This document shows positions 1 to 64,000 of a stretch of 64,000 nucleotides of DNA, piece after piece. The DNA is from an uncultured Bacteroidota bacterium (GTDB taxonomy: Bacteria; Bacteroidota; Bacteroidia; Flavobacteriales; Flavobacteriaceae), in contig CACHZY010000007.1 in NCBI GenBank assembly GCA_902584445.1, positions 1 to 64,000 on the forward strand, read 5' to 3'. Both the position numbers and the translations under genes were made by a program. Below the pieces are notes generated by a model that saw nothing but the letters and a program-made list of their open reading frames with translations, did no database searches and had not been told where the DNA came from. Position 1 is the stretch's first letter; each line of letters starts with the position of its first letter.

Positions 1-1338
1 CTTGATACCCCTGGACATAGAGATTTTGTTGAGGATACATTTAGAACACTCACAGCAGTAGATAGTGTAATTGTTGTAATTGATGTTGCTAGAGGTGTAG
101 AAGAACAGACGGAAAAATTAGTGGAGGTTTGCCGAATGCGTAAAATTCCAATGATTGTATTTATCAATAAACTAGATCGAGAAGGAAAAGATGCTTTTGA
201 TTTACTTGACGACTTGGAAATAAAGCTTGGCCTTAAGTTAAGTCCACTCAGTTTTCCAATTGGGATGGGATATAATTTTAAAGGGATTTATAATCTTTGG
301 GAAAAAAACATCAAAATCTTTGAATCCTCCAATAAACAAAAAATAGCAGAGGCGATTGAATTTAATACGCTAGAAAATAATATCTTAAAAAAAACAATAG
401 GAAATACTGCACTACTTGAATTAAAAGAGTCACTTGAATTGGTAAGTGGAGTTTACACAAAATTCAATAAAAAGGAATATTTGAGTGGAGACTTACAGCC
501 TGTTTTTTTTGGGTCTGCTCTTAATAATTTTGGAGTACAAGAATTACTAGATTGCTTTATTGAGATTGCCCCGTTTCCTCTCCCTAAACTTGCTGACAAA
601 CGATTAGTCCATCCTGAGGAAAAAGAATTTTCCGGTTTTGTTTTTAAAATTCATGCCAATATGGACCCAAACCATCGCGACCGTTTGGCATTTATAAAAA
701 TTGTTTCAGGAGAATTCAAACGCAATACATCCTACTTTCACGTAAGGCATAAGAAAAAGCTAAAATTTTCAAGCCCTAATGCATTTTTTGCTGAAAAGAA
801 AAAAGTAGTTGATATATCCTACCCCGGTGATATTGTTGGTCTTCATGACACAGGTAATTTTAAAATTGGAGATACATTGACATCTGGTGAAGAAATAAAA
901 TACAAAGGCATTCCTAATTTTTCACCTGAACATTTTAGGTTTATTAACAATGCCGACCCAATGAAAGCGAAGCAACTTATCAAGGGTATAAATCAATTGA
1001 TGGATGAGGGGGTAGCTCAACTTTTTACGCTCAATCTAAATGGAAGAAAAGTAATTGGTACTGTAGGAATTCTTCAATTTGAAGTTATCCAATATCGCCT
1101 AGAACATGAATATGGAGCCAAGTGTACATTTGAAAACCTTAATGTATATAAGGCATGTTGGATCAGTGTTACTGATGAAGAAAATAATAATTATAAGGAC
1201 TTTTTAAAAGTCAAGAAAAAGTTTTTGGCTAACGATAAAAAAGGTCAATTAATTTATTTGGCTGACTCAGCTTTTTCACTTCAAATGTCACAACAAAAAT
1301 ATCCAGAAATAAACTTTCATTTTACATCAGAATTCTAA
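1..1338 (+). CDS. prfC: Peptide chain release factor 3, 5'-truncated by window edge
   Basis: Frame is open from base 1: LDTPGHRDFVEDTFRTLTAVDSVIVVIDVARGVEEQTEKL continues into the 121..1338 ORF; G-domain DTPGH and NKLDR motifs, RF3-like C-terminus. Confidence 0.93.
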   Translation, partial: LDTPGHRDFVEDTFRTLTAVDSVIVVIDVARGVEEQTEKLVEVCRMRKIPMIVFINKLDREGKDAFDLLDDLEIKLGLKLSPLSFPIGMGYNFKGIYNLWEKNIKIFESSNKQKIAEAIEFNTLENNILKKTIGNTALLELKESLELVSGVYTKFNKKEYLSGDLQPVFFGSALNNFGVQELLDCFIEIAPFPLPKLADKRLVHPEEKEFSGFVFKIHANMDPNHRDRLAFIKIVSGEFKRNTSYFHVRHKKKLKFSSPNAFFAEKKKVVDISYPGDIVGLHDTGNFKIGDTLTSGEEIKYKGIPNFSPEHFRFINNADPMKAKQLIKGINQLMDEGVAQLFTLNLNGRKVIGTVGILQFEVIQYRLEHEYGAKCTFENLNVYKACWISVTDEENNNYKDFLKVKKKFLANDKKGQLIYLADSAFSLQMSQQKYPEINFHFTSEF

Positions 1339-1368
1339 TTGATCTAATGGTTAACTCGGATTTGTGAT

Positions 1369-1683
1369 TTATGCCTCACCAGTTGGACCAAAGTTTAGTG
1401 GAATAGTTGGATGTTCTTTAGAGCTTATCTCACCATGAGTCTCTTCATAACGACGAACATTGTCAGCCAGCGCACTTTGGAACCTTTTAGCATGCTCAGG
1501 GGTCAAAATAATTCTTGATCGAACTTTTGCCTTTGGATTTCCAGGCATTATAACAACAAAATCCACGACGAACTCGGATGGAGAATGATTAATAATTGCT
1601 AGATTAGAGTATATACCTTGTGAGGTAGAATCATCTAATTCTATATTTATTTTTTGTTCTTTAGAATCTTTATTATCGCTCAT
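1369..1683 (-). CDS. DUF3467 family protein
   Basis: 104 aa ORF immediately downstream of rpoC; NHSPSEFVVDFVVIMPGNPKAKVRSRIILTPEHAKRF is typical of DUF3467. Confidence 0.85.
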   Translation of the reverse strand: MSDNKDSKEQKINIELDDSTSQGIYSNLAIINHSPSEFVVDFVVIMPGNPKAKVRSRIILTPEHAKRFQSALADNVRRYEETHGEISSKEHPTIPLNFGPTGEA

Positions 1684-1685
1684 TA

Positions 1686-4600
1686 TTAGAAGTTTACTTC
1701 TTCCTCTTCTCTATCAATTAATAAACTGCTATACTCATCTTTTGAGCCTACAATAATATCATCGAATTCTCTAGAACCAGTTCCTGCAGGAATCTTATGT
1801 CCAACAATGACGTTTTCCTTTAATCCTTCGAGTGCATCAATCTTACCATTTACAGCTGCCTCATTCAATACTTTAGTGGTCTCTTGGAAAGAGGCCGCAG
1901 AAATAAATGACTTTGTTTGTAAAGAAGCCCTTGTAATACCTTGTAGTTCCGGTGTAGCAGTTGCTGCTATGGCATCTCGAGCCACAACGATAGCTTTACC
2001 GTCTCGAAGTAAAAGTGAATTTTCATCTCTTAATTGACGAGCAGAAATCATTTGTCCAGGGTTTAGATTATCAGATGATCCAACTTCTTCAACAATTTTC
2101 TTCCCATATAGACTATCGTTTTCCTTAATGAAGTCAAGTTTATAAACTAATTGTCCCTCCAGGAAAATCGAATCTCCTGGATCTTGGATTTTAACCTTAC
2201 GCATCATTTGGCGAACAACCACCTCAAAGTGCTTATCATTAATCTTCACACCTTGGAGTCGATAGACTTCCTGAACTTCGTTTACTAAGTATTGTTGTAC
2301 AGCAGATGGGCCTTTAATCTTAAGTATATCTGTTGGAGTAATTGAGCCATCAGATAATGGCATACCAGCCTTAACAAAATCATTTTCTTGGACTAAAATC
2401 TGGTTAGATAATTTGACCAAGTATTTTTTTACATCTCCATATTTAGACTCTACAATAATTTCACGGTTACCCCTTTTAATTTTTCCAAAAGAAACTACTC
2501 CATCAATCTCGGATACTACAGCAGGGTTTGAAGGGTTTCTAGCTTCGAATAGTTCTGTAACTCGAGGAAGACCTCCAGTTATATCTCCTGACTTAGCAGA
2601 TTTTCTTGGTATTTTAACCAAGGTTTTTCCTTCTTTTATGGTTTCACCATCATTAACAATTAAATGAGCCCCTACTGGGAGGTTGTAAGACCTTAGGGTA
2701 TTACCTTTTGCATCATTAATGTGTAGAGTTGGAATTAATTTTTTATTTCTCGATTCAGAAATAACCTTTTCTTGAAAACCTGTTTGTTCATCAATTTCAA
2801 CTTGATATGTAACTCCTTGGTCAATATTTTCAAAGCTAATTTTTCCCGTAAATTCAGATACAATCACACCGTTAAATGGATCCCACTGACAAATAACATC
2901 TCCCTTCTTAATCTTTGAACTGTTTTTGACGAAAATTGAGGATCCATAAGGAATATTTTGCGTGTTTAAAACATTTTTGGTATTGGAATCTACCAGTTTC
3001 AATTCAGCTGTTCTGGAAATAACTATACTAGCTGTATTTCCCTCTGAGTCTTGTCCTTTGACTGTTTTTAAATCCTCAATTTCAGCAACCCCATCAAATC
3101 TAGCTACTAATCGGTTTTCCTCGGAAATATTACCTGCAACCCCACCCACATGGAAGGTCCTCAATGTCAACTGGGTTCCTGGCTCCCCGATAGACTGAGC
3201 AGCAACTACACCAACGGCCTCTCCTTTCTGAACCATTTTTCCAGTTGATAGATTCCTTCCATAACACATAACACAAATTCCTTTTTGAGCCTCGCATGTA
3301 AGAGGTGATCTAACTTGTACACTATTTATTGATGCCTTTTCTATTTTTTTAATGCTCTCCTCTGTAAATTGAACGCCAGCTTCGACTAATACTTCATCCG
3401 TTCTTGGATCAACAACAGTATTTAGAGAAACTCTTCCGAGTATTCGTTCTCCTAGAGTTTCTACAACCTCTTCATTTTTCTTTAAAGGCTTAACCTCTAT
3501 TCCTCTTAAAGTACCGCAGTCTTCCTCATTTACAATAACATCTTGAGAAACGTCAACCAACCTTCGGGTCAAGTAACCTGCATCAGCAGTTTTTAGAGCA
3601 GTATCAGCCAATCCTTTTCGCGCTCCATGGGTGGATATAAAATATTCCAAAATGGAGAGCCCTTCTTTGAAATTAGATAGGATTGGATTCTCAATAATCT
3701 CGCCACCTCCAACATTGGATTTTTTTGGCTTTGCCATCAAACCTCTCATTCCTGTTAGCTGACGAATTTGCTCTTTAGATCCCCTTGCTCCAGAATCCAA
3801 CATCATAAATACTGAGTTAAACCCTTGTTGATCCTCGCTAATTCGCTTCATTGCCATTTCTGTGAGTTTAGCATTTGTAGAAGTCCAAACATCTATAACC
3901 TGATTATAACGTTCATTATTAGTAATTAATCCCATATTATAATTACCAGTAATTCCCTCAACCTGACTATTTGCGTCTCCAATCATTTCAATTTTTTCAG
4001 AGGGAATGATTATGTCACCCAAACTAAATGATAGGCCTCCTCTGAAAGCAAATTTATAACCCATATCCTTTATTTCATCAAGGAAAGTAGCAGTCTCTGG
4101 AACACTCGTCAACTTTAAGATTTGACCAATAATCTCTCTTAAATTCTTTTTAGTCAAAACTTCATTAAAGTAACCTGCATTTTCAGGGACTACCTCATTA
4201 AAAAGCACACGCCCGACAGTAGAATCAATTATTCTATAAGCCAATTCTCCATCCTCATTGAAGTCTTTAGCTCTAATTTTAATCATAGCATTTAGATCTA
4301 CTCTTTTTTCATTGTATGCTATATGGACCTCTTCAACAGAATAAAAAGTCAAACCTTCTCCTTTTAGAGTATGCTCAGGTGACGATTTTCTTGCTTTAGT
4401 CATATAATATAGGCCTAGTACCATGTCCTGCGACGGAACAGTAATTGGTGATCCATTGGCAGGGTTTAGAATATTATGAGAAGCCAACATTAATAGCTGA
4501 GATTCTAGTATTGCCTCAGGCCCAAGCGGCAAGTGGACTGCCATCTGGTCACCATCGAAGTCAGCATTAAATGCAGTACAAACTAATGGATGCAATTGAA

Positions 4601-5990
4601 TAGCTTTTCCTTCAATGAGCTTAGGTTGAAAAGCTTGAATACCTAATCTATGAAGAGTGGGAGCACGATTTAATAGAACGGGATGACCTTTTAAAACATT
4701 TTCTAGAATATCCCAAACTACTGGTTCTTTTCGGTCGATGATTTTTTTAGCGGATTTAACTGTTTTAACGATACCTCTTTCGATTAGTTTTCGAATTATA
4801 AATGGCTTGTAGAGTTCAGCCGCCATACCTTTAGGTAAACCACATTCAAAAAGTTTCAATTCAGGTCCAACAACAATTACCGACCGGGCTGAATAGTCTA
4901 CCCTTTTACCAAGTAAATTTTGACGGAAACGACCTTGTTTTCCCTTTAAGGAATCAGATAGAGATTTTAGTGGTCGATTAGAATCTGTTTTAACAGCAGA
5001 AGATTTTCTAGTATTGTCAAAAAGCGAATCAACTGACTCCTGAAGCATCCGTTTTTCATTTCTCAAAATAACCTCTGGTGCCTTAATTTCGACAAGTCTT
5101 TTTAGACGATTATTTCTAATTATAACTCTTCTGTAAAGGTCATTTAAATCAGAAGTTGCGAAGCGCCCTCCATCTAATGGTACTAATGGTCTTAATTCTG
5201 GTGGAATAACAGGAATCACCTTTAGGATCATCCATTCTGGTAAATTTTCTCTATTTTCATTAGCTTCTTTTAAAGCCTCAACTACTTGTAATCTTTTTAA
5301 CGCTTCAGTTTTCCTTTGTTTTGAAGTTTCGTTGTTAGCTTTATTTCTCAATTCAAAAGATAAAGCTTCTAAATCAATTCTGGAAAGCAACTCAATCAAA
5401 CACTCAGCTCCCATCTTAGCAATAAATTTTTCAGGATCACTGTCCTCAAGAAACTGATTTTCAATTGGCAGCTGCTCCATTATATTTAAATATTCTTCCT
5501 CAGTCAAAAAATCCATCTTTTGTATAGGATCTCCTTCAGAATTTTTGGTGTTTCCAGGCTGAATAACAACATAACGCTCATAATAAATTATCATATCTAA
5601 CTTTTTGGAAGGTAATCCAAGTAAGTATCCAATCTTGTTAGGTAATGATCTAAAGTACCATATGTGAGCAACAGGAACAACCAAATTTATATGTCCTACT
5701 CTATCACGTCTTACTTTCTTTTCAGTTACTTCTACACCACAACGATCACAAACAATACCTTTGTAACGAATACGCTTGTATTTTCCACATGCACATTCAA
5801 AATCTTTTACAGGACCGAAAATTCGTTCACAAAACAAACCATCACGTTCAGGCTTATGAGTTCTATAATTAATGGTTTCAGGTTTTAATACCTCTCCTCT
5901 GGAATTACCAAGGATAACCTCCGGAGATGATAAACCAATAGTAATTTTATTGAATTTCTTTTGGGTAATAATTTCATTGTTTCTAGGCAT
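1686..5990 (-). CDS. rpoC: DNA-directed RNA polymerase subunit beta'
   Basis: 1434 aa; contains [12 protein letters not shown] active-site motif and the N-terminal zinc motif [24 protein letters not shown]. Confidence 0.99.
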
Positions 5991-6010
5991 AACTCAATAA
6001 TAATTTTTAA

Positions 6011-9000
6011 TTATTCTTCTAATCTAATATCCAATCCTAATCCTTTCAATTCGTGCATTAAAACATTGAAAGATTCGGGTAATCCAGGTTCTGGAAGAGT
6101 TTCTCCCTTAACAATGGATTCGTATGTTTTTGCTCTACCGATAACATCGTCAGACTTGACAGTCAGTATTTCCTGAAGTGTACTAGAAGCTCCATAAGCT
6201 TCCAATGCCCAGACTTCCATTTCACCAAATCGCTGGCCACCAAATTGAGCTTTTCCACCTAATGGTTGCTGAGTAATCAATGAATAAGGACCAATTGATC
6301 TAGAGTGCATTTTATCGTCTACCATATGACCTAATTTCAACATATAAATAACCCCAACAGTAGCTGCCTGATCAAAGCGTTCTCCTGTACCTCCGTCATA
6401 GAGATGTGTGTGACCGTAAAGTGGAACATTAGCTTTTTCTGTTAACTCATTTATTTGATCTATAGTTGCACCATCAAAAATTGGAGTAGCATATTTTTCC
6501 CCTAAATTAAGTCCTGCCCATCCCAAAACAGTTTCATATATTTGACCAATATTCATGCGTGATGGAACTCCTAGGGGATTTAATACAATATCAACAGGTG
6601 TACCATCTTCAAGAAATGGCATTTCTTCCTCTCGAACGATTCGGGCAACAATACCTTTATTTCCATGGCGTCCAGCCATTTTATCACCTACTTTGAGCTT
6701 TCTTTTTTTGGCAACATATACCTTAGCTAATTTTTTGATTCCTGCAGGAAGCTCATCACCAACACTAATAGTGAATTTCTCTCTTCTAAGAGATCCTTGC
6801 AAATCATTTTCTTTTATTTTATAATTATGAATCAGGTCAGCAATTAATTTATTAACCTCTGATGATGTAGTCCAAACTCCCTTTGTAAGATGAGTGTAAT
6901 CATCAACCTTGGAAAGCATTTTAAGGGTATATTTCTTTCCCTTGGGAAGTACTTCCTCTCCTAAATCATTTTGAACTCCTTGACAGGTTTTACCATTAAC
7001 AATATTGAAAAGTTTTTCAATCAATAAGTTTTTAAGGTCTTCAAACTTACCTTCAAACTTCTCCTCTAATAACTCGAGTTCTTGCTTATCTTGATTTCTT
7101 TTTCTTTTATCCTTAACTGATCTTGTAAACAATTTTTTATCAATCACTACACCCCTTAATGATGGTGGTGCTTTTAGAGAGGCATCTTTAACATCCCCGG
7201 CTTTATCACCAAAAATAGCACGAAGTAACTTTTCCTCAGGTGAAGGGTCAGATTCTCCTTTTGGAGTTATTTTTCCAATCAATATATCTCCAGACTCTAC
7301 TTCAGCACCAATACGAATCATCCCATTTTCATCCAAATCTTTTGTAGCTTCCTCACTTATGTTTGGAATATCATCAGTCAATTCTTCAGTGCCTAATTTG
7401 GTATCCCTGACATCTATCGAATATTCGTCAATATGAATAGATGTAAATATATCTTGCCTCACTACCCTTTCAGAAATCACAATAGCGTCCTCAAAATTGT
7501 ATCCTTTCCAGGGCATGAATGCTACTTTCAAATTTCTTCCAAGAGCAAGTTCACCAGTTTGAGTTGCATATCCTTCAGAAAGCACCTGTCCCTTTTTTAC
7601 TCGATCTCCTTTTCTTACAATAGGTTTAAGGTTAATACAAGTCCCTTGATTAGTTTTTCTAAATTTAATTAAGTTGTAAGTTTTAGAGTCTCCATCAAAA
7701 CTAACAAGTCGTTCATCATCAGTCATATCGTATTTGATACTAATTTTATTAGCATCAACGTACTCGACGAGTCCATTACCTTCTGCATTTATTAAAACCC
7801 TAGAGTCAGATGCAACTTGGCGCTCTAATCCAGTTCCAACTATTGGTGATTCTGGTCGTAATAAAGGAACGGCTTGACGCATCATATTTGATCCCATAAG
7901 TGCTCTATTAGCATCATCATGTTCTAGAAAAGGAATTAAGGAAGCTGAAATTGAAGCAATTTGGTTAGGTGCTACGTCCGTGTAATTAATTTGATCAGGT
8001 GTAACTACTGGAAAATCTGCCTGATCTCTCGCAATTACTTTTTCTGTAGTAATTTTTCCTGATTTATCGTAAGGAATATTAGCCTGAGCTATTAAATTAT
8101 TTTCCTCTTCCTCGGCACTCAAATAAATTGTGTTAACAAGGTCAATTTTTCCTTCCTCAACTTTACGATAAGGGGTTTCAATAAATCCAAGATTATTTAC
8201 CTTTGCATAGACGCCTAAGGACGAAATTAAACCTATATTTGGCCCCTCAGGGGTTTCAATTGGACAAAGTCTTCCATAGTGAGTGTAGTGAACATCTCTT
8301 ACTTCAAAACCTGCTCTTTCTCTTGAGAGACCTCCAGGCCCGAGAGCTGACAATCTTCTTTTGTGAGTAATTTCAGCTAATGGATTCGTCTGATCCATGA
8401 ACTGTGAAAGCTGATTAGTTCCAAAAAAAGTATTTATGACAGAAGATAAAGTTTTGGCATTAATCAAGTCAATAGGTGTAAAAACCTCATTATCTCTTAC
8501 ATTCATTCTCTCTCTGATGGTTCTTGCCATTCTAGCTAAACCAACACCAAACTGAGAAGATAATTGCTCACCTACAGTTCTCACCCTTCTGTTGGAGAGG
8601 TGGTCAATGTCATCTATTTCAGCTTTTGAGTTGATTAGTTCAATTAGATATTTGATTATAGTTATAATATCTATTTTGGTCAAAACTTGTTTATCCATCT
8701 CAACCTCAAGGTTAAGCTTCTTATTCATTCTATATCTACCAACCTCGCCAAGATTGTAACGTTGATCTGAAAAGAAAAGTTTATCGATTATTCCTCTAGC
8801 TGTATCTTCATCTGGTGGCTCTGCATTCCTCAATTGACGATAAATGTGTTCTACAGCTTCTTTTTCGGAATTAGTAGGATCTTTTTGTAGGGTGTTGTGA
8901 ATAATAGCGTAGTCAGCCATATGTGCATCCTCCTTGTGAAGTAAAATCGTTTTGGTATCAGCCTCAAGAATCATCTCAATATGCTCTTTTTCAAGAATAG

Positions 9001-9820
9001 TATCTCGGTCTATGATAATCTCATTTCGCTCAATAGAAATGACCTCTCCAGTATCTTCATCTACAAAATCTTCATGCCAGGTTTTTAGAACCCTTGCAGC
9101 AAGTTTTCGGCCCATAACTTTTTTCAAACCGGTTTTGGAGACCTTAACCTCCTCCGCTAAATCAAATATTTCCAAAATTTCCTTATCACTTTCATAACCA
9201 ATAGCACGAAACAACGTTGTAACAGGTAATTTTTTCTTACGGTCAATATAAGCATACATGACACTATTAATATCAGTGGCAAACTCAATCCAAGAACCTT
9301 TAAATGGAATAACTCTTGCCGAATAGAGTTTAGTTCCGTTAGCATGAAATGACTGCCCAAAAAATACACCGGGAGATCGATGTAATTGAGAAACTACAAT
9401 TCGCTCTGCACCGTTTATAACAAAAGTGCCGCTTGGAGTCATGTATGGTATTGTTCCTAGAAATACATCCTGAACAATAGTTTCAAAATCTTCATGCTCA
9501 GGATCAGTACAAAAGAGCTTTAATCTGGCTTTCAATGGAACAGAATAAGTTAATCCTCTTTCAATACATTCTTGGATCGAATACCGAGGAGGATCAATAA
9601 AATAATCGAGAAACTCCAAAACAAATTGATTTCGAGTATCTGTGATTGGAAAGTTTTCTTTAAAAGTATTAAATAGTCCTTCTTCTATTCTCTCGTCAGA
9701 CTTAGTTTCCAACTGGAAAAAGTCCTGAAAAGATTTGATTTGAATGTCTAAAAAATCAGGATAATTTGGCGAATCTGTTGCAACAGCAAAATCGACTCTA
9801 GTTGATGATGTATTTGGCAT
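6011..9820 (-). CDS. rpoB: DNA-directed RNA polymerase subunit beta
   Basis: 1269 aa; [32 protein letters not shown]. Confidence 0.99.
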
Positions 9821-9876
9821 TTACGTTAATTTATCAGTATCAAAATAAGGTTCTAATTAGTTGGGGCAAATAAAAC

Positions 9877-9916
9877 ATAAAAAAAGTATGGCTAAAGAAA
9901 GGATATTTCTAAAGCC
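9877..9916 (-). terminator. Hairpin plus U-tract between rplL and rpoB (possible partial terminator/attenuator)
   Basis: Minus strand GGCTTTAGAAA-TATCC-TTTCTTTAGCC (two mismatches) followed by ATACTTTTTTT. Confidence 0.55.
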
Positions 9917-9940
9917 TTACCTAGGTGTTTGGTAGAAAAA

Positions 9941-10321
9941 CTATTTCAGTTCTACCTCAGCTCCTGCTTCCTCAAGAGACTTTTTAAGTCCTTCAGCTTC
10001 ATCTTTGGAGACTGACTCCTTGATGTTACTCGGAGCATTATCAACTAATTCCTTTGCTTCCTTGAGACCAAGCCCAGTTAATTCTTTTACTAATTTTACT
10101 ACTGCAAGTTTAGAACCTCCAGCAGCAGTAAGCACAACATCAAATTCTGATTTTTCTTCCGTTACAGCATCACCACCACCAGCTGTGGCACCTCCAGCAA
10201 CTGCTACTGCTGCTGAAGCAGGTTCAATGCCGTATTCATCTTTTAAGATATCAGCTAAATCATTGACTTCTTTTACCGTCAAGTTAACCAGTTGTTCTGC
10301 GAATTCTTTTAAATCTGCCAT
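9941..10321 (-). CDS. rplL: 50S ribosomal protein L7/L12
   Basis: 126 aa; [27 protein letters not shown]. Confidence 0.98.
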
Positions 10322-10383
10322 TTTTATTAATTTGAATTTCTAATTATAGTTTATATGTTTTTGAGTGTATTTAATTTTATACA

Positions 10384-10899
10384 TTACCGCTCAGATAATG
10401 TCTTTAGGATTCCCGAAATATTTGATACTCCTGATTGAAGTGCCAAAATAACATTTTTAGATGGTGATTGAAGAATGGTAATTACCTCTCCTATTAACTC
10501 GTCTTTTGACTTAATAGATTCCAAAAAATCAATTTGATCATCGCCAATATAAATGGATTCCTCAATATATGCTCCCTTCAATAAGGGTTTATCAGATTTC
10601 TTTCGAAAATCTTTAATTAATTTAGCTGGAGAATTACCAGCTTCAGAAAACATCAATGAGGTATTACCTTTTAGTACTGATTGTAATTCCCCAAAATCTT
10701 TTTCAGACGCATCCATGGCTTTAGCCAAAAGAGTATTCTTCACAACAGATAATTTGATGTTTGCGTTAAAACATGCGCGACGGAGGGCAGTAGTTTGTAC
10801 TGCGTCCAATCCAGCAATGTCTGTAAGATAAAGATTTTTGACCGATGATATTTCAGTTGTTAAATCTTCAATTTCCTGTATTTTTTCCTGTTTCGTCAT
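10384..10899 (-). CDS. rplJ: 50S ribosomal protein L10
   Basis: 171 aa, L10-like, between rplA and rplL. Confidence 0.97.
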   Translation of the reverse strand: MTKQEKIQEIEDLTTEISSVKNLYLTDIAGLDAVQTTALRRACFNANIKLSVVKNTLLAKAMDASEKDFGELQSVLKGNTSLMFSEAGNSPAKLIKDFRKKSDKPLLKGAYIEESIYIGDDQIDFLESIKSKDELIGEVITILQSPSKNVILALQSGVSNISGILKTLSER

Positions 10900-10916
10900 T
10901 ACCTTATTTTATAGGC

Positions 10917-11606
10917 TTAAGCGATTTTTGTTTCAATACTAATACTGGGACTCATCGTACTGGACATAAAAATACTTTTTATGTAAGTTCCTTTTATCGA
11001 GGAGGGTTTCATCTTTTGGATTGTTTTCAACAATTCACTTGCATTATCTTCGATTTTTTTTGCTTCAAATGACGCCTTACCAATTGAGGCGTGAATGATT
11101 CCAGTTTTGTCAACCTTAAAGTCTATTTTACCACCTTTTACATCAGATACTGCTTTTTTAATATCCATTGTAACTGTTCCAGTTTTAGGATTGGGCATTA
11201 AGCCTCTTGGTCCTAGTACTCTTCCTAAAGGCCCTAATTTTCCCATCACACTTGGCATAGTAACAATAACATCAACATCTGTCCACCCTTCTTTAATCTT
11301 TTGAAGATATTCATCAAGTCCAATAAAATCAGCACCTGCTTCTTTCGCCTCAGTTTCTTTATCAGGTGTTACCAATGCAAGTACACGAAGTACCTTTCCT
11401 GTTCCATGAGGCAAAGTAACAACACCTCTGATCATTTGGTTGGCTTTCTTTGGATCAACACCTAAACGGATTGCCAAATCAACTGAGGAATCAAAATTTG
11501 TTGAAGAAATCTCTCTAACCAAACTAGAAGCATCTGAAAGTGAATATACAGAATTAGAATCTACTTTTTCCCTAGCTACTTTTTGTTTTTTTGATAATCT
11601 TGCCAT
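10917..11606 (-). CDS. rplA: 50S ribosomal protein L1
   Basis: 229 aa; [19 protein letters not shown]. Confidence 0.98.
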
Positions 11607-11615
11607 ATCTAAAAT

Positions 11616-12059
11616 TTAGGATTTAGTGGGAAATTTTCCATTTACAGTGAAACCCATAGAGCGTGCTGTACCAGCAACCATTTTCATCGCAGATTCAACA
11701 CTAAATGCATTTAAATCCTGCATTTTGTCCTCAGCAATTAACCTAACTTGATCCCAAGTAACCGAAGCCACTTTTGTTCTGTTAGGTTCACCTGATCCTT
11801 TTTTGGTTTTGGCTGCCTCCAAAAGTTGAACGGCCGCTGGAGGTGTTTTAATTACAAATTCAAATGACTTGTCTTTGTAGACAGAAATCACGACTGGTAA
11901 TACTTTACCTGGTTTATCTTGGGTTCGCGCGTTAAATTGCTTACAAAACTCCATGATATTAACTCCTGCGGCACCTAGTGCGGGTCCAACCGGTGGCGAA
12001 GGATTCGCTGCTCCTCCCCGAACTTGAAGTTTAAGAACTTTATCTATTTCTTTTGCCAT
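11616..12059 (-). CDS. rplK: 50S ribosomal protein L11
   Basis: 147 aa; [25 protein letters not shown]. Confidence 0.98.
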
Positions 12060-12127
12060 TATTAATCTAAACTTTAACGTTTATAGAAGTTTCAATTGGA
12101 AGCTAAAACTTCTTATATGGGTAACAT

Positions 12128-12679
12128 TTATAATTTTTCTACTTGCATGTAACTTAATTCTAAGGGGGTCTTGCGACCAAATATTTTTACCATGACCTCT
12201 AATTTTCGCTTTTCTTCATTTACTTTTTCAATGGTTCCATTAAATCCATTGAAAGGTCCGTCAATTACTTTTACATTTTCACCAGTAGCAAAAGGAATTG
12301 CAATATGATCAGTGGACATAGTTAATTCATCAACTTTTCCAAGCATTCTATTTACTTCTGCAGTTCTCAATGGGATCGGTTCACCTCCTTTAGTTTCACC
12401 TAAAAAACCTATTACATTGGTAACAGATTTGATTATATGCGGAATTTCTCCAGTTAAATTAGCTTTTATCATTATATATCCAGGAAAATAAACTTTCTCT
12501 TTGTTAATTTTTTTCCCATTTCTGATCTGAACAACTTTTTCCATGGGGACTAAAATATCTTCAACTTGGTCAGCATATCCCAATCGGGAGATCTCACCCA
12601 TTATGTAGTCTTTAATCTTCCCCTCTTGGCCACTTACCGCTCTAATAACATACCAGTTTTTTGATGCAACCTCTGCCAT
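12128..12679 (-). CDS. nusG: Transcription termination/antitermination protein NusG
   Basis: 183 aa; NWYVIRAVSGQE, VYFPGYIMIK, KOW motif. Confidence 0.97.
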   Translation of the reverse strand: MAEVASKNWYVIRAVSGQEGKIKDYIMGEISRLGYADQVEDILVPMEKVVQIRNGKKINKEKVYFPGYIMIKANLTGEIPHIIKSVTNVIGFLGETKGGEPIPLRTAEVNRMLGKVDELTMSTDHIAIPFATGENVKVIDGPFNGFNGTIEKVNEEKRKLEVMVKIFGRKTPLELSYMQVEKL

Positions 12680-12681
12680 GA

Positions 12682-12879
12682 TTATCCGTTAATCAATTGA
12701 AAATAAAATCCTACAACTTCTGAAAGTACTGAATCTGCTCCCCATATTACAATTGAAAAGATTACTGAAAAAAGCATAACTATGATAACAAGTCGCTGCA
12801 GCTCCTGGCGAGGTGTCCATGAAACATTATTCTTAAGTTCCTCAATCGAATCTTTAATATAGCTTATAAAAGCAGACAT
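12682..12879 (-). CDS. secE: Preprotein translocase subunit SecE
   Basis: Start placed at internal Met (MSAFISYIKDSIEELKNNVSWTPRQELQ) because the listed longer ORF runs into tRNA-Trp. Confidence 0.93.
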   Translation of the reverse strand: MSAFISYIKDSIEELKNNVSWTPRQELQRLVIIVMLFSVIFSIVIWGADSVLSEVVGFYFQLING

Positions 12880-12897
12880 TTCTTTTACTATTGTTTG

Positions 12898-12970
12898 CAC
12901 GGGTTGAGAGGCTCGAACTCCCGACACCTGGTTTTGGAGACCAGTGCTCTACCAACTGAGCTAAACCCGT
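12898..12970 (-). tRNA. tRNA-Trp (CCA)
   Basis: Minus strand ACGGGTT...CTCCAAA anticodon loop...GTTCGAGCC...AACCCGT; complete cloverleaf arms. Confidence 0.96.
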
Positions 12971-13035
12971 TTTTATTCGACACAAAAGGTATCTACCACT
13001 GGTAGACACCTTTAAGCGTCATCTTAAAAACTTTT

Positions 13036-14223
13036 TTAATCTAAAATCTCAGTTACTTGACCAGCTCCAACAGTTCTACCTCCTTCACGAATTGCAAATC
13101 TGAGACCATCATTTAATGCAATAGGTTGAATCAAATCTACTGTGATAGTTAGATTGTCTCCTGGCATTACCATTTCAACTCCATCAGGTAGAACTATATT
13201 ACCTGTTACGTCAGTAGTTCTAACATAGAACTGAGGACGATAATTATTATGAAATGGAGTATGACGACCTCCTTCTTCTTTTTTCAAAATATATACCTCC
13301 GCTTTAAATTTTGCATGAGGTGTGACTGAACCAGGCTTGCATATTACCATACCTCTTTTGATATCAGTTTTTTCAATACCTCTGAGGAGAATACCTACAT
13401 TATCTCCTGCTTCACCCCGGTCAAGAATCTTTCGGAACATTTCAACTCCAGTAACTGTTGAGTCGAGTTTTTCAGCTCCCATTCCAATAATATCAATTGC
13501 ATCACCTGTATTTGCAACACCAGTCTCAATTCGACCTGTAGCAACTGTACCTCGACCAGTGATTGAGAATACATCTTCAACAGGCATTAAAAAATCTTTA
13601 TCAACATCCCTTTGAGGTAATTCAATCCAAGAGTCAACTTCTTCCATTAATTTGAGTACGGTATCAACCCATTTTTGTTCTCCGTTAAGAGCCCCAAGAG
13701 CTGAACCAAGAATTACCGGGGAGTTATCTCCGTCGTAATCGTAAAAAGAAAGCAACTCTCTTACTTCCATTTCAACTAATTCTAGTAATTCTTCATCATC
13801 AACCATATCAGCCTTATTGAGAAAAACAACTATTCGAGGAATTCCGACTTGACGACCTAACAAAATGTGTTCACGAGTTTGAGGCATGGGACCGTCTGTC
13901 GCTGCTACTACGAGAATAGCACCATCCATCTGAGCAGCACCAGTTACCATATTCTTTACATAATCAGCGTGACCAGGACAATCAACGTGAGCATAATGTC
14001 TGTTAGTAGTTTGGTATTCAACGTGTGATGTATTGATAGTTATACCACGCTCTTTTTCTTCTGGAGCATTATCGATTTGATCAAAGCTTTTTGCTTCTGA
14101 CATTCCAGCATCGGCAAGCACCTTTGTTATTGCAGCAGTTAGCGTAGTTTTACCGTGATCTACGTGGCCAATTGTTCCAATATTCAAATGGGGTTTCGAC
14201 CGATCAAAAGTTTCTTTAGCCAT
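13036..14223 (-). CDS. tuf: Elongation factor Tu
   Basis: 395 aa; [32 protein letters not shown]. Confidence 0.99.
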
Positions 14224-14256
14224 AATTTAAATGTATCTTTATTGATTAAGAGGCTG

Positions 14257-14264
14257 CAAATTTA
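14257..14264 (-). promoter_or_regulatory. Candidate Bacteroidota -7 element (TAAATTTG) upstream of tuf
   Basis: Exact TAnnTTTG match about 35 nt upstream of the tuf start codon; no good -33 TTG seen at standard spacing. Confidence 0.4.
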
Positions 14265-14567
14265 AAAATTTTTTATTATTAACATCCTTATTTTCAAACA
14301 TTTTTACCTAATTTTTGAAAATTAATTTAAACTTTTTTTAAATATAAATTTAATGCTTTAAAAAAAGTATTTTTAATACCAGCACTTATTCCATTTATAC
14401 GTTGGCATTTAATTAACATTGCTCCAAATTAAAGCTCAAAAAATCCTAGTTTTTAAAAATTAATTGAACTAAAAGTGAAATTTGATAATAAAACTATTAA
14501 AAGCTTTTATTGATAAATCATCATACTCACATATTTTGTATTTTTATGACCGATAAATTATATTAAT

Positions 14568-16838
14568 ATGGCTTTTGATATTGAGATGATTAAAGCAAAC
14601 TACTCTTTACTAAAAGAGCGTGTGAGACTTGCAAAAAAATTATTGGGAAGACCGCTTACTTCTAGTGAAAAAATTCTTTACGCGCATCTTTGGGATAATC
14701 TCCCTGCAAATGCCTTCAAACGAGGTTCAGATTACGTAAATTTTGCCCCTGATAGGATTGCTTGTCAAGATGCCACTGCCCAAATGGCTTTGCTTCAATT
14801 CATGCAAGCGGGAAAAACAAGTGTAGCTGTACCTACCACAGTTCACTGCGACCACCTAATACAAGCCAAAGATGGCGCAAATATAGATTTAAAATCTGCC
14901 AACAATAGTAGTGCAGAAGTTTTTAACTTTTTAGAATCAGTATCTAATAAATATGGAATTGGCTTCTGGAAACCTGGTGCCGGGATTATTCACCAGGTTG
15001 TTTTAGAAAACTACGCATTTCCGGGGGGTATGATGATTGGAACAGACTCACATACAGTTAACGCTGGTGGTTTGGGAATGGTTGCCATTGGAGTTGGTGG
15101 TGCAGATGCCGTTGATGTGATGGCAGGAATGCCTTGGGAATTAAAATTCCCTAAGCTAATTGGAGTAAAACTTACTGGAAAACTAAACGGTTGGACAGCT
15201 CCAAAAGATGTGATTTTAAAAGTTGCCGGAATACTTACAGTAAAAGGTGGAACAGGTGCTATTATAGAGTATTTTGGTCCTGGAGCAGAATCCATGTCAT
15301 GTACCGGAAAGGGAACCATATGCAATATGGGAGCAGAGGTTGGAGCTACTACCTCAACATTTGGATATGACTCGTCAATGGAAAGGTATCTTAGAGCAAC
15401 CGGTAGAGATGATGTTGCTAATGCGGCCAATGAAGTAAAAGAAGATCTAACTGCTGATGCAGAAGTTTATAATGACCCCAGTAAATATTTTGATCAATTA
15501 ATTGAAATAAATTTAGATGAATTAATGCCTCATATAAATGGTCCTTTCACACCAGACTTAGCAACTCCTATTGGTGAGATGAGCTCTAAAGCAAAAGAAG
15601 GTGACTGGCCGATAAAAGTAGAGTGGGGATTGATTGGCTCTTGTACAAATTCTTCATATGAAGATCTTTCGAGGGCGGCTAGTATTGCTAAACAAGCAGT
15701 GGATAAGAAACTGATTACTAAAGCCGAGTTTGGAATCAATCCAGGTTCGGAACAGGTAAGATATACTGCAGAAAGAGATGGTTTACTAGAAATATTTGAA
15801 GACCTAGATGCCAAGATTTTCACCAATGCCTGTGGTCCATGTATTGGTCAGTGGGCACGCGAGGGGGCTGACAAACAGGAAAAAAACTCCATCATTCACT
15901 CATTTAATAGAAATTTTTCTAAACGTGCAGATGGCAATCCAAATACTCATGCATTTGTTGCATCACCAGAAATGGTTGCTGCAGTTGCTATCTCTGGTCG
16001 TTTAGATTTTAATCCAATCACTGACGCTCTAATTAATGAAGATGGAGAAGAAGTCAAACTTGATGCCCCTAGTGGTTTGGAACTTCCGCCAAAAGGTTTT
16101 GATGTCAAAGACAATGGATATTTAGCACCAGAAACTGATGGATCATCTGTAAATGTGGTTGTAAAAAAAGACTCAGAACGCTTGGAGCTTTTAACCCCAT
16201 TTGAGCCTTGGGATGGAAAAAATTTAAAAAATGTAAGGCTATTAATTAAAGCTTTTGGGAAATGTACCACGGACCACATTTCTATGGCAGGTCCATGGCT
16301 GCGTTTCAGAGGGCATTTAGATAATATATCTAACAACTGTTTCATCGGAGCTGTAAATGCTTTTAATCAAAAAACCAATTTGGTTAGGAATCAATTATCA
16401 GGTGAATATGGTGGAGTACCCGATGTACAAAGAGCATACAAAGCTGCTGGAATACCAACGATAGTTGTTGGAGATCACAATTATGGTGAAGGCTCATCAA
16501 GAGAACACGCCGCAATGGAACCACGTCACCTTGGAGTAAAAGTTGTTTTAGTCAAATCCTTTGCAAGAATTCATGAAACCAACCTCAAGAAGCAAGGAAT
16601 GCTGGGCATTACATTTGATAATGAAGATGACTACGATTTGATTAAAGAGGATGACGTATTTAACTTTATTGATCTAGAAAAATTTTCACCTGGTAAACCA
16701 TTAAAAATTGAAGTAGTTCATTCAAGTGGTTCAACTAACACTATTAATGCCAATCACACCTATAACCAACAACAAATTAAATGGTATAAAGAAGGATCAG
16801 CCTTAAATTTAATTAAGAAAGAAAACGCTCTAGGATAA
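14568..16838 (+). CDS. acn: Aconitate hydratase
   Basis: 756 aa; [45 protein letters not shown]. Confidence 0.97.
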
Positions 16839-16961
16839 GAGTCTTACGTATAAATAAATTTAAATAGTATAAAATGCTGAAAATCAATTGTTTTATTAAT
16901 ATAAATTTTGTTTATTAGTAGCAATTACAAAAATATATTAACCATTTAGAAAAAATAAATT

Positions 16962-18038
16962 ATGAAAAAGATATCCTTATTATTGATTGTCTTAACAGTT
17001 ATTTCATGTAGTAAAAGTTCAAATGACGATAACTCAGCGGAGATTACGGATCCAAGGATGGCTTCATCAGCTATTACAAACATATACGCAACTGGAAAAG
17101 TCTCAGAGCAAACTGCAGAACAGGCCAAAAAAACAATTTTTGGTAAATGGAATTTAGGTTCATCAAGTAATAGCTCAAGATATGCCAGAGAAGTTACTGA
17201 TTGCACATTTAACTCTGTTGAGTTTACAGAGAATGATTACAATCTTAATATAAATGCTCCTGGCATGATAGAGACTGGTGGAATTGCAGTTATTTATGGT
17301 AACTATGAAATAGTTGAAGAGGGTGAAAAAGTAACCAAAGTAATTCTTAAAACCAATACTGCAGCAGGTGAACAAAATATTGCCGAGGTCACTAACATTG
17401 AAGTTATTGAAACAAATGGACAATTAGATATCAGCTTTAAATTTGATTTTATTGTTAATCTTGAAAGCATTGGTGTCCCTTGTAACGATAATATGGATAA
17501 AGATTATTCTGCAGACAAAGAACCTGCAGTTGAGGGAACATTAACTGCTGATACAAGTTCCAATCATTATAAAATAATAGGCACTTGGAACTTGACAGAT
17601 TATTCGGATACTACAGGTGAAACATTTGACACTTATTTTGATGGTAGTGAGTGTTACTATGAAGATGTGGATCCAAGTGTTACAATACCTGATGGAGCGA
17701 CTGCTGAAGAAGTTAATTCCCTTCCATTTATAGAAGTATTAGATCCAGATTGTACTCCTGCTGCTTCAGCTAAATTAGTTATTTCAACTTTTGGAACATA
17801 TATATACATGGCTTTAGCTGAAGACGAAAGTTTAACCGAAGTAGTCATGGGCAACTGGGAATGGGGAAATGAAGAGCAAACATTATTTAGTGTTACCGGT
17901 GGCCCTGGGGACGCACTTAATCAAACTGCAACAGTCAATACTATAACAGATACTCAAATTTCATTCACTTTTGCTGGTGTTACTTATGAGGATGAATCAC
18001 CCAGGGATGAGACCTATTCATTTGTTAAAGCAGAATAA
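16962..18038 (+). CDS. Hypothetical lipoprotein (lipocalin-like repeats possible)
   Basis: 358 aa; lipobox VISCSKSS; two 'GKWNLGSSS / GTWNLTDYSD' segments. Confidence 0.75.
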   Translation: MKKISLLLIVLTVISCSKSSNDDNSAEITDPRMASSAITNIYATGKVSEQTAEQAKKTIFGKWNLGSSSNSSRYAREVTDCTFNSVEFTENDYNLNINAPGMIETGGIAVIYGNYEIVEEGEKVTKVILKTNTAAGEQNIAEVTNIEVIETNGQLDISFKFDFIVNLESIGVPCNDNMDKDYSADKEPAVEGTLTADTSSNHYKIIGTWNLTDYSDTTGETFDTYFDGSECYYEDVDPSVTIPDGATAEEVNSLPFIEVLDPDCTPAASAKLVISTFGTYIYMALAEDESLTEVVMGNWEWGNEEQTLFSVTGGPGDALNQTATVNTITDTQISFTFAGVTYEDESPRDETYSFVKAE

Positions 18039-18099
18039 TATTATTGGTTAAAAATAAATTTATATCGAAATTTTAAAATTGTAGTCAAAGTTTTTTTTA

Positions 18100-18252
18100 G
18101 TGAAAAGTCGTTTAATATTTTTTGAATTTCCAGTAGGTGTTAAATCCATATGTATAGATGGTAAAAAATATACACGCGATGAATTTGAAAAAGCAAAAAA
18201 ACTAGAATTAAGACGCGGTAAAAAAGGACGTTTTTTGCCCATAGATAGTTAA
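18100..18252 (+). CDS. Candidate 50 aa basic small protein (GTG start), absent from the ORF track
   Basis: Read directly: VKSRLIFFEFPVGVKSICIDGKKYTRDEFEKAKKLELRRGKKGRFLPIDS*; followed 20 bp later by a strong terminator. Confidence 0.5.
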   Translation: MKSRLIFFEFPVGVKSICIDGKKYTRDEFEKAKKLELRRGKKGRFLPIDS

Positions 18253-18272
18253 TGTTAATTATTACAAACAGA

Positions 18273-18307
18273 AGGGGTTAGTGTTTACTTAACCCCTTTT
18301 TTTATTG
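18273..18307 (+). terminator. Rho-independent terminator
   Basis: AGGGGTTA-GTGTTTACT-TAACCCCT followed by T-tract. Confidence 0.85.
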
Positions 18308-18354
18308 ATTAACTTAATGAGCTGAAAAAAAAAATTAATAATGTATATTTGAAT

Positions 18355-18849
18355 ATGAAAAGAAGAGATGCCGTTTATACTATTACCCTTAGCATAACTG
18401 GAGTTGCCTCACTAACTCATTGTACCTCGTCTCCTTCAAAAAAGTCAAAGATTGATTACAAAGACAAAGAATTAATCAATTCAATTTCTAAAGCTATTTT
18501 ACCCCTAAAAAGTGAATCCTTCAAAACTCCTGAGTCAAGAATTGAATTTATTTTAAACCAAGTTGAAGGGGGATTAACTGGAAAAGAGATTGAAAAATAT
18601 AAATCTGGTTTGTTAAACTTAAAAAATCAAATAACCACCTCTAATCCTGCTGGATTTGATTTTTTGAATTTTAAAATTAAAAATCAAATCTTACTAAGTG
18701 CACTCGATTCTGAAAACGATATTGGTTTTTTTATGCGAAAAACTCGTCAATGGTCTCTTAGACACTTTATGACTTCTGAAGAATTTATGACCAAATATCT
18801 GAAATACGAATTCATCCCAGGTCGACACTTAGGGTGTGTACCTATTTAA
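18355..18849 (+). CDS. Gluconate 2-dehydrogenase subunit 3-like lipoprotein
   Basis: MKRRDAVYTITLSITGVASLTHC signal/lipobox; directly precedes a GMC oxidoreductase. Confidence 0.7.
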   Translation: MKRRDAVYTITLSITGVASLTHCTSSPSKKSKIDYKDKELINSISKAILPLKSESFKTPESRIEFILNQVEGGLTGKEIEKYKSGLLNLKNQITTSNPAGFDFLNFKIKNQILLSALDSENDIGFFMRKTRQWSLRHFMTSEEFMTKYLKYEFIPGRHLGCVPI

Positions 18850-18858
18850 AATAAGAAA

Positions 18859-20553
18859 ATGGTTAAGCAAAATCAATTCGACTCTATTGTAATTGGAGCA
18901 GGAATGTCCGGTGGATGGGCAGCAAAAGAATTTTGTGAACAAGGATTTAATACGCTTCTAATTGAACGCGGTAGAAATGTAGTGCATTTAAAAGATTACC
19001 CTACTACAAATATGTTGCCTTGGGAATTTAAACATCGCGGTAGTGTTCCGGCTAATATTAGAGAAGAAAATCCCATTGCACATAGTTGCTATGCATTTAG
19101 GGAAGATGCGATACATTTTTTCACAAAAGATGCTGAACATCCCTATATTCAGACCAAACCCTTTCAATGGATTCGTGGTTATCAAGTTGGTGGAAAGTCA
19201 ATTATGTGGGCAAGACAAGTTCAGCGTTGGAGTAACTTAGATTTTGAGGGGCCTGCCCGAGATGGCTTTGCTGTAGATTGGCCAATACGCTATATTGATC
19301 TAGCTCCTTGGTATACATATGTAGAAAAATTTGTTGGAGTAAGTGGTAATAAAGATGGATTAGAAATACTTCCTGATGGAGATTTTCTTCGGCCTTTTGG
19401 AAATAACTGCGTGGAGGATTATTTCAGTGAAGAGATGAAAAAACACTACAAAAATAGGCATGTCATTTATGGTAGATGTGCTCACCTGACCGAAAGTAAG
19501 CCTATTTATATTAAGCAAGGAAGAGGATTATGTGCGAGCCGAAATGTATGTCAAAGAGGTTGTCCTTTTGGGGGATATTTCAATGCTAATTCTACCTTGA
19601 TTCCTTGGGCTATGAAAACAGGTAATTTAACATTAAAATCCGATAGTGTAGTTCACTCTATTATCTACGATGAGAAAAAGAAAAAAGCAATCGGCGTTAG
19701 GGTTATTGATGCTCATACAAAGGCCTCTGTTGAATATTTTGCTAAAGTAATTTTTCTGAATGCCTCTACTCTAAATTCGAATTTAATACTATTAAATTCA
19801 ACTTCAAATCGGTTTCCAAATGGGTTAGGTAACGATAGTGGATTATTAGGTAAATATATCGCATTCCATAACTATAGGGGCAGAATAAGAGCAACTCATG
19901 AAGGCCATAAAAATAGTCGCGTAGATGGTCGCAAACCGACTTCAGCATATCTACCTAGATTTAGGAATGTTTACAGACAGGAAACTAATTTCCTTAGAGG
20001 ATATGCCGCTGGTTTTGGTGCTCGAAAAAATATGATCTATGATACTTCAGGATTAGGAGACGACTTATTTAATAATTTAAAAAATACAAAGCAGAGTGAT
20101 GTTTGGAGCGTTAGATCTCACATGATGGGTGAAACAATTCCCAAGGAGAGTAATCAGGTGACACTTGATCAAAAGCTAGTTGATCCATGGGGAATTCCTC
20201 AACTTAAGGTAGATGTAGATTATGATGACAATGACGAAAAGATGCTTAAAGATTTTTTTGATGAGTTTTCAGAAATGTATACTAAAGCGGGATTTAAAAA
20301 TATTAAAACCGAAGACAACAAACGCATACCAGGAAATGATATTCACGAGATGGGGGGTGTTCGAATGGGGTATGATTTAAAAACTTCCCTTCTTAATAAA
20401 TGGAATCAGTTGCATCTCTGCCAAAATGTTTTTGTTACAGATGGAGCATGTATGACATCTACCTCTACGCAAAATCCCTCCCTCACTTATATGGCGATGA
20501 CTGCTCGAGCAGCCAACCATGCAATTAAAGAAATGAAAAAAGGAAATATTTAG
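18859..20553 (+). CDS. GMC family oxidoreductase
   Basis: FDSIVIGAGMSGGWAAKEFCEQGF FAD-binding motif; C-terminal VTDGACMTSTSTQNPSLTYMAMTARAA. Confidence 0.9.
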   Translation: MVKQNQFDSIVIGAGMSGGWAAKEFCEQGFNTLLIERGRNVVHLKDYPTTNMLPWEFKHRGSVPANIREENPIAHSCYAFREDAIHFFTKDAEHPYIQTKPFQWIRGYQVGGKSIMWARQVQRWSNLDFEGPARDGFAVDWPIRYIDLAPWYTYVEKFVGVSGNKDGLEILPDGDFLRPFGNNCVEDYFSEEMKKHYKNRHVIYGRCAHLTESKPIYIKQGRGLCASRNVCQRGCPFGGYFNANSTLIPWAMKTGNLTLKSDSVVHSIIYDEKKKKAIGVRVIDAHTKASVEYFAKVIFLNASTLNSNLILLNSTSNRFPNGLGNDSGLLGKYIAFHNYRGRIRATHEGHKNSRVDGRKPTSAYLPRFRNVYRQETNFLRGYAAGFGARKNMIYDTSGLGDDLFNNLKNTKQSDVWSVRSHMMGETIPKESNQVTLDQKLVDPWGIPQLKVDVDYDDNDEKMLKDFFDEFSEMYTKAGFKNIKTEDNKRIPGNDIHEMGGVRMGYDLKTSLLNKWNQLHLCQNVFVTDGACMTSTSTQNPSLTYMAMTARAANHAIKEMKKGNI

Positions 20554-20589
20554 TTAAACAAAAGGTGGTCTAGAAATAAAAAAATATTT

Positions 20590-21717
20590 TCAATACTGTT
20601 TAAGTATTCTTCTAAGAACTGGTTCGTAAGCGTCAGCATAACGAGTCATTCCCAGATCACTTGGATGCGAACCATCTGTTGCTGCCTCTCCATCCTGACC
20701 CAGTAAATTATCTCCATCTAAATAAAATATATTTTTTACACCTAGCCTTTCTAATTCATTGAAAGCTTTTTTCAAAGCAATTCTATTTTTTTGATGACGT
20801 TTTTTTCTTGCTGGAAAAAAACGAGTACTTGTAAAACTCCTGTCCTCAACCAATAAAATTGGTGTTTTATCATGTGTTTCTCTTATTTTTTTTACAAGAG
20901 GAATAGTTCGCTGAGAAACTGTTGATTCATTCATATTTGGTAAGCAATCAATTACAAAGACACAAGGATCAAGTTCTGCCAGGAGCGATCCAACCTCAAT
21001 CTCCATACGACCATTACCAGCAAATCCAAGATTAATAATTGGTCTTCTTAGTCTTCTACCAAGAATTGACGGAAATGCCATTCCTGGTCTGGAGGCACAA
21101 GCACCGTGCATTATTGAGGTTCCATAAAAAACAATTGGTCTCTCGCTTCGTGGAGGTAATGCCTCAAAAGCTTCACCTTTCACCACCCCTATTTCTAGAG
21201 ATTCAATACCGTTTCTAAGTGGTAAATAAAGAGTATATCTTCTAGATCCTGGAGCTAAGTCTTTAGCTATGGTCGTATCCATCTTTTGCTTTCCAGGTCT
21301 AACTACTGCAACCCAACGATCAATACCCATACCATCTTGTGCATATAAATCAACTCCGCTGTGACCTGTTGCAGCCATATGAGTCATGGAAAGACTTTCT
21401 CGAGATAACTCGTATCGTACATAAATATTTGGAGAATCTGAAATAAATCTAATAGACATTCCTGCAGAGTCTCTAGATAAACCCCAAACTTGATCACGAA
21501 CAAAGCCCTCTGCTTTTGCCGGTAGTCTATCAAAAAACTTTTTAGTATTCTTCCAGCCTTTACCCTCGACATCAAAATCCTTTACATCATACCAGTCTAT
21601 TTCATCATTTAAATAAGTAAGGTTTTGAGCTAATAAATTAGGAGTAACTGCCAGAGTAAAGGTTCCTCCTAATAAATGATTAATAAATTGTCTTCTTTCG
21701 TAATTTTTGGTTTTCAT
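20590..21717 (-). CDS. SGNH/GDSL hydrolase with N-terminal GxDLY-type domain
   Basis: SGVDLYAQD; VFYGTSIMHGACASRPG; DGSHPSDLGMTRYADA. Confidence 0.85.
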   Translation of the reverse strand: MKTKNYERRQFINHLLGGTFTLAVTPNLLAQNLTYLNDEIDWYDVKDFDVEGKGWKNTKKFFDRLPAKAEGFVRDQVWGLSRDSAGMSIRFISDSPNIYVRYELSRESLSMTHMAATGHSGVDLYAQDGMGIDRWVAVVRPGKQKMDTTIAKDLAPGSRRYTLYLPLRNGIESLEIGVVKGEAFEALPPRSERPIVFYGTSIMHGACASRPGMAFPSILGRRLRRPIINLGFAGNGRMEIEVGSLLAELDPCVFVIDCLPNMNESTVSQRTIPLVKKIRETHDKTPILLVEDRSFTSTRFFPARKKRHQKNRIALKKAFNELERLGVKNIFYLDGDNLLGQDGEAATDGSHPSDLGMTRYADAYEPVLRRILKQY

Positions 21718-21860
21718 GTTTAGTATCTCAATATTTAAATTTAATTAAAAATATTGCATCAATTAAAAACTATAACATTAATTAAACCTTCAGAGTCAAA
21801 AACAGTTTAAAACTTCGATTTTTAAACTTTAATTGTACTTTTAATAAAACTATAAATCAA

Positions 21861-22871
21861 TTGATGTACTTGTATCTATTTCTGTTTCTAATTAATAAGT
21901 TTAATCTTATTTTTCAAACATTTATTAATCCGATTGATACTAAAGTGACCCAAACCTATAAAGAAATTTTTTTGGGTGATCCAACTATTTTGATGGAAAA
22001 TAATAAGTATTATTTATATGGATCTTCAGCCGGGGGAATCGACAGTACTGCAAATGGTTTTTCAGTATACGAATCTTCAAATCTTAAGGATTGGGAACCA
22101 AAGGGGTATGCATTAAAAAAAGGAGATGCATACGGAGAAAGTGGGTTTTGGGCCCCACAGGTTTTCAAAAAAGACAATCTATTTTACATGGTTTATGTGG
22201 CGAATGAAAATATTGCTTTAGCTAAATCTAATAGTCCTTTGGGACCGTTTAAAAGTAAATTAAAAAATTATTTCCTCTCAGATACAAAGCTTATTGATCC
22301 ATTCATTTTTTATGATAATAACACATGGTACCTATTCCATGTAAGGAGGCTTAAAGAAGGAAATGAAATTTATGTCATTGAACTTAATGAAGATCTAAGC
22401 GAATTTAAAAGACAAACTTTAACAAAATGTTTTTCAGCTGATGAGCTTTGGGAAGACAGCGATGGTGTTGATTCAAAAAGTGTTCAGGGTCCAAGTGTTT
22501 TTAAGTTTAATAATGTTTATTATCTTTTTTACTCTGCTAATAATTTTAGAAGTCCAAATTATGCTGTAGGGTTAGCAACCAGTTCTAGTCCATTAGGCCC
22601 TTGGAAAAAATCTAATAAAAACCCCCTAATTGATCAAAAAGCCATAGATCAAAATGGACCAGGTCACGGAGATCTTTTTTTTGATCTTAACGACAAAAAA
22701 CTAAAGTATGTTTTACATACCCACTATTCAAAAAATAAACTACGGCCTAGAAAAGTTGGAATCCTAGATTTATCAATTAACATTAATTTAAATACCCTAA
22801 AAGCTGAGGTTAAATCCTTCAGGTATTTAAAAAAAGACCCCCCACCACACCAGAACACAGGTGAGAGGTGA
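21861..22871 (+). CDS. Glycoside hydrolase family 43-like protein
   Basis: LGDPTILMENNKYYLYGSS, GFWAPQVFKKDNLFYMVY, LIDPFIFYDNNTWYLFHV, QGPSVFKFNNVYYLFYSANNF. Confidence 0.82.
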   Translation: MMYLYLFLFLINKFNLIFQTFINPIDTKVTQTYKEIFLGDPTILMENNKYYLYGSSAGGIDSTANGFSVYESSNLKDWEPKGYALKKGDAYGESGFWAPQVFKKDNLFYMVYVANENIALAKSNSPLGPFKSKLKNYFLSDTKLIDPFIFYDNNTWYLFHVRRLKEGNEIYVIELNEDLSEFKRQTLTKCFSADELWEDSDGVDSKSVQGPSVFKFNNVYYLFYSANNFRSPNYAVGLATSSSPLGPWKKSNKNPLIDQKAIDQNGPGHGDLFFDLNDKKLKYVLHTHYSKNKLRPRKVGILDLSININLNTLKAEVKSFRYLKKDPPPHQNTGER

Positions 22872-23072
22872 AGGGCCAGAATAAACAATTAATAATTAAC
22901 CTATTCTTTGTTATATACCGCTTTAAAACATAAATACCCTACCAAAATGAAAAATAATGGTCTTGCTGAATTGGAAAGAGATTAATTATGTAAGGGTTAT
23001 AGGTTCGCTTTTGAGAAATATTTTAGCTAGCCTATAGATAATTTTATAACGACTTAGATGATTTCAATAATC

Positions 23073-24539
23073 TTAGAAGGGAGCTATTTTTAAATATCCA
23101 AATACACTGTTGTCTACTGCTACTATAGCACCTCCATCAGAGGTTAGGTCAATCGCTTCTCCAGCCCAGTCACCACCATCCGGATAATATGTTTTATCCC
23201 ACTGAATGTCTCCATCTGCTGAGAATTTAATTAGATAAACATGCCACTGATCTGATTTATCTGAACCTTCACAAGTTTCCGAATATTCATATTCATCACC
23301 TGTCCCAGCTACAATTATACATCCTCCGTCAGGAGTAACTTTAAGATCCCAAACTTCATCATGAATATACAATGGATTAAATCCTCTAGGATTACCTCTT
23401 TTTTTCTCCCATAATTTATTTCCATCAATATCTATTTTCATAGTGTATGAATCCCAATTTTGCACACCTGATAGAGTGTGTCCAGATAAATAAATTGAAT
23501 TGTCGTTACTAATATCCATTGCAAAACAATGATCCATATTATCTCCACCATATGTTTTAACCCAAACTTGATCTCCACTTAAGTTGGTCTTCATCAAAGC
23601 ATAGTCTTCCGCTCCAGGGGTCAATCCTGATATAATTAAATTGTCATTAATTCGATAAACTCTGTACCCATGAGACATTTTTGTATCAAGATTTTTTCCA
23701 GAAGTTTTATTTCCCTCAGAATCAATAAAAGTAATATATCCTGTACCCTCAGTATAAAAGGTATTATTTTCATCAACGGCATTAATATATCCAACAGCCA
23801 CTAACCCATCAGGAATCTCAACAATATGCTCAATTGCATCATTTCCACCATTATCATAAGTCTTTAACCATTTTTGATCTCCATTGGACTTTTCTAGTTT
23901 TATGACTGTAGAATTTTTATTTAGAGCACCAGTTACTATATATCCATCACTTACCTCAATTACAGAATTTCCAAGATTATGTCCTGGATCACCAAACTCT
24001 TTCTTCCAAATTAAATCACCTTGGGAATTTGTTTTCGCCACTAATATTTTAGCAGTATTGTTATCTAAAAAACCTGTTTCACCGACTTGAATATATCCAT
24101 TATCATTTGTTGTAAAAATAAAATGAGCATGGGCCTCTTCCTGAGATCCTTCTACAGATTTAATCCACTCAAAATCTGGTCCTTTTCCAATAAAATTACT
24201 GCATTTAGAAGGTGAAGAAGAACCCCCTTTACCTAATCCTTCCTCTTGCTCAGAATTTTCTGATTGATTAGCTTGTGATTCATTATTACTTTCTGAATTT
24301 TCTGATTGATTTCCTTGTGAATCATTAGCTCCTGAATTTTCAGTCTGGTTACCCTCGGATTGATTAGTTGCTGTTTCACTTGCATCAGATTGATTATTTT
24401 CCTCACTAGATGAAGTTTCATTAGAAGAGGAGTCTTGTGATGAAAGATTCTCTGATAAAATTGAGGAGTCATCACTTTCAGAGCCTGAGCAGGAAATAAC
24501 AATTAATAAAACTGTAAATACTGAAAAAAAATATTTCAT
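23073..24539 (-). CDS. Lipoprotein with S/N/Q/E-rich linker and beta-propeller-like repeats
   Basis: Lipobox VISCSGSES; low-complexity linker SEGNQTENSGANDSQGNQSENSESNNESQANQSENSEQEEG; repeated 'GD.IW.K..G...' segments. Confidence 0.75.
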   Translation of the reverse strand: MKYFFSVFTVLLIVISCSGSESDDSSILSENLSSQDSSSNETSSSEENNQSDASETATNQSEGNQTENSGANDSQGNQSENSESNNESQANQSENSEQEEGLGKGGSSSPSKCSNFIGKGPDFEWIKSVEGSQEEAHAHFIFTTNDNGYIQVGETGFLDNNTAKILVAKTNSQGDLIWKKEFGDPGHNLGNSVIEVSDGYIVTGALNKNSTVIKLEKSNGDQKWLKTYDNGGNDAIEHIVEIPDGLVAVGYINAVDENNTFYTEGTGYITFIDSEGNKTSGKNLDTKMSHGYRVYRINDNLIISGLTPGAEDYALMKTNLSGDQVWVKTYGGDNMDHCFAMDISNDNSIYLSGHTLSGVQNWDSYTMKIDIDGNKLWEKKRGNPRGFNPLYIHDEVWDLKVTPDGGCIIVAGTGDEYEYSETCEGSDKSDQWHVYLIKFSADGDIQWDKTYYPDGGDWAGEAIDLTSDGGAIVAVDNSVFGYLKIAPF

Positions 24540-24611
24540 TTAAATGGATTTTATTTTGAATAACAAAACTAATGAAAGTGAGAATATCTACATTTTTTTT
24601 ACCTTAGAAAA

Positions 24612-25289
24612 ATGAGAAATCTAAACACTTATGTAATTGTATCAATATTTTTTATTTGTGGTTGCTCAAACTCTAACAAACCGCTTCCAAAAATTTTAAT
24701 TATTGGAGATTCCATTTCTGGAGGGTATTTCCCATATGTTAAAGAAAACCTTGCTGGTAAGGCTGAACTATTTCAACCTATTATCTACGATGATAAAGGA
24801 CATATAAAATCTTGTTGTGGAGGAACCACCCAAGGAGTAAATGAAATTGACATATACCTTTCAGAAAAAAAATGGGATATTATTCATTTTAATTTTGGAT
24901 TGCATGATATTAAACATATTGATCCCATTACTGGAAAAAACAGTAAAAATTTAAGTCATCCTCATCAAGCTTCACCTGAACAGTATGAGAAAAATCTCAT
25001 TGAAATAGTTGAAAAATTAAAACGCACTGGTGCTAAACTTATTTTCGCTACCACCACTCCTTACCCTGATAAATTAGGAAAACAGATGCGATCACCTGGA
25101 ATGCCAAAAGTATATAATGAAGTCGCACTTAGAGTAATGGATAATAATGGTATAGAAATAAATGATTTATATGGATTGGTTTTACCAAGGATGGAAGAGT
25201 TACAAAGGCCAAATAATGTGCATTTTTTAGAAAAAGGTAGTGAAGTTTTAGCGGAGCATATCACAAAACTTTTAATACAAAAATTTTAA
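24612..25289 (+). CDS. SGNH/GDSL hydrolase, lipoprotein
   Basis: Lipobox ICGCSNS; ILIIGDSISGGYFPYV; NFGLHDIKH; NNVHFLEKGSEVLAEHI. Confidence 0.82.
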   Translation: MRNLNTYVIVSIFFICGCSNSNKPLPKILIIGDSISGGYFPYVKENLAGKAELFQPIIYDDKGHIKSCCGGTTQGVNEIDIYLSEKKWDIIHFNFGLHDIKHIDPITGKNSKNLSHPHQASPEQYEKNLIEIVEKLKRTGAKLIFATTTPYPDKLGKQMRSPGMPKVYNEVALRVMDNNGIEINDLYGLVLPRMEELQRPNNVHFLEKGSEVLAEHITKLLIQKF

Positions 25290-25330
25290 TTTTACTCGAT
25301 AAAGATGGTCATCTTTGCCAAAACTTTATT

Positions 25331-26176
25331 TTGAAAAGCCAAAAGGCCGTATTTTATATGGTGCTCAGCACCTTGTTTTTTGCTATAATGAGTACCATAG
25401 TCAAATACCTTTCCGACTTTGGATCTTTTCAACTGGTATTTTTTCGGTCCTTAGGTACCCTTATTTTCAGTACAAGTTTTCTTATTTACAGTAAAATCCC
25501 ATTTTGGGGAAATCAAAAAAAACTATTAATTTTTAGGGGTTTAACCGGGGCTAGTTCCATGGTATTATTCTTTATGGCGCTCCATTTTATGACATTAGGC
25601 TCTGCAGTTACATTACGTTATACTGCTCCCATTTTTGTTGCCCTCTTGTCGGTATTATTTTTGAGCGAAAAAATAAAATTCATTCAGTGGGTTTGTTTTG
25701 GTATCTCATTTTTTGGAGTAATTATGGTAAAAGGATTTGATGCCACAGTTGATTTTTTTGGATTGGGAATTATTCTGTTTTCATCACTTACCTCGGCTAT
25801 CACCTATATGCTTATCTCTAAAATAGGCACCAAAGATCACTATATGGTCATTATCAATTACTTTATGTTGTCTGCCACTTTAATTGGTGCATTAGGGAGT
25901 TTGTTTGAGTGGAAAAATCCTGAGGGCGAAGAATGGTTTTATTTTTTATTATTGGGGATAACAGGTTTTATCGCTCAAATTTTAATGACTAAGGCTTTTC
26001 AGATTGGTCCAGCATATAATATTGCCCCCTACAAGTTTGTTGAGGTAATATTCTCACTATCATTTGGAGTTTTAATCTTTATGGATATTTATACTTTCTA
26101 TAGCCTATTAGGTATGGGAATGATCATCTTAGGATTGTTACTCAATGGGGTTTTTAAAAAAAAGAACACTGTTTAA
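25331..26176 (+). CDS. EamA/DMT family transporter
   Basis: 281 aa, ten hydrophobic segments; TTG start; RGLTGASSMVLFFMALHFMTLGSAVTLRYTAPIFVALLSVLFLSEK. Confidence 0.88.
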   Translation: MKSQKAVFYMVLSTLFFAIMSTIVKYLSDFGSFQLVFFRSLGTLIFSTSFLIYSKIPFWGNQKKLLIFRGLTGASSMVLFFMALHFMTLGSAVTLRYTAPIFVALLSVLFLSEKIKFIQWVCFGISFFGVIMVKGFDATVDFFGLGIILFSSLTSAITYMLISKIGTKDHYMVIINYFMLSATLIGALGSLFEWKNPEGEEWFYFLLLGITGFIAQILMTKAFQIGPAYNIAPYKFVEVIFSLSFGVLIFMDIYTFYSLLGMGMIILGLLLNGVFKKKNTV

Positions 26177-26280
26177 CAAGCAGATAAATAAGACTAAGGA
26201 GTTTTATCTAGCCTTTAACCTAAAAGTCTATTGTATTACGCTCAATATTTTTTTTTAAATTCACTGAAAAATTAATTATT

Positions 26281-26790
26281 ATGAAAAGATTAAAAATATT
26301 ATCATTAGCTCTAGTAGTAGGGTTGCTTTTTTCATGTCAGCCTGCAGTTCAATCTGAACCAGAAGTTGATTTAACGACTTACAATCTGAATCTTGCTACT
26401 GCTCAGAAATTTTTCGCCACATTCTCTTCTGAAGATCTTGAGGTTCAAAAACCACTGTTGTGTCCTGGAGTTACTCACTATGCACCATTTTTAGGTAGTG
26501 AACCTGCTAAAATGGATGCCATGCTTGCAAATAGCAAAGGATGGATGGATAATTTCGACGATATTTCTTATGGAGATTCAAAGTGGTTTCCTGGAACTGA
26601 CGAATCAGGAAAACCAAATGGATCTGTAATGACATCTGGAAGTTGGACTGCAACAAGTGTTGCAACAGGAAATGTTGTTACAGTAAGTGCATTTCATACA
26701 TTTGTTTTCAATGCTAAAAATCAAATCCACGAGGTAAGAGATTATTTCGATGCAACAGGAGTTATGGCTGCTGCAATGAAAGTTGATTAA
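26281..26790 (+). CDS. NTF2/SnoaL-like lipoprotein
   Basis: Lipobox LLFSCQPA; SnoaL-like pattern ending EVRDYFDATG. Confidence 0.7.
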   Translation: MKRLKILSLALVVGLLFSCQPAVQSEPEVDLTTYNLNLATAQKFFATFSSEDLEVQKPLLCPGVTHYAPFLGSEPAKMDAMLANSKGWMDNFDDISYGDSKWFPGTDESGKPNGSVMTSGSWTATSVATGNVVTVSAFHTFVFNAKNQIHEVRDYFDATGVMAAAMKVD

Positions 26791-26820
26791 TTAAATAATT
26801 ATCTTTTAAATTCTAATACA

Positions 26821-26850
26821 AAAGCTCTCCCAAAAAGGAGGGCTTTTTTT
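26821..26850 (+). terminator. Rho-independent terminator
   Basis: AAAGCTCTCC-CAAAAA-GGAGGGCTTT + T-tract. Confidence 0.8.
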
Positions 26851-26862
26851 ATTGGACTAGTA

Positions 26863-29800
26863 CTAATAGTTTATATACAGCCAGCCCCTCTCAATGAAGT
26901 TTATTTGAGCTATCTCAACTACATAATAATACGATCCTGAAGGTAAGTAATCAGATGTCCCCATGAAAGTTCCTGCCCAATCATTTTGATAACCAGTTTT
27001 CTCGAAAACAATTTGTCCGTTACGATTATAAACATATACTCGGGAGTTTGGATATTTCTCGATATTAATTATTTCCCATTTAGACTCCGGACCATAAACT
27101 GTTGGAGTTATTAAAGAGGAAACTTTAACCTGATCCTCTGGCAATGGACACCCAATACACATTGGGAAGTCAGGATCGCAATAATTCCCTACACCATCGT
27201 AATCTTCATCAGCTTGGTCAGGATTTGCAACATTTGGACAGTTATCATCAATATCAGGAACGCCGTCATTATCCGTATCTCGGGCTTTTACAATAAATGG
27301 AGAAGATATTGATGCTGACTCATAAAAAGTTGTGCCTTCAATCATTGCAGTTATATTACATGAACCAACTCCAACTATGATAATTGTTGTACCTGATACA
27401 ACTGCAACCTTAGGATTATCACTAACATAAGTTATGTTTCCAGGTCTTGATGTTGTAGGGGGAGTAATTTCAAAGTCATTGTCATATTCAAATTTTTCAG
27501 GTACATTGAAATTAGAGAGCTCAGTTATTCCCTGAATCACATTAATTATTCTATTTGCAGAGGTAGGATTATAAAATTCATTTCCACTTTGTGAGGCACC
27601 TATTATCACTTCACCCAAATCAGTTAGAGAAAGCTTATTATCAGTTAAATTACTCGAACCACTATCACTTTTAGAAATATTTACAGCAAGATTTGAATCT
27701 GAGGAGGCGTTGATGGTTAATTCTAAATTATCGCTGTACCTAACCTCTAATGGAGGCTCAGGACTAAAACTTATATTTTGGTTTAATTTAACTATATCAA
27801 GATAGGAATTGTGTGTTGCAGGTAGATAATTTGGATGATCATTTTCAACAGTAAAATAAGTGATTGATACAATCCCTGTTTGACTATTTGTAACTAAGCT
27901 ATAATTTCCTAAACTTCCTGAAATTGTTGCTGCAGAGCCTTCAGCTACCTCAATGTATACAGGAGCACCTGATGTCGAGGTTGCAGATATTGGAATTGAT
28001 GTAAAATCCTTTAATGGCTTTTCAATCGGTAAATCGGACGGTATTATTACCTGACTAGATTTGCGAACAGTCAAATAAACTGAAACTCTTTTAAACTCAT
28101 ATTTATCTGATTCTTCAAAATCAGCATAAAGGGCAATCCTTCCATGGTGATTTAAATCAACTATTCTTCCGTCAACACTTGCAACACTTCTATTTGAAGA
28201 TCTATATTTGATTACTCCATCAAAGTCAGCATTATATGTAGGCACTATTAATTCGAACTGCCCAATGGTAATCACCTTGGTGAGAATAGAATCATACCAA
28301 GAAACATCAAGTGATCCTTTATTGATGGTTAGTGTAGCAGATGCAGATCCTGCAAGGTATAGGTTTGACTCCGCAAGATTAACTGTTATAATTGAACTCC
28401 CTCCCTTAATTATCGAAACATTATCATTGCTGATACTTGCTATGGAGGTATCAACAATGGAATAGGAAAATACGGCTCCATCATAAGATTGAGCATCAAG
28501 AGAAAAATCTTGGTCACCAAAACTTTTGGTTACATCATCAAATACAATTTGAGGAATTCCTTTATTAATCTTTAATGTAGTCTGAGCGGTAATTCCATTA
28601 TAATTTTCCGAGGGAGCTATACTGACTGAGACTGTAGTTTCACCAACACCCTCTGTTTTTAAATTTGTACCATCTGAGGTAGAGGCTATATTAGTGTCAG
28701 AGATAGTGAATGTTTTCGTCCCATTACTGTTGGAGTTAACAATTGGAGTAAAATCAGCGTCTCCATAATTTTTTGTTATTTCTGGGAAATCAACTGTTGG
28801 GGTTCCTTTATTAATGGTCAGATTTATAACCTTTGAAATAGGATTGTAATAATCATCGGGAATATGAGAAACGGTAATACTTGTGCTGCCTGCTTTTAGT
28901 ACATTTAAAATATTACCAGTTATACTAGCTTTAGTGCCATCTGCAATTGTATATGTAAAATTGGAGGTAGTATTGCTATATGATGCGCTTAGGGTATGTT
29001 CAAGGTCATCTCCAAAAGTTAATTCAACATCATCCGCATCAATATTAATATCTTTTTTATTGATTGTTAATGTCATATTTCCACTACCTGAAATACAGGA
29101 GCTATTTTGACTGGCTGTAACAATAGTAGTTCCGGGTTTTTTAATGGTAATTTCACCGCTAGACCCATCAATTGTTGCAATACTTGTATCAGCAATTGAG
29201 TAGGTTATTGGAATTCCTAATTGATTAGATGTAGCAGTTACTGTAAAAACTGGATCTCCAAAAGTTCTAGTTTCATTGTCAAAGGAAATTATTGGCGTAT
29301 TCCCAGAACATGCTGCTCCCCAGTTAGGTTGATCTGCAACATTTAATCCAAAATTTCCGGGTTCAGACCCAATAAAAGGAACACACCATCCAGTAATATC
29401 TTGATTGAAATTCCAAGCATTATGAAACATCCATGTCATATTAGTCGCACTAGAAGTATCCCAGCAACTTAAAGGTGCACCTCCGTTATTAAACGGTCTA
29501 GTCTGATCAAACATATTATTAAAATGTTGTACGTTGGACACATCCCAATTAGATAAATCTTGATCAAATGTTTTGTGACCTTTAAACATCGCTGCCATAT
29601 TCGCAACATTACTAACATCCCAGGCACTTAAATCTTGATTGAAAGCACCAAGTCCATCTGTTCCACCAATTACTCCAAACATATAAGCCATGTTTGTAAC
29701 ATTACTAACATCCCAATTATTTAAAGGCTGATTAAAACGATGAATATAATCATCCTTAGAGAGAAACATCCCTAACATATTAGTGACATTTGAAGTATCC

Positions 29801-30258
29801 CAAGAACTAATGTCTTGATTAAAATTATATATCTGGTCTATATTAAAGCCGAACATACCCTGCATATTAGTCACACTTGAAGTGTCCCAATTTCCTATAT
29901 CCTGATTGAACGAAATTGCATTATAGAACGTCTCTTCCATCAATATTACATTTGAAGTGTCCCAAGAACTAATGTCTTGATTAAAATTTCCATCATCTTT
30001 AAATAAATAGGAGGTTTTTGTAACAAGAGAAGTACATACTCTATCCCAATCGTCATCATTTATAGATTTTGCATAAAGCGAATTGGTATCATAAGCCGTA
30101 TAGGTAATCCCGTTTACAACACCTGTGTCCCCATTAACACAATTAGTACATTTTACGGTAACACCATTTGAGTCAAGGAAAAAATTACCTTGAGCGAAGC
30201 CAAGTGTACTTATTAAAAACAACAAACCGATATAAAATATATTTCTAATTTTCATCAT
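26863..30258 (-). CDS. Large surface protein: signal peptide, DUF285 (BspA-like) repeats, YDG/MBG-like repeats, thrombospondin type 3 segment, T9SS type B C-terminal domain
   Basis: Repeated [20 protein letters not shown] units; repeated '[24 protein letters not shown]' units; [30 protein letters not shown]-terminus [33 protein letters not shown]. Confidence 0.88.
27320..29330 (-). repeat. YDG/MBG-like internal protein repeats (~75-85 aa)
   Basis: Recurring 'LTINKG...F.d.tk.fGD..f...a.S...' units. Confidence 0.7.
29346..30030 (-). repeat. DUF285-type internal protein repeats ([16 protein letters not shown])
   Basis: About seven to eight degenerate coding repeats in the ORF. Confidence 0.8.
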
Positions 30259-31171
30259 TTATTGTTTTTTGGTTTGTACTACCGGAATTTGAAATAATCT
30301 TTTCTTTCAAATCAATCCTTATCATGAACTCATGAGTTGAGCTGTCAATTGAAATGTCATCACTTCCCGACGGGAATTCATATCCATAGCCAAGATGAAG
30401 ACCCTTGTTTGTCTTAATCTTAAAAAATCCACCAAGTGTATTGTTATTAGTGAAAATTCCACCAAGACTTAGTCTATCATTATAGTCTACCTCAACGATT
30501 CCGTTTAAAAGATCAGGTCCCACTCTAAAAGACCTGTAAGAGATTGTTGGTTTTATATCAATTTTATCAGACAGGTTTAAGCTATATCCACCACTTAAAT
30601 GTAGTTGAGTGAAGTCTCTATTTGTCATTGCCCACTCTTCATTATATCCTAATTTATTTATTAGCCCTGGGATTGCTCCACCAATAAAAAATTTATCTGA
30701 AACATATGTAAATCCTATCCCTAAAATGGGAGAGAAATAATTTTCAAGCGTGGCTAAAGATGTGTTGGCATAGGTGTATGATCTAGATATTTTATTTGCA
30801 TTTATATTATTTAAAAGTGCACCTGCTTTAAGACCTAAGTAAATACTGCTATTATCTGTTACTTGAAGCTTATAACTATAATCAATGGTTGCAAATGTTT
30901 TGTTCTCTACATATACCCTATCATTTTGAACGGTGAAACCTAAGGTTGCATTTTTTTTCTGCGGAAGATGTAATATCAAAAAATTTGTAATAGGTGCATC
31001 TTCAACTCCAACCCATTGCATCCTGGAGTTAAGATTAACTGCTGGTCCTTCTATACCAGTGTAAGCAGGATTAAATACACTGAAATTATACCTATTGAAT
31101 ATTACACTTGACTCTTGTGAGAGCAACGGGTAAGCCAAAGAAATTAATATTATAAAAAATATTCTCCTCAA
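30245..31171 (-). CDS. PorP/SprF family type IX secretion system membrane protein
   Basis: [46 protein letters not shown]. Confidence 0.92.
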
Positions 31172-31185
31172 GATTCGTCTTTATA

Positions 31186-32958
31186 TTATCTGATAAATAA
31201 TGTATATACCTCACCAACATGTTGAGTATCTAATACGTGAGGGGTACCATCAATCCATAAACAAGGATATCCAGTGTCATGGTTTTTTTCTGGTATACCG
31301 TCTCCATCCCAGTCATCGGGGATTCCATCATTATTTGTATCATAATTCATCCCATTTAAATAGCCAATTACAACAATCTTTCCATCAACAATTTTTATGT
31401 CCTTTGCTGTTCCCTCGTTAAGCATAACACCATTTACTGAAGCACCTTGCAGAATATTCAGCTGTTTGTTTTTCCAATACACAGGCTTTTGAAAAATCTC
31501 ATAATTAGGGTTATTTCCGTTCCAACTATTGATTTGCAGTTTATTCACCAACCCTGCACTGTAAACATTTCCATTTTGATCGACCGTGACACCATAAGCA
31601 AATGCATCTTCCCATCCTCCTGTCTTATTATTTCTTTGCATAGAAGGTTTAAAATGAACAGCTGTGGTTGTGAAAGCATTCATATTTGAATAATCACCAC
31701 AAAATCTTAGCGCCCCACTTGTGGGATGCATTGCTACGTCCTCAAGTGTAGCTTCAGGCTCTTGACCTGAAATAGAAAGCGTGTGTCTATTATTATTGAT
31801 CCAATAAGTTGGAACATTTCCATGGTGACCTGCAGGAAAAGATGATCCAGCTGTAACAATATCACCATTAGATTTGACTAACAAACCCCATGAGTTACTG
31901 GTCCCAGGAGAACTGTTGTCATGCTTTACACCATTTTTCCAATGGCAAGAAAACGCCTTGCTCTCAGCCCTATTGCTATAATGACCTCCAACATAAACAT
32001 TTCCATTGTGAACGGCTATATCATTAGTTTCAGCAGCATACCCAGGAAGATTAATCTGTTGAATATTTTGACCATCTATTTCCCAATAACTTGCTGAGGT
32101 TCCGTAAACAAAACCACTAGCATAAATTTTACCTCCACTAACAGTTATTCCAGTAAGCTCACCAGAGGGATTTAAAATATTTTTTTGACCATTTACCCAA
32201 TATGTACCACCCTCAGTTTCAGAAAATCCAGCAACATAAATATCTCTTCCAGATATTTTCTGAGGACAATCGTTACATATTGTTGGATCAGGATCAGAAT
32301 CAACATTATTATCCTCATTATCTATTGCATCAGGAATATCATCATTATCATCATCTGTATCTTCGTTGTCCCCTGTTCCATCACCATCACTGTCTTGAGT
32401 CTCTCCAGGATCTTCTGGGAAAGCATCTTGAGTATCAGGAGTTCCATCACCATCATCATCATCATCTAAATTATTGTTAACTCCGTCATTATCTGTATCC
32501 TCGTGTCCATGAAGATTTCCTTGAATATTAGTTATAGAACTATTAACTTGATCAATAACAACATTAAGATCACTAACTTGAGACAGTAAATTATTTAACT
32601 CTCCTGTAAGGTCCCCTGTGGTTGTTATCATCTCACCAACGTAATTATTTAATGTCCCTAAGTCTTGTTCAACATTATCAACTTCGCTAATTAAGTTAGA
32701 AAGTGACTCACCAGTTTGAGCGATCACATCTTTATTTTCAGATACTTGTTCGGTCAAGTCATCCGTCAAGGTTTTAGTCAAGTTTTTTTGTTCGACAATC
32801 TCTTCTGTTAAAGCTGTAACCCTAGTCATTAAACTATCAATTTGCCCCCTAAGGCCTAGATTATCGAATTGTAAATCATCAATTGTCTCACAGCTATTTG
32901 TGAAATAAACAGAAACAATTAAAAAACAATAAATAAATGAGTGAATAAATTTTTTCAT
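31186..32958 (-). CDS. Lipoprotein with coiled-coil and TSP3-like Asp-rich region and WD/kelch-like repeats
   Basis: Lipobox TNSCETI; DTDNDGVNNNLDDDDDGDGTPDTQDAFPEDPGETQDSDGDGTGDNEDTDDDNDD; repeated IYVAGF/VYVGGH segments. Confidence 0.78.
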   Translation of the reverse strand: MKKFIHSFIYCFLIVSVYFTNSCETIDDLQFDNLGLRGQIDSLMTRVTALTEEIVEQKNLTKTLTDDLTEQVSENKDVIAQTGESLSNLISEVDNVEQDLGTLNNYVGEMITTTGDLTGELNNLLSQVSDLNVVIDQVNSSITNIQGNLHGHEDTDNDGVNNNLDDDDDGDGTPDTQDAFPEDPGETQDSDGDGTGDNEDTDDDNDDIPDAIDNEDNNVDSDPDPTICNDCPQKISGRDIYVAGFSETEGGTYWVNGQKNILNPSGELTGITVSGGKIYASGFVYGTSASYWEIDGQNIQQINLPGYAAETNDIAVHNGNVYVGGHYSNRAESKAFSCHWKNGVKHDNSSPGTSNSWGLLVKSNGDIVTAGSSFPAGHHGNVPTYWINNNRHTLSISGQEPEATLEDVAMHPTSGALRFCGDYSNMNAFTTTAVHFKPSMQRNNKTGGWEDAFAYGVTVDQNGNVYSAGLVNKLQINSWNGNNPNYEIFQKPVYWKNKQLNILQGASVNGVMLNEGTAKDIKIVDGKIVVIGYLNGMNYDTNNDGIPDDWDGDGIPEKNHDTGYPCLWIDGTPHVLDTQHVGEVYTLFIR

Positions 32959-32971
32959 ATTTTTAGGCAAT

Positions 32972-34231
32972 ATGTTTACTATAAGGAATTTAGCGGCTAA
33001 TTTATTGATTTTTTTCTTATATCAAAACGCCTTGTCCCAAAACCTCAATTCTCAGTGGAATATATTTATTGGTGGTAATTCTGTAGACTTGTTCCCAGCT
33101 GGTGCAGGTAAAGACGCACCCTATTACCCACAAGGAGAAGTTTTTGAAGATTTTTTAAATGTTGGAGATCACTGGAATTCAAGTGGTAGGTCAGTTTCTA
33201 TATCTAAATCATTTTTTAGAACATATGCCCTGGGTATAAATGTATCAGTTAATAATATTACTAAAATTGAGGGTTACAACAACATTGACTACCCTTACTA
33301 TGCTGGGGAAGTATTTGCCAAAAAAACCTTTAGAACAAAGAAAAAGTTACAGCCATATCTAAAGGTTGGTTATGGCATTACAGGAATAGATAGAGGTATT
33401 TTTGGTGATACAATAAGTTTTAGTCAGTATTTTTCAAGGACAATTTCTCCGGGAATAGGAATTCAAATTAAACTCACAAAAAATATAGGTATTGAACTAC
33501 AGTCCTCATTCCAAAATGCAGTTGATTTTAAGGGAATCAAACATTTTAGGCATCAAGCTGGAATATATTTAGCTGCTGGAAATAGAGACAAAGATGATGA
33601 TGGAGTTTTCAACAGAAAAGATAAATGTCCAAAAATACCAGGTTCAGCTGAACTATTTGGATGTCCTGACTCGGATGATGATGGGGTAGCTGATCCGGAC
33701 GACAATTGTCCGAATGAAATTGGGACCATTGAAAACAATGGGTGTCCAGAAAAAATAGAAGAATTAGAGCAAACCCAAATTTTAACCGATCAATCAAGTA
33801 GCTCAATCTCTGACAAAATCTCGACTACTCTGGAGGGTTCAATTGAAAGCTTAGTTGAAACAGAAAAAGACCCTGGAAATGATCAAGCTAGTGAAAGTGA
33901 ACAAATTTTATCGATTTATTTTCCCGCAGACAGTTACAGAATTTTAGGAAGAAAAACTTATGATATTCTTGCAGATGTTAGAGATTATCTTACTTCTAAA
34001 ATGGATAAGTACATAATACTTCAAGGTTATGCCTCAGGAGAGGGAGATGAAGAATATAATTTAGAATTGTCAAAATCGAGGGCCAATGCAGTAAAAGAGT
34101 ATTTAATATTCCTAGGTATTGAACCCATTAGAATTGAGGTAAAAGCATTTGGGGCTAGTAGCTTTGTTAATGAACAAAGTTCAGAGAAAGAAAGACTATT
34201 TAATAGACGGGTTGAAATAATTTTTAGATAA
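32972..34231 (+). CDS. OmpA family outer-membrane protein with TSP3 repeats
   Basis: Signal peptide; DKDDDGVFNRKDKCPKIPGSAELFGCPDSDDDGVADPDDNCPNEIG; C-terminal OmpA LSKSRANAVKEYLIFLGIEPIRIEVKAFGAS. Confidence 0.9.
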   Translation: MFTIRNLAANLLIFFLYQNALSQNLNSQWNIFIGGNSVDLFPAGAGKDAPYYPQGEVFEDFLNVGDHWNSSGRSVSISKSFFRTYALGINVSVNNITKIEGYNNIDYPYYAGEVFAKKTFRTKKKLQPYLKVGYGITGIDRGIFGDTISFSQYFSRTISPGIGIQIKLTKNIGIELQSSFQNAVDFKGIKHFRHQAGIYLAAGNRDKDDDGVFNRKDKCPKIPGSAELFGCPDSDDDGVADPDDNCPNEIGTIENNGCPEKIEELEQTQILTDQSSSSISDKISTTLEGSIESLVETEKDPGNDQASESEQILSIYFPADSYRILGRKTYDILADVRDYLTSKMDKYIILQGYASGEGDEEYNLELSKSRANAVKEYLIFLGIEPIRIEVKAFGASSFVNEQSSEKERLFNRRVEIIFR

Positions 34232-34323
34232 CTTCTAAAATGCTAAATAACTTAGGCGTTGAATACCCTTAAAAATATTTAAAAGGTTTTGTTCTTTTTT
34301 TAAAACTAACTATAAAAGTAACT

Positions 34324-35265
34324 CTAGTTTAAATTCTCAGTAATAAAATCTACTACACCCTGGCCAGACTTATCAATAATTCCAATTCTTGGAGCATATA
34401 CAACATTTTTTATTTTCAAAGAGTCTGCTCTTTGCTTAAGAACTTTTGCGTGTAATGGGTTGTGATGAAAATCTGCAATATTTTTTGGTTTTCTATTTTT
34501 TCCTGGATTGAATATAAAAATTGGTGGATCGTTGGCATCCATTTTTTCAAAAAAATCAACCTCTGAAATATAGTTTTCATCAAATGATCTTTTCATCCAT
34601 TTTTCAGTATCCATTTTTCCAAGATACTTTTCAAAAATAGATTTTAAGTATGCCAGGTCAACATTTGCCATGTTTTTCCATCTATTTAGATTCAATGAAT
34701 GGGCAGCTGCCATTCCAATAATACAAGAAACTTTTGTAGACTCTCTTAGAATTGGATCAGAACTATTTTGATCTGACATGTCGTCTTGAAGGCCAATCCA
34801 TAAAGATGAAGTTGCACCGGCAGATGCCCCCATCAGTGCTACTTTATCTTTTAATAAATTATATTTTTTGCTATTAAACCTTAGAAATTGCAGTGCTCTT
34901 TTTGCATCATTAAATGATGAAAATAAAAAATCATCATTATTCTTAAAGGTGTAATTGATTGTAGCAAAAGATATATTGTTCTTAAGTAATCTTTTAAGTC
35001 TTTTAAAATTATTTTTAGTGTAGGCAGCATTTTTATTACCTGATCCAAATCCTCCACCATGAATATAAATAACAAACGGAGAGTTTGATTTACTATCAGC
35101 AATCCATAAATCTAGAGTGTTTTTCTTATCTGGACCATAACTAATGTTTTTATAAACTTTATAGTTATCAGCTTTAATTACTGAATCTATGTTAACTCTT
35201 TTTTTTTGTGAAAAAAGAATTAAAGAATTAAATATAAAAACACATAGAAAAAAGTTTCTAATCAT
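34324..35265 (-). CDS. Alpha/beta hydrolase (esterase-like)
   Basis: FVIYIHGGGFGSGNK oxyanion motif; LMGASAGATSSLWIGL nucleophile elbow. Confidence 0.83.
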   Translation of the reverse strand: MIRNFFLCVFIFNSLILFSQKKRVNIDSVIKADNYKVYKNISYGPDKKNTLDLWIADSKSNSPFVIYIHGGGFGSGNKNAAYTKNNFKRLKRLLKNNISFATINYTFKNNDDFLFSSFNDAKRALQFLRFNSKKYNLLKDKVALMGASAGATSSLWIGLQDDMSDQNSSDPILRESTKVSCIIGMAAAHSLNLNRWKNMANVDLAYLKSIFEKYLGKMDTEKWMKRSFDENYISEVDFFEKMDANDPPIFIFNPGKNRKPKNIADFHHNPLHAKVLKQRADSLKIKNVVYAPRIGIIDKSGQGVVDFITENLN

Positions 35266-35305
35266 TCTATCACCTGTTAGTTAATTAAATTGAAAAAAAA
35301 TAAAT

Positions 35306-35434
35306 TTAATTTCCCCTTCCTGTTTTACGTATTGATCTAGTAGCACTCTTAATTGAACCGGGTTTAATTTTTTTATTCCTTTTATTAGTTGAAGAAACTT
35401 TCACTTTGCTGTTACCAAAATATTTACTGCTCAT
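35306..35434 (-). CDS. Candidate 42 aa highly basic small protein, absent from the ORF track
   Basis: Read directly: MSSKYFGNSKVKVSSTNKRNKKIKPGSIKSATRSIRKTGRGN*. Confidence 0.45.
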   Translation of the reverse strand: MSSKYFGNSKVKVSSTNKRNKKIKPGSIKSATRSIRKTGRGN

Positions 35435-35496
35435 AATATTTGTTTAGTTAATAAGTAAATGTAACACTTAATAATCTTAATTCAATATTTATATAT

Positions 35497-36183
35497 CTAT
35501 AGCATTGACTCAAGCCTCTCCTCCATTTCATCCTCTAATTGATGATAAAAATCAATTCCGGTTAACTTTTCAATCAAATCAACAGTCACTTTATAGTTTT
35601 TGAAAGATTCAAGTTTTTTATTTGGCATCAAGTAAGCTGTCATTTTTTCCATCTTTACATTATAGATAATTTTATAAAAAAGATTTGGGACTGAAACTTT
35701 ATTTTTCGTTCCAATCGAATCTAAACCGTAACTCAATACCCCTCCTGTAGTGACGTATATTTCATTTTTTTTTGCCAAAAATCTGACGTGCTCCTCAAGT
35801 TTTCTCCACTCCTGCCCATTAAAATTTCTATTTTGAGGAGATATATTAGACATATATGAAGCCTCTATTACTGATATTGAATCCATTTTCATATCGGCAG
35901 CAGGGACAAGATGACCTCTGTCATATCCAGAGTTTGTGTAATCAGAATGATTTGCAGATCCCGTTGAAACCTTTTTATCAACTATATAATATTTTTTTCT
36001 CACTTTATTTCCATTTAACATCTCTGAATTCAGTTTATAGTGAACCCATTCTGCTTGCTCGTGATCTTCTAAATAGGATAACGAGTAGTAAGTATGTTCA
36101 ACATACTCCCCTTTAGATTTTGGCAAAAATTTTAATTGGCCTATGCAGATAAATGGAATAAAAAAAAGAATCAGCTTTTTCAT
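35497..36183 (-). CDS. DNA/RNA non-specific endonuclease (NUC1 type)
   Basis: YDRGHLVPAADMKMDS active-site (DRGH) and NISPQNRNFNGQEWRKLE; start at internal MKKLILFF signal peptide. Confidence 0.9.
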   Translation of the reverse strand: MKKLILFFIPFICIGQLKFLPKSKGEYVEHTYYSLSYLEDHEQAEWVHYKLNSEMLNGNKVRKKYYIVDKKVSTGSANHSDYTNSGYDRGHLVPAADMKMDSISVIEASYMSNISPQNRNFNGQEWRKLEEHVRFLAKKNEIYVTTGGVLSYGLDSIGTKNKVSVPNLFYKIIYNVKMEKMTAYLMPNKKLESFKNYKVTVDLIEKLTGIDFYHQLEDEMEERLESML

Positions 36184-36337
36184 ATCTACACAATTTAAAA
36201 AAAAATGAACCAAATTTAAACTTTCGTTAAATTACATGAGTAATGGCTTTTTTAGTTTTGCAATTGCTGGAGACAAAATGATTTTTGATATATACACTTA
36301 TTAATTTTAAATTAGGATAATAATTGTTTAGACTCTG

Positions 36338-36703
36338 ATGGAAAGAAATGTTTTTGGTGAGCCTCTTGAGATTTGTTGTACGAGTCCTATGACAGGATAT
36401 TATAGAGATGGCTCATGTAAAACTGATATTGAAGATACAGGTACTCACACTGTTTGTGCTATTATGACTGATGATTTTTTAAGATTTTCCGCTTCGATGG
36501 GTAATGATCTTATTACCCCAATACCATATTATCAATTTCCTGGGTTAAAACAAGGGGATAAATGGTGCTTATGTGTTAATAGATGGATAGAGGCTGAAAA
36601 AGCAGGAAAAGCTCCGAAAGTAATTTTGGAGGCGACTCACGAGAAGACTTTAAAGTACACTAAATTAGATTTACTTGTTAAATATGCATTTATCAAACGA
36701 TAG
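36338..36703 (+). CDS. DUF2237 family protein
   Basis: NVFGEPLEICCTSPMTGYYRDGSCKTDIEDTGTHTVCAIMTDDFLRFSASMGNDL. Confidence 0.9.
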   Translation: MERNVFGEPLEICCTSPMTGYYRDGSCKTDIEDTGTHTVCAIMTDDFLRFSASMGNDLITPIPYYQFPGLKQGDKWCLCVNRWIEAEKAGKAPKVILEATHEKTLKYTKLDLLVKYAFIKR

Positions 36704-36806
36704 AATATTATTTCATTGGTGAAACATTATAAAAAAGTTTACTTGTAGTTCAATAAATTAAATTGGGCTTTCGATAATTTTAATGTAACTCTTTGATAAT
36801 TAGTAG

Positions 36807-36878
36807 AGCCAATGACGGGATTTGAACCCGTGGCCTCTTCCTTACCAAGGAAACGCTCTACCCCTGAGCTACATCGGC
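36807..36878 (-). tRNA. tRNA-Thr (GGT)
   Basis: GCCGATGTAGCTCAGG...CCTTGGTAAGG...GGTTCAAATCCC...CATTGGC. Confidence 0.96.
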
Positions 36879-36886
36879 AAAAAAAG

Positions 36887-36959
36887 AGCGGGAGACCGGG
36901 TTCGAACCGGCGACATTCAGCTTGGAAGGCTGACGCTCTACCAACTGAGCTACTCCCGC
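36887..36959 (-). tRNA. tRNA-Gly (TCC)
   Basis: GCGGGAGTAGCTCAGTTGGTAGAGC...CAGCCTTCCAAGCTG...CTCCCGC. Confidence 0.96.
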
Positions 36960-37013
36960 ATTTTACAGATACTAAGATCTACAAATAAATTTAATATTTC
37001 AAATTTTGTCTTG

Positions 37014-37095
37014 TGGGGAGAGCAGGATTCGAACCTGCGAAGGTAAAACCAACAGATTTACAGTCTGTCCTCGTTGGCCGCTTGAGTATCTCCCC
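37014..37095 (-). tRNA. tRNA-Tyr (GTA)
   Basis: GGGGAGATACTCAAG...CAGACTGTAAATCTG...long variable arm...TCTCCCC. Confidence 0.96.
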
Positions 37096-37115
37096 CAAAC
37101 TTTGTGATCTATAAG

Positions 37116-37189
37116 AGCCGATGGAGGGACTCGAACCCACGACCTGCTGATTACAAATCAGCTGCTCTAGCCAGCTGAGCTACATCGGC
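37116..37189 (-). tRNA. tRNA-Thr (TGT)
   Basis: GCCGATGTAGCTCAGCTGG...CTGATTTGTAATCAG...CATCGGC. Confidence 0.96.
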
Positions 37190-37422
37190 ATCTTAAATTT
37201 TAATTTATAGTAACAGATTTTTATGTCAATCTTTAAATTATTAAAATTTTAACTTAAGTACACTAATTCTTAAATTAACAAAAAAACTAACTCTTCAATC
37301 CAATGAACTTTAATTCAGTGGGCAAATATAACATTATTGAAACTTAATTTAAAAATAAATAAAGCGTAAAGATTTTGCTCTATGAATTTTGGTTATGAGA
37401 TAGCCATGGATAATAATTAAGG

Positions 37423-37719
37423 CTAAAACTTTTTCTTATTTTTTCGTCTTTTAAGAATTCTTTCAGCTGAATTACCAGCTAAATTAATAGCCTCTTCAAA
37501 GGTTTTTGCCACCTTTTTAACAACCACATCATCTCCTGGAATACCAATTTTCAATTCAACAAGTTTATTGATCCTATCATTAGTGTTTTCAACCTTGGTG
37601 TAAACAAATACATCAATAATATTTAAATAAAACTGACTGATTTTTTTAATTCTTTTTTCTGCAAATTCTATTAATTTGCTGTCGGCATTATAATTAACAG
37701 ATTGAAAATTAATATTCAT
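37423..37719 (-). CDS. hpf: Ribosome hibernation promoting factor / RaiA family
   Basis: 98 aa; MNINFQSVNYNADSKLIEFAEKRIKKISQFY. Confidence 0.88.
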   Translation of the reverse strand: MNINFQSVNYNADSKLIEFAEKRIKKISQFYLNIIDVFVYTKVENTNDRINKLVELKIGIPGDDVVVKKVAKTFEEAINLAGNSAERILKRRKNKKKF

Positions 37720-37729
37720 TATAATTGTT

Positions 37730-38629
37730 TTACTTTTTTAAATTTTTTCCTCTAGGGTGGGCTTTGTTATATATCTCTTGTATCCTTTTCAAGCTCCCAT
37801 GAGTGTATACCTGAGTTGCTGCTACACTCTCATGACCTAACAACTCTTTAACAGCATTTAAGTCTGCACCATTATTTAATAAATGAGTTGCAAAACTATG
37901 ACGCAATATATGGGGGCTTTTCTTAACCTTAGTTGATACCATACTAAAATAATAATTTACAGTTTGGTAAACAAATCCCTCATTTAGTTTTATACCAGAA
38001 GGCAAACAAAAAAAATAAATTTGATCTATTTGATTAAAAATTTTATTCTTTTCTTTTAAATAAATTCTTAATGAAGTAATCAATTCGGGTAATAATGGGA
38101 TGAATCGTTCCTTATTTCGTTTACCTTTTACTTTAATAAACTGAGAATCTAAATCAACAGCAACTGTTTTGAGATCAATTAGTTCTTGCCTTCTAATCCC
38201 AGTATAGTATAAAACCGTAATAATTGTCTTTTCCAGAATTCCTCGATAATCCTGAGAAAATAATTCACCATCCAACAGTTGAGAAACCTCATCAATTGAA
38301 AAAGGGACATTGATGTTTTTGGAGGCTTTCAGCGGTTTATGGAGTTTAAGGGGTGAAACTTTAATTGTTTCAGTCTTGAGTAAAAAATTATAATAAGATC
38401 TTAAAACAGAAATTTTTCTATTTATTGTTCTGTTACTATTTTGCATCTCGACTAAAGAAATTATCCATGATCTAATGTGAAAATATTCTACAGAATCTAT
38501 AACTTCTAAGTTGAAATTTTTGGAACAATAAGTTTGAAAATCGGATAAATTTTGTTTGTACGCTACACAGGTATGAAGAGAATATTTTTTTTCGTGATTA
38601 ATATAATCCAAGTAGTGATTTATAGACAT
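37730..38629 (-). CDS. Tyrosine recombinase XerC-like
   Basis: Catalytic R..H.R..H...Y motifs: TGIRRQELIDLK, HILRHSFATHLLNNGADLNAVKELLGHESVAATQVYTH; start at internal MSINHYLDYI. Confidence 0.92.
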   Translation of the reverse strand: MSINHYLDYINHEKKYSLHTCVAYKQNLSDFQTYCSKNFNLEVIDSVEYFHIRSWIISLVEMQNSNRTINRKISVLRSYYNFLLKTETIKVSPLKLHKPLKASKNINVPFSIDEVSQLLDGELFSQDYRGILEKTIITVLYYTGIRRQELIDLKTVAVDLDSQFIKVKGKRNKERFIPLLPELITSLRIYLKEKNKIFNQIDQIYFFCLPSGIKLNEGFVYQTVNYYFSMVSTKVKKSPHILRHSFATHLLNNGADLNAVKELLGHESVAATQVYTHGSLKRIQEIYNKAHPRGKNLKK

Positions 38630-38697
38630 AAAAAAACGTTGTAAATCAAAGTTAGGCAACTTATTAATTACAACGAGTAATACTATTAAATAAAAGC

Positions 38698-38892
38698 TTA
38701 TTGATTCTCTAAGTCCCTCAATCGCTGAATATATACAGCTTTTTTAATTTTATCACGGTTTCTTACCGAGGGCTTAATAAATTCTTTTCGAGTTCTTAAC
38801 TGACGCATTCCTCCTGTTCTATCGAATTTTCGTTTAAAACGTTTTAATGCTCGATCAATATTTTCTCCGTCTTTAACAGGTATAATTAACAT
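38698..38892 (-). CDS. rpsU: 30S ribosomal protein S21
   Basis: 64 aa; MLIIPVKDGENIDRALKRFKRKFDRTG. Confidence 0.95.
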   Translation of the reverse strand: MLIIPVKDGENIDRALKRFKRKFDRTGGMRQLRTRKEFIKPSVRNRDKIKKAVYIQRLRDLENQ

Positions 38893-38968
38893 AATTTGTT
38901 TTATACTTTAATAATTGTCTGCAAATATAATGATAGAATAATAATATCAAATCAAAATTTAAACTTAA

Positions 38969-40129
38969 TTATTTAAGTAAATTTCTTGAAATTACTACCT
39001 TTTGGATTTCGCTAGTACCCTCTCCAATTGTACATAACTTCGAGTCTCTAAGAAATTTTTCAACTGGAAAATCCTTAGTAAACCCGTAACCACCATGAAT
39101 TTGAACCGCCTCGTTAGCAATTTTTACACAGGCTTCAGAGGCAAATAACTTAGCCATTGCCCCGATTTGAGTTACATTTTTGCCTTGACTTTTATCATTT
39201 CCAGCCTGAAAAGTAAGAAGCCTGGCAGCCTCAATCTCAGTTGCCATCTCTGCTAGTTTAAAACCAATACCCTGAAAGTGCCCAATAGGCTTACCGAACT
39301 GTTCACGTTCTTTAGAGTATTTAACCGAGGCTTCGAATGCTCCTAGAGCAACCCCAAGTGACAAAGCAGCAATTGAAATTCTTCCACCATCAAGAATCTT
39401 CATAGATTGAATAAAACCATCTCCAACAGGACCCAGGCGATGACTATCTGGTATGATACAATTATCAAAGACTAATTCTGCAGTCTCAGATGCACGCATT
39501 CCCAATTTATTCTCAACTTTTCCAGAACTAAAGCCAATCGTTCCCTTTGGAATAACAAAGCTAGTCATGCCATGACTATCTCCCTTTTCGCCATCTCGAA
39601 AAATTACAACAGATAGGTCACAAGATTTACCATGTGTGATAAAATTTTTAGTTCCATTCAGCACCCAATGATCTCCTTCTTTTTTTGCTGTTGCATTCAT
39701 TCCTTTAGCGTCAGATCCAGTACCTGGCTCGGTCAAACCCCAAGCTCCAAGCCATTCGCCAGTAGCCAGCTTTGGAAGCCACTTCAACTTTTGCTCTTCA
39801 TTTCCAAAAAGATTTATGTGTTCAGTAGCCAAAGAATTATGCGCCGCTATAGAGAGGCCAATTGAAGGGTCAACCTTTGATATTTCAATTATAATAGATA
39901 TATATTCTTGATAACCCATTCCAGCTCCACCATATATTTCTGGAATAAGTACACCCATGAATCCAAGTGAGCCAGCTTTTCGAAGTACCTCTAATGGAAA
40001 ATATTGGGCTTCATCCCATTCCATGTAATATGGACGAATATACTGCTCACAGAATTCTTGAGCAGAATCTGTCACCATTTTTTGGGTCTCATTTTGGTCG
40101 ACCTTTAAAATATTGTCAAGTTGAATCAT
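38969..40129 (-). CDS. Acyl-CoA dehydrogenase
   Basis: 386 aa; [51 protein letters not shown]. Confidence 0.95.
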
Positions 40130-40299
40130 ATGATAATTAAAGTCTACAAATATACGCTTATTATGTTTATTTTCAATAAATCAAAATCTGCTATTTTTAT
40201 TAAATTTTTATAAATACTCGTGGGGTTTACTTCAAGAAATAAGTTTAAAATAATTTGAAGTTTTATTGGATAAAATTACCTATTTAGTTAATCAGCTCA

Positions 40300-41907
40300 T
40301 TAACTATCGCTTATCCTGTCGGTAGCAGAAATATAGCGATTCAACTCCGCCTTAACGCTTGGATAAAGAATCATCAAACCAATCATATTAGGAAAAACTA
40401 AAGCAAGAATCATTGCATCAGAAAAAGTCCAAACAGCGGACATATCACCTGCGGCACCAATCACAACAAAAATCAAAAATAAAATCTTGTATGAGAGATC
40501 AGCAAACTTACTTTTTCCAAATAGAAACATCCATGATTGTAATCCATAATATGACCAAGAAATCATTGTAGAAACGGCAAATAATACAACTGCTAAGGTT
40601 AAAAATGGACCAGCAAAAGAAATATATTTTGAAAAAGCTGCAGTTGTTATACCTGCACCTTCAACAATGGCTCCATCAATTATTACTTTACCCCCAACAC
40701 CACCATATTCAAATATAGTATTATCTCCATTAAATATAATAATAACTAATGCTGTCATGGTACAAATCACAACTGTATCGATGAATGGTTCTAATAACGC
40801 TACTAAACCCTCTGAAGCTGCATAATTTGTCTTTACGGCTGAGTGAGCAATAGATGCTGATCCCGCTCCAGCTTCATTGGAAAATGCGGCTCGCCTAAAG
40901 CCTGTAATTAAAACCCCTAAAAATCCTCCAAGACCAGCTTGTGGATTAAAAGCTTGTTTAAAAATCATTCCAAAAGCATCATCAACGTAGTTAAAATTTG
41001 TAATAATTATGTAAAGACAAGCCAATAAATAAGTTAAAGCCATAAAAGGGACTATTTTTTCTGTGACTAGGGCAATTCTCTTAATACCTCCAATTATTAT
41101 AATTCCAACAAAAATCATCATAATTATTCCTATAATAGTTCTTGCGCTTCCACCGGTAAACCCAAAAGAATTCACTAACTGCATTGCAGCTTGGTTAGAC
41201 TGAGCAGCATTTCCGCCGCCAAAAGAAGCGCCAATGCAGAGTACAGCAAAAATTATTGCAAGAATTTTTCCAATTTTAGCAAAACCACGTTCCTCAAGTC
41301 CTTTAGACAGATAATACATTGGCCCCCCATAAACAGTACCTGCCTTATCAACATCTCTATATTTGACTCCTAAAGTACATTCTACAAACTTTGTTGACAT
41401 TCCAAGTAAACCACATAAAATCATCCAAAAAGTAGCTCCAGGCCCTCCAACGGCAATAGCTAATGCAACACCAGCAATATTTCCATTACCAACTGTTCCA
41501 GAAACGGCAGTTGCCAATGCCTGAAAATGACTAACTTCTCCCTCTTCTACTTTATTTTGAATAGGTTTTTTTTTGTTTGAGTCATTTCCAAAATCCCTAT
41601 TACTTACTTGATCTAAAGCATTATATCTTCCACTCACTGTCCGAATAGCTAAGGGAATTCTTCGAAGATTTACAAAGTTAAAGTAGAGGGTAAAAAATAA
41701 TGCCCCACCAACCAACAAGAAAATAATTGTAGGAATTGAAGTCCCAGGAAAACTATGTAAAACAACTCCTCCCCACCAATTTGCTATAGGAGTGAAAGCT
41801 TCATTTATTTTGTCATCCAACCCTACCTGTTGAGCACCGCTGACTTTGGGGAGATTAAAAAAAATAAAAAAACTAATTATTTTAAAAAAATTATCTTTTC
41901 TATTCAT
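40300..41907 (-). CDS. Alanine/sodium symporter, AGCS family
   Basis: 535 aa; ATAVSGTVGNGNIAGVALAIAVGGPGATFWMI. Confidence 0.92.
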   Translation of the reverse strand: MNRKDNFFKIISFFIFFNLPKVSGAQQVGLDDKINEAFTPIANWWGGVVLHSFPGTSIPTIIFLLVGGALFFTLYFNFVNLRRIPLAIRTVSGRYNALDQVSNRDFGNDSNKKKPIQNKVEEGEVSHFQALATAVSGTVGNGNIAGVALAIAVGGPGATFWMILCGLLGMSTKFVECTLGVKYRDVDKAGTVYGGPMYYLSKGLEERGFAKIGKILAIIFAVLCIGASFGGGNAAQSNQAAMQLVNSFGFTGGSARTIIGIIMMIFVGIIIIGGIKRIALVTEKIVPFMALTYLLACLYIIITNFNYVDDAFGMIFKQAFNPQAGLGGFLGVLITGFRRAAFSNEAGAGSASIAHSAVKTNYAASEGLVALLEPFIDTVVICTMTALVIIIFNGDNTIFEYGGVGGKVIIDGAIVEGAGITTAAFSKYISFAGPFLTLAVVLFAVSTMISWSYYGLQSWMFLFGKSKFADLSYKILFLIFVVIGAAGDMSAVWTFSDAMILALVFPNMIGLMILYPSVKAELNRYISATDRISDS

Positions 41908-42065
41908 TGACTAAAGGATTGTATACATTATGTTAAAAGCAAAGTAAAGTAAAACTAATTCAAATCAAAAATTGAATTTAATTTTTAGAAAACCTTTTTT
42001 AAAAATTAATTATTAAACTAAGGAGCCCTGTAAAAAGATCATTAACAACTTATTATTAAAACGGT

Positions 42066-42293
42066 TTACAAGTCGAAAACAGAAGTTCTTTTAGTGTAAA
42101 TCATATCTTTTAATCTAAGCCAGAATGCTAATGTAAGATATATTATAAAACCGCCGATTAGAGTAGTAAAGGATGCATATATAAAAAAAAGACGAACACT
42201 CTTAACCTTCATTCCTAATGAATCGGCCAGCCTTGTACAAACTGTAAATCCATATCTCTCAAAAAAATGCCGTAATGAGATAAACCGATTCAA
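42066..42293 (-). CDS. PspC domain-like family protein
   Basis: 75 aa, CTRLADSLGMKVKSVRLFFIYASFTTLIGGFIIYLTLAFWLR. Confidence 0.72.
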   Translation of the reverse strand: MNRFISLRHFFERYGFTVCTRLADSLGMKVKSVRLFFIYASFTTLIGGFIIYLTLAFWLRLKDMIYTKRTSVFDL

Positions 42294-42326
42294 GTATTAA
42301 TTAAATTATTTTAAATATTAAAAAAA

Positions 42327-42632
42327 TTAGACATCTTCTCCCTCCCAATCCAAAAAACCGCCTAAAAGATTTTTCACGACTCCAATACCATAATGTTTCA
42401 TTATCTGACAAGCCTTTGAGCTTCTAGCTCCAGAGCGGCAATAAACATAGTAATTTTTGGAATTATCTAATGCTAATATTTTTTCTACAAAATCTTCTGG
42501 TTTATTAATGTCTATTAAAGTAGCATTAGGGATGTGTCCAGCATTATATTCCTCAAGGGTTCGAACATCCAATAAAAAACTATTATTATCAGATTTTAGT
42601 TCCGACCGCCATTCATTTTGTGATAAATCCAT
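42327..42632 (-). CDS. Rhodanese-like domain protein
   Basis: LLDVRTLEEYNAGHIPNATLI, YVYCRSGARSSKA; internal start MDLSQNEWR preferred. Confidence 0.88.
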   Translation of the reverse strand: MDLSQNEWRSELKSDNNSFLLDVRTLEEYNAGHIPNATLIDINKPEDFVEKILALDNSKNYYVYCRSGARSSKACQIMKHYGIGVVKNLLGGFLDWEGEDV

Positions 42633-42700
42633 CTTAATGTCAAAAATAAGTTTAAAATGACCTAGCAATAAATATATAACATTTTTTTTAATATTTTTTA

Positions 42701-42708
42701 TATATTTG
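42701..42708 (+). promoter_or_regulatory. Candidate -7 element TATATTTG of the marR-like gene
   Basis: Exact TAnnTTTG, 23 bp upstream of ATG; no convincing -33 TTG at N19. Confidence 0.4.
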
Positions 42709-42732
42709 TGTATACAATATTTGTATACACAA
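42706..42732. promoter_or_regulatory. Perfect 12-3-12 palindrome, probable MarR operator
   Basis: TTGTGTATACAA-TAT-TTGTATACACAA read directly; ends at the A of the ATG. Confidence 0.75.
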
Positions 42733-43166
42733 TGGATGGATATTTAGAAATTGCCAAAAACACAGTTGTTGGAATGCTTAAAGCAGGAAACAAAGCTGAA
42801 CAATATTTAAATGGAACTTTGAAACCTTTTGATATATCACTTCAGCAGTTCAATGTACTAAGAATTCTTCGAGGACGCAAAGGAAAAGCGGCTAATTTAA
42901 ACACAGTTCAACAAAGAATGATTCATAAAATGAGTAACACTAGTCGATTAATTGATAAATTAATAGAAAAAAAATTGGTCGAGAGAGAAATTTGTCCTGA
43001 TAACAGAAGAAAAATTGAAATATTTATCACCAATAGGGGTCTAAATTTATTGGATGATCTAGATAATAAAATTCAAATGACAGAAGCAGAAATTTTAAAA
43101 CCACTCTCTATTGATGATCAGAAAATTTTAAGAAATCTAATCAATAAAATAACACTTAATAATTAA
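42732..43166 (+). CDS. MarR family transcriptional regulator
   Basis: wHTH: ISLQQFNVLRILRGRKGKAANLNTVQQRMIHKMSNTSRLIDKLIEKKLVEREICPDNRRKIEIFITNRG; ATG chosen over upstream GTG. Confidence 0.9.
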   Translation: MDGYLEIAKNTVVGMLKAGNKAEQYLNGTLKPFDISLQQFNVLRILRGRKGKAANLNTVQQRMIHKMSNTSRLIDKLIEKKLVEREICPDNRRKIEIFITNRGLNLLDDLDNKIQMTEAEILKPLSIDDQKILRNLINKITLNN

Positions 43167-43185
43167 ATATTAAACTACACCAAAC

Positions 43186-43764
43186 ATGAAAAATTATTTT
43201 ACAATTTCAATAATCACTACAATATTAATTTTTACAACCATTTCAATAAACGCTCAAGAAAAATTATTAAATATAGAAAGTAGTGTAATAAGATGGTATG
43301 GAGAAGAAATTACAGGGAAACAGCATTATGGAGATCTTAAGTTTTCTAGCGGTAATATTCAAATTAATAATAAAGTTGTTTCTAGCGGTAATTTTATAGT
43401 AAACATGAATTCATTAACGGTAGAAGATTTGTCGGGTGGTGGTAAAAAACGCCTTGAAGGTCATTTAAGGTCATCTGCCTTCTTCGGTGTTTCAGATCAT
43501 CCACAGGCATCGTTAAATATATCTTCAATGGTTGATATTGATGGTGATTCTCAAATATTAGATGGAGAATTAACAATAAAAGGTATTACACATCCAATTA
43601 ATTTTTCAATTACATTAAACTCTGAAAATAATGCAACAGCTATGCTGGTTTTTGACAGATCAAAATACGATGTTCGTTTCCGATCTGGATCTTTCTTTGA
43701 TGAGTTAGGAGATAAATTGATTCTGGATGACATTAAACTCGAAGTGGCGCTTGAATTTAATTAG
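43186..43764 (+). CDS. YceI family periplasmic protein
   Basis: Signal peptide; IESSVIRWYGEEITGKQHYGDLKFSSGNI, LTIKGITHPINFSI, FDRSKYDVRFRSGSFFDELGD. Confidence 0.92.
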   Translation: MKNYFTISIITTILIFTTISINAQEKLLNIESSVIRWYGEEITGKQHYGDLKFSSGNIQINNKVVSSGNFIVNMNSLTVEDLSGGGKKRLEGHLRSSAFFGVSDHPQASLNISSMVDIDGDSQILDGELTIKGITHPINFSITLNSENNATAMLVFDRSKYDVRFRSGSFFDELGDKLILDDIKLEVALEFN

Positions 43765-43785
43765 TTTTAAAAAATAATTTATAAG

Positions 43786-43815
43786 TTGTCAAATAGTAAT
43801 TTTGAATTATATTTG
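43786..43815 (+). promoter_or_regulatory. trp operon promoter TTG-N19-TATATTTG
   Basis: TTG at 43786-43788, TATATTTG at 43808-43815, spacer exactly 19 nt; matches Bacteroidota sigma-A consensus TTG-N19-TAnnTTTG. Confidence 0.7.
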
Positions 43816-43819
43816 CAAA

Positions 43820-43867
43820 ATGAGATTTAAAACCGAAGACATCAATTGGTGGAACGACTTGACCTAG
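43820..43867 (+). CDS. trpL: trp leader peptide MRFKTEDINWWNDLT
   Basis: Short ORF with tandem TGG TGG, between promoter and a terminator hairpin, upstream of trpE. Confidence 0.82.
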   Translation: MRFKTEDINWWNDLT

Positions 43868-43902
43868 TTCAAATCGTGATACTGCTGTTTCATATATTTA
43901 GG

Positions 43903-43931
43903 AGGCTTGTCATTACGACAAGCCTTTTTTA
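43903..43931 (+). terminator. trp attenuator terminator
   Basis: AGGCTTGTC-ATTAC-GACAAGCCT perfect 9 bp stem followed by TTTTTT, 10 bp before trpE ATG. Confidence 0.88.
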
Positions 43932-43941
43932 ATTTAGGACA

Positions 43942-45351
43942 ATGGAAAATAAAAAGAAGTACAGACTTAAATCCATACATAGAAAAATACTTGCGGATAC
44001 ATATACGCCAGTAAGTGTATATCTTAAAATAAGGGATCAATTTCCTCACAGCTTACTTTTGGAAAGTAGTGACTATGATGCTAGAGCTAATAATTTTTCC
44101 TATATATGTTGCAATCCAATCGCATCCATTAGTATATCAAATGGCAATATTGATTACAATTATCCTGATGGTTTAAAATACAGCAGAGGGATAGATTTAA
44201 AAGATAATATTCCTAATCTTATACAATCTTTTTCAAACCAATTTAAATCTGAAAAACACCAATTTAAATTTATTACCAATGGATTATTTGGATATCTCTC
44301 TCACGAGGCAGTTGGTCATTTTGAATCGATCTCTTTGGATGAAAATAAAAGTCATTTTAACACCCCGGATATTTACTATGCTGTTTATCAAAACATTATT
44401 GCGATTAGTCTTTTTAATCATGAGGCACACGTATTTTCCAATAGTTTAAGTGGAGAGGACAACCTGGATGAGATTGAACAGATTATCAAAAAAGATAATA
44501 TTGCAACTTATCAATTCGAGAAAAAGGGTGAAAAGTCATCGAATCTTACAGACGAAGAATTTCTAGCTCTTGTTCAAAAAGGAAAAGAACACTGCTTTAG
44601 AGGAGATGTTTTTCAATTGGTGCTTTCCAGAAGATTCTCTCAAGGCTTCACAGGAGATGAATTCAATGTTTATCGCACCTTAAGATCTATCAATCCATCT
44701 CCTTACCTTTTTTTCTTTGACTATGGTGACTTTAAAATTTTTGGGAGTTCTCCTGAAGCCCAGCTTATTGTAAAGGACGGAAAAGCTGAAATTCATCCTA
44801 TTGCAGGAACTTTTAAACGAACAGGAAATGATGCTGAGGACCAGTTATCAGCAGAACGATTAGCTGCTGACCCAAAAGAGAACAGTGAACACGTAATGCT
44901 TGTAGATTTAGCGAGGAATGATCTTAGTAGAAATGGTACTGAAGTAGTAGTTGAGAAAAATAGAGAAATTCAGTTTTTCTCCCATGTGATTCATTTGGTT
45001 TCAAAGGTAACTGGATTATTGAAGTCTAAAACAGCATCATATCAAATGGTCGCAGACACCTTTCCAGCAGGAACATTAAGCGGAGCCCCGAAGCACAAAG
45101 CACTTCAATTGATTGACAAATATGAAAATGTAGCCCGTAATTTTTACGGAGGTGCATTGGGGTATATGGATTTTGATGGGAATTTTAACCACTGCATTAT
45201 CATCCGGTCTTTTATGAGTAGAAATCAAATGCTTCATTATCAAGCTGGTGCAGGAATTGTCTCGAAATCCGTCCCGGAAAATGAATTACAAGAAGTATAT
45301 AATAAATTGGGTGCTTTAGACAAAGCGCTAAACATCGCAGAAAAACTTTAG
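43942..45351 (+). CDS. trpE: Anthranilate synthase component I
   Basis: 469 aa; GDVFQLVLSRRFSQ, IHPIAGTFKRTG, FPAGTLSGAPKHKALQLIDKYE. Confidence 0.96.
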   Translation: MENKKKYRLKSIHRKILADTYTPVSVYLKIRDQFPHSLLLESSDYDARANNFSYICCNPIASISISNGNIDYNYPDGLKYSRGIDLKDNIPNLIQSFSNQFKSEKHQFKFITNGLFGYLSHEAVGHFESISLDENKSHFNTPDIYYAVYQNIIAISLFNHEAHVFSNSLSGEDNLDEIEQIIKKDNIATYQFEKKGEKSSNLTDEEFLALVQKGKEHCFRGDVFQLVLSRRFSQGFTGDEFNVYRTLRSINPSPYLFFFDYGDFKIFGSSPEAQLIVKDGKAEIHPIAGTFKRTGNDAEDQLSAERLAADPKENSEHVMLVDLARNDLSRNGTEVVVEKNREIQFFSHVIHLVSKVTGLLKSKTASYQMVADTFPAGTLSGAPKHKALQLIDKYENVARNFYGGALGYMDFDGNFNHCIIIRSFMSRNQMLHYQAGAGIVSKSVPENELQEVYNKLGALDKALNIAEKL

Positions 45352-45352
45352 A

Positions 45353-45916
45353 ATGAAAAAAATATTTGTCATAGATAATTACGATTCGTTTACCTATAAT
45401 TTAGTGCATTACTTAGAAGAACTTGGTGCCAGAGTTACTGTGAAGCGAAATGATCAATTTGAACTTTCAGAAATAGAAGACTATGAATATTTATTACTTT
45501 CTCCGGGGCCAGGAATTCCTGATGAAGCAGGGTTGTTAAAAGCGGCAATTGAAAGATATGCTCCCTCTAAAAAAATATTAGGTGTTTGCTTGGGTCAACA
45601 AGCTATCGGTGAAGTTTTTGGAGCAAAGCTAAATAATCTAAATACTGTTTTCCATGGGGTAGCCACACCAATAAATATTACAGAAAAGGATCTTTTATTT
45701 TATGATTTACCAGATAGTTTCGAAGTAGGACGGTATCATTCCTGGGTTGTTAAAACCCCCTTACCGGAAGATTTAGTAGCAACTTCTTTTGACAATAATA
45801 AACAATTAATGTCATTAAGACATAGGAATTACTCTGTAAGAGCCGTTCAATTTCACCCAGAGTCAATTTTGACCATGTATGGTAAAAAAATATTAGAAAA
45901 CTGGATCAATAGTTAA
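45353..45916 (+). CDS. trpG: Anthranilate synthase component II (glutamine amidotransferase)
   Basis: IDNYDSFTYNLVHYLEELG, LLSPGPGIPDEAG, GVCLGQQAI, VQFHPESILT. Confidence 0.96.
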   Translation: MKKIFVIDNYDSFTYNLVHYLEELGARVTVKRNDQFELSEIEDYEYLLLSPGPGIPDEAGLLKAAIERYAPSKKILGVCLGQQAIGEVFGAKLNNLNTVFHGVATPINITEKDLLFYDLPDSFEVGRYHSWVVKTPLPEDLVATSFDNNKQLMSLRHRNYSVRAVQFHPESILTMYGKKILENWINS

Positions 45917-45919
45917 ATT

Positions 45920-46915
45920 ATGAGAGCAATTCTAAACAGACTAGCACAGCATGAAACTCTTGAGGTTTCAGAGGCTGAAAAAATACTAACCGGAATCGCT
46001 GAAGGGCAATACAACCCAAGTCAAATTGCAGCTTTCTTAACTGTTTTTATGATGCGTAGCATAACGCTAAAAGAGTTAGAAGGGTTTCGGAAAGCATTGC
46101 AAAAGCTATGTTTGTCTATAGATTTGAGCGACTTTTCCCCGATTGATTTATGTGGAACAGGAGGAGATGGTAAAGACACTTTCAACATTTCAACCCTTGC
46201 GTCCTTTGTTACCGCTGGGGCCGAAATAAAAGTTGCCAAACACGGAAATTATGGGGTTTCCTCAGGTTGTGGTTCAAGCAACGTGTTGGAGTATTTAGGA
46301 ATAAAATTTTCAAATGATGGTGATTTTTTAAAGCGCTGTATAGAAGAAGCAGGAATCTGTAACCTTCATGCACCACTTTTTCATCCAGCTATGAAAAATA
46401 TTGCGCCAATTAGAAGAGAACTAGGGGTGAAAACATTTTTTAATATGTTAGGTCCATTGGTCAATCCAGCCTACCCAAAATATCAACTAACTGGAGTTTT
46501 TAACCTTGAGCTGGCAAGGATTTACGGTTATCTTTTTCAGAATTCAAAACAGCATTTCACAATTCTGTTCTCCCTGGACGGATACGATGAAATTTCCCTA
46601 ACTGGACCTACAAAAGCAATTAGAAATAAAGGAGAGTTTATTATCGATGCATCGGATTTCGGAATTCATTCTTTAAAAGCAGAAGCAATTAGTGGTGGGT
46701 CAAATATCCCATCATCGGCAGCAATATTTACAAAGGTTTTAGAGGGAAAAGGAAGTAAAGCTCAAAATAATGTTGTCTGCGCTAATGCCGCAATGGCAAT
46801 TGCTACTGTTACTGATTGTAATCCAAAAGAGGGATTTGAAAAAGCAAAGGAGTCATTATTGTCAGGTAAAGCAAATAAAGCTTTCAAAAAACTACAAAAG
46901 TTAAGCGCCACATGA
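45920..46915 (+). CDS. trpD: Anthranilate phosphoribosyltransferase
   Basis: DLCGTGGDGKDTFNISTLASFVTAGA, KHGNYGVSSGCGSSNVLE. Confidence 0.96.
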   Translation: MRAILNRLAQHETLEVSEAEKILTGIAEGQYNPSQIAAFLTVFMMRSITLKELEGFRKALQKLCLSIDLSDFSPIDLCGTGGDGKDTFNISTLASFVTAGAEIKVAKHGNYGVSSGCGSSNVLEYLGIKFSNDGDFLKRCIEEAGICNLHAPLFHPAMKNIAPIRRELGVKTFFNMLGPLVNPAYPKYQLTGVFNLELARIYGYLFQNSKQHFTILFSLDGYDEISLTGPTKAIRNKGEFIIDASDFGIHSLKAEAISGGSNIPSSAAIFTKVLEGKGSKAQNNVVCANAAMAIATVTDCNPKEGFEKAKESLLSGKANKAFKKLQKLSAT

Positions 46916-47697
46916 GTATTTTAAATGAAATAATTTCAGATAAAAAAAAAGAAGTAGAGCTAAGAAAGAAACTTTTCCCATCAACCTATTGGGAAAAATC
47001 TCCTTTATTTGGTCGAAAAACCTATTCATTAGCAAATAAACTTAAAAATAGCCATTCGGGGATTATCGCTGAACACAAACGACGATCTCCTTCTAGATCT
47101 AATATCAACAATGGCTTATCGATATCCGAAGTAGCAATAGGCTATGAGGCAGCAGGGGTATGCGGTATGTCTATCCTCACTGATTTGAAATATTTCGGTG
47201 GAAGTCTAGAAGATCTTAATGCCGCAAGGGCCGTATGTAAATTTCCATTATTAAGAAAAGAATTTATCATTGATCCTTATCAAGTGATTGAGGCCAAGGC
47301 AAATGGAGCTGACGTAGTCCTATTAATTGCAGCCATATTGAGTCGAGATAAAATCAAATTACTTTCCGAAACAGCTAAAAGCCTTAACTTGGAAGTGCTT
47401 CTTGAAGTTCATAATGAAAAGGAACTGGAAAAATCAATTATGCCAAGTTTGGATATGTTGGGTGTTAATAATCGTAATTTAAAAACATTCGAAGTAAATC
47501 TAGAAAAGAGCAGGGAGTTAGCCCCTAAAATCCCGGATGATTTTGTAAAGGTATCCGAGAGCGGAATAAGTAAAATTGAGTCAATTCAGGATTTAAAAAC
47601 TTTTGGTTTTCAAGGGTTTTTAATTGGCGAGAGCTTCATGAAGTCAGCTGATCCTGGAGATTCGGCTTTAAATTTCATTAAAAAACTAGAATCATGA
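46912..47697 (+). CDS. trpC: Indole-3-glycerol phosphate synthase
   Basis: IIAEHKRRSPSRSNIN, LLRKEFIIDPYQVIEAKANGADVVLLI, LGVNNRNLKTFEV. Confidence 0.96.
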   Translation: MSILNEIISDKKKEVELRKKLFPSTYWEKSPLFGRKTYSLANKLKNSHSGIIAEHKRRSPSRSNINNGLSISEVAIGYEAAGVCGMSILTDLKYFGGSLEDLNAARAVCKFPLLRKEFIIDPYQVIEAKANGADVVLLIAAILSRDKIKLLSETAKSLNLEVLLEVHNEKELEKSIMPSLDMLGVNNRNLKTFEVNLEKSRELAPKIPDDFVKVSESGISKIESIQDLKTFGFQGFLIGESFMKSADPGDSALNFIKKLES

Positions 47698-48320
47698 AAC
47701 TGAAAGTTTGTGGAATGCGATCCTCAAAAAACATAATTAATCTTGCGAGGATTATGCCAGATTATATGGGCTTTATTTTTTGGGAAAATTCAAAACGTTT
47801 TGTGAGTAATTCGACACCAGATTTAGGGGAAACAGTAAAAAAAGTCGGGGTATTTGTGAATGCAAGCTTGGAATACATCAAAGATTGTATCGAAGCTCAT
47901 AAACTAAAAGCTGTTCAACTTCACGGAAATGAAAGCCCTGAACAGTGTGGTGAGCTAGCAGAAGTTGATGTCGAGGTTATCAAAGCTTTTTCTATCCAAA
48001 GTGAGTCTGACTTCAGTGAGACAGTGGTTTATGAATCAGTTTGTGATTATTTCCTTTTTGATACTAAAGGAGAACTACCAGGTGGAAATGGACTCCATTT
48101 TGACTGGACTGTATTAAAGGATTATCCCTCTAAAAAACCATTTTTCTTAAGTGGGGGAATAGGACCGAATGACTGTCTTGCAATTGCATCAATAATTAAA
48201 TTAAATTTACCACTTTATGCTATTGATGTAAACAGTAAATTTGAAATTGAACCAGGTTTTAAAAACATCCAAAGCATAAAAGAATTTAAATCAAAATTAA
48301 ACGATGAGATATCAGGTTGA
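47694..48320 (+). CDS. trpF: Phosphoribosylanthranilate isomerase
   Basis: MKLKVCGMRSSKNI, GFIFWENSKRFV, KAVQLHGNESPEQC, FFLSGGIGPND. Confidence 0.95.
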   Translation: MKLKVCGMRSSKNIINLARIMPDYMGFIFWENSKRFVSNSTPDLGETVKKVGVFVNASLEYIKDCIEAHKLKAVQLHGNESPEQCGELAEVDVEVIKAFSIQSESDFSETVVYESVCDYFLFDTKGELPGGNGLHFDWTVLKDYPSKKPFFLSGGIGPNDCLAIASIIKLNLPLYAIDVNSKFEIEPGFKNIQSIKEFKSKLNDEISG

Positions 48321-49485
48321 TGAAAAAGGTTTTTACGGTGATTTCGGTGGAGCATATATTCCAGAAATGCTTTATCCTAATATCGAAGAATTAAGAAAAA
48401 GTTATATCGAAATTAGTGAGGATGGAGAATTCCAAAAAGAGTTTAAATCTTTACTCAAGGAATATGTTGGGAGACCAACACCATTATATTTTGCTGAGCG
48501 TCTATCAGACAAATACAACACAAAAATTTATCTTAAAAGAGAGGATCTATGTCATACAGGTGCACATAAGGTTAACAATACTATTGGACAAATTCTTTTG
48601 GCCAAACGCTTAGGTAAAAATCGAATTATAGCCGAAACAGGTGCTGGACAGCACGGAGTAGCGACAGCTACTGTTTGTGCTTTAATGGGGATTGAATGCA
48701 TTGTTTATATGGGTGAATTGGACATAAGAAGACAGGCACCCAATGTTGCGCGGATGAAAATGCTTGGAGCTGAGGTTCGACCAGCGCAATCAGGGAGCAA
48801 AACATTGAAGGATGCCACCAACGAAGCTATTAGGGATTGGATAAACAATCCTGTGGATACTCATTATATAATTGGTTCTGTAGTGGGCCCACACCCCTAT
48901 CCTGATATGGTTGCACGCTTTCAATCTGTTATTAGCTCGGAAACAAAACTACAATTGATGGAAAAAGAAGGTCGCGATTATCCTGACCATGTAATTGCCT
49001 GTGTAGGTGGGGGAAGCAATGCAGCTGGATTATATTTTCATTACTTAAATGATTTAAGGGTAAATATTATTGCAGTAGAAGCTGCTGGAAAAGGAATTGA
49101 TTCTGGCAAAAGTGCTGCCACATCAGCTTTAGGAAAAGAGGGAATAATTCACGGGAGTAAAACCTTGTTGATGCAAACACCTGACGGTCAAATCACCGAA
49201 CCTTATTCAATCTCAGCAGGATTAGATTATCCAGGGGTAGGACCAATGCACGCTCATTTGTACAGAAGTCAACGTGCCGAGTTTATTTCCATTCCAGATC
49301 AAGAAGCGATGGATTGGGGATTAACACTTTCACAAACGGAAGGAATTATCCCTGCAATTGAAACTGCCCATGCATTTGCAGTGCTGGATATAAGACAATT
49401 CAGTCCCAATGAAATCATTGTATTCAACTGCTCAGGTAGAGGAGATAAAGACTTAGATACCTATATTGACTATTTCAAACTCTAA
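48304..49485 (+). CDS. trpB: Tryptophan synthase beta chain
   Basis: LKREDLCHTGAHKVNNTIGQ, AETGAGQHGVATATVCALMG, CVGGGSNAAG. Confidence 0.98.
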   Translation: MRYQVDEKGFYGDFGGAYIPEMLYPNIEELRKSYIEISEDGEFQKEFKSLLKEYVGRPTPLYFAERLSDKYNTKIYLKREDLCHTGAHKVNNTIGQILLAKRLGKNRIIAETGAGQHGVATATVCALMGIECIVYMGELDIRRQAPNVARMKMLGAEVRPAQSGSKTLKDATNEAIRDWINNPVDTHYIIGSVVGPHPYPDMVARFQSVISSETKLQLMEKEGRDYPDHVIACVGGGSNAAGLYFHYLNDLRVNIIAVEAAGKGIDSGKSAATSALGKEGIIHGSKTLLMQTPDGQITEPYSISAGLDYPGVGPMHAHLYRSQRAEFISIPDQEAMDWGLTLSQTEGIIPAIETAHAFAVLDIRQFSPNEIIVFNCSGRGDKDLDTYIDYFKL

Positions 49486-50246
49486 TGAATAGAATCGATC
49501 TAGCATTTCAAGGAGACCAAAAATTATTGTCTATTTATTTTTCTGCTGGTCATCCTAATCTTGACGATACAATCCCTATAATTAAGGCGTTACAATCCAG
49601 TGGGGTGGATATGATCGAGATAGGTTTGCCTTTTAGTGACCCTTTGGCGGATGGCCCAACTATTCAGAAAAGTTCTACCAAAGCTCTTAGAAATGGCATG
49701 AGAACCGAAAAGCTTTTCCAACAATTGGAAAATATTAGAAATGAAATTAATATCCCGTTGGTATTAATGGGATATTTTAACCCCATGATGCAATTTGGTA
49801 TTGAAAGTTTTTGCCAAAAATGTAAATCCATTGGAATAGACGGATTGATTATACCCGATCTTCCAGTTGAAATCTATCATGAAAATTATAAAAGTTTATT
49901 CGATAAATACGGTTTATATAACATGTTTTTAATTACACCTCAAACACCTGAAGACAGGATTCGTTATATTGATGAGGTATCGAATGGATTTATCTACTTG
50001 GTAAGTACTGCAAGCGTAACAGGTGCAAAAAGCACATTTGGTGAAGCCCAAGCCAAATACTTCAAACGAATAGGAAACATGAAACTAAAAACACCTCAAT
50101 TGGTTGGGTTTGGCATTAGTAATTCAGCAACCTATAAAGCTGCATCAAAATACAGTCGAGGAGCAATTATTGGCTCAGCATTCATTAATTTTTTAGAAAA
50201 AGAAGGCGTACATAAAATTGCTAACTTTATAAGTAGTATTCGTTAA
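49485..50246 (+). CDS. trpA: Tryptophan synthase alpha chain
   Basis: MIEIGLPFSDPLADGPTIQKSSTKAL, GLIIPDLPVE. Confidence 0.97.
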   Translation: MNRIDLAFQGDQKLLSIYFSAGHPNLDDTIPIIKALQSSGVDMIEIGLPFSDPLADGPTIQKSSTKALRNGMRTEKLFQQLENIRNEINIPLVLMGYFNPMMQFGIESFCQKCKSIGIDGLIIPDLPVEIYHENYKSLFDKYGLYNMFLITPQTPEDRIRYIDEVSNGFIYLVSTASVTGAKSTFGEAQAKYFKRIGNMKLKTPQLVGFGISNSATYKAASKYSRGAIIGSAFINFLEKEGVHKIANFISSIR

Positions 50247-50320
50247 TATACATTCAGTTATTTTTTTGCCATTTATAATTATCATAAATAGGTTTTTAAA
50301 GACAGATCTAAGGGAAAGGA

Positions 50321-51088
50321 TTAGTGGGCAATCAGGTGTAATAACTGAATTTCTCTTTCACTAAGGTTTCGCCAACGCCCTCTTGGGAGGTCTTTTTTGG
50401 TTAAACTAGCATACATGACACGATCCATAAAAAATACTTTATGATTTATTTTTTCAAACATTTTGACTAAAACAGCAGGGGTAAGATTGTCCACTTCGAC
50501 CCCAATTTCTTTTTTCGTACCACCAATCACATAATCAATTTTTTTAATACTGTAAGTCCTATTTTGTAGTAAAATTCCTTTTCTTAACTTTTCAAAATCG
50601 GTAACGTAAATCTTTTTTTCAAGTGTTACTTTATAAATCATTTTTACTTTGCTTTGGTCCTCAGTGAGTCTTTTTCTTAATATATCATCATTAGTTAAAA
50701 ACAATAAACCAGTAATAGTTCTTCCCATATCTCCAATTGGAGGAACTTTTTCAGGATGAGCCGTGCGAATTAAATCCTGAACAGATTTCTTTATATTTCC
50801 ACCTTGCTTTGTAGCTACAAAACCTTTAGGTTTATTCAATAAAATGTATACGGGCGGGCTATTCTTAACAATTTGTCCATCATAACGCACCTCATCGCTT
50901 ATTTGGACCTGAAAACCCATCTCTGTCACTAACTTTCCATTTACAGTTACCAGTCCCATAATAATAAATTGGTCTGCTTCCCTTCTTGAACAAATTCCTG
51001 CATTAGAAAGAAACTTATTTAATCGGATACCTTTTTTGTCTGATATATTAGTACTTCTAGATCTGTATTTCTTTCGATTTTGTCCCAC
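50321..51088 (-). CDS. RsuA/RluF-like pseudouridine synthase
   Basis: S4 domain RLNKFLSNAGICSRREADQFI; YILLNKPKGFVATKQ; catalytic-Asp block IGDMGRTITGLLFLTND differs from typical GRLD. Confidence 0.85.
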   Translation of the reverse strand: MGQNRKKYRSRSTNISDKKGIRLNKFLSNAGICSRREADQFIIMGLVTVNGKLVTEMGFQVQISDEVRYDGQIVKNSPPVYILLNKPKGFVATKQGGNIKKSVQDLIRTAHPEKVPPIGDMGRTITGLLFLTNDDILRKRLTEDQSKVKMIYKVTLEKKIYVTDFEKLRKGILLQNRTYSIKKIDYVIGGTKKEIGVEVDNLTPAVLVKMFEKINHKVFFMDRVMYASLTKKDLPRGRWRNLSEREIQLLHLIAH

Positions 51089-51097
51089 TTTAGGGTA

Positions 51098-51976
51098 TTA
51101 TTTGTAAATGAAATAAATCCCTAAAACCCCAAAAAGAATATGGACTTTTAAAAGATTGTGTAACCAAAGGTACCGCTTTTGAGTTGAACCTTGCCACAAC
51201 ATTATCAATAGGATTATTAAAAGTGGAATAGTAAAATAAAAATAATAAGTCATTAACCCTATAGAGCTCTTTATCAGCCAATAAATTGGTAAAAAGGTAA
51301 ACATAACTGAGAAGGTAATTAATAGCTTACTCAATTTGTAACCAAATACGACTGGAAATGTTTGATATTGCTTTACCCAATCACCTTTATAATTTTCTAA
51401 ATCTTTAATCAAATCTCGGGTGAGAATAACCAAGAAGAGGAAAGTGGCATGATAAGCTACTATTGTCTCAAAATTTTTAAAATAGAGCGTTATTGCAAAA
51501 AAAGGAACAATAACCAGCAATGTTGCGAAAAGGTTACTAATCCAAAACAGTCTTTTAAGGCTACTACTATATATCCAAATACTAAATATGTAAATAGTGA
51601 AAAATAATATCGAATTAAAAGAGACAAATCCGGCAGCAATTAAAGTGGCTCCATTAAGTAAAAAATAGAATACCAACTGACTTTGTTGTGAAATCAAATT
51701 TTCTAATAAATATTTTTTTGGTCTATTAATTTTATCTTTTTCAGCATCGTAAAAGTTATTTATGATATAGCCTGCAGCAGTAGAAAAAGCAGTTGCCAAA
51801 ACCAATGCAAAAAGTTTAGAGTCAAAAATTACATTCAAAAGACCTGTATTTGGTGCAAGGATGTAACTTGAGGTAAGGTATTGGGCAATTATTAAAACTG
51901 CAATATTATAGCCTCGGATTACCGTAAAAAGACTAAAAACTTTTATCCAAAAACGACTTGGTAGGAAAGTTTTCAT
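51098..51976 (-). CDS. UbiA family prenyltransferase
   Basis: AAGYIINNFYDAEKDKINRPKK; polytopic; second motif LTRDLIKDLENYKGD. Confidence 0.88.
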   Translation of the reverse strand: MKTFLPSRFWIKVFSLFTVIRGYNIAVLIIAQYLTSSYILAPNTGLLNVIFDSKLFALVLATAFSTAAGYIINNFYDAEKDKINRPKKYLLENLISQQSQLVFYFLLNGATLIAAGFVSFNSILFFTIYIFSIWIYSSSLKRLFWISNLFATLLVIVPFFAITLYFKNFETIVAYHATFLFLVILTRDLIKDLENYKGDWVKQYQTFPVVFGYKLSKLLITFSVMFTFLPIYWLIKSSIGLMTYYFYFTIPLLIILLIMLWQGSTQKRYLWLHNLLKVHILFGVLGIYFIYK

Positions 51977-51984
51977 AACAAAAA

Positions 51985-52914
51985 CTAAAAGTGATAAACC
52001 ACTTCTAGACGATACCCCTTAAGTGCTTTTTCAGTTGCCTCGTAGTCTTTAGTGAAACCCAACATAAATCCTCCCCCACCAGAACCGCACAGTTTAAGAT
52101 AATAAGTGTTTGTTTCGATCCCCTTTCTCCACAAATCGTGAAATTCTGAGGGAATCATAGGTCTAAAGTATTTCAAAACTATCGAGGATAAAGACTTAAT
52201 GTTTTTAAATAAGGACTTTATATTCCCTTTAAGAAAGTCTTCTACGCAGAAATCAGTAACGGTTGTAAATTCATCCCGCATCATGTTGCTAAAAGACTCC
52301 TTTTTCATGTTTTCCAAAAACAGGGAAATCATAGGGGCTGTTTCACCAGATATTCCACTATCCAAGAGGAAGACCGCTCCCTTGCCCAGCGGATTTTGAG
52401 CTGGTAAGCCAGTAGGTTCTATCTGGTCTTTTGAATGAATTAATATTGGTAAGCTCAAATAACTGTTAAGCGGATCAAGACCAGAAGACTTACCATGAAA
52501 AAAAGATTCCATCTGAGCAAAAGTTCTTTTAAGAAAAGAGAGCTTGTCAGGAGTCAAATTTTCCAATATAGTAATTTTATCAAGTGCATAGCGATCATAA
52601 AATGCTGCTACAAGTGCACCGCTACTTCCAACACCATATCCTTGGGGTATACTACTATCGAAGTAAAGGTTTTGGTCAAAATCCTTTTTAATTTGATTCC
52701 AATCAAAAACAACAGGTATTTTTGGAGTGTTTTTTAGGTATTGAGCAAATTCAAGAAGTTTTTTGTGGGAAGCACGGGTAGTATCATTATGCACTTTTAT
52801 AAGTTTTAATGCTCCTCTAAAAAAATTATATGGAATAGATAAACCTTTTGAATCCTTTATTATACCATATTCTCCAAAGAGTAAAATCTTAGCAAAAAAA
52901 AGTGGGCTTTTCAT
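51985..52914 (-). CDS. GHMP kinase, mevalonate kinase-like
   Basis: FAKILLFGEYGII; GYGVGSSGALVAA; LCGSGGGGFMLGF. Confidence 0.8.
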   Translation of the reverse strand: MKSPLFFAKILLFGEYGIIKDSKGLSIPYNFFRGALKLIKVHNDTTRASHKKLLEFAQYLKNTPKIPVVFDWNQIKKDFDQNLYFDSSIPQGYGVGSSGALVAAFYDRYALDKITILENLTPDKLSFLKRTFAQMESFFHGKSSGLDPLNSYLSLPILIHSKDQIEPTGLPAQNPLGKGAVFLLDSGISGETAPMISLFLENMKKESFSNMMRDEFTTVTDFCVEDFLKGNIKSLFKNIKSLSSIVLKYFRPMIPSEFHDLWRKGIETNTYYLKLCGSGGGGFMLGFTKDYEATEKALKGYRLEVVYHF

Positions 52915-52974
52915 TTTTAGGCAAAATATATTGAGTTAAACACAAATATTTTTATCATTTGATGACTTTCAAAA

Positions 52975-54057
52975 TTACATTTTTTTTGCCCCTTGCCCAA
53001 CACGATCTTGGATAAATTGTCCCGACTGACAATAGTCTAACAACTCAGATTTAATAAATGTAATTACCTTGTCACTTTCGTTAGCTGGATAGAGTAAATG
53101 AACATTTGCTCCTGCATCTAGGGTAAAGCTTATTGGTGTGTTTGTTTCGAATCTATATTCCCAAACTCTATTAATGATATTTAAAGTGTTGGGCTTCAAA
53201 AGTAAATATCTCGGACTTGAAGTCATCATCATTGAATGTAAGGTCAACGCTTCGGATTCAGTTATTTCAATAAACCGTTCTATGTCCCCTGTTTTGAGGA
53301 CTGATTTTAAAAATTCACAATTTCGATTTGCTTGATCAAATCTATTCTCTGCAAAAGGGTGTTCCTGCATCAGTTTGTGACCAACGGAGCTACTAACCTG
53401 TTTTTTTTCCTTATCAACAATCAAAATAGTATCACAATAAGTTTTAAAAATTTTGTGAATACCAGAATCTAAAGGGATAGCATAAAGGTCTGAGCTATCT
53501 CGAAAAGCAGGGCTTTTTCCCCATAATGTCAATGGGCCTTTTATACTCCTTGAAGCACTTCCAGAGCCAAGTCTGGCAAGAAAAGAGGCTTTCTTAAAAA
53601 AGTCTTGCTCGCCTAGTTCAGGGTGAAATTGCTTTTCGAAATCTACAACACAAAGTGCAAGAGCTGCCATTGCAGATGCAGATGAAGCAATACCACTACT
53701 ATGTGGAAAAGAATTAATACTTGAAATTACCATGTGGTGATCTTCTAGGATAGGAAAATAGGGTAATATATACTCAAAAAACTGATTGATTTTGGGGTGA
53801 AAATCCTTTCGTTCATTTTTATTAAAATAGAATTCAAAAGTCGGATATTTTTTTTTATCATTTGGAGAAAAACTTACTTCAGTAGTTGTTACACAATTCG
53901 ACAAGGTAAAACTGATAGAAGGATTTTTTGGTAGTTGAACTCCATATTTACCCCAGTATTTGACTAAGGCAATATTACTCGGAGCCTTCCAAACCGTATG
54001 AAAGCTTTTGATTGATCTTTTTGAAAAAACAAATGAGTCTTTATTCATTCTAAGCAA
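52975..54057 (-). CDS. mvaD: Diphosphomevalonate decarboxylase
   Basis: APSNIALVKYWGKYGVQLPKNPSISFTLS; FPHSSGIASSASAMAALAL; SFTLDAGANVHLLYP. Confidence 0.92.
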   Translation of the reverse strand: MLRMNKDSFVFSKRSIKSFHTVWKAPSNIALVKYWGKYGVQLPKNPSISFTLSNCVTTTEVSFSPNDKKKYPTFEFYFNKNERKDFHPKINQFFEYILPYFPILEDHHMVISSINSFPHSSGIASSASAMAALALCVVDFEKQFHPELGEQDFFKKASFLARLGSGSASRSIKGPLTLWGKSPAFRDSSDLYAIPLDSGIHKIFKTYCDTILIVDKEKKQVSSSVGHKLMQEHPFAENRFDQANRNCEFLKSVLKTGDIERFIEITESEALTLHSMMMTSSPRYLLLKPNTLNIINRVWEYRFETNTPISFTLDAGANVHLLYPANESDKVITFIKSELLDYCQSGQFIQDRVGQGAKKM

Positions 54058-54120
54058 AGATACACTTTATGGACTTGGCTATAAAAACTCGGATTGATTA
54101 AAAATATCTTAGATTTGAAA

Positions 54121-54603
54121 ATGAAGCTAAAGTTGTGGATTTTCATTACTTTTGGAATCACACTTTGTTTAGGTGTTGGTTTGATGGCTAGTTTAGCTAC
54201 CCAAACGTCTGTTAACACTTGGTACCAAACACTAGAAAAACCTTTTTTCACCCCGCCTAGCTGGATATTTGCTCCCGTTTGGAGTTTTCTCTATATATTG
54301 ATGGGAATTGCCCTTGGTAGAGTCATTTTCTTTATAAACCATAATAAATTGGATAGAATTAGTCTTTATTATTTTGGAGGTCAATTACTTTTCAATGGAC
54401 TTTGGTCTTTTATTTTTTTTGGATTGAGAAATCCTATTTTAGGGCTATTAGTAATTATTTTTCTCCTCTTTTTAATCCAACGAACTATAAAATGGTTTAG
54501 AATCATTGACGTATTATCAGCACAAATTTTGTATGCCTATTTCATTTGGGTGATTTTTGCTTCACTATTGAACGCAGGAATCGTATTACTAAATGAGATT
54601 TGA
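54121..54603 (+). CDS. TspO/MBR family protein
   Basis: TWYQTLEKPFFTPPSWIFAPVWSFLYILMGIALG. Confidence 0.93.
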   Translation: MKLKLWIFITFGITLCLGVGLMASLATQTSVNTWYQTLEKPFFTPPSWIFAPVWSFLYILMGIALGRVIFFINHNKLDRISLYYFGGQLLFNGLWSFIFFGLRNPILGLLVIIFLLFLIQRTIKWFRIIDVLSAQILYAYFIWVIFASLLNAGIVLLNEI

Positions 54604-54640
54604 CTAAAAAAAGAAAAGTGAGGCTTTACATAGTTTTAAA

Positions 54641-54961
54641 TTAGTCGGGTGCCAATTCGATTCTTAACCCCTCTAGTTTTTTTTCAATTTTTATTTGACA
54701 GCTTAACCTGCTATTGGATTTTACATATAAAGCCTCAGATAGCATTGCCTCTTCATCTGGAGTTTTATTTGGTAATTCATGATTACTTAAAATATAGCAC
54801 TGACATGATGCGCACATAGCCATGCCACCGCATATTCCTTCCACGGCAAGTTCATATACTTTACAAACCTCCATAAGGTTCATAGACATATCCGCCGGGG
54901 CAGATATTTCGTGGTCTTTTCCCTGTCTATCTGTGATAATTATGTTTACATCTTTCTCCAT
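54641..54961 (-). CDS. 2Fe-2S ferredoxin
   Basis: CGGMAMCASCQCYIL...RLSCQI cluster-binding pattern. Confidence 0.92.
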   Translation of the reverse strand: MEKDVNIIITDRQGKDHEISAPADMSMNLMEVCKVYELAVEGICGGMAMCASCQCYILSNHELPNKTPDEEAMLSEALYVKSNSRLSCQIKIEKKLEGLRIELAPD

Positions 54962-56014
54962 TTATTCAATGGCCCTAATAGTTGATTTTTGAGCTTCTTT
55001 TCGAGTTCCGTCAAATCCAGTGATTCCACTAACAGTAGTATATTTTAAGATATTTTTCTTTTTAGGATGAATTCTACTGTAAGCACTCTGACACATTAAT
55101 GTTGCCTCATGAAAACCACAAAGTATTAATTTAAGTTTTCCAGGATAGATATTGACATCACCAATTGCATATATCCCAGGAATATTTGTTTGATAATCAA
55201 TGCTATTATTAACCTTAATAGCATTTTTTTCAATTTCTAAACCCCAATCTGCTATAGGTCCCAATTTTGGAGTCAAGCCAAAAAGGGGAATAAAGTAGTC
55301 TATTTCAATTTTTTTTTCTTGTTCTCTATGCCTAATATAAATAGCCTCAAGAGAATTTTTTCCTTCTAGTTTAAAAACCTCTGCAGGAGTGAATAATTTT
55401 AGTTTATTATTATTCTTTAAAAATTGAATTTTTTCGACTGAATCAATGGCACCCCTGAATTCACTCCTTCGGTGTATTAATGTAATCTCAGCAGCAATAT
55501 TAGATAGAAAAATTGTCCAATCAAGTGCAGAGTCCCCTCCACCGGCAATTAATACTTTTTTATCTCGGTACTTTTCAGGATCACGAATGATATAGTCAAC
55601 ACCATTATCTTCATATTCCTTCAATCTATCTAACTGGGGTTTTCTGGGTGTAAAAGTTCCTAAACCTCCAGCTATAGCAACAATAGGAGCTTGATGTTGA
55701 GTACCCTTATCGGTAGTTATTATAAAATCTCCATTGGAATTTTTATCTATAGATTGAGCCATTTCACCAAGGGTAAATCCTGGACTAAATGGCTTTATTT
55801 GCTCCATTAATTTTGAAACTAAATCTCCTGCTAAAATTTCAGGCTGAGATGGAATATCATAGATTGGCTTTTTAGGATAAATTTCTGCACACTGACCACC
55901 AGGCATTGGAAGTGAATCTATTATATGACACTTGAGCTTTAAAAGACCTGCTTCAAAAACAGCAAATAAACCTGCTGGTCCTGCACCAATGATTATGATA
56001 TCTGATTTTATCAT
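54962..56014 (-). CDS. TrxR-like NAD(P)/FAD oxidoreductase (ferredoxin-NADP reductase type 2)
   Basis: DIIIIGAGPAGLFAVFEAG; VLIAGGGDSALDW; GIYAIGDVNIYPGKLKLILCGFHEA; adjacent to ferredoxin. Confidence 0.88.
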   Translation of the reverse strand: MIKSDIIIIGAGPAGLFAVFEAGLLKLKCHIIDSLPMPGGQCAEIYPKKPIYDIPSQPEILAGDLVSKLMEQIKPFSPGFTLGEMAQSIDKNSNGDFIITTDKGTQHQAPIVAIAGGLGTFTPRKPQLDRLKEYEDNGVDYIIRDPEKYRDKKVLIAGGGDSALDWTIFLSNIAAEITLIHRRSEFRGAIDSVEKIQFLKNNNKLKLFTPAEVFKLEGKNSLEAIYIRHREQEKKIEIDYFIPLFGLTPKLGPIADWGLEIEKNAIKVNNSIDYQTNIPGIYAIGDVNIYPGKLKLILCGFHEATLMCQSAYSRIHPKKKNILKYTTVSGITGFDGTRKEAQKSTIRAIE

Positions 56015-56020
56015 AAGGTA

Positions 56021-56263
56021 TTAAGACTCAACACTGATAACTTTTTCAATTTGAGGTGCATGTTTTTTAATAGTCATTTCAACTCCAGTTTTCAAAGTCA
56101 TTTGATTGACAGTACAAGATACGCATGCACCGTGAAGTTGGACTTTTACAAGCCTATCCTTCTCGATACTTACCAATGAAATATCCCCTCCATCTGATGC
56201 AAGAAAGGGTCTAATCTCATCAAGAGCAATCAATACTTTTTCTTCAATTTCTTTTGTTTCCAT
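56021..56263 (-). CDS. NifU C-terminal (Nfu-like) Fe-S scaffold protein
   Basis: IRPFLASDGGDISLV...VQLHGACVSCTVNQMTLKTGVE; CxxC. Confidence 0.93.
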   Translation of the reverse strand: METKEIEEKVLIALDEIRPFLASDGGDISLVSIEKDRLVKVQLHGACVSCTVNQMTLKTGVEMTIKKHAPQIEKVISVES

Positions 56264-56268
56264 ATTCG

Positions 56269-57402
56269 TTATTTAATTGCTGAACAACCAACTAAATTAG
56301 TAATTTCAACTGCCTTTGTTGGAGGTAGGTTAATATTTCTTTTAAGAAGTTGATTTACCATATTTCGGGTAACATCAACCAATGATTTTTGTATTGGTGT
56401 TCCATCTTGAAGTGCAGCAGGTCGACCAACATCTGATGACTCTCGAATACTTTGAACCAATGGGATGGCACCCAAAAAGGGCACTTTTTTATCAATGGCC
56501 AAATTCTCAGCTCCATTTTGACCAAAAATATAATATTTTTTATCTGGTAATTCCGAGGGGGTAAAGTACGCCATGTTCTCAATTATTCCTAATACAGGTA
56601 CCTGAATATTTTCCTGATTAAACATGGCAATACCCTTTCTAGCATCAGCCAAAGCAATTTTTTGAGGCGTACTGACAACCACTGATCCATTCAATGGTAA
56701 AGATTGAACAATACTTAGATGAATATCCCCTGTACCAGGAGGAAGATCGATCAAAAGAAAGTCTAATTCTCCCCAATCAGCATCAAAAATTAATTGGTTA
56801 AGTGCTTTAGCAGCCATTGGGCCTCGCCAAATTACCGCCTGATCGGGTTGAGTAAAAAACCCTATAGACAAGACTTTCACCCCATGGTTTACAATCGGTG
56901 CCATTTTCGACTTACCATCTTTCTTTGTTGACAAAGGTCTCGCTCCTTCCATTTCAAACATTGTGGGTATTGAGGGCCCATATATATCTGCATCTAAGAC
57001 ACCTACTTTACAACCCATCTGTGCTAAAGTCACAGCAATATTTGATGTAACAGTAGATTTTCCAACTCCTCCTTTTCCTGAGGAGATTGCTATTATAGAA
57101 TCAATTCCTGGTAAAGGCTTTCCTTTTGAAATGGTTGCTGCCTTTTTAGGAGCTTCTACTTTGGTATTAATTTTAATTTTAGCCTTAGCATATACCTTTT
57201 TGTGGATCACTTGCATAATTGTAACCTCGAGTTTTTTTCGAGCTTGTAAAGTTGGATTTTGCAGTCGAATATCCAGGTCAATCTCATCTCCAAAAATCAT
57301 TAAATTGGAAATTGCTCCACTGTCAAATAGATTTTCCCCTGCTCCGGGTACAGTAATGGTTTTTAATGCCTGCTCAACTTCTTTTTTTGTAAATTTCATC
57401 AA
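56269..57402 (-). CDS. Mrp/NBP35-family iron-sulfur cluster carrier ATPase
   Basis: IAISSGKGGVGKSTVTSNIAVTLAQ; DIYGPSIPTMF; LIDLPPGTGDIHLS. Confidence 0.94.
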   Translation of the reverse strand: MMKFTKKEVEQALKTITVPGAGENLFDSGAISNLMIFGDEIDLDIRLQNPTLQARKKLEVTIMQVIHKKVYAKAKIKINTKVEAPKKAATISKGKPLPGIDSIIAISSGKGGVGKSTVTSNIAVTLAQMGCKVGVLDADIYGPSIPTMFEMEGARPLSTKKDGKSKMAPIVNHGVKVLSIGFFTQPDQAVIWRGPMAAKALNQLIFDADWGELDFLLIDLPPGTGDIHLSIVQSLPLNGSVVVSTPQKIALADARKGIAMFNQENIQVPVLGIIENMAYFTPSELPDKKYYIFGQNGAENLAIDKKVPFLGAIPLVQSIRESSDVGRPAALQDGTPIQKSLVDVTRNMVNQLLKRNINLPPTKAVEITNLVGCSAIK

Positions 57403-57459
57403 TTACCTCCTTGCATATATCACTTGCAAATATACTTTAATCTGTTCGGAAACAAAAGT

Positions 57460-57801
57460 TTACAAATCGATTTCAAATGGAGGAAGTTCCTTTACAGGAT
57501 CCCAGAAATGATCTTGAAAGTGGACGATTTGATCATTATTTATTGTTATGCCCTCGTTTTCCAGTAGTTGCTGCATTAAACTTATACCAGGAAAATGATG
57601 TTTTCCAGTAAGTAGACCTACCCGATTAACCACTCGATGTGCAGGTATGTCAGTATTTTTGTGAGCGGCATTCATAGCCCATCCGACCATTCGTGAACTT
57701 TGAGGGCTCGCCAAGTAACAAGCTATCGCTCCGTAAGAGGTAACCTTACCTTCAGGTATTTTTTTGACCACTTTATAAACATTCGAAAAGAACTCGGACA
57801 T
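57460..57801 (-). CDS. Alkyltransferase-like protein (MGMT domain lacking acceptor Cys)
   Basis: IPEGKVTSYGAIACYLASPQSSRMVGWAMNA; IPAHRVVN in place of IPCHRVV. Confidence 0.9.
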   Translation of the reverse strand: MSEFFSNVYKVVKKIPEGKVTSYGAIACYLASPQSSRMVGWAMNAAHKNTDIPAHRVVNRVGLLTGKHHFPGISLMQQLLENEGITINNDQIVHFQDHFWDPVKELPPFEIDL

Positions 57802-58478
57802 TAGATAAATTTAAATTTAATATAACTGATAGGTTTATTTTGATCCAAATACATTTTTTCATAAAAAGTTTGGACTGAAATTGCTTGATCTGGGGCGTGT
57901 AAATTATTGTATATGTCATGATGAGCATAGCAAACCTCATATTTATCATCATTCAAAATTCCTAATGTATAACCATGAAGAAATTCACTATCAGTTTTAA
58001 GGTGTATAAATCCCTCTTTAAATAGTATCTTTCGATAGCATTCCAAAAAAGACGGATTCGTCAAACGGTGTTTTGTTCTTTTGAATTTTATTTGAGGGTC
58101 AGGAAAGGTTATCCAAATCTCGTTTACCTCTTGAGGAGCAAAGAGTTTATCAATAAGTTCTATTTGGGCTCTTACAAAAGCAACATTATTCATTTTATCC
58201 TCTAAAGCAGACTTGGCTCCACGCCAGAACCTTGCTCCTTTAATATCTATACCAATAAAATTTTTTTGGGGGTTAAGACCAGCCAAGTGAATCGTATATT
58301 CTCCTTTTCCACATCCAAGCTCCAAAACTATAGGTTTGGCATTTTTAAAATAGGATTTATTCCAACTCCCCTTCAAGAAAAATGAATCTTTTTCAAGCTC
58401 AGCTCTCGCGGGTTGAATTACATTCTTAAAGGTTTCATTTTCCTCAAAACGTTTTAATTTATTTTTACTACCCACCAA
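57801..58478 (-). CDS. trmB: tRNA (guanine-N7-)-methyltransferase
   Basis: VLELGCGKGEYTIHLA; NEIWITFPDPQIKFKRTKHRLTNPSFL. Confidence 0.95.
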   Translation of the reverse strand: MVGSKNKLKRFEENETFKNVIQPARAELEKDSFFLKGSWNKSYFKNAKPIVLELGCGKGEYTIHLAGLNPQKNFIGIDIKGARFWRGAKSALEDKMNNVAFVRAQIELIDKLFAPQEVNEIWITFPDPQIKFKRTKHRLTNPSFLECYRKILFKEGFIHLKTDSEFLHGYTLGILNDDKYEVCYAHHDIYNNLHAPDQAISVQTFYEKMYLDQNKPISYIKFKFI

Positions 58479-58514
58479 AATGATTTAAATAAGTGAATTT
58501 AAGAATTGAAAAAA

Positions 58515-59645
58515 TTAATGATCAATTTTGTTATTATTCTTTCGCGAGGGCACTTGTTTACCAAAACCAACCCCGTTCGTAACAGGAGAGTGTATAGTCG
58601 GAGCTATACGCTGTAAAGTAAATGAAAACTCTGAACCCACTCCAAGTGTGCTTTCAACAACAAGTTTTTCTTGATGAGCCTCTATAATATGCTTAACAAT
58701 AGCAAGCCCTAACCCAGATCCTCCTTGTTTTCTATTTCCAGTTTTATCTACCCTGTAAAAACGTTCAAATAGTCTTGGAATATGTTCTTCAGCGATACCT
58801 TCACCATTATCGTTAACACGAATGACAATTTTTTCAGAATTTACCTCTTGAATTGAAACCTCAGTCTTTCCATTCTCGACTCCATACTTTAAAGAATTAA
58901 TAATTAAATTAGTTAGAACCTGTTGAATTCTCTCTTCATCTGCATGGACCATGACAGGATTAAGATATTCCTTGTCAAAAGTAAGGGATATTGCGTTTTT
59001 TATTGCTCGCATTTCAAGAAGATCAAAAACATTTTCAATCAGTTTAATAACATCAAATGAGGTTCTATCAATTGATTTTATACCTGATTCAAATTGAGTA
59101 ATCAAATCTAAATCTTTAACAACATAAATCAATCTTTCAACTCCTTTTGCTGTTCGCTTTAAATATTTATCTCTTACTTCCTTGTCTTTTACAGCCCCCT
59201 GAAGTAAAGTCAAAACATAACCTTGAATTGTAAACAAGGGTGTTTTTAATTCGTGTGATATGTTACCAATAAATTCTTTGCGGTAATTTTCTTTATCTTT
59301 TAATAATTCAATCTCTAGTTTTTTGTCGTCAGCAAATTTTCGCAGACCTTTTTTTAAAACTTCTATATCAGATTGAATAGTCATTTTATTTTGAGATACT
59401 CCAGAGGGTAATAAATCGCTGTAAATTCCTTTAACCTTATTTAAGATGAATCTTTCAATTCTAAAATGGACTAATAAAACCGAACATAGAAAAAATATTA
59501 AAATGATAATAATTATAAGGGGAAATCCTTCATGAAGAATATTAATTTCCAAAAAATAAAATAATAATGAAATCAAAAACAACATTAAAATTGTCAGCAT
59601 GGCTGATAATGTGATGGCTGTTTTGTAGTTCTTTAGTCTTGACAC
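58515..59645 (-). CDS. Sensor histidine kinase, PhoR-like
   Basis: FIGNISHELKTPLFTIQGYV; NLIINSLKYG; GSGLGLAIVKHIIEAHQ. Confidence 0.95.
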   Translation of the reverse strand: MSRLKNYKTAITLSAMLTILMLFLISLLFYFLEINILHEGFPLIIIIILIFFLCSVLLVHFRIERFILNKVKGIYSDLLPSGVSQNKMTIQSDIEVLKKGLRKFADDKKLEIELLKDKENYRKEFIGNISHELKTPLFTIQGYVLTLLQGAVKDKEVRDKYLKRTAKGVERLIYVVKDLDLITQFESGIKSIDRTSFDVIKLIENVFDLLEMRAIKNAISLTFDKEYLNPVMVHADEERIQQVLTNLIINSLKYGVENGKTEVSIQEVNSEKIVIRVNDNGEGIAEEHIPRLFERFYRVDKTGNRKQGGSGLGLAIVKHIIEAHQEKLVVESTLGVGSEFSFTLQRIAPTIHSPVTNGVGFGKQVPSRKNNNKIDH

Positions 59646-60341
59646 CTATTTTGAAGAATTGATAAATTTGTAGCCTACACCCTTAACCGTTTTAAAATAT
59701 TTATCGCCAATTTTTTCACGGAGCTTTCTGATATGAACATCAATTGTTCGATCACCTACGACCACTTCACTTCCCCATACAATTTCCATAATTTTTTCTC
59801 TTTTAATCACCTTATCTGGCTTCGAAGCGAGTAAATAAAGTAATTCAAATTCCTTTCTAGGCATTGAAAATGGTTTTCCCATATGAGTAACCTCATACTG
59901 TTCCCTGTCAATGATTAGCTTACCTATTTGAATTTTTTCTAGAGTTTGTTCTTCATTTTTTAAACGTCTTAATAATGCTTTAACTTTAGAAACAATTATC
60001 TTAGGTTTGATAGGTTTAGTTACATAATCATCTGCTCCAGCCTCAAATGCGGCAACGTAAGAATAATCCTCTCCTCTAGCTGTTAGGAACATAATAATTG
60101 TATCATTAAAACACACGTCATTTCTCAACTGTTCACAAGCTTCAATTCCATCCATATTGGGCATCATCACGTCCATAATAATTAAATTAGGTATGTTTTT
60201 TTTGGCTTTTTTCAAAGCCTCTTTACCATCACTGGCAGTATAAAGCTTATACCCCTCTTGATCCAAATTGTATCTTATAATTTCAATTACATCTGGCTCA
60301 TCATCTACTAACAGGATTTTGATGTCTTTTTTTTTCATCAC
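59646..60341 (-). CDS. Response regulator, OmpR/PhoB family
   Basis: LLVDDEPDVIEIIRYNL; VMMPNMDGIEACEQ; winged-helix GDRTIDVHIRKLREKIGD. Confidence 0.95.
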   Translation of the reverse strand: MMKKKDIKILLVDDEPDVIEIIRYNLDQEGYKLYTASDGKEALKKAKKNIPNLIIMDVMMPNMDGIEACEQLRNDVCFNDTIIMFLTARGEDYSYVAAFEAGADDYVTKPIKPKIIVSKVKALLRRLKNEEQTLEKIQIGKLIIDREQYEVTHMGKPFSMPRKEFELLYLLASKPDKVIKREKIMEIVWGSEVVVGDRTIDVHIRKLREKIGDKYFKTVKGVGYKFINSSK

Positions 60342-60436
60342 TTATATATTTTACTAATATAAAAATTTATCCCCTTGACTGTGTTAACAAATACTTATAT
60401 AATAATCTTAAAATTAAACACTACGCTTAATTTTGT

Positions 60437-60444
60437 TAACTTTG
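60437..60444 (+). promoter_or_regulatory. Candidate -7 element TAACTTTG
   Basis: Exact TAnnTTTG 23 bp upstream of the 60467 ATG. Confidence 0.4.
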
Positions 60445-60466
60445 ATTTAAAGGTAATTATATAATT

Positions 60467-60826
60467 ATGTCCCGGAATGTTTTTATTTTTATAATGACAA
60501 TTACATGTACAATTGCTTTTACACAATATGACGAAAATCAATCTATTAACTTCAAAAAATCTGAACTGTCAATAGCATCAGAAGATCTGTTTCAAAAACT
60601 TGATTATAAATTATATCCCAACCCTCTGGTTGGAAATTTATTGAATTTTATTTCTCCAAGATCTGAAACAAAAGAAATCGCTGTTTTGAATATTTTAGGT
60701 AAAGAGGTTTTTAAGACGATTACTTTAAATAATCAGATCCTACTCCCGAATCTTATGCGCGGTATTTATATAGTTAAACTAAAGCAGGGGAATTACCTGG
60801 GATTAAGCCGATTAGTAGTTCCCTAA
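60467..60826 (+). CDS. Short T9SS type A sorting-domain protein
   Basis: Signal-like N-terminus; YKLYPNPLVGNLLNFIS...IAVLNILGKEVFKT...LMRGIYIVKLKQGNY. Confidence 0.82.
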   Translation: MSRNVFIFIMTITCTIAFTQYDENQSINFKKSELSIASEDLFQKLDYKLYPNPLVGNLLNFISPRSETKEIAVLNILGKEVFKTITLNNQILLPNLMRGIYIVKLKQGNYLGLSRLVVP

Positions 60827-60831
60827 AGTAA

Positions 60832-61824
60832 ATGATCACTAATCCTCCTACTATTGAAAATTTTTGGGAAGTTAATTCAAGTTCTTCATTCGAAAAGTTA
60901 GCATTAGATACCTTTAAGCTACAATATAAAAAAAACACTGTTTATCGCTCTTATTGTAGTTTAATTAACAGAAGTCCTTGTGACATAAAAAAAGTTGAAG
61001 ATATTCCACATTTACCAATATCTTTTTTTAAGTCTAAGAAAGTTGTTTCTTATAGTAAAGAACCAATAGGCTTTTTTAGTTCAAGTAAAACATCTGGTCT
61101 CGTTTCATCAAAACACTTCTATCGAAATTTGAATGATTATATTAAAAGTTTCACTAAAGGCTTTGAAAATTTTTATGGTAAATTTTCTAATTATGTTTTT
61201 TTAGGACTCCTTCCATCCTATATAGAGCAAAAAAATTCTTCGTTGATTTTCATGGTTAATGAATTAATTCAAAAAAGCAGCCACATTGAAAGTGGTTTTT
61301 ACCTTGACAACTTTAAAGATTTGGTTCAAAAAATTAATTTTTTAGAGTCTCGAGGTCAAAAGACAATATTAATGGGTGTTTCCTTTGCACTTTTAGATTT
61401 ATTAGAATATCACCAGTTTCATCTCAAAAACACCTTAATAATGGAGACGGGAGGAATGAAAGGAAAACGAAAAGAAATTACTCGAATGGAACTTCATAAG
61501 ATTTTAAGTGAAGGGTTTGGTTGTAAAAAAATTCATTCTGAGTATGGAATGACAGAGCTTCTTTCTCAGGCTTATTCCAATGGCGATGGTATATTCGAAT
61601 GCCAACCCTGGATGCGGGTTTCAATTCGTGAAAACCAAGATCCATTTGAGTTACTTCAGAATGGTCAAACAGGTGGAATTAATATTATTGATCTAGCTAA
61701 CAGGGACTCGTGTGCCTTTATAGCTACTGATGATATTGGAAAAGTACATTCTAACAAAAAGTTTGAAGTCTTGGGGCGCTTTGACCACTCAGAGGCAAGA
61801 GGTTGTAATTTGATGTTATTTTAA
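60832..61824 (+). CDS. LuxE-like acyl-protein synthetase/acyltransferase family
   Basis: [64 protein letters not shown]. Confidence 0.82.
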
Positions 61825-63119
61825 ACCGCTAATTTGATAATAAAGTAATTTTTTTTACCTCTTTGAAGCAATATATATTGATTGTCTATCAAGTCTTCTT
61901 CACCAATCTTATATTTTTCCATTACTTTAATCTTGTTTACAGATATAGACTTCTCACTTAATGCTCTTCTTGCCTCGCCATTTGATTTGAGAAAATTCGT
62001 TTTATTAACTAAAAGATTAATCATATCAATTCCATTATTGAAATCAGCTCGAGAAATTTCTGATTGAGGTACTCCTTCAAATACCTCCAAGAATGTTTGT
62101 TGATCAAGTTTTTTTAAATCCTCAGCTGTAGATTTTCCAAAAAGGATTTGGCTGGCTTTTTTTGCTTTTTCAAGGTCTTTATCAGAATGTACCATCCTAG
62201 TAACCTCATCTGCAATTGTTTTTTGTAACAGTCTTGCGTGTGGCATAGACCTATGTTCTAAAATCAAACTTGAGATCTTTTCTTGATCCAAAAGGGTGAA
62301 AACCTTTATGTAGCTCTCTGCATCCTCGTCCGATGAGTTGAACCAATATTGATAGAATTTGTATGGTGATGTCTTTGATTTATCTAACCAAACATTCCCA
62401 CTTTCAGTCTTACCGAATTTGGTCCCATCTGCCCTAGTAATTAAGGGGCAAGTAATTGCATAAGCTTTTCCCCCAACTTTTCTTCGAATCAACTCTGTAC
62501 CTGTAGTAATATTACCCCATTGATCGCTACCTCCCATTTGAATTTTACAATCCATATTTTTATAAAGATGAAGAAAGTCATATCCCTGAAGCAATTGATA
62601 AGTGAATTCTGTGAAAGACATTCCAACTTTTGCCTCTATCCCTAAACGTTTTTTTACAGAATCTTTAGCCATCATGTAATTTACCGTGAGATGTTTTCCA
62701 ACCTCTCTAGAAAAGTCAATGAGCGTATAATCTTTCATCCAGTCATAATTATTTACCAATATTGCTCCTTTTTTTCTATCGGAATCAAAATCAAGAAACT
62801 TATTTAATTGACTTCTAATTCCATCAATATTTTTTTTTAGACTATCGGGATCAAGTAAATTTCTTTCATGGGATTTACCTGAAGGGTCACCAATCATTCC
62901 TGTTGCTCCTCCAACTAATATAATTGGTTGATGGCCTGCATTTTGAAAATGAATCAATATCATAATCTGCACTAGGCTTCCAATGTGAAGTGAATCTGAA
63001 GTAGGATCAAAGCCAATATATCCCGCAGAAGGAGTTTTAAGTAAATAATCTTCGGTTTCCGGCATGATGTCATGTAACATTCCACGCCATCGTAGCTCTT
63101 CTACAAAATTTTTTTGCAT
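61821..63119 (-). CDS. tyrS: Tyrosyl-tRNA synthetase
   Basis: [50 protein letters not shown]. Confidence 0.97.
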
Positions 63120-63197
63120 TGTTAACGTTTGCTCTGCAAAGATAGATTTATGGAGTAAAACAAAAAATTATTATTTAAAAAGCATTATTTTTAATTT

Positions 63198-64000
63198 ATG
63201 ATTCTGGTTACAGGAGCTACGGGATTTATCGGTTCTAATTTATTATATAAATTAGCCAAATATAATGTATGTAACATTGTAGCAACTTACAGATACAAAT
63301 CCAATAAAGATAAAATTGCTGCTTTATTTAGATCCAAATTCCCTGATGGAAATTTAAAGTTTGAAAGAATTATTTGGAGAAGAGCAGAATTAAGAGATTT
63401 ACCTAGCTTAACAGAAGCTTTTGAAGGTGTAAAGAAAGTATATCATTGTGCAGCCTTTATTTCATTTGCTTTCAGCGATCGTCAAAAACTTTACGAGATA
63501 AATCAAAAAGGAACATCATATATAGTTGATCTGTGTTTAAAGAATAAGATCGAAAAACTTGTTTATGTAAGCTCCATTGCTAGTCTGGGTTCGGAAGAAA
63601 ATGAGACCACAGTTGATGAAAATAGTACCTGGGACAATAATATTGACAAAACTCCATATGGCTATTCAAAATATGGCGCTGAAATGGAGGTGTGGAGGGG
63701 CAGTCAAGAGGGTCTTGATGTAGCAATAGTTAATCCAGGTATTGTATTAGGTCCAGGTAGTCCAATGGAAAAAAAAATTAAGTACATGAAAAATTGGTTC
63801 AGGTTTTACACCCCTGGAATAAGTGGCTATGTATGGGTAGAGGACGTGATAACTATAATGATTAAATTAATGGATTCAGGAATTAAGTCTGAAAGGTTTG
63901 CTTTGGTTGCTGAAAACTGGTCTGGAAAATCAATGATTCTAGCATTGTTAAAAGCGCAGAAAAAAAACTATACAGTTATTAAAATATCTAAAGTATTTTT
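63198..64000 (+). CDS. NAD-dependent epimerase/dehydratase, 3'-truncated by window edge
   Basis: Read directly: MILVTGATGFIGSNLLYKLAKYNV...VYVSSIASLG...TPYGYSKYGAEMEVWRG; open to window end. Confidence 0.9.
   Translation, partial: MILVTGATGFIGSNLLYKLAKYNVCNIVATYRYKSNKDKIAALFRSKFPDGNLKFERIIWRRAELRDLPSLTEAFEGVKKVYHCAAFISFAFSDRQKLYEINQKGTSYIVDLCLKNKIEKLVYVSSIASLGSEENETTVDENSTWDNNIDKTPYGYSKYGAEMEVWRGSQEGLDVAIVNPGIVLGPGSPMEKKIKYMKNWFRFYTPGISGYVWVEDVITIMIKLMDSGIKSERFALVAENWSGKSMILALLKAQKKNYTVIKISKVF

Follow-up and report, generated by a model that had tools for sequence, protein, structure and literature searches.

How is tryptophan synthesis regulated in a flavobacterium whose trp operon is preceded by a short reading frame with adjacent Trp codons and by a hairpin, and which bases of the leader RNA would keep that hairpin from ending transcription? 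To our knowledge, Bacteroidota lack Shine-Dalgarno sequences, and attenuation has been little studied in this phylum. A sequence-only reading of the 64-kb stretch of DNA analysed here in full (the window) had proposed ribosome-mediated transcription attenuation upstream of trpE. When the sequence was re-read, the letters and coordinates given for the leader ORF with its Trp-Trp codons proved right, as did the perfect 9-bp hairpin with a T-tract just before trpE. The features of the locus are as follows.

43786..43815, plus strand: predicted Bacteroidota promoter, with a weak TTG (43786-43788) and the -7 element TATATTTG (43808-43815)
43820-43867, plus strand: trp leader peptide ORF of 15 codons (ATG 43820-43822, TAG 43865-43867), product MRFKTEDINWWNDLT and stop, from the sequence
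43847-43852, plus strand: Trp regulatory codons TGG TGG (W10/W11), from the sequence and leader alignments
43854..43877, plus strand: 1:2 hairpin (anti-antiterminator), ACGA-C-UUGA / UCAA-A-UCGU, from folding and covariation
43874..43886, plus strand: region 2, putative 5′ strand of the antiterminator, UCGUGAU (43874-43880), AC (43881-43882) and GCU (43884-43886), from the swap test, pair counts and constrained folding
43904..43918, plus strand: region 3, putative 3′ strand of the antiterminator, AUUACGA (43912-43918), GGC (43904-43906) and GU (43909-43910), from the same three analyses
43900..43930, plus strand: intrinsic terminator 3:4, from sequence, folding and covariation
43942..50246, plus strand: controlled operon trpE-trpG-trpD-trpC-trpF-trpB-trpA, from ORFs and NCBIfam matches

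The leader ORF, rich in Trp codons and predicted to be translated, lies between the promoter and trpE, whose ATG is at 43942 and which heads the gene order trpE, G, D, C, F, B, A. Between this ORF and the structural genes stands the intrinsic terminator, with the stem AGGCTTGTC (43903-43911) / GACAAGCCT (43917-43925), a G-U extension to 43900/43928, the loop ATTAC (AUUAC in RNA, 43912-43916) and a tract of six T residues (43925-43930). We scanned the window on both strands for a short ATG ORF with Trp-Trp codons and, within the next 110 nt, a terminator of 8 bp or more. The trp leader was the single site returned, and 40 shuffled windows gave none. The region 43790-43950 folds with a z-score of -2.44, and two of 200 shuffled sequences folded equally well.

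We considered whether this arrangement is retained among relatives. TrpE was found in 138 of 151 genomes of the family, in 19 of 22 genomes of the same genus, and in many genomes across the class and phylum. The exact pattern CGTGA-N(15-45)-CTTGTC-N(2-8)-ACGACAAG, which expects the commonest loop, so that a genome without a match may still have an attenuator, was present exactly once in each of 93 of the 151 genomes of the family, and the reversed control gave no match. A comparison of contigs and coordinates placed it just upstream of trpE in 91 of the 138 trpE-bearing family genomes. Nearly all leaders without an exact match were read, and almost all of them retain both a terminator and a short Trp-codon ORF. 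Among 139 family leaders called automatically, by a procedure that itself demanded Trp codons, 110 have three such codons, 28 have two and one has four; the first TGG precedes CGTGA by about 28 nt almost everywhere, and one TGG supplies the sole invariant columns in an alignment of 60 family leaders. The automatic calls of leader or terminator failed in 24 leaders, of which seven were checked by eye and proved to be members whose stems are odd, whose contigs are truncated or whose Trp codons are fewer. In all, over 100 related trpE leaders support ribosome-mediated attenuation, and the objection named in advance, that homologous trpE leaders might lack the Trp-Trp codons or the terminator, was not borne out across the family.

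Several individual cases deserve mention. Two relatives from the same genus, L148 with one Trp codon and L154 with Trp-Leu, retain region 2 and the terminator. In a small genome (G035, L109), trpE has neither a Trp-Trp leader nor a terminator upstream, and the attenuator seems to have been lost. In two genomes of one genus, trpE contains one in-frame TGA (G483:C5:232867-234270 and G506:C21:319-1719), attributable to recoding or to sequencing error.

The hairpin might instead be the terminator of the yceI-like gene that ends at 43764, upstream of the leader, with the Trp-Trp ORF a coincidence; no other terminator was noted between that gene and the trp promoter. However, upstream of trpE, the family and the class conserve the Trp-codon ORF, the distance from it to region 2 and the terminator, and the combination was absent from all 40 shuffled windows. 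We therefore regard this explanation as extremely improbable.

Does the leader belong to a catalogued RNA family? At gathering thresholds, the only Rfam matches in the window were tRNAs (four tRNA genes form a cluster at 36807-37189 on the minus strand, and another lies at 12898-12970). At a relaxed threshold, the comparison with the Rfam trp leader families, which had been suggested as a check, gave Bacteroid-trp (RF01692) as the best match, at 24.4 bits and an E value of 2.2, below the gathering score of 49. Four of 14 other leaders tested (L008, L015, L035 and L111) reached that score. In the 60-leader alignment, which includes L008 and L015, the RF01692 landmarks, namely the UGG repeat, CGUGA, AGGCUUGUC and the position upstream of trpE, are those of a homologue; in the cmscan alignment of the window, many pairs of the consensus stem between the Trp-codon strand and the post-CGUGA strand are marked as non-standard. 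Bacteroid-trp has been catalogued as a structured RNA since 2010 (Weinberg et al. 2010, PMC2864571). Like our leader, it lies upstream of Bacteroidota trp genes and has tandem UGG codons in a short ORF, a CGUGA-like element and a AAGGCUUGUC arm; unlike our leader, the Rfam model stops at GGCUUGUC, in the 5′ arm of the terminator, and because it ends before the terminator loop, it has neither a complete terminator nor a 2:3 antiterminator. By all comparative evidence, the trp leader is a diverged relative of Bacteroid-trp, below the Rfam threshold, and a real attenuator. T-box and TRAP-like devices control trp genes in Firmicutes, and another Trp-sensing RNA device of this kind could be imagined here, but no T-box or other Rfam family reached threshold at the trp leader locus and the leader takes the form of an ORF with Trp codons in tandem, so that we give this idea a practically negligible probability.

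If the locus is an attenuator, what would compete with the terminator? The sequence-only reading had noticed a second, weaker hairpin at about 43854-43877, overlapping the end of the leader ORF. This hairpin is present, with the helices 43854-43857/43874-43877 and 43859-43862/43869-43872 and a folding energy of -4.8 kcal/mol on its own. Its 5′ strand starts two nucleotides past the Trp codons, and its 3′ strand ends with UCGU, the same four bases with which UCGUGAU begins. The 1:2 hairpin hides region 2. It also covaries: across the leaders, the complementarity between regions 1 and 2 was 11.81 within leaders versus 10.52 after swapping (z 8.3, 0 of 2000 permutations).

Region 2 has a second partner. 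UCGUGAU (43874-43880) of the window can pair with AUUACGA (43912-43918), a stretch made up of the whole apical loop of the terminator and the two bases at the start of its 3′ arm; a G-U accounts for one of the seven core pairs, and the pairing and the terminator are mutually exclusive. Contact with the terminator 5′ arm is limited to two small extensions, AC:GU and GCU:GGC. Pairing of region 2 with the 5′ arm alone was considered and rejected, being too short in the window. Most relatives pair UCGUGA with UCACGA. Elsewhere in the family, the divergent leader L103 pairs UCGCGA with UCGCGA, and both strands have changed in L110 (GGAUUCAG:CUGAAUCC), L125 (ACCGGAU:AUCCGGU) and L111 (UGUCGCAAU:AUUGCGACA). 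In other families, both strands have likewise changed in L208 (GAUGAACA:UGUUCAUC), and the pairing is divergent in L192 (UUGUGAACGG:CUGUUCACAG) and L174 (GGGAAA:UUUCCC). We also considered that the complementarity to the loop might be a by-product of two conserved strings, and rejected this because divergent leaders with different strings retain it.

We scored each leader against its own terminator loop and against the loops of other leaders, ignoring phylogeny, a test that is conservative because loops are swapped among relatives. First, in 48 divergent leaders, the complementarity to the own loop was 14.67, compared with 11.11 after swapping (sd 0.37, 0 of 2000 permutations). Second, in sliding windows over leaders with 65 distinct loops, the signal peaked 21-36 nt past the first Trp codon (z about 11.7) and, on the terminator side, at 0 to +3 from the loop centre (z 10.2 and 8.9), dropping on both sides of these peaks. 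Third, in the alignment of 60 diverse family leaders, the 2:3 helix was 93.0% paired, with eight cells showing double changes; no score among 500 shuffles reached its covariation score, and slid controls were at most 58.3% paired. Two bases of the 3′ strand of this helix also belong to the terminator stem, and constraint on that stem could add to the signal at those positions; region 2 itself lies outside the terminator. In the same alignment, the terminator stem was 99.6% paired, with double-sided changes at nine of nine pairs. Across the trpE upstream regions, whose comparison had been proposed as a check for covariation, 1:2, 2:3 and 3:4 all covary. The parts of the switch, their spacing and this covariation come from sequence and comparison.

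Is this the classic design of the proteobacterial type, with an antiterminator whose sole partner is the 5′ arm of the terminator? In some lineages of the class, the trp antiterminator does appear to be directed at the 5′ arm (L184 and L210, both from one family; e.g., CGGGGCUU:GAGCCCCG), and the hisG leaders described below are centred on the end of that arm. In trp leaders, however, the covarying signal sits at the loop, with a z of 10.2 there versus 1.3 nine bases upstream of the loop centre, and in the window just short pairs reach the 5′ arm. A purely 5′-arm-directed antiterminator is thus unlikely at this locus. Because the strong, conserved part of the antiterminator pairing is with the terminator loop, we favour the classic scheme with region 3 moved into the loop. 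The sequence-only reading had seen no obvious antiterminator pairing with the 5′ arm, and indeed only GCU:GGC and AC:GU touch this arm; an antiterminator nevertheless exists, its strong conserved part on the loop. Its further suggestion, that switching may differ from the classic 2:3 design, holds for the shift of region 3 into the loop and fails for the logic, which is that of 1:2, 2:3 and 3:4.

The Escherichia coli trp attenuator shares with the window the Trp-Trp leader peptide, the mutually exclusive 1:2, 2:3 and 3:4 pairings and the stalling logic. In E. coli, region 3 coincides with the terminator 5′ arm, and trpL is preceded by a 5′ leader that carries a ribosome binding site. Here, the covarying core comprises the apical loop and the beginning of the 3′ arm, and we predict a leaderless leader ORF. 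An open-access literature search found no loop-directed antiterminator in published work.

How might ribosome position select between these structures? In the model that we propose, transcription would start on the leader AUG and a ribosome would load at the very 5′ end of the RNA. When charged tRNA-Trp is scarce, the ribosome would stall at UGG UGG and cover the 5′ strand of the 1:2 hairpin; with 1:2 blocked, UCGUGAU would be free to pair with AUUACGA, together with the small 5′-arm extensions, once these exit the polymerase. With 2:3 formed, the terminator hairpin would be unable to nucleate and trpE-A would be transcribed. When Trp is plentiful, a ribosome at the stop codon would cover region 2 and the terminator would form, and without translation, region 2 would be held part-time by the 1:2 hairpin. 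The start site, ribosome stalling and read-through all belong to this model.

Folding with and without a ribosome footprint, another check proposed earlier, was performed on nascent RNA with the footprint barred from pairing and assumed to extend 13 nt downstream of the first base of the A-site. For window RNA ending at 43919-43921, the predicted probability of the 2:3 helix was 0.66-0.96 with the A-site at W10/W11, 0.14-0.65 in ribosome-free RNA and 0.00 with the A-site at the stop codon. In 128 family leaders, with a helix chosen from the same sequences, the mean probability was 0.92 at the first Trp codon, 0.95 at the second and 0.30 without a ribosome, and it fell to 0.01 at the stop codon; switching was predicted in the expected direction in 126 of the 128 and in the reverse direction in none. 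The corresponding values for 25 leaders of other families were 0.72 (Trp), 0.04 (stop) and 0.25 (no ribosome). In silico, then, ribosome position selects the structure. The complete terminator (-16.3 kcal/mol, versus -10.1 kcal/mol for the 2:3 duplex of the window) wins in every ribosome state, and because the finished terminator outcompetes 2:3 at equilibrium, the switch must act kinetically, during transcription.

The proposed start site was predicted from the promoter. The -7 consensus of Flavobacterium johnsoniae is TAnnTTTG (also given as TAHHTTTG), with its G at -5 (PMC6847099), and because of this G the +1 position in the window is predicted at 43820, the A of the leader AUG. Among the called members of the genus, the G of TAnnTTTG precedes the leader ATG by 5 nt, the listed exception, L153, being a leader called from an internal ATG. 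Across the family, the spacing is 5 or 6 in 43 of 139 leaders and up to about 18 nt more in others. Leaderless mRNAs are rare in flavobacteria, at 5.5% in Flavobacterium psychrophilum (PMC9723704). The leader ORF is probably leaderless, a prediction from promoter position only.

A predicted RNA that begins with the AUG of its leader ORF, together with leader-peptide attenuation, recalls rnTrpL, the trpL RNA of Sinorhizobium meliloti, which differs in phylum and sequence and for which trans roles of both the RNA and the peptide have been shown (PMC7298713). Might the leader likewise act mainly in trans, with the terminated RNA of about 110 nt or the peptide regulating other genes as rnTrpL and peTrpL do? 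The start on AUG and the terminated RNA do resemble rnTrpL (PMC7298713), but cis control accounts for the conserved features, and the region after the trp terminator, in which a copy complementary to the loop was looked for, lacks one. We consider a mainly trans-acting leader very unlikely. We are, in contrast, quite confident in reading the trp leader of the window as a ribosome-mediated attenuator with a loop-directed antiterminator, in which transcription most likely starts on the leader AUG.

Bacteroid-trp has been noted upstream of trp in F. psychrophilum (PMC6414381), and a transcriptome map of this related flavobacterium reports, besides clues of leader-peptide attenuation upstream of operons for amino acids, structured 5′ elements for hisG and pheA (PMC9723704). 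The same kind of control was proposed there from transcriptome maps; in the available portions of these reports, the attenuators were predicted without antiterminator pairing or covariation (PMC9723704; PMC6414381). The general kind of switch is already known in the phylum, and the placement of the antiterminator is what we add: on the evidence of sequence, the present study contributes the putative antiterminator, its loop-centred geometry with class-wide covariation, and the predicted leaderless leader ORF.

Related designs precede other operons. The hisG leaders of the family, with HHH(H) peptides, have the same anatomy as the trp leaders. Their region 2 is complementary to the end of the 5′ arm and the first loop base (CUCAAGCG:CGUUUGAG), and the flanking base covaries (own 18.54 versus swapped 16.99, 0 of 2000). 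In hisG leaders L255-L284, we also observed an element of 9-16 nt between the terminator and the hisG ATG, directly ahead of the latter. It is complementary to the end of the terminator 5′ arm and the loop in most of 25 leaders, and it covaries (own 21.96 versus swapped 15.47, sd 0.83, 0 of 2000). It might serve in the refolding of read-through mRNA or be targeted in trans by the terminated his leader RNA. In genomes G022 and G090, where no trpE was found, a complete trp-type module lies upstream of an aspartokinase gene, with KDKK replacing WWW in the leader peptides LKLINILNKKDKKVHLRRTS and VLNIFKQKDKKIYLRRMS (L129 and L130, identical to L225 and L226). This module seems to have been re-targeted to another amino acid, perhaps lysine.

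On balance, we lean slightly towards the view that Bacteroidia have an attenuator design of their own, in which the antiterminator nucleates at the apical loop of the terminator from a site fixed 21-36 nt past the regulatory codons, with a leaderless 5′ AUG in some genera and with re-use of the module, as in the his version, which involves the 5′ arm plus the loop, and in the Lys-rich leader at aspartokinase. The location of the antiterminator offers a mechanism for Bacteroidota that can be tested base by base, and the approach shows how comparable switches that respond to other amino acids can be found in genomes where they escape Rfam. Should transcription indeed start on the leader AUG, this would raise the question of how ribosome loading is timed with the polymerase when there is no 5′ leader.
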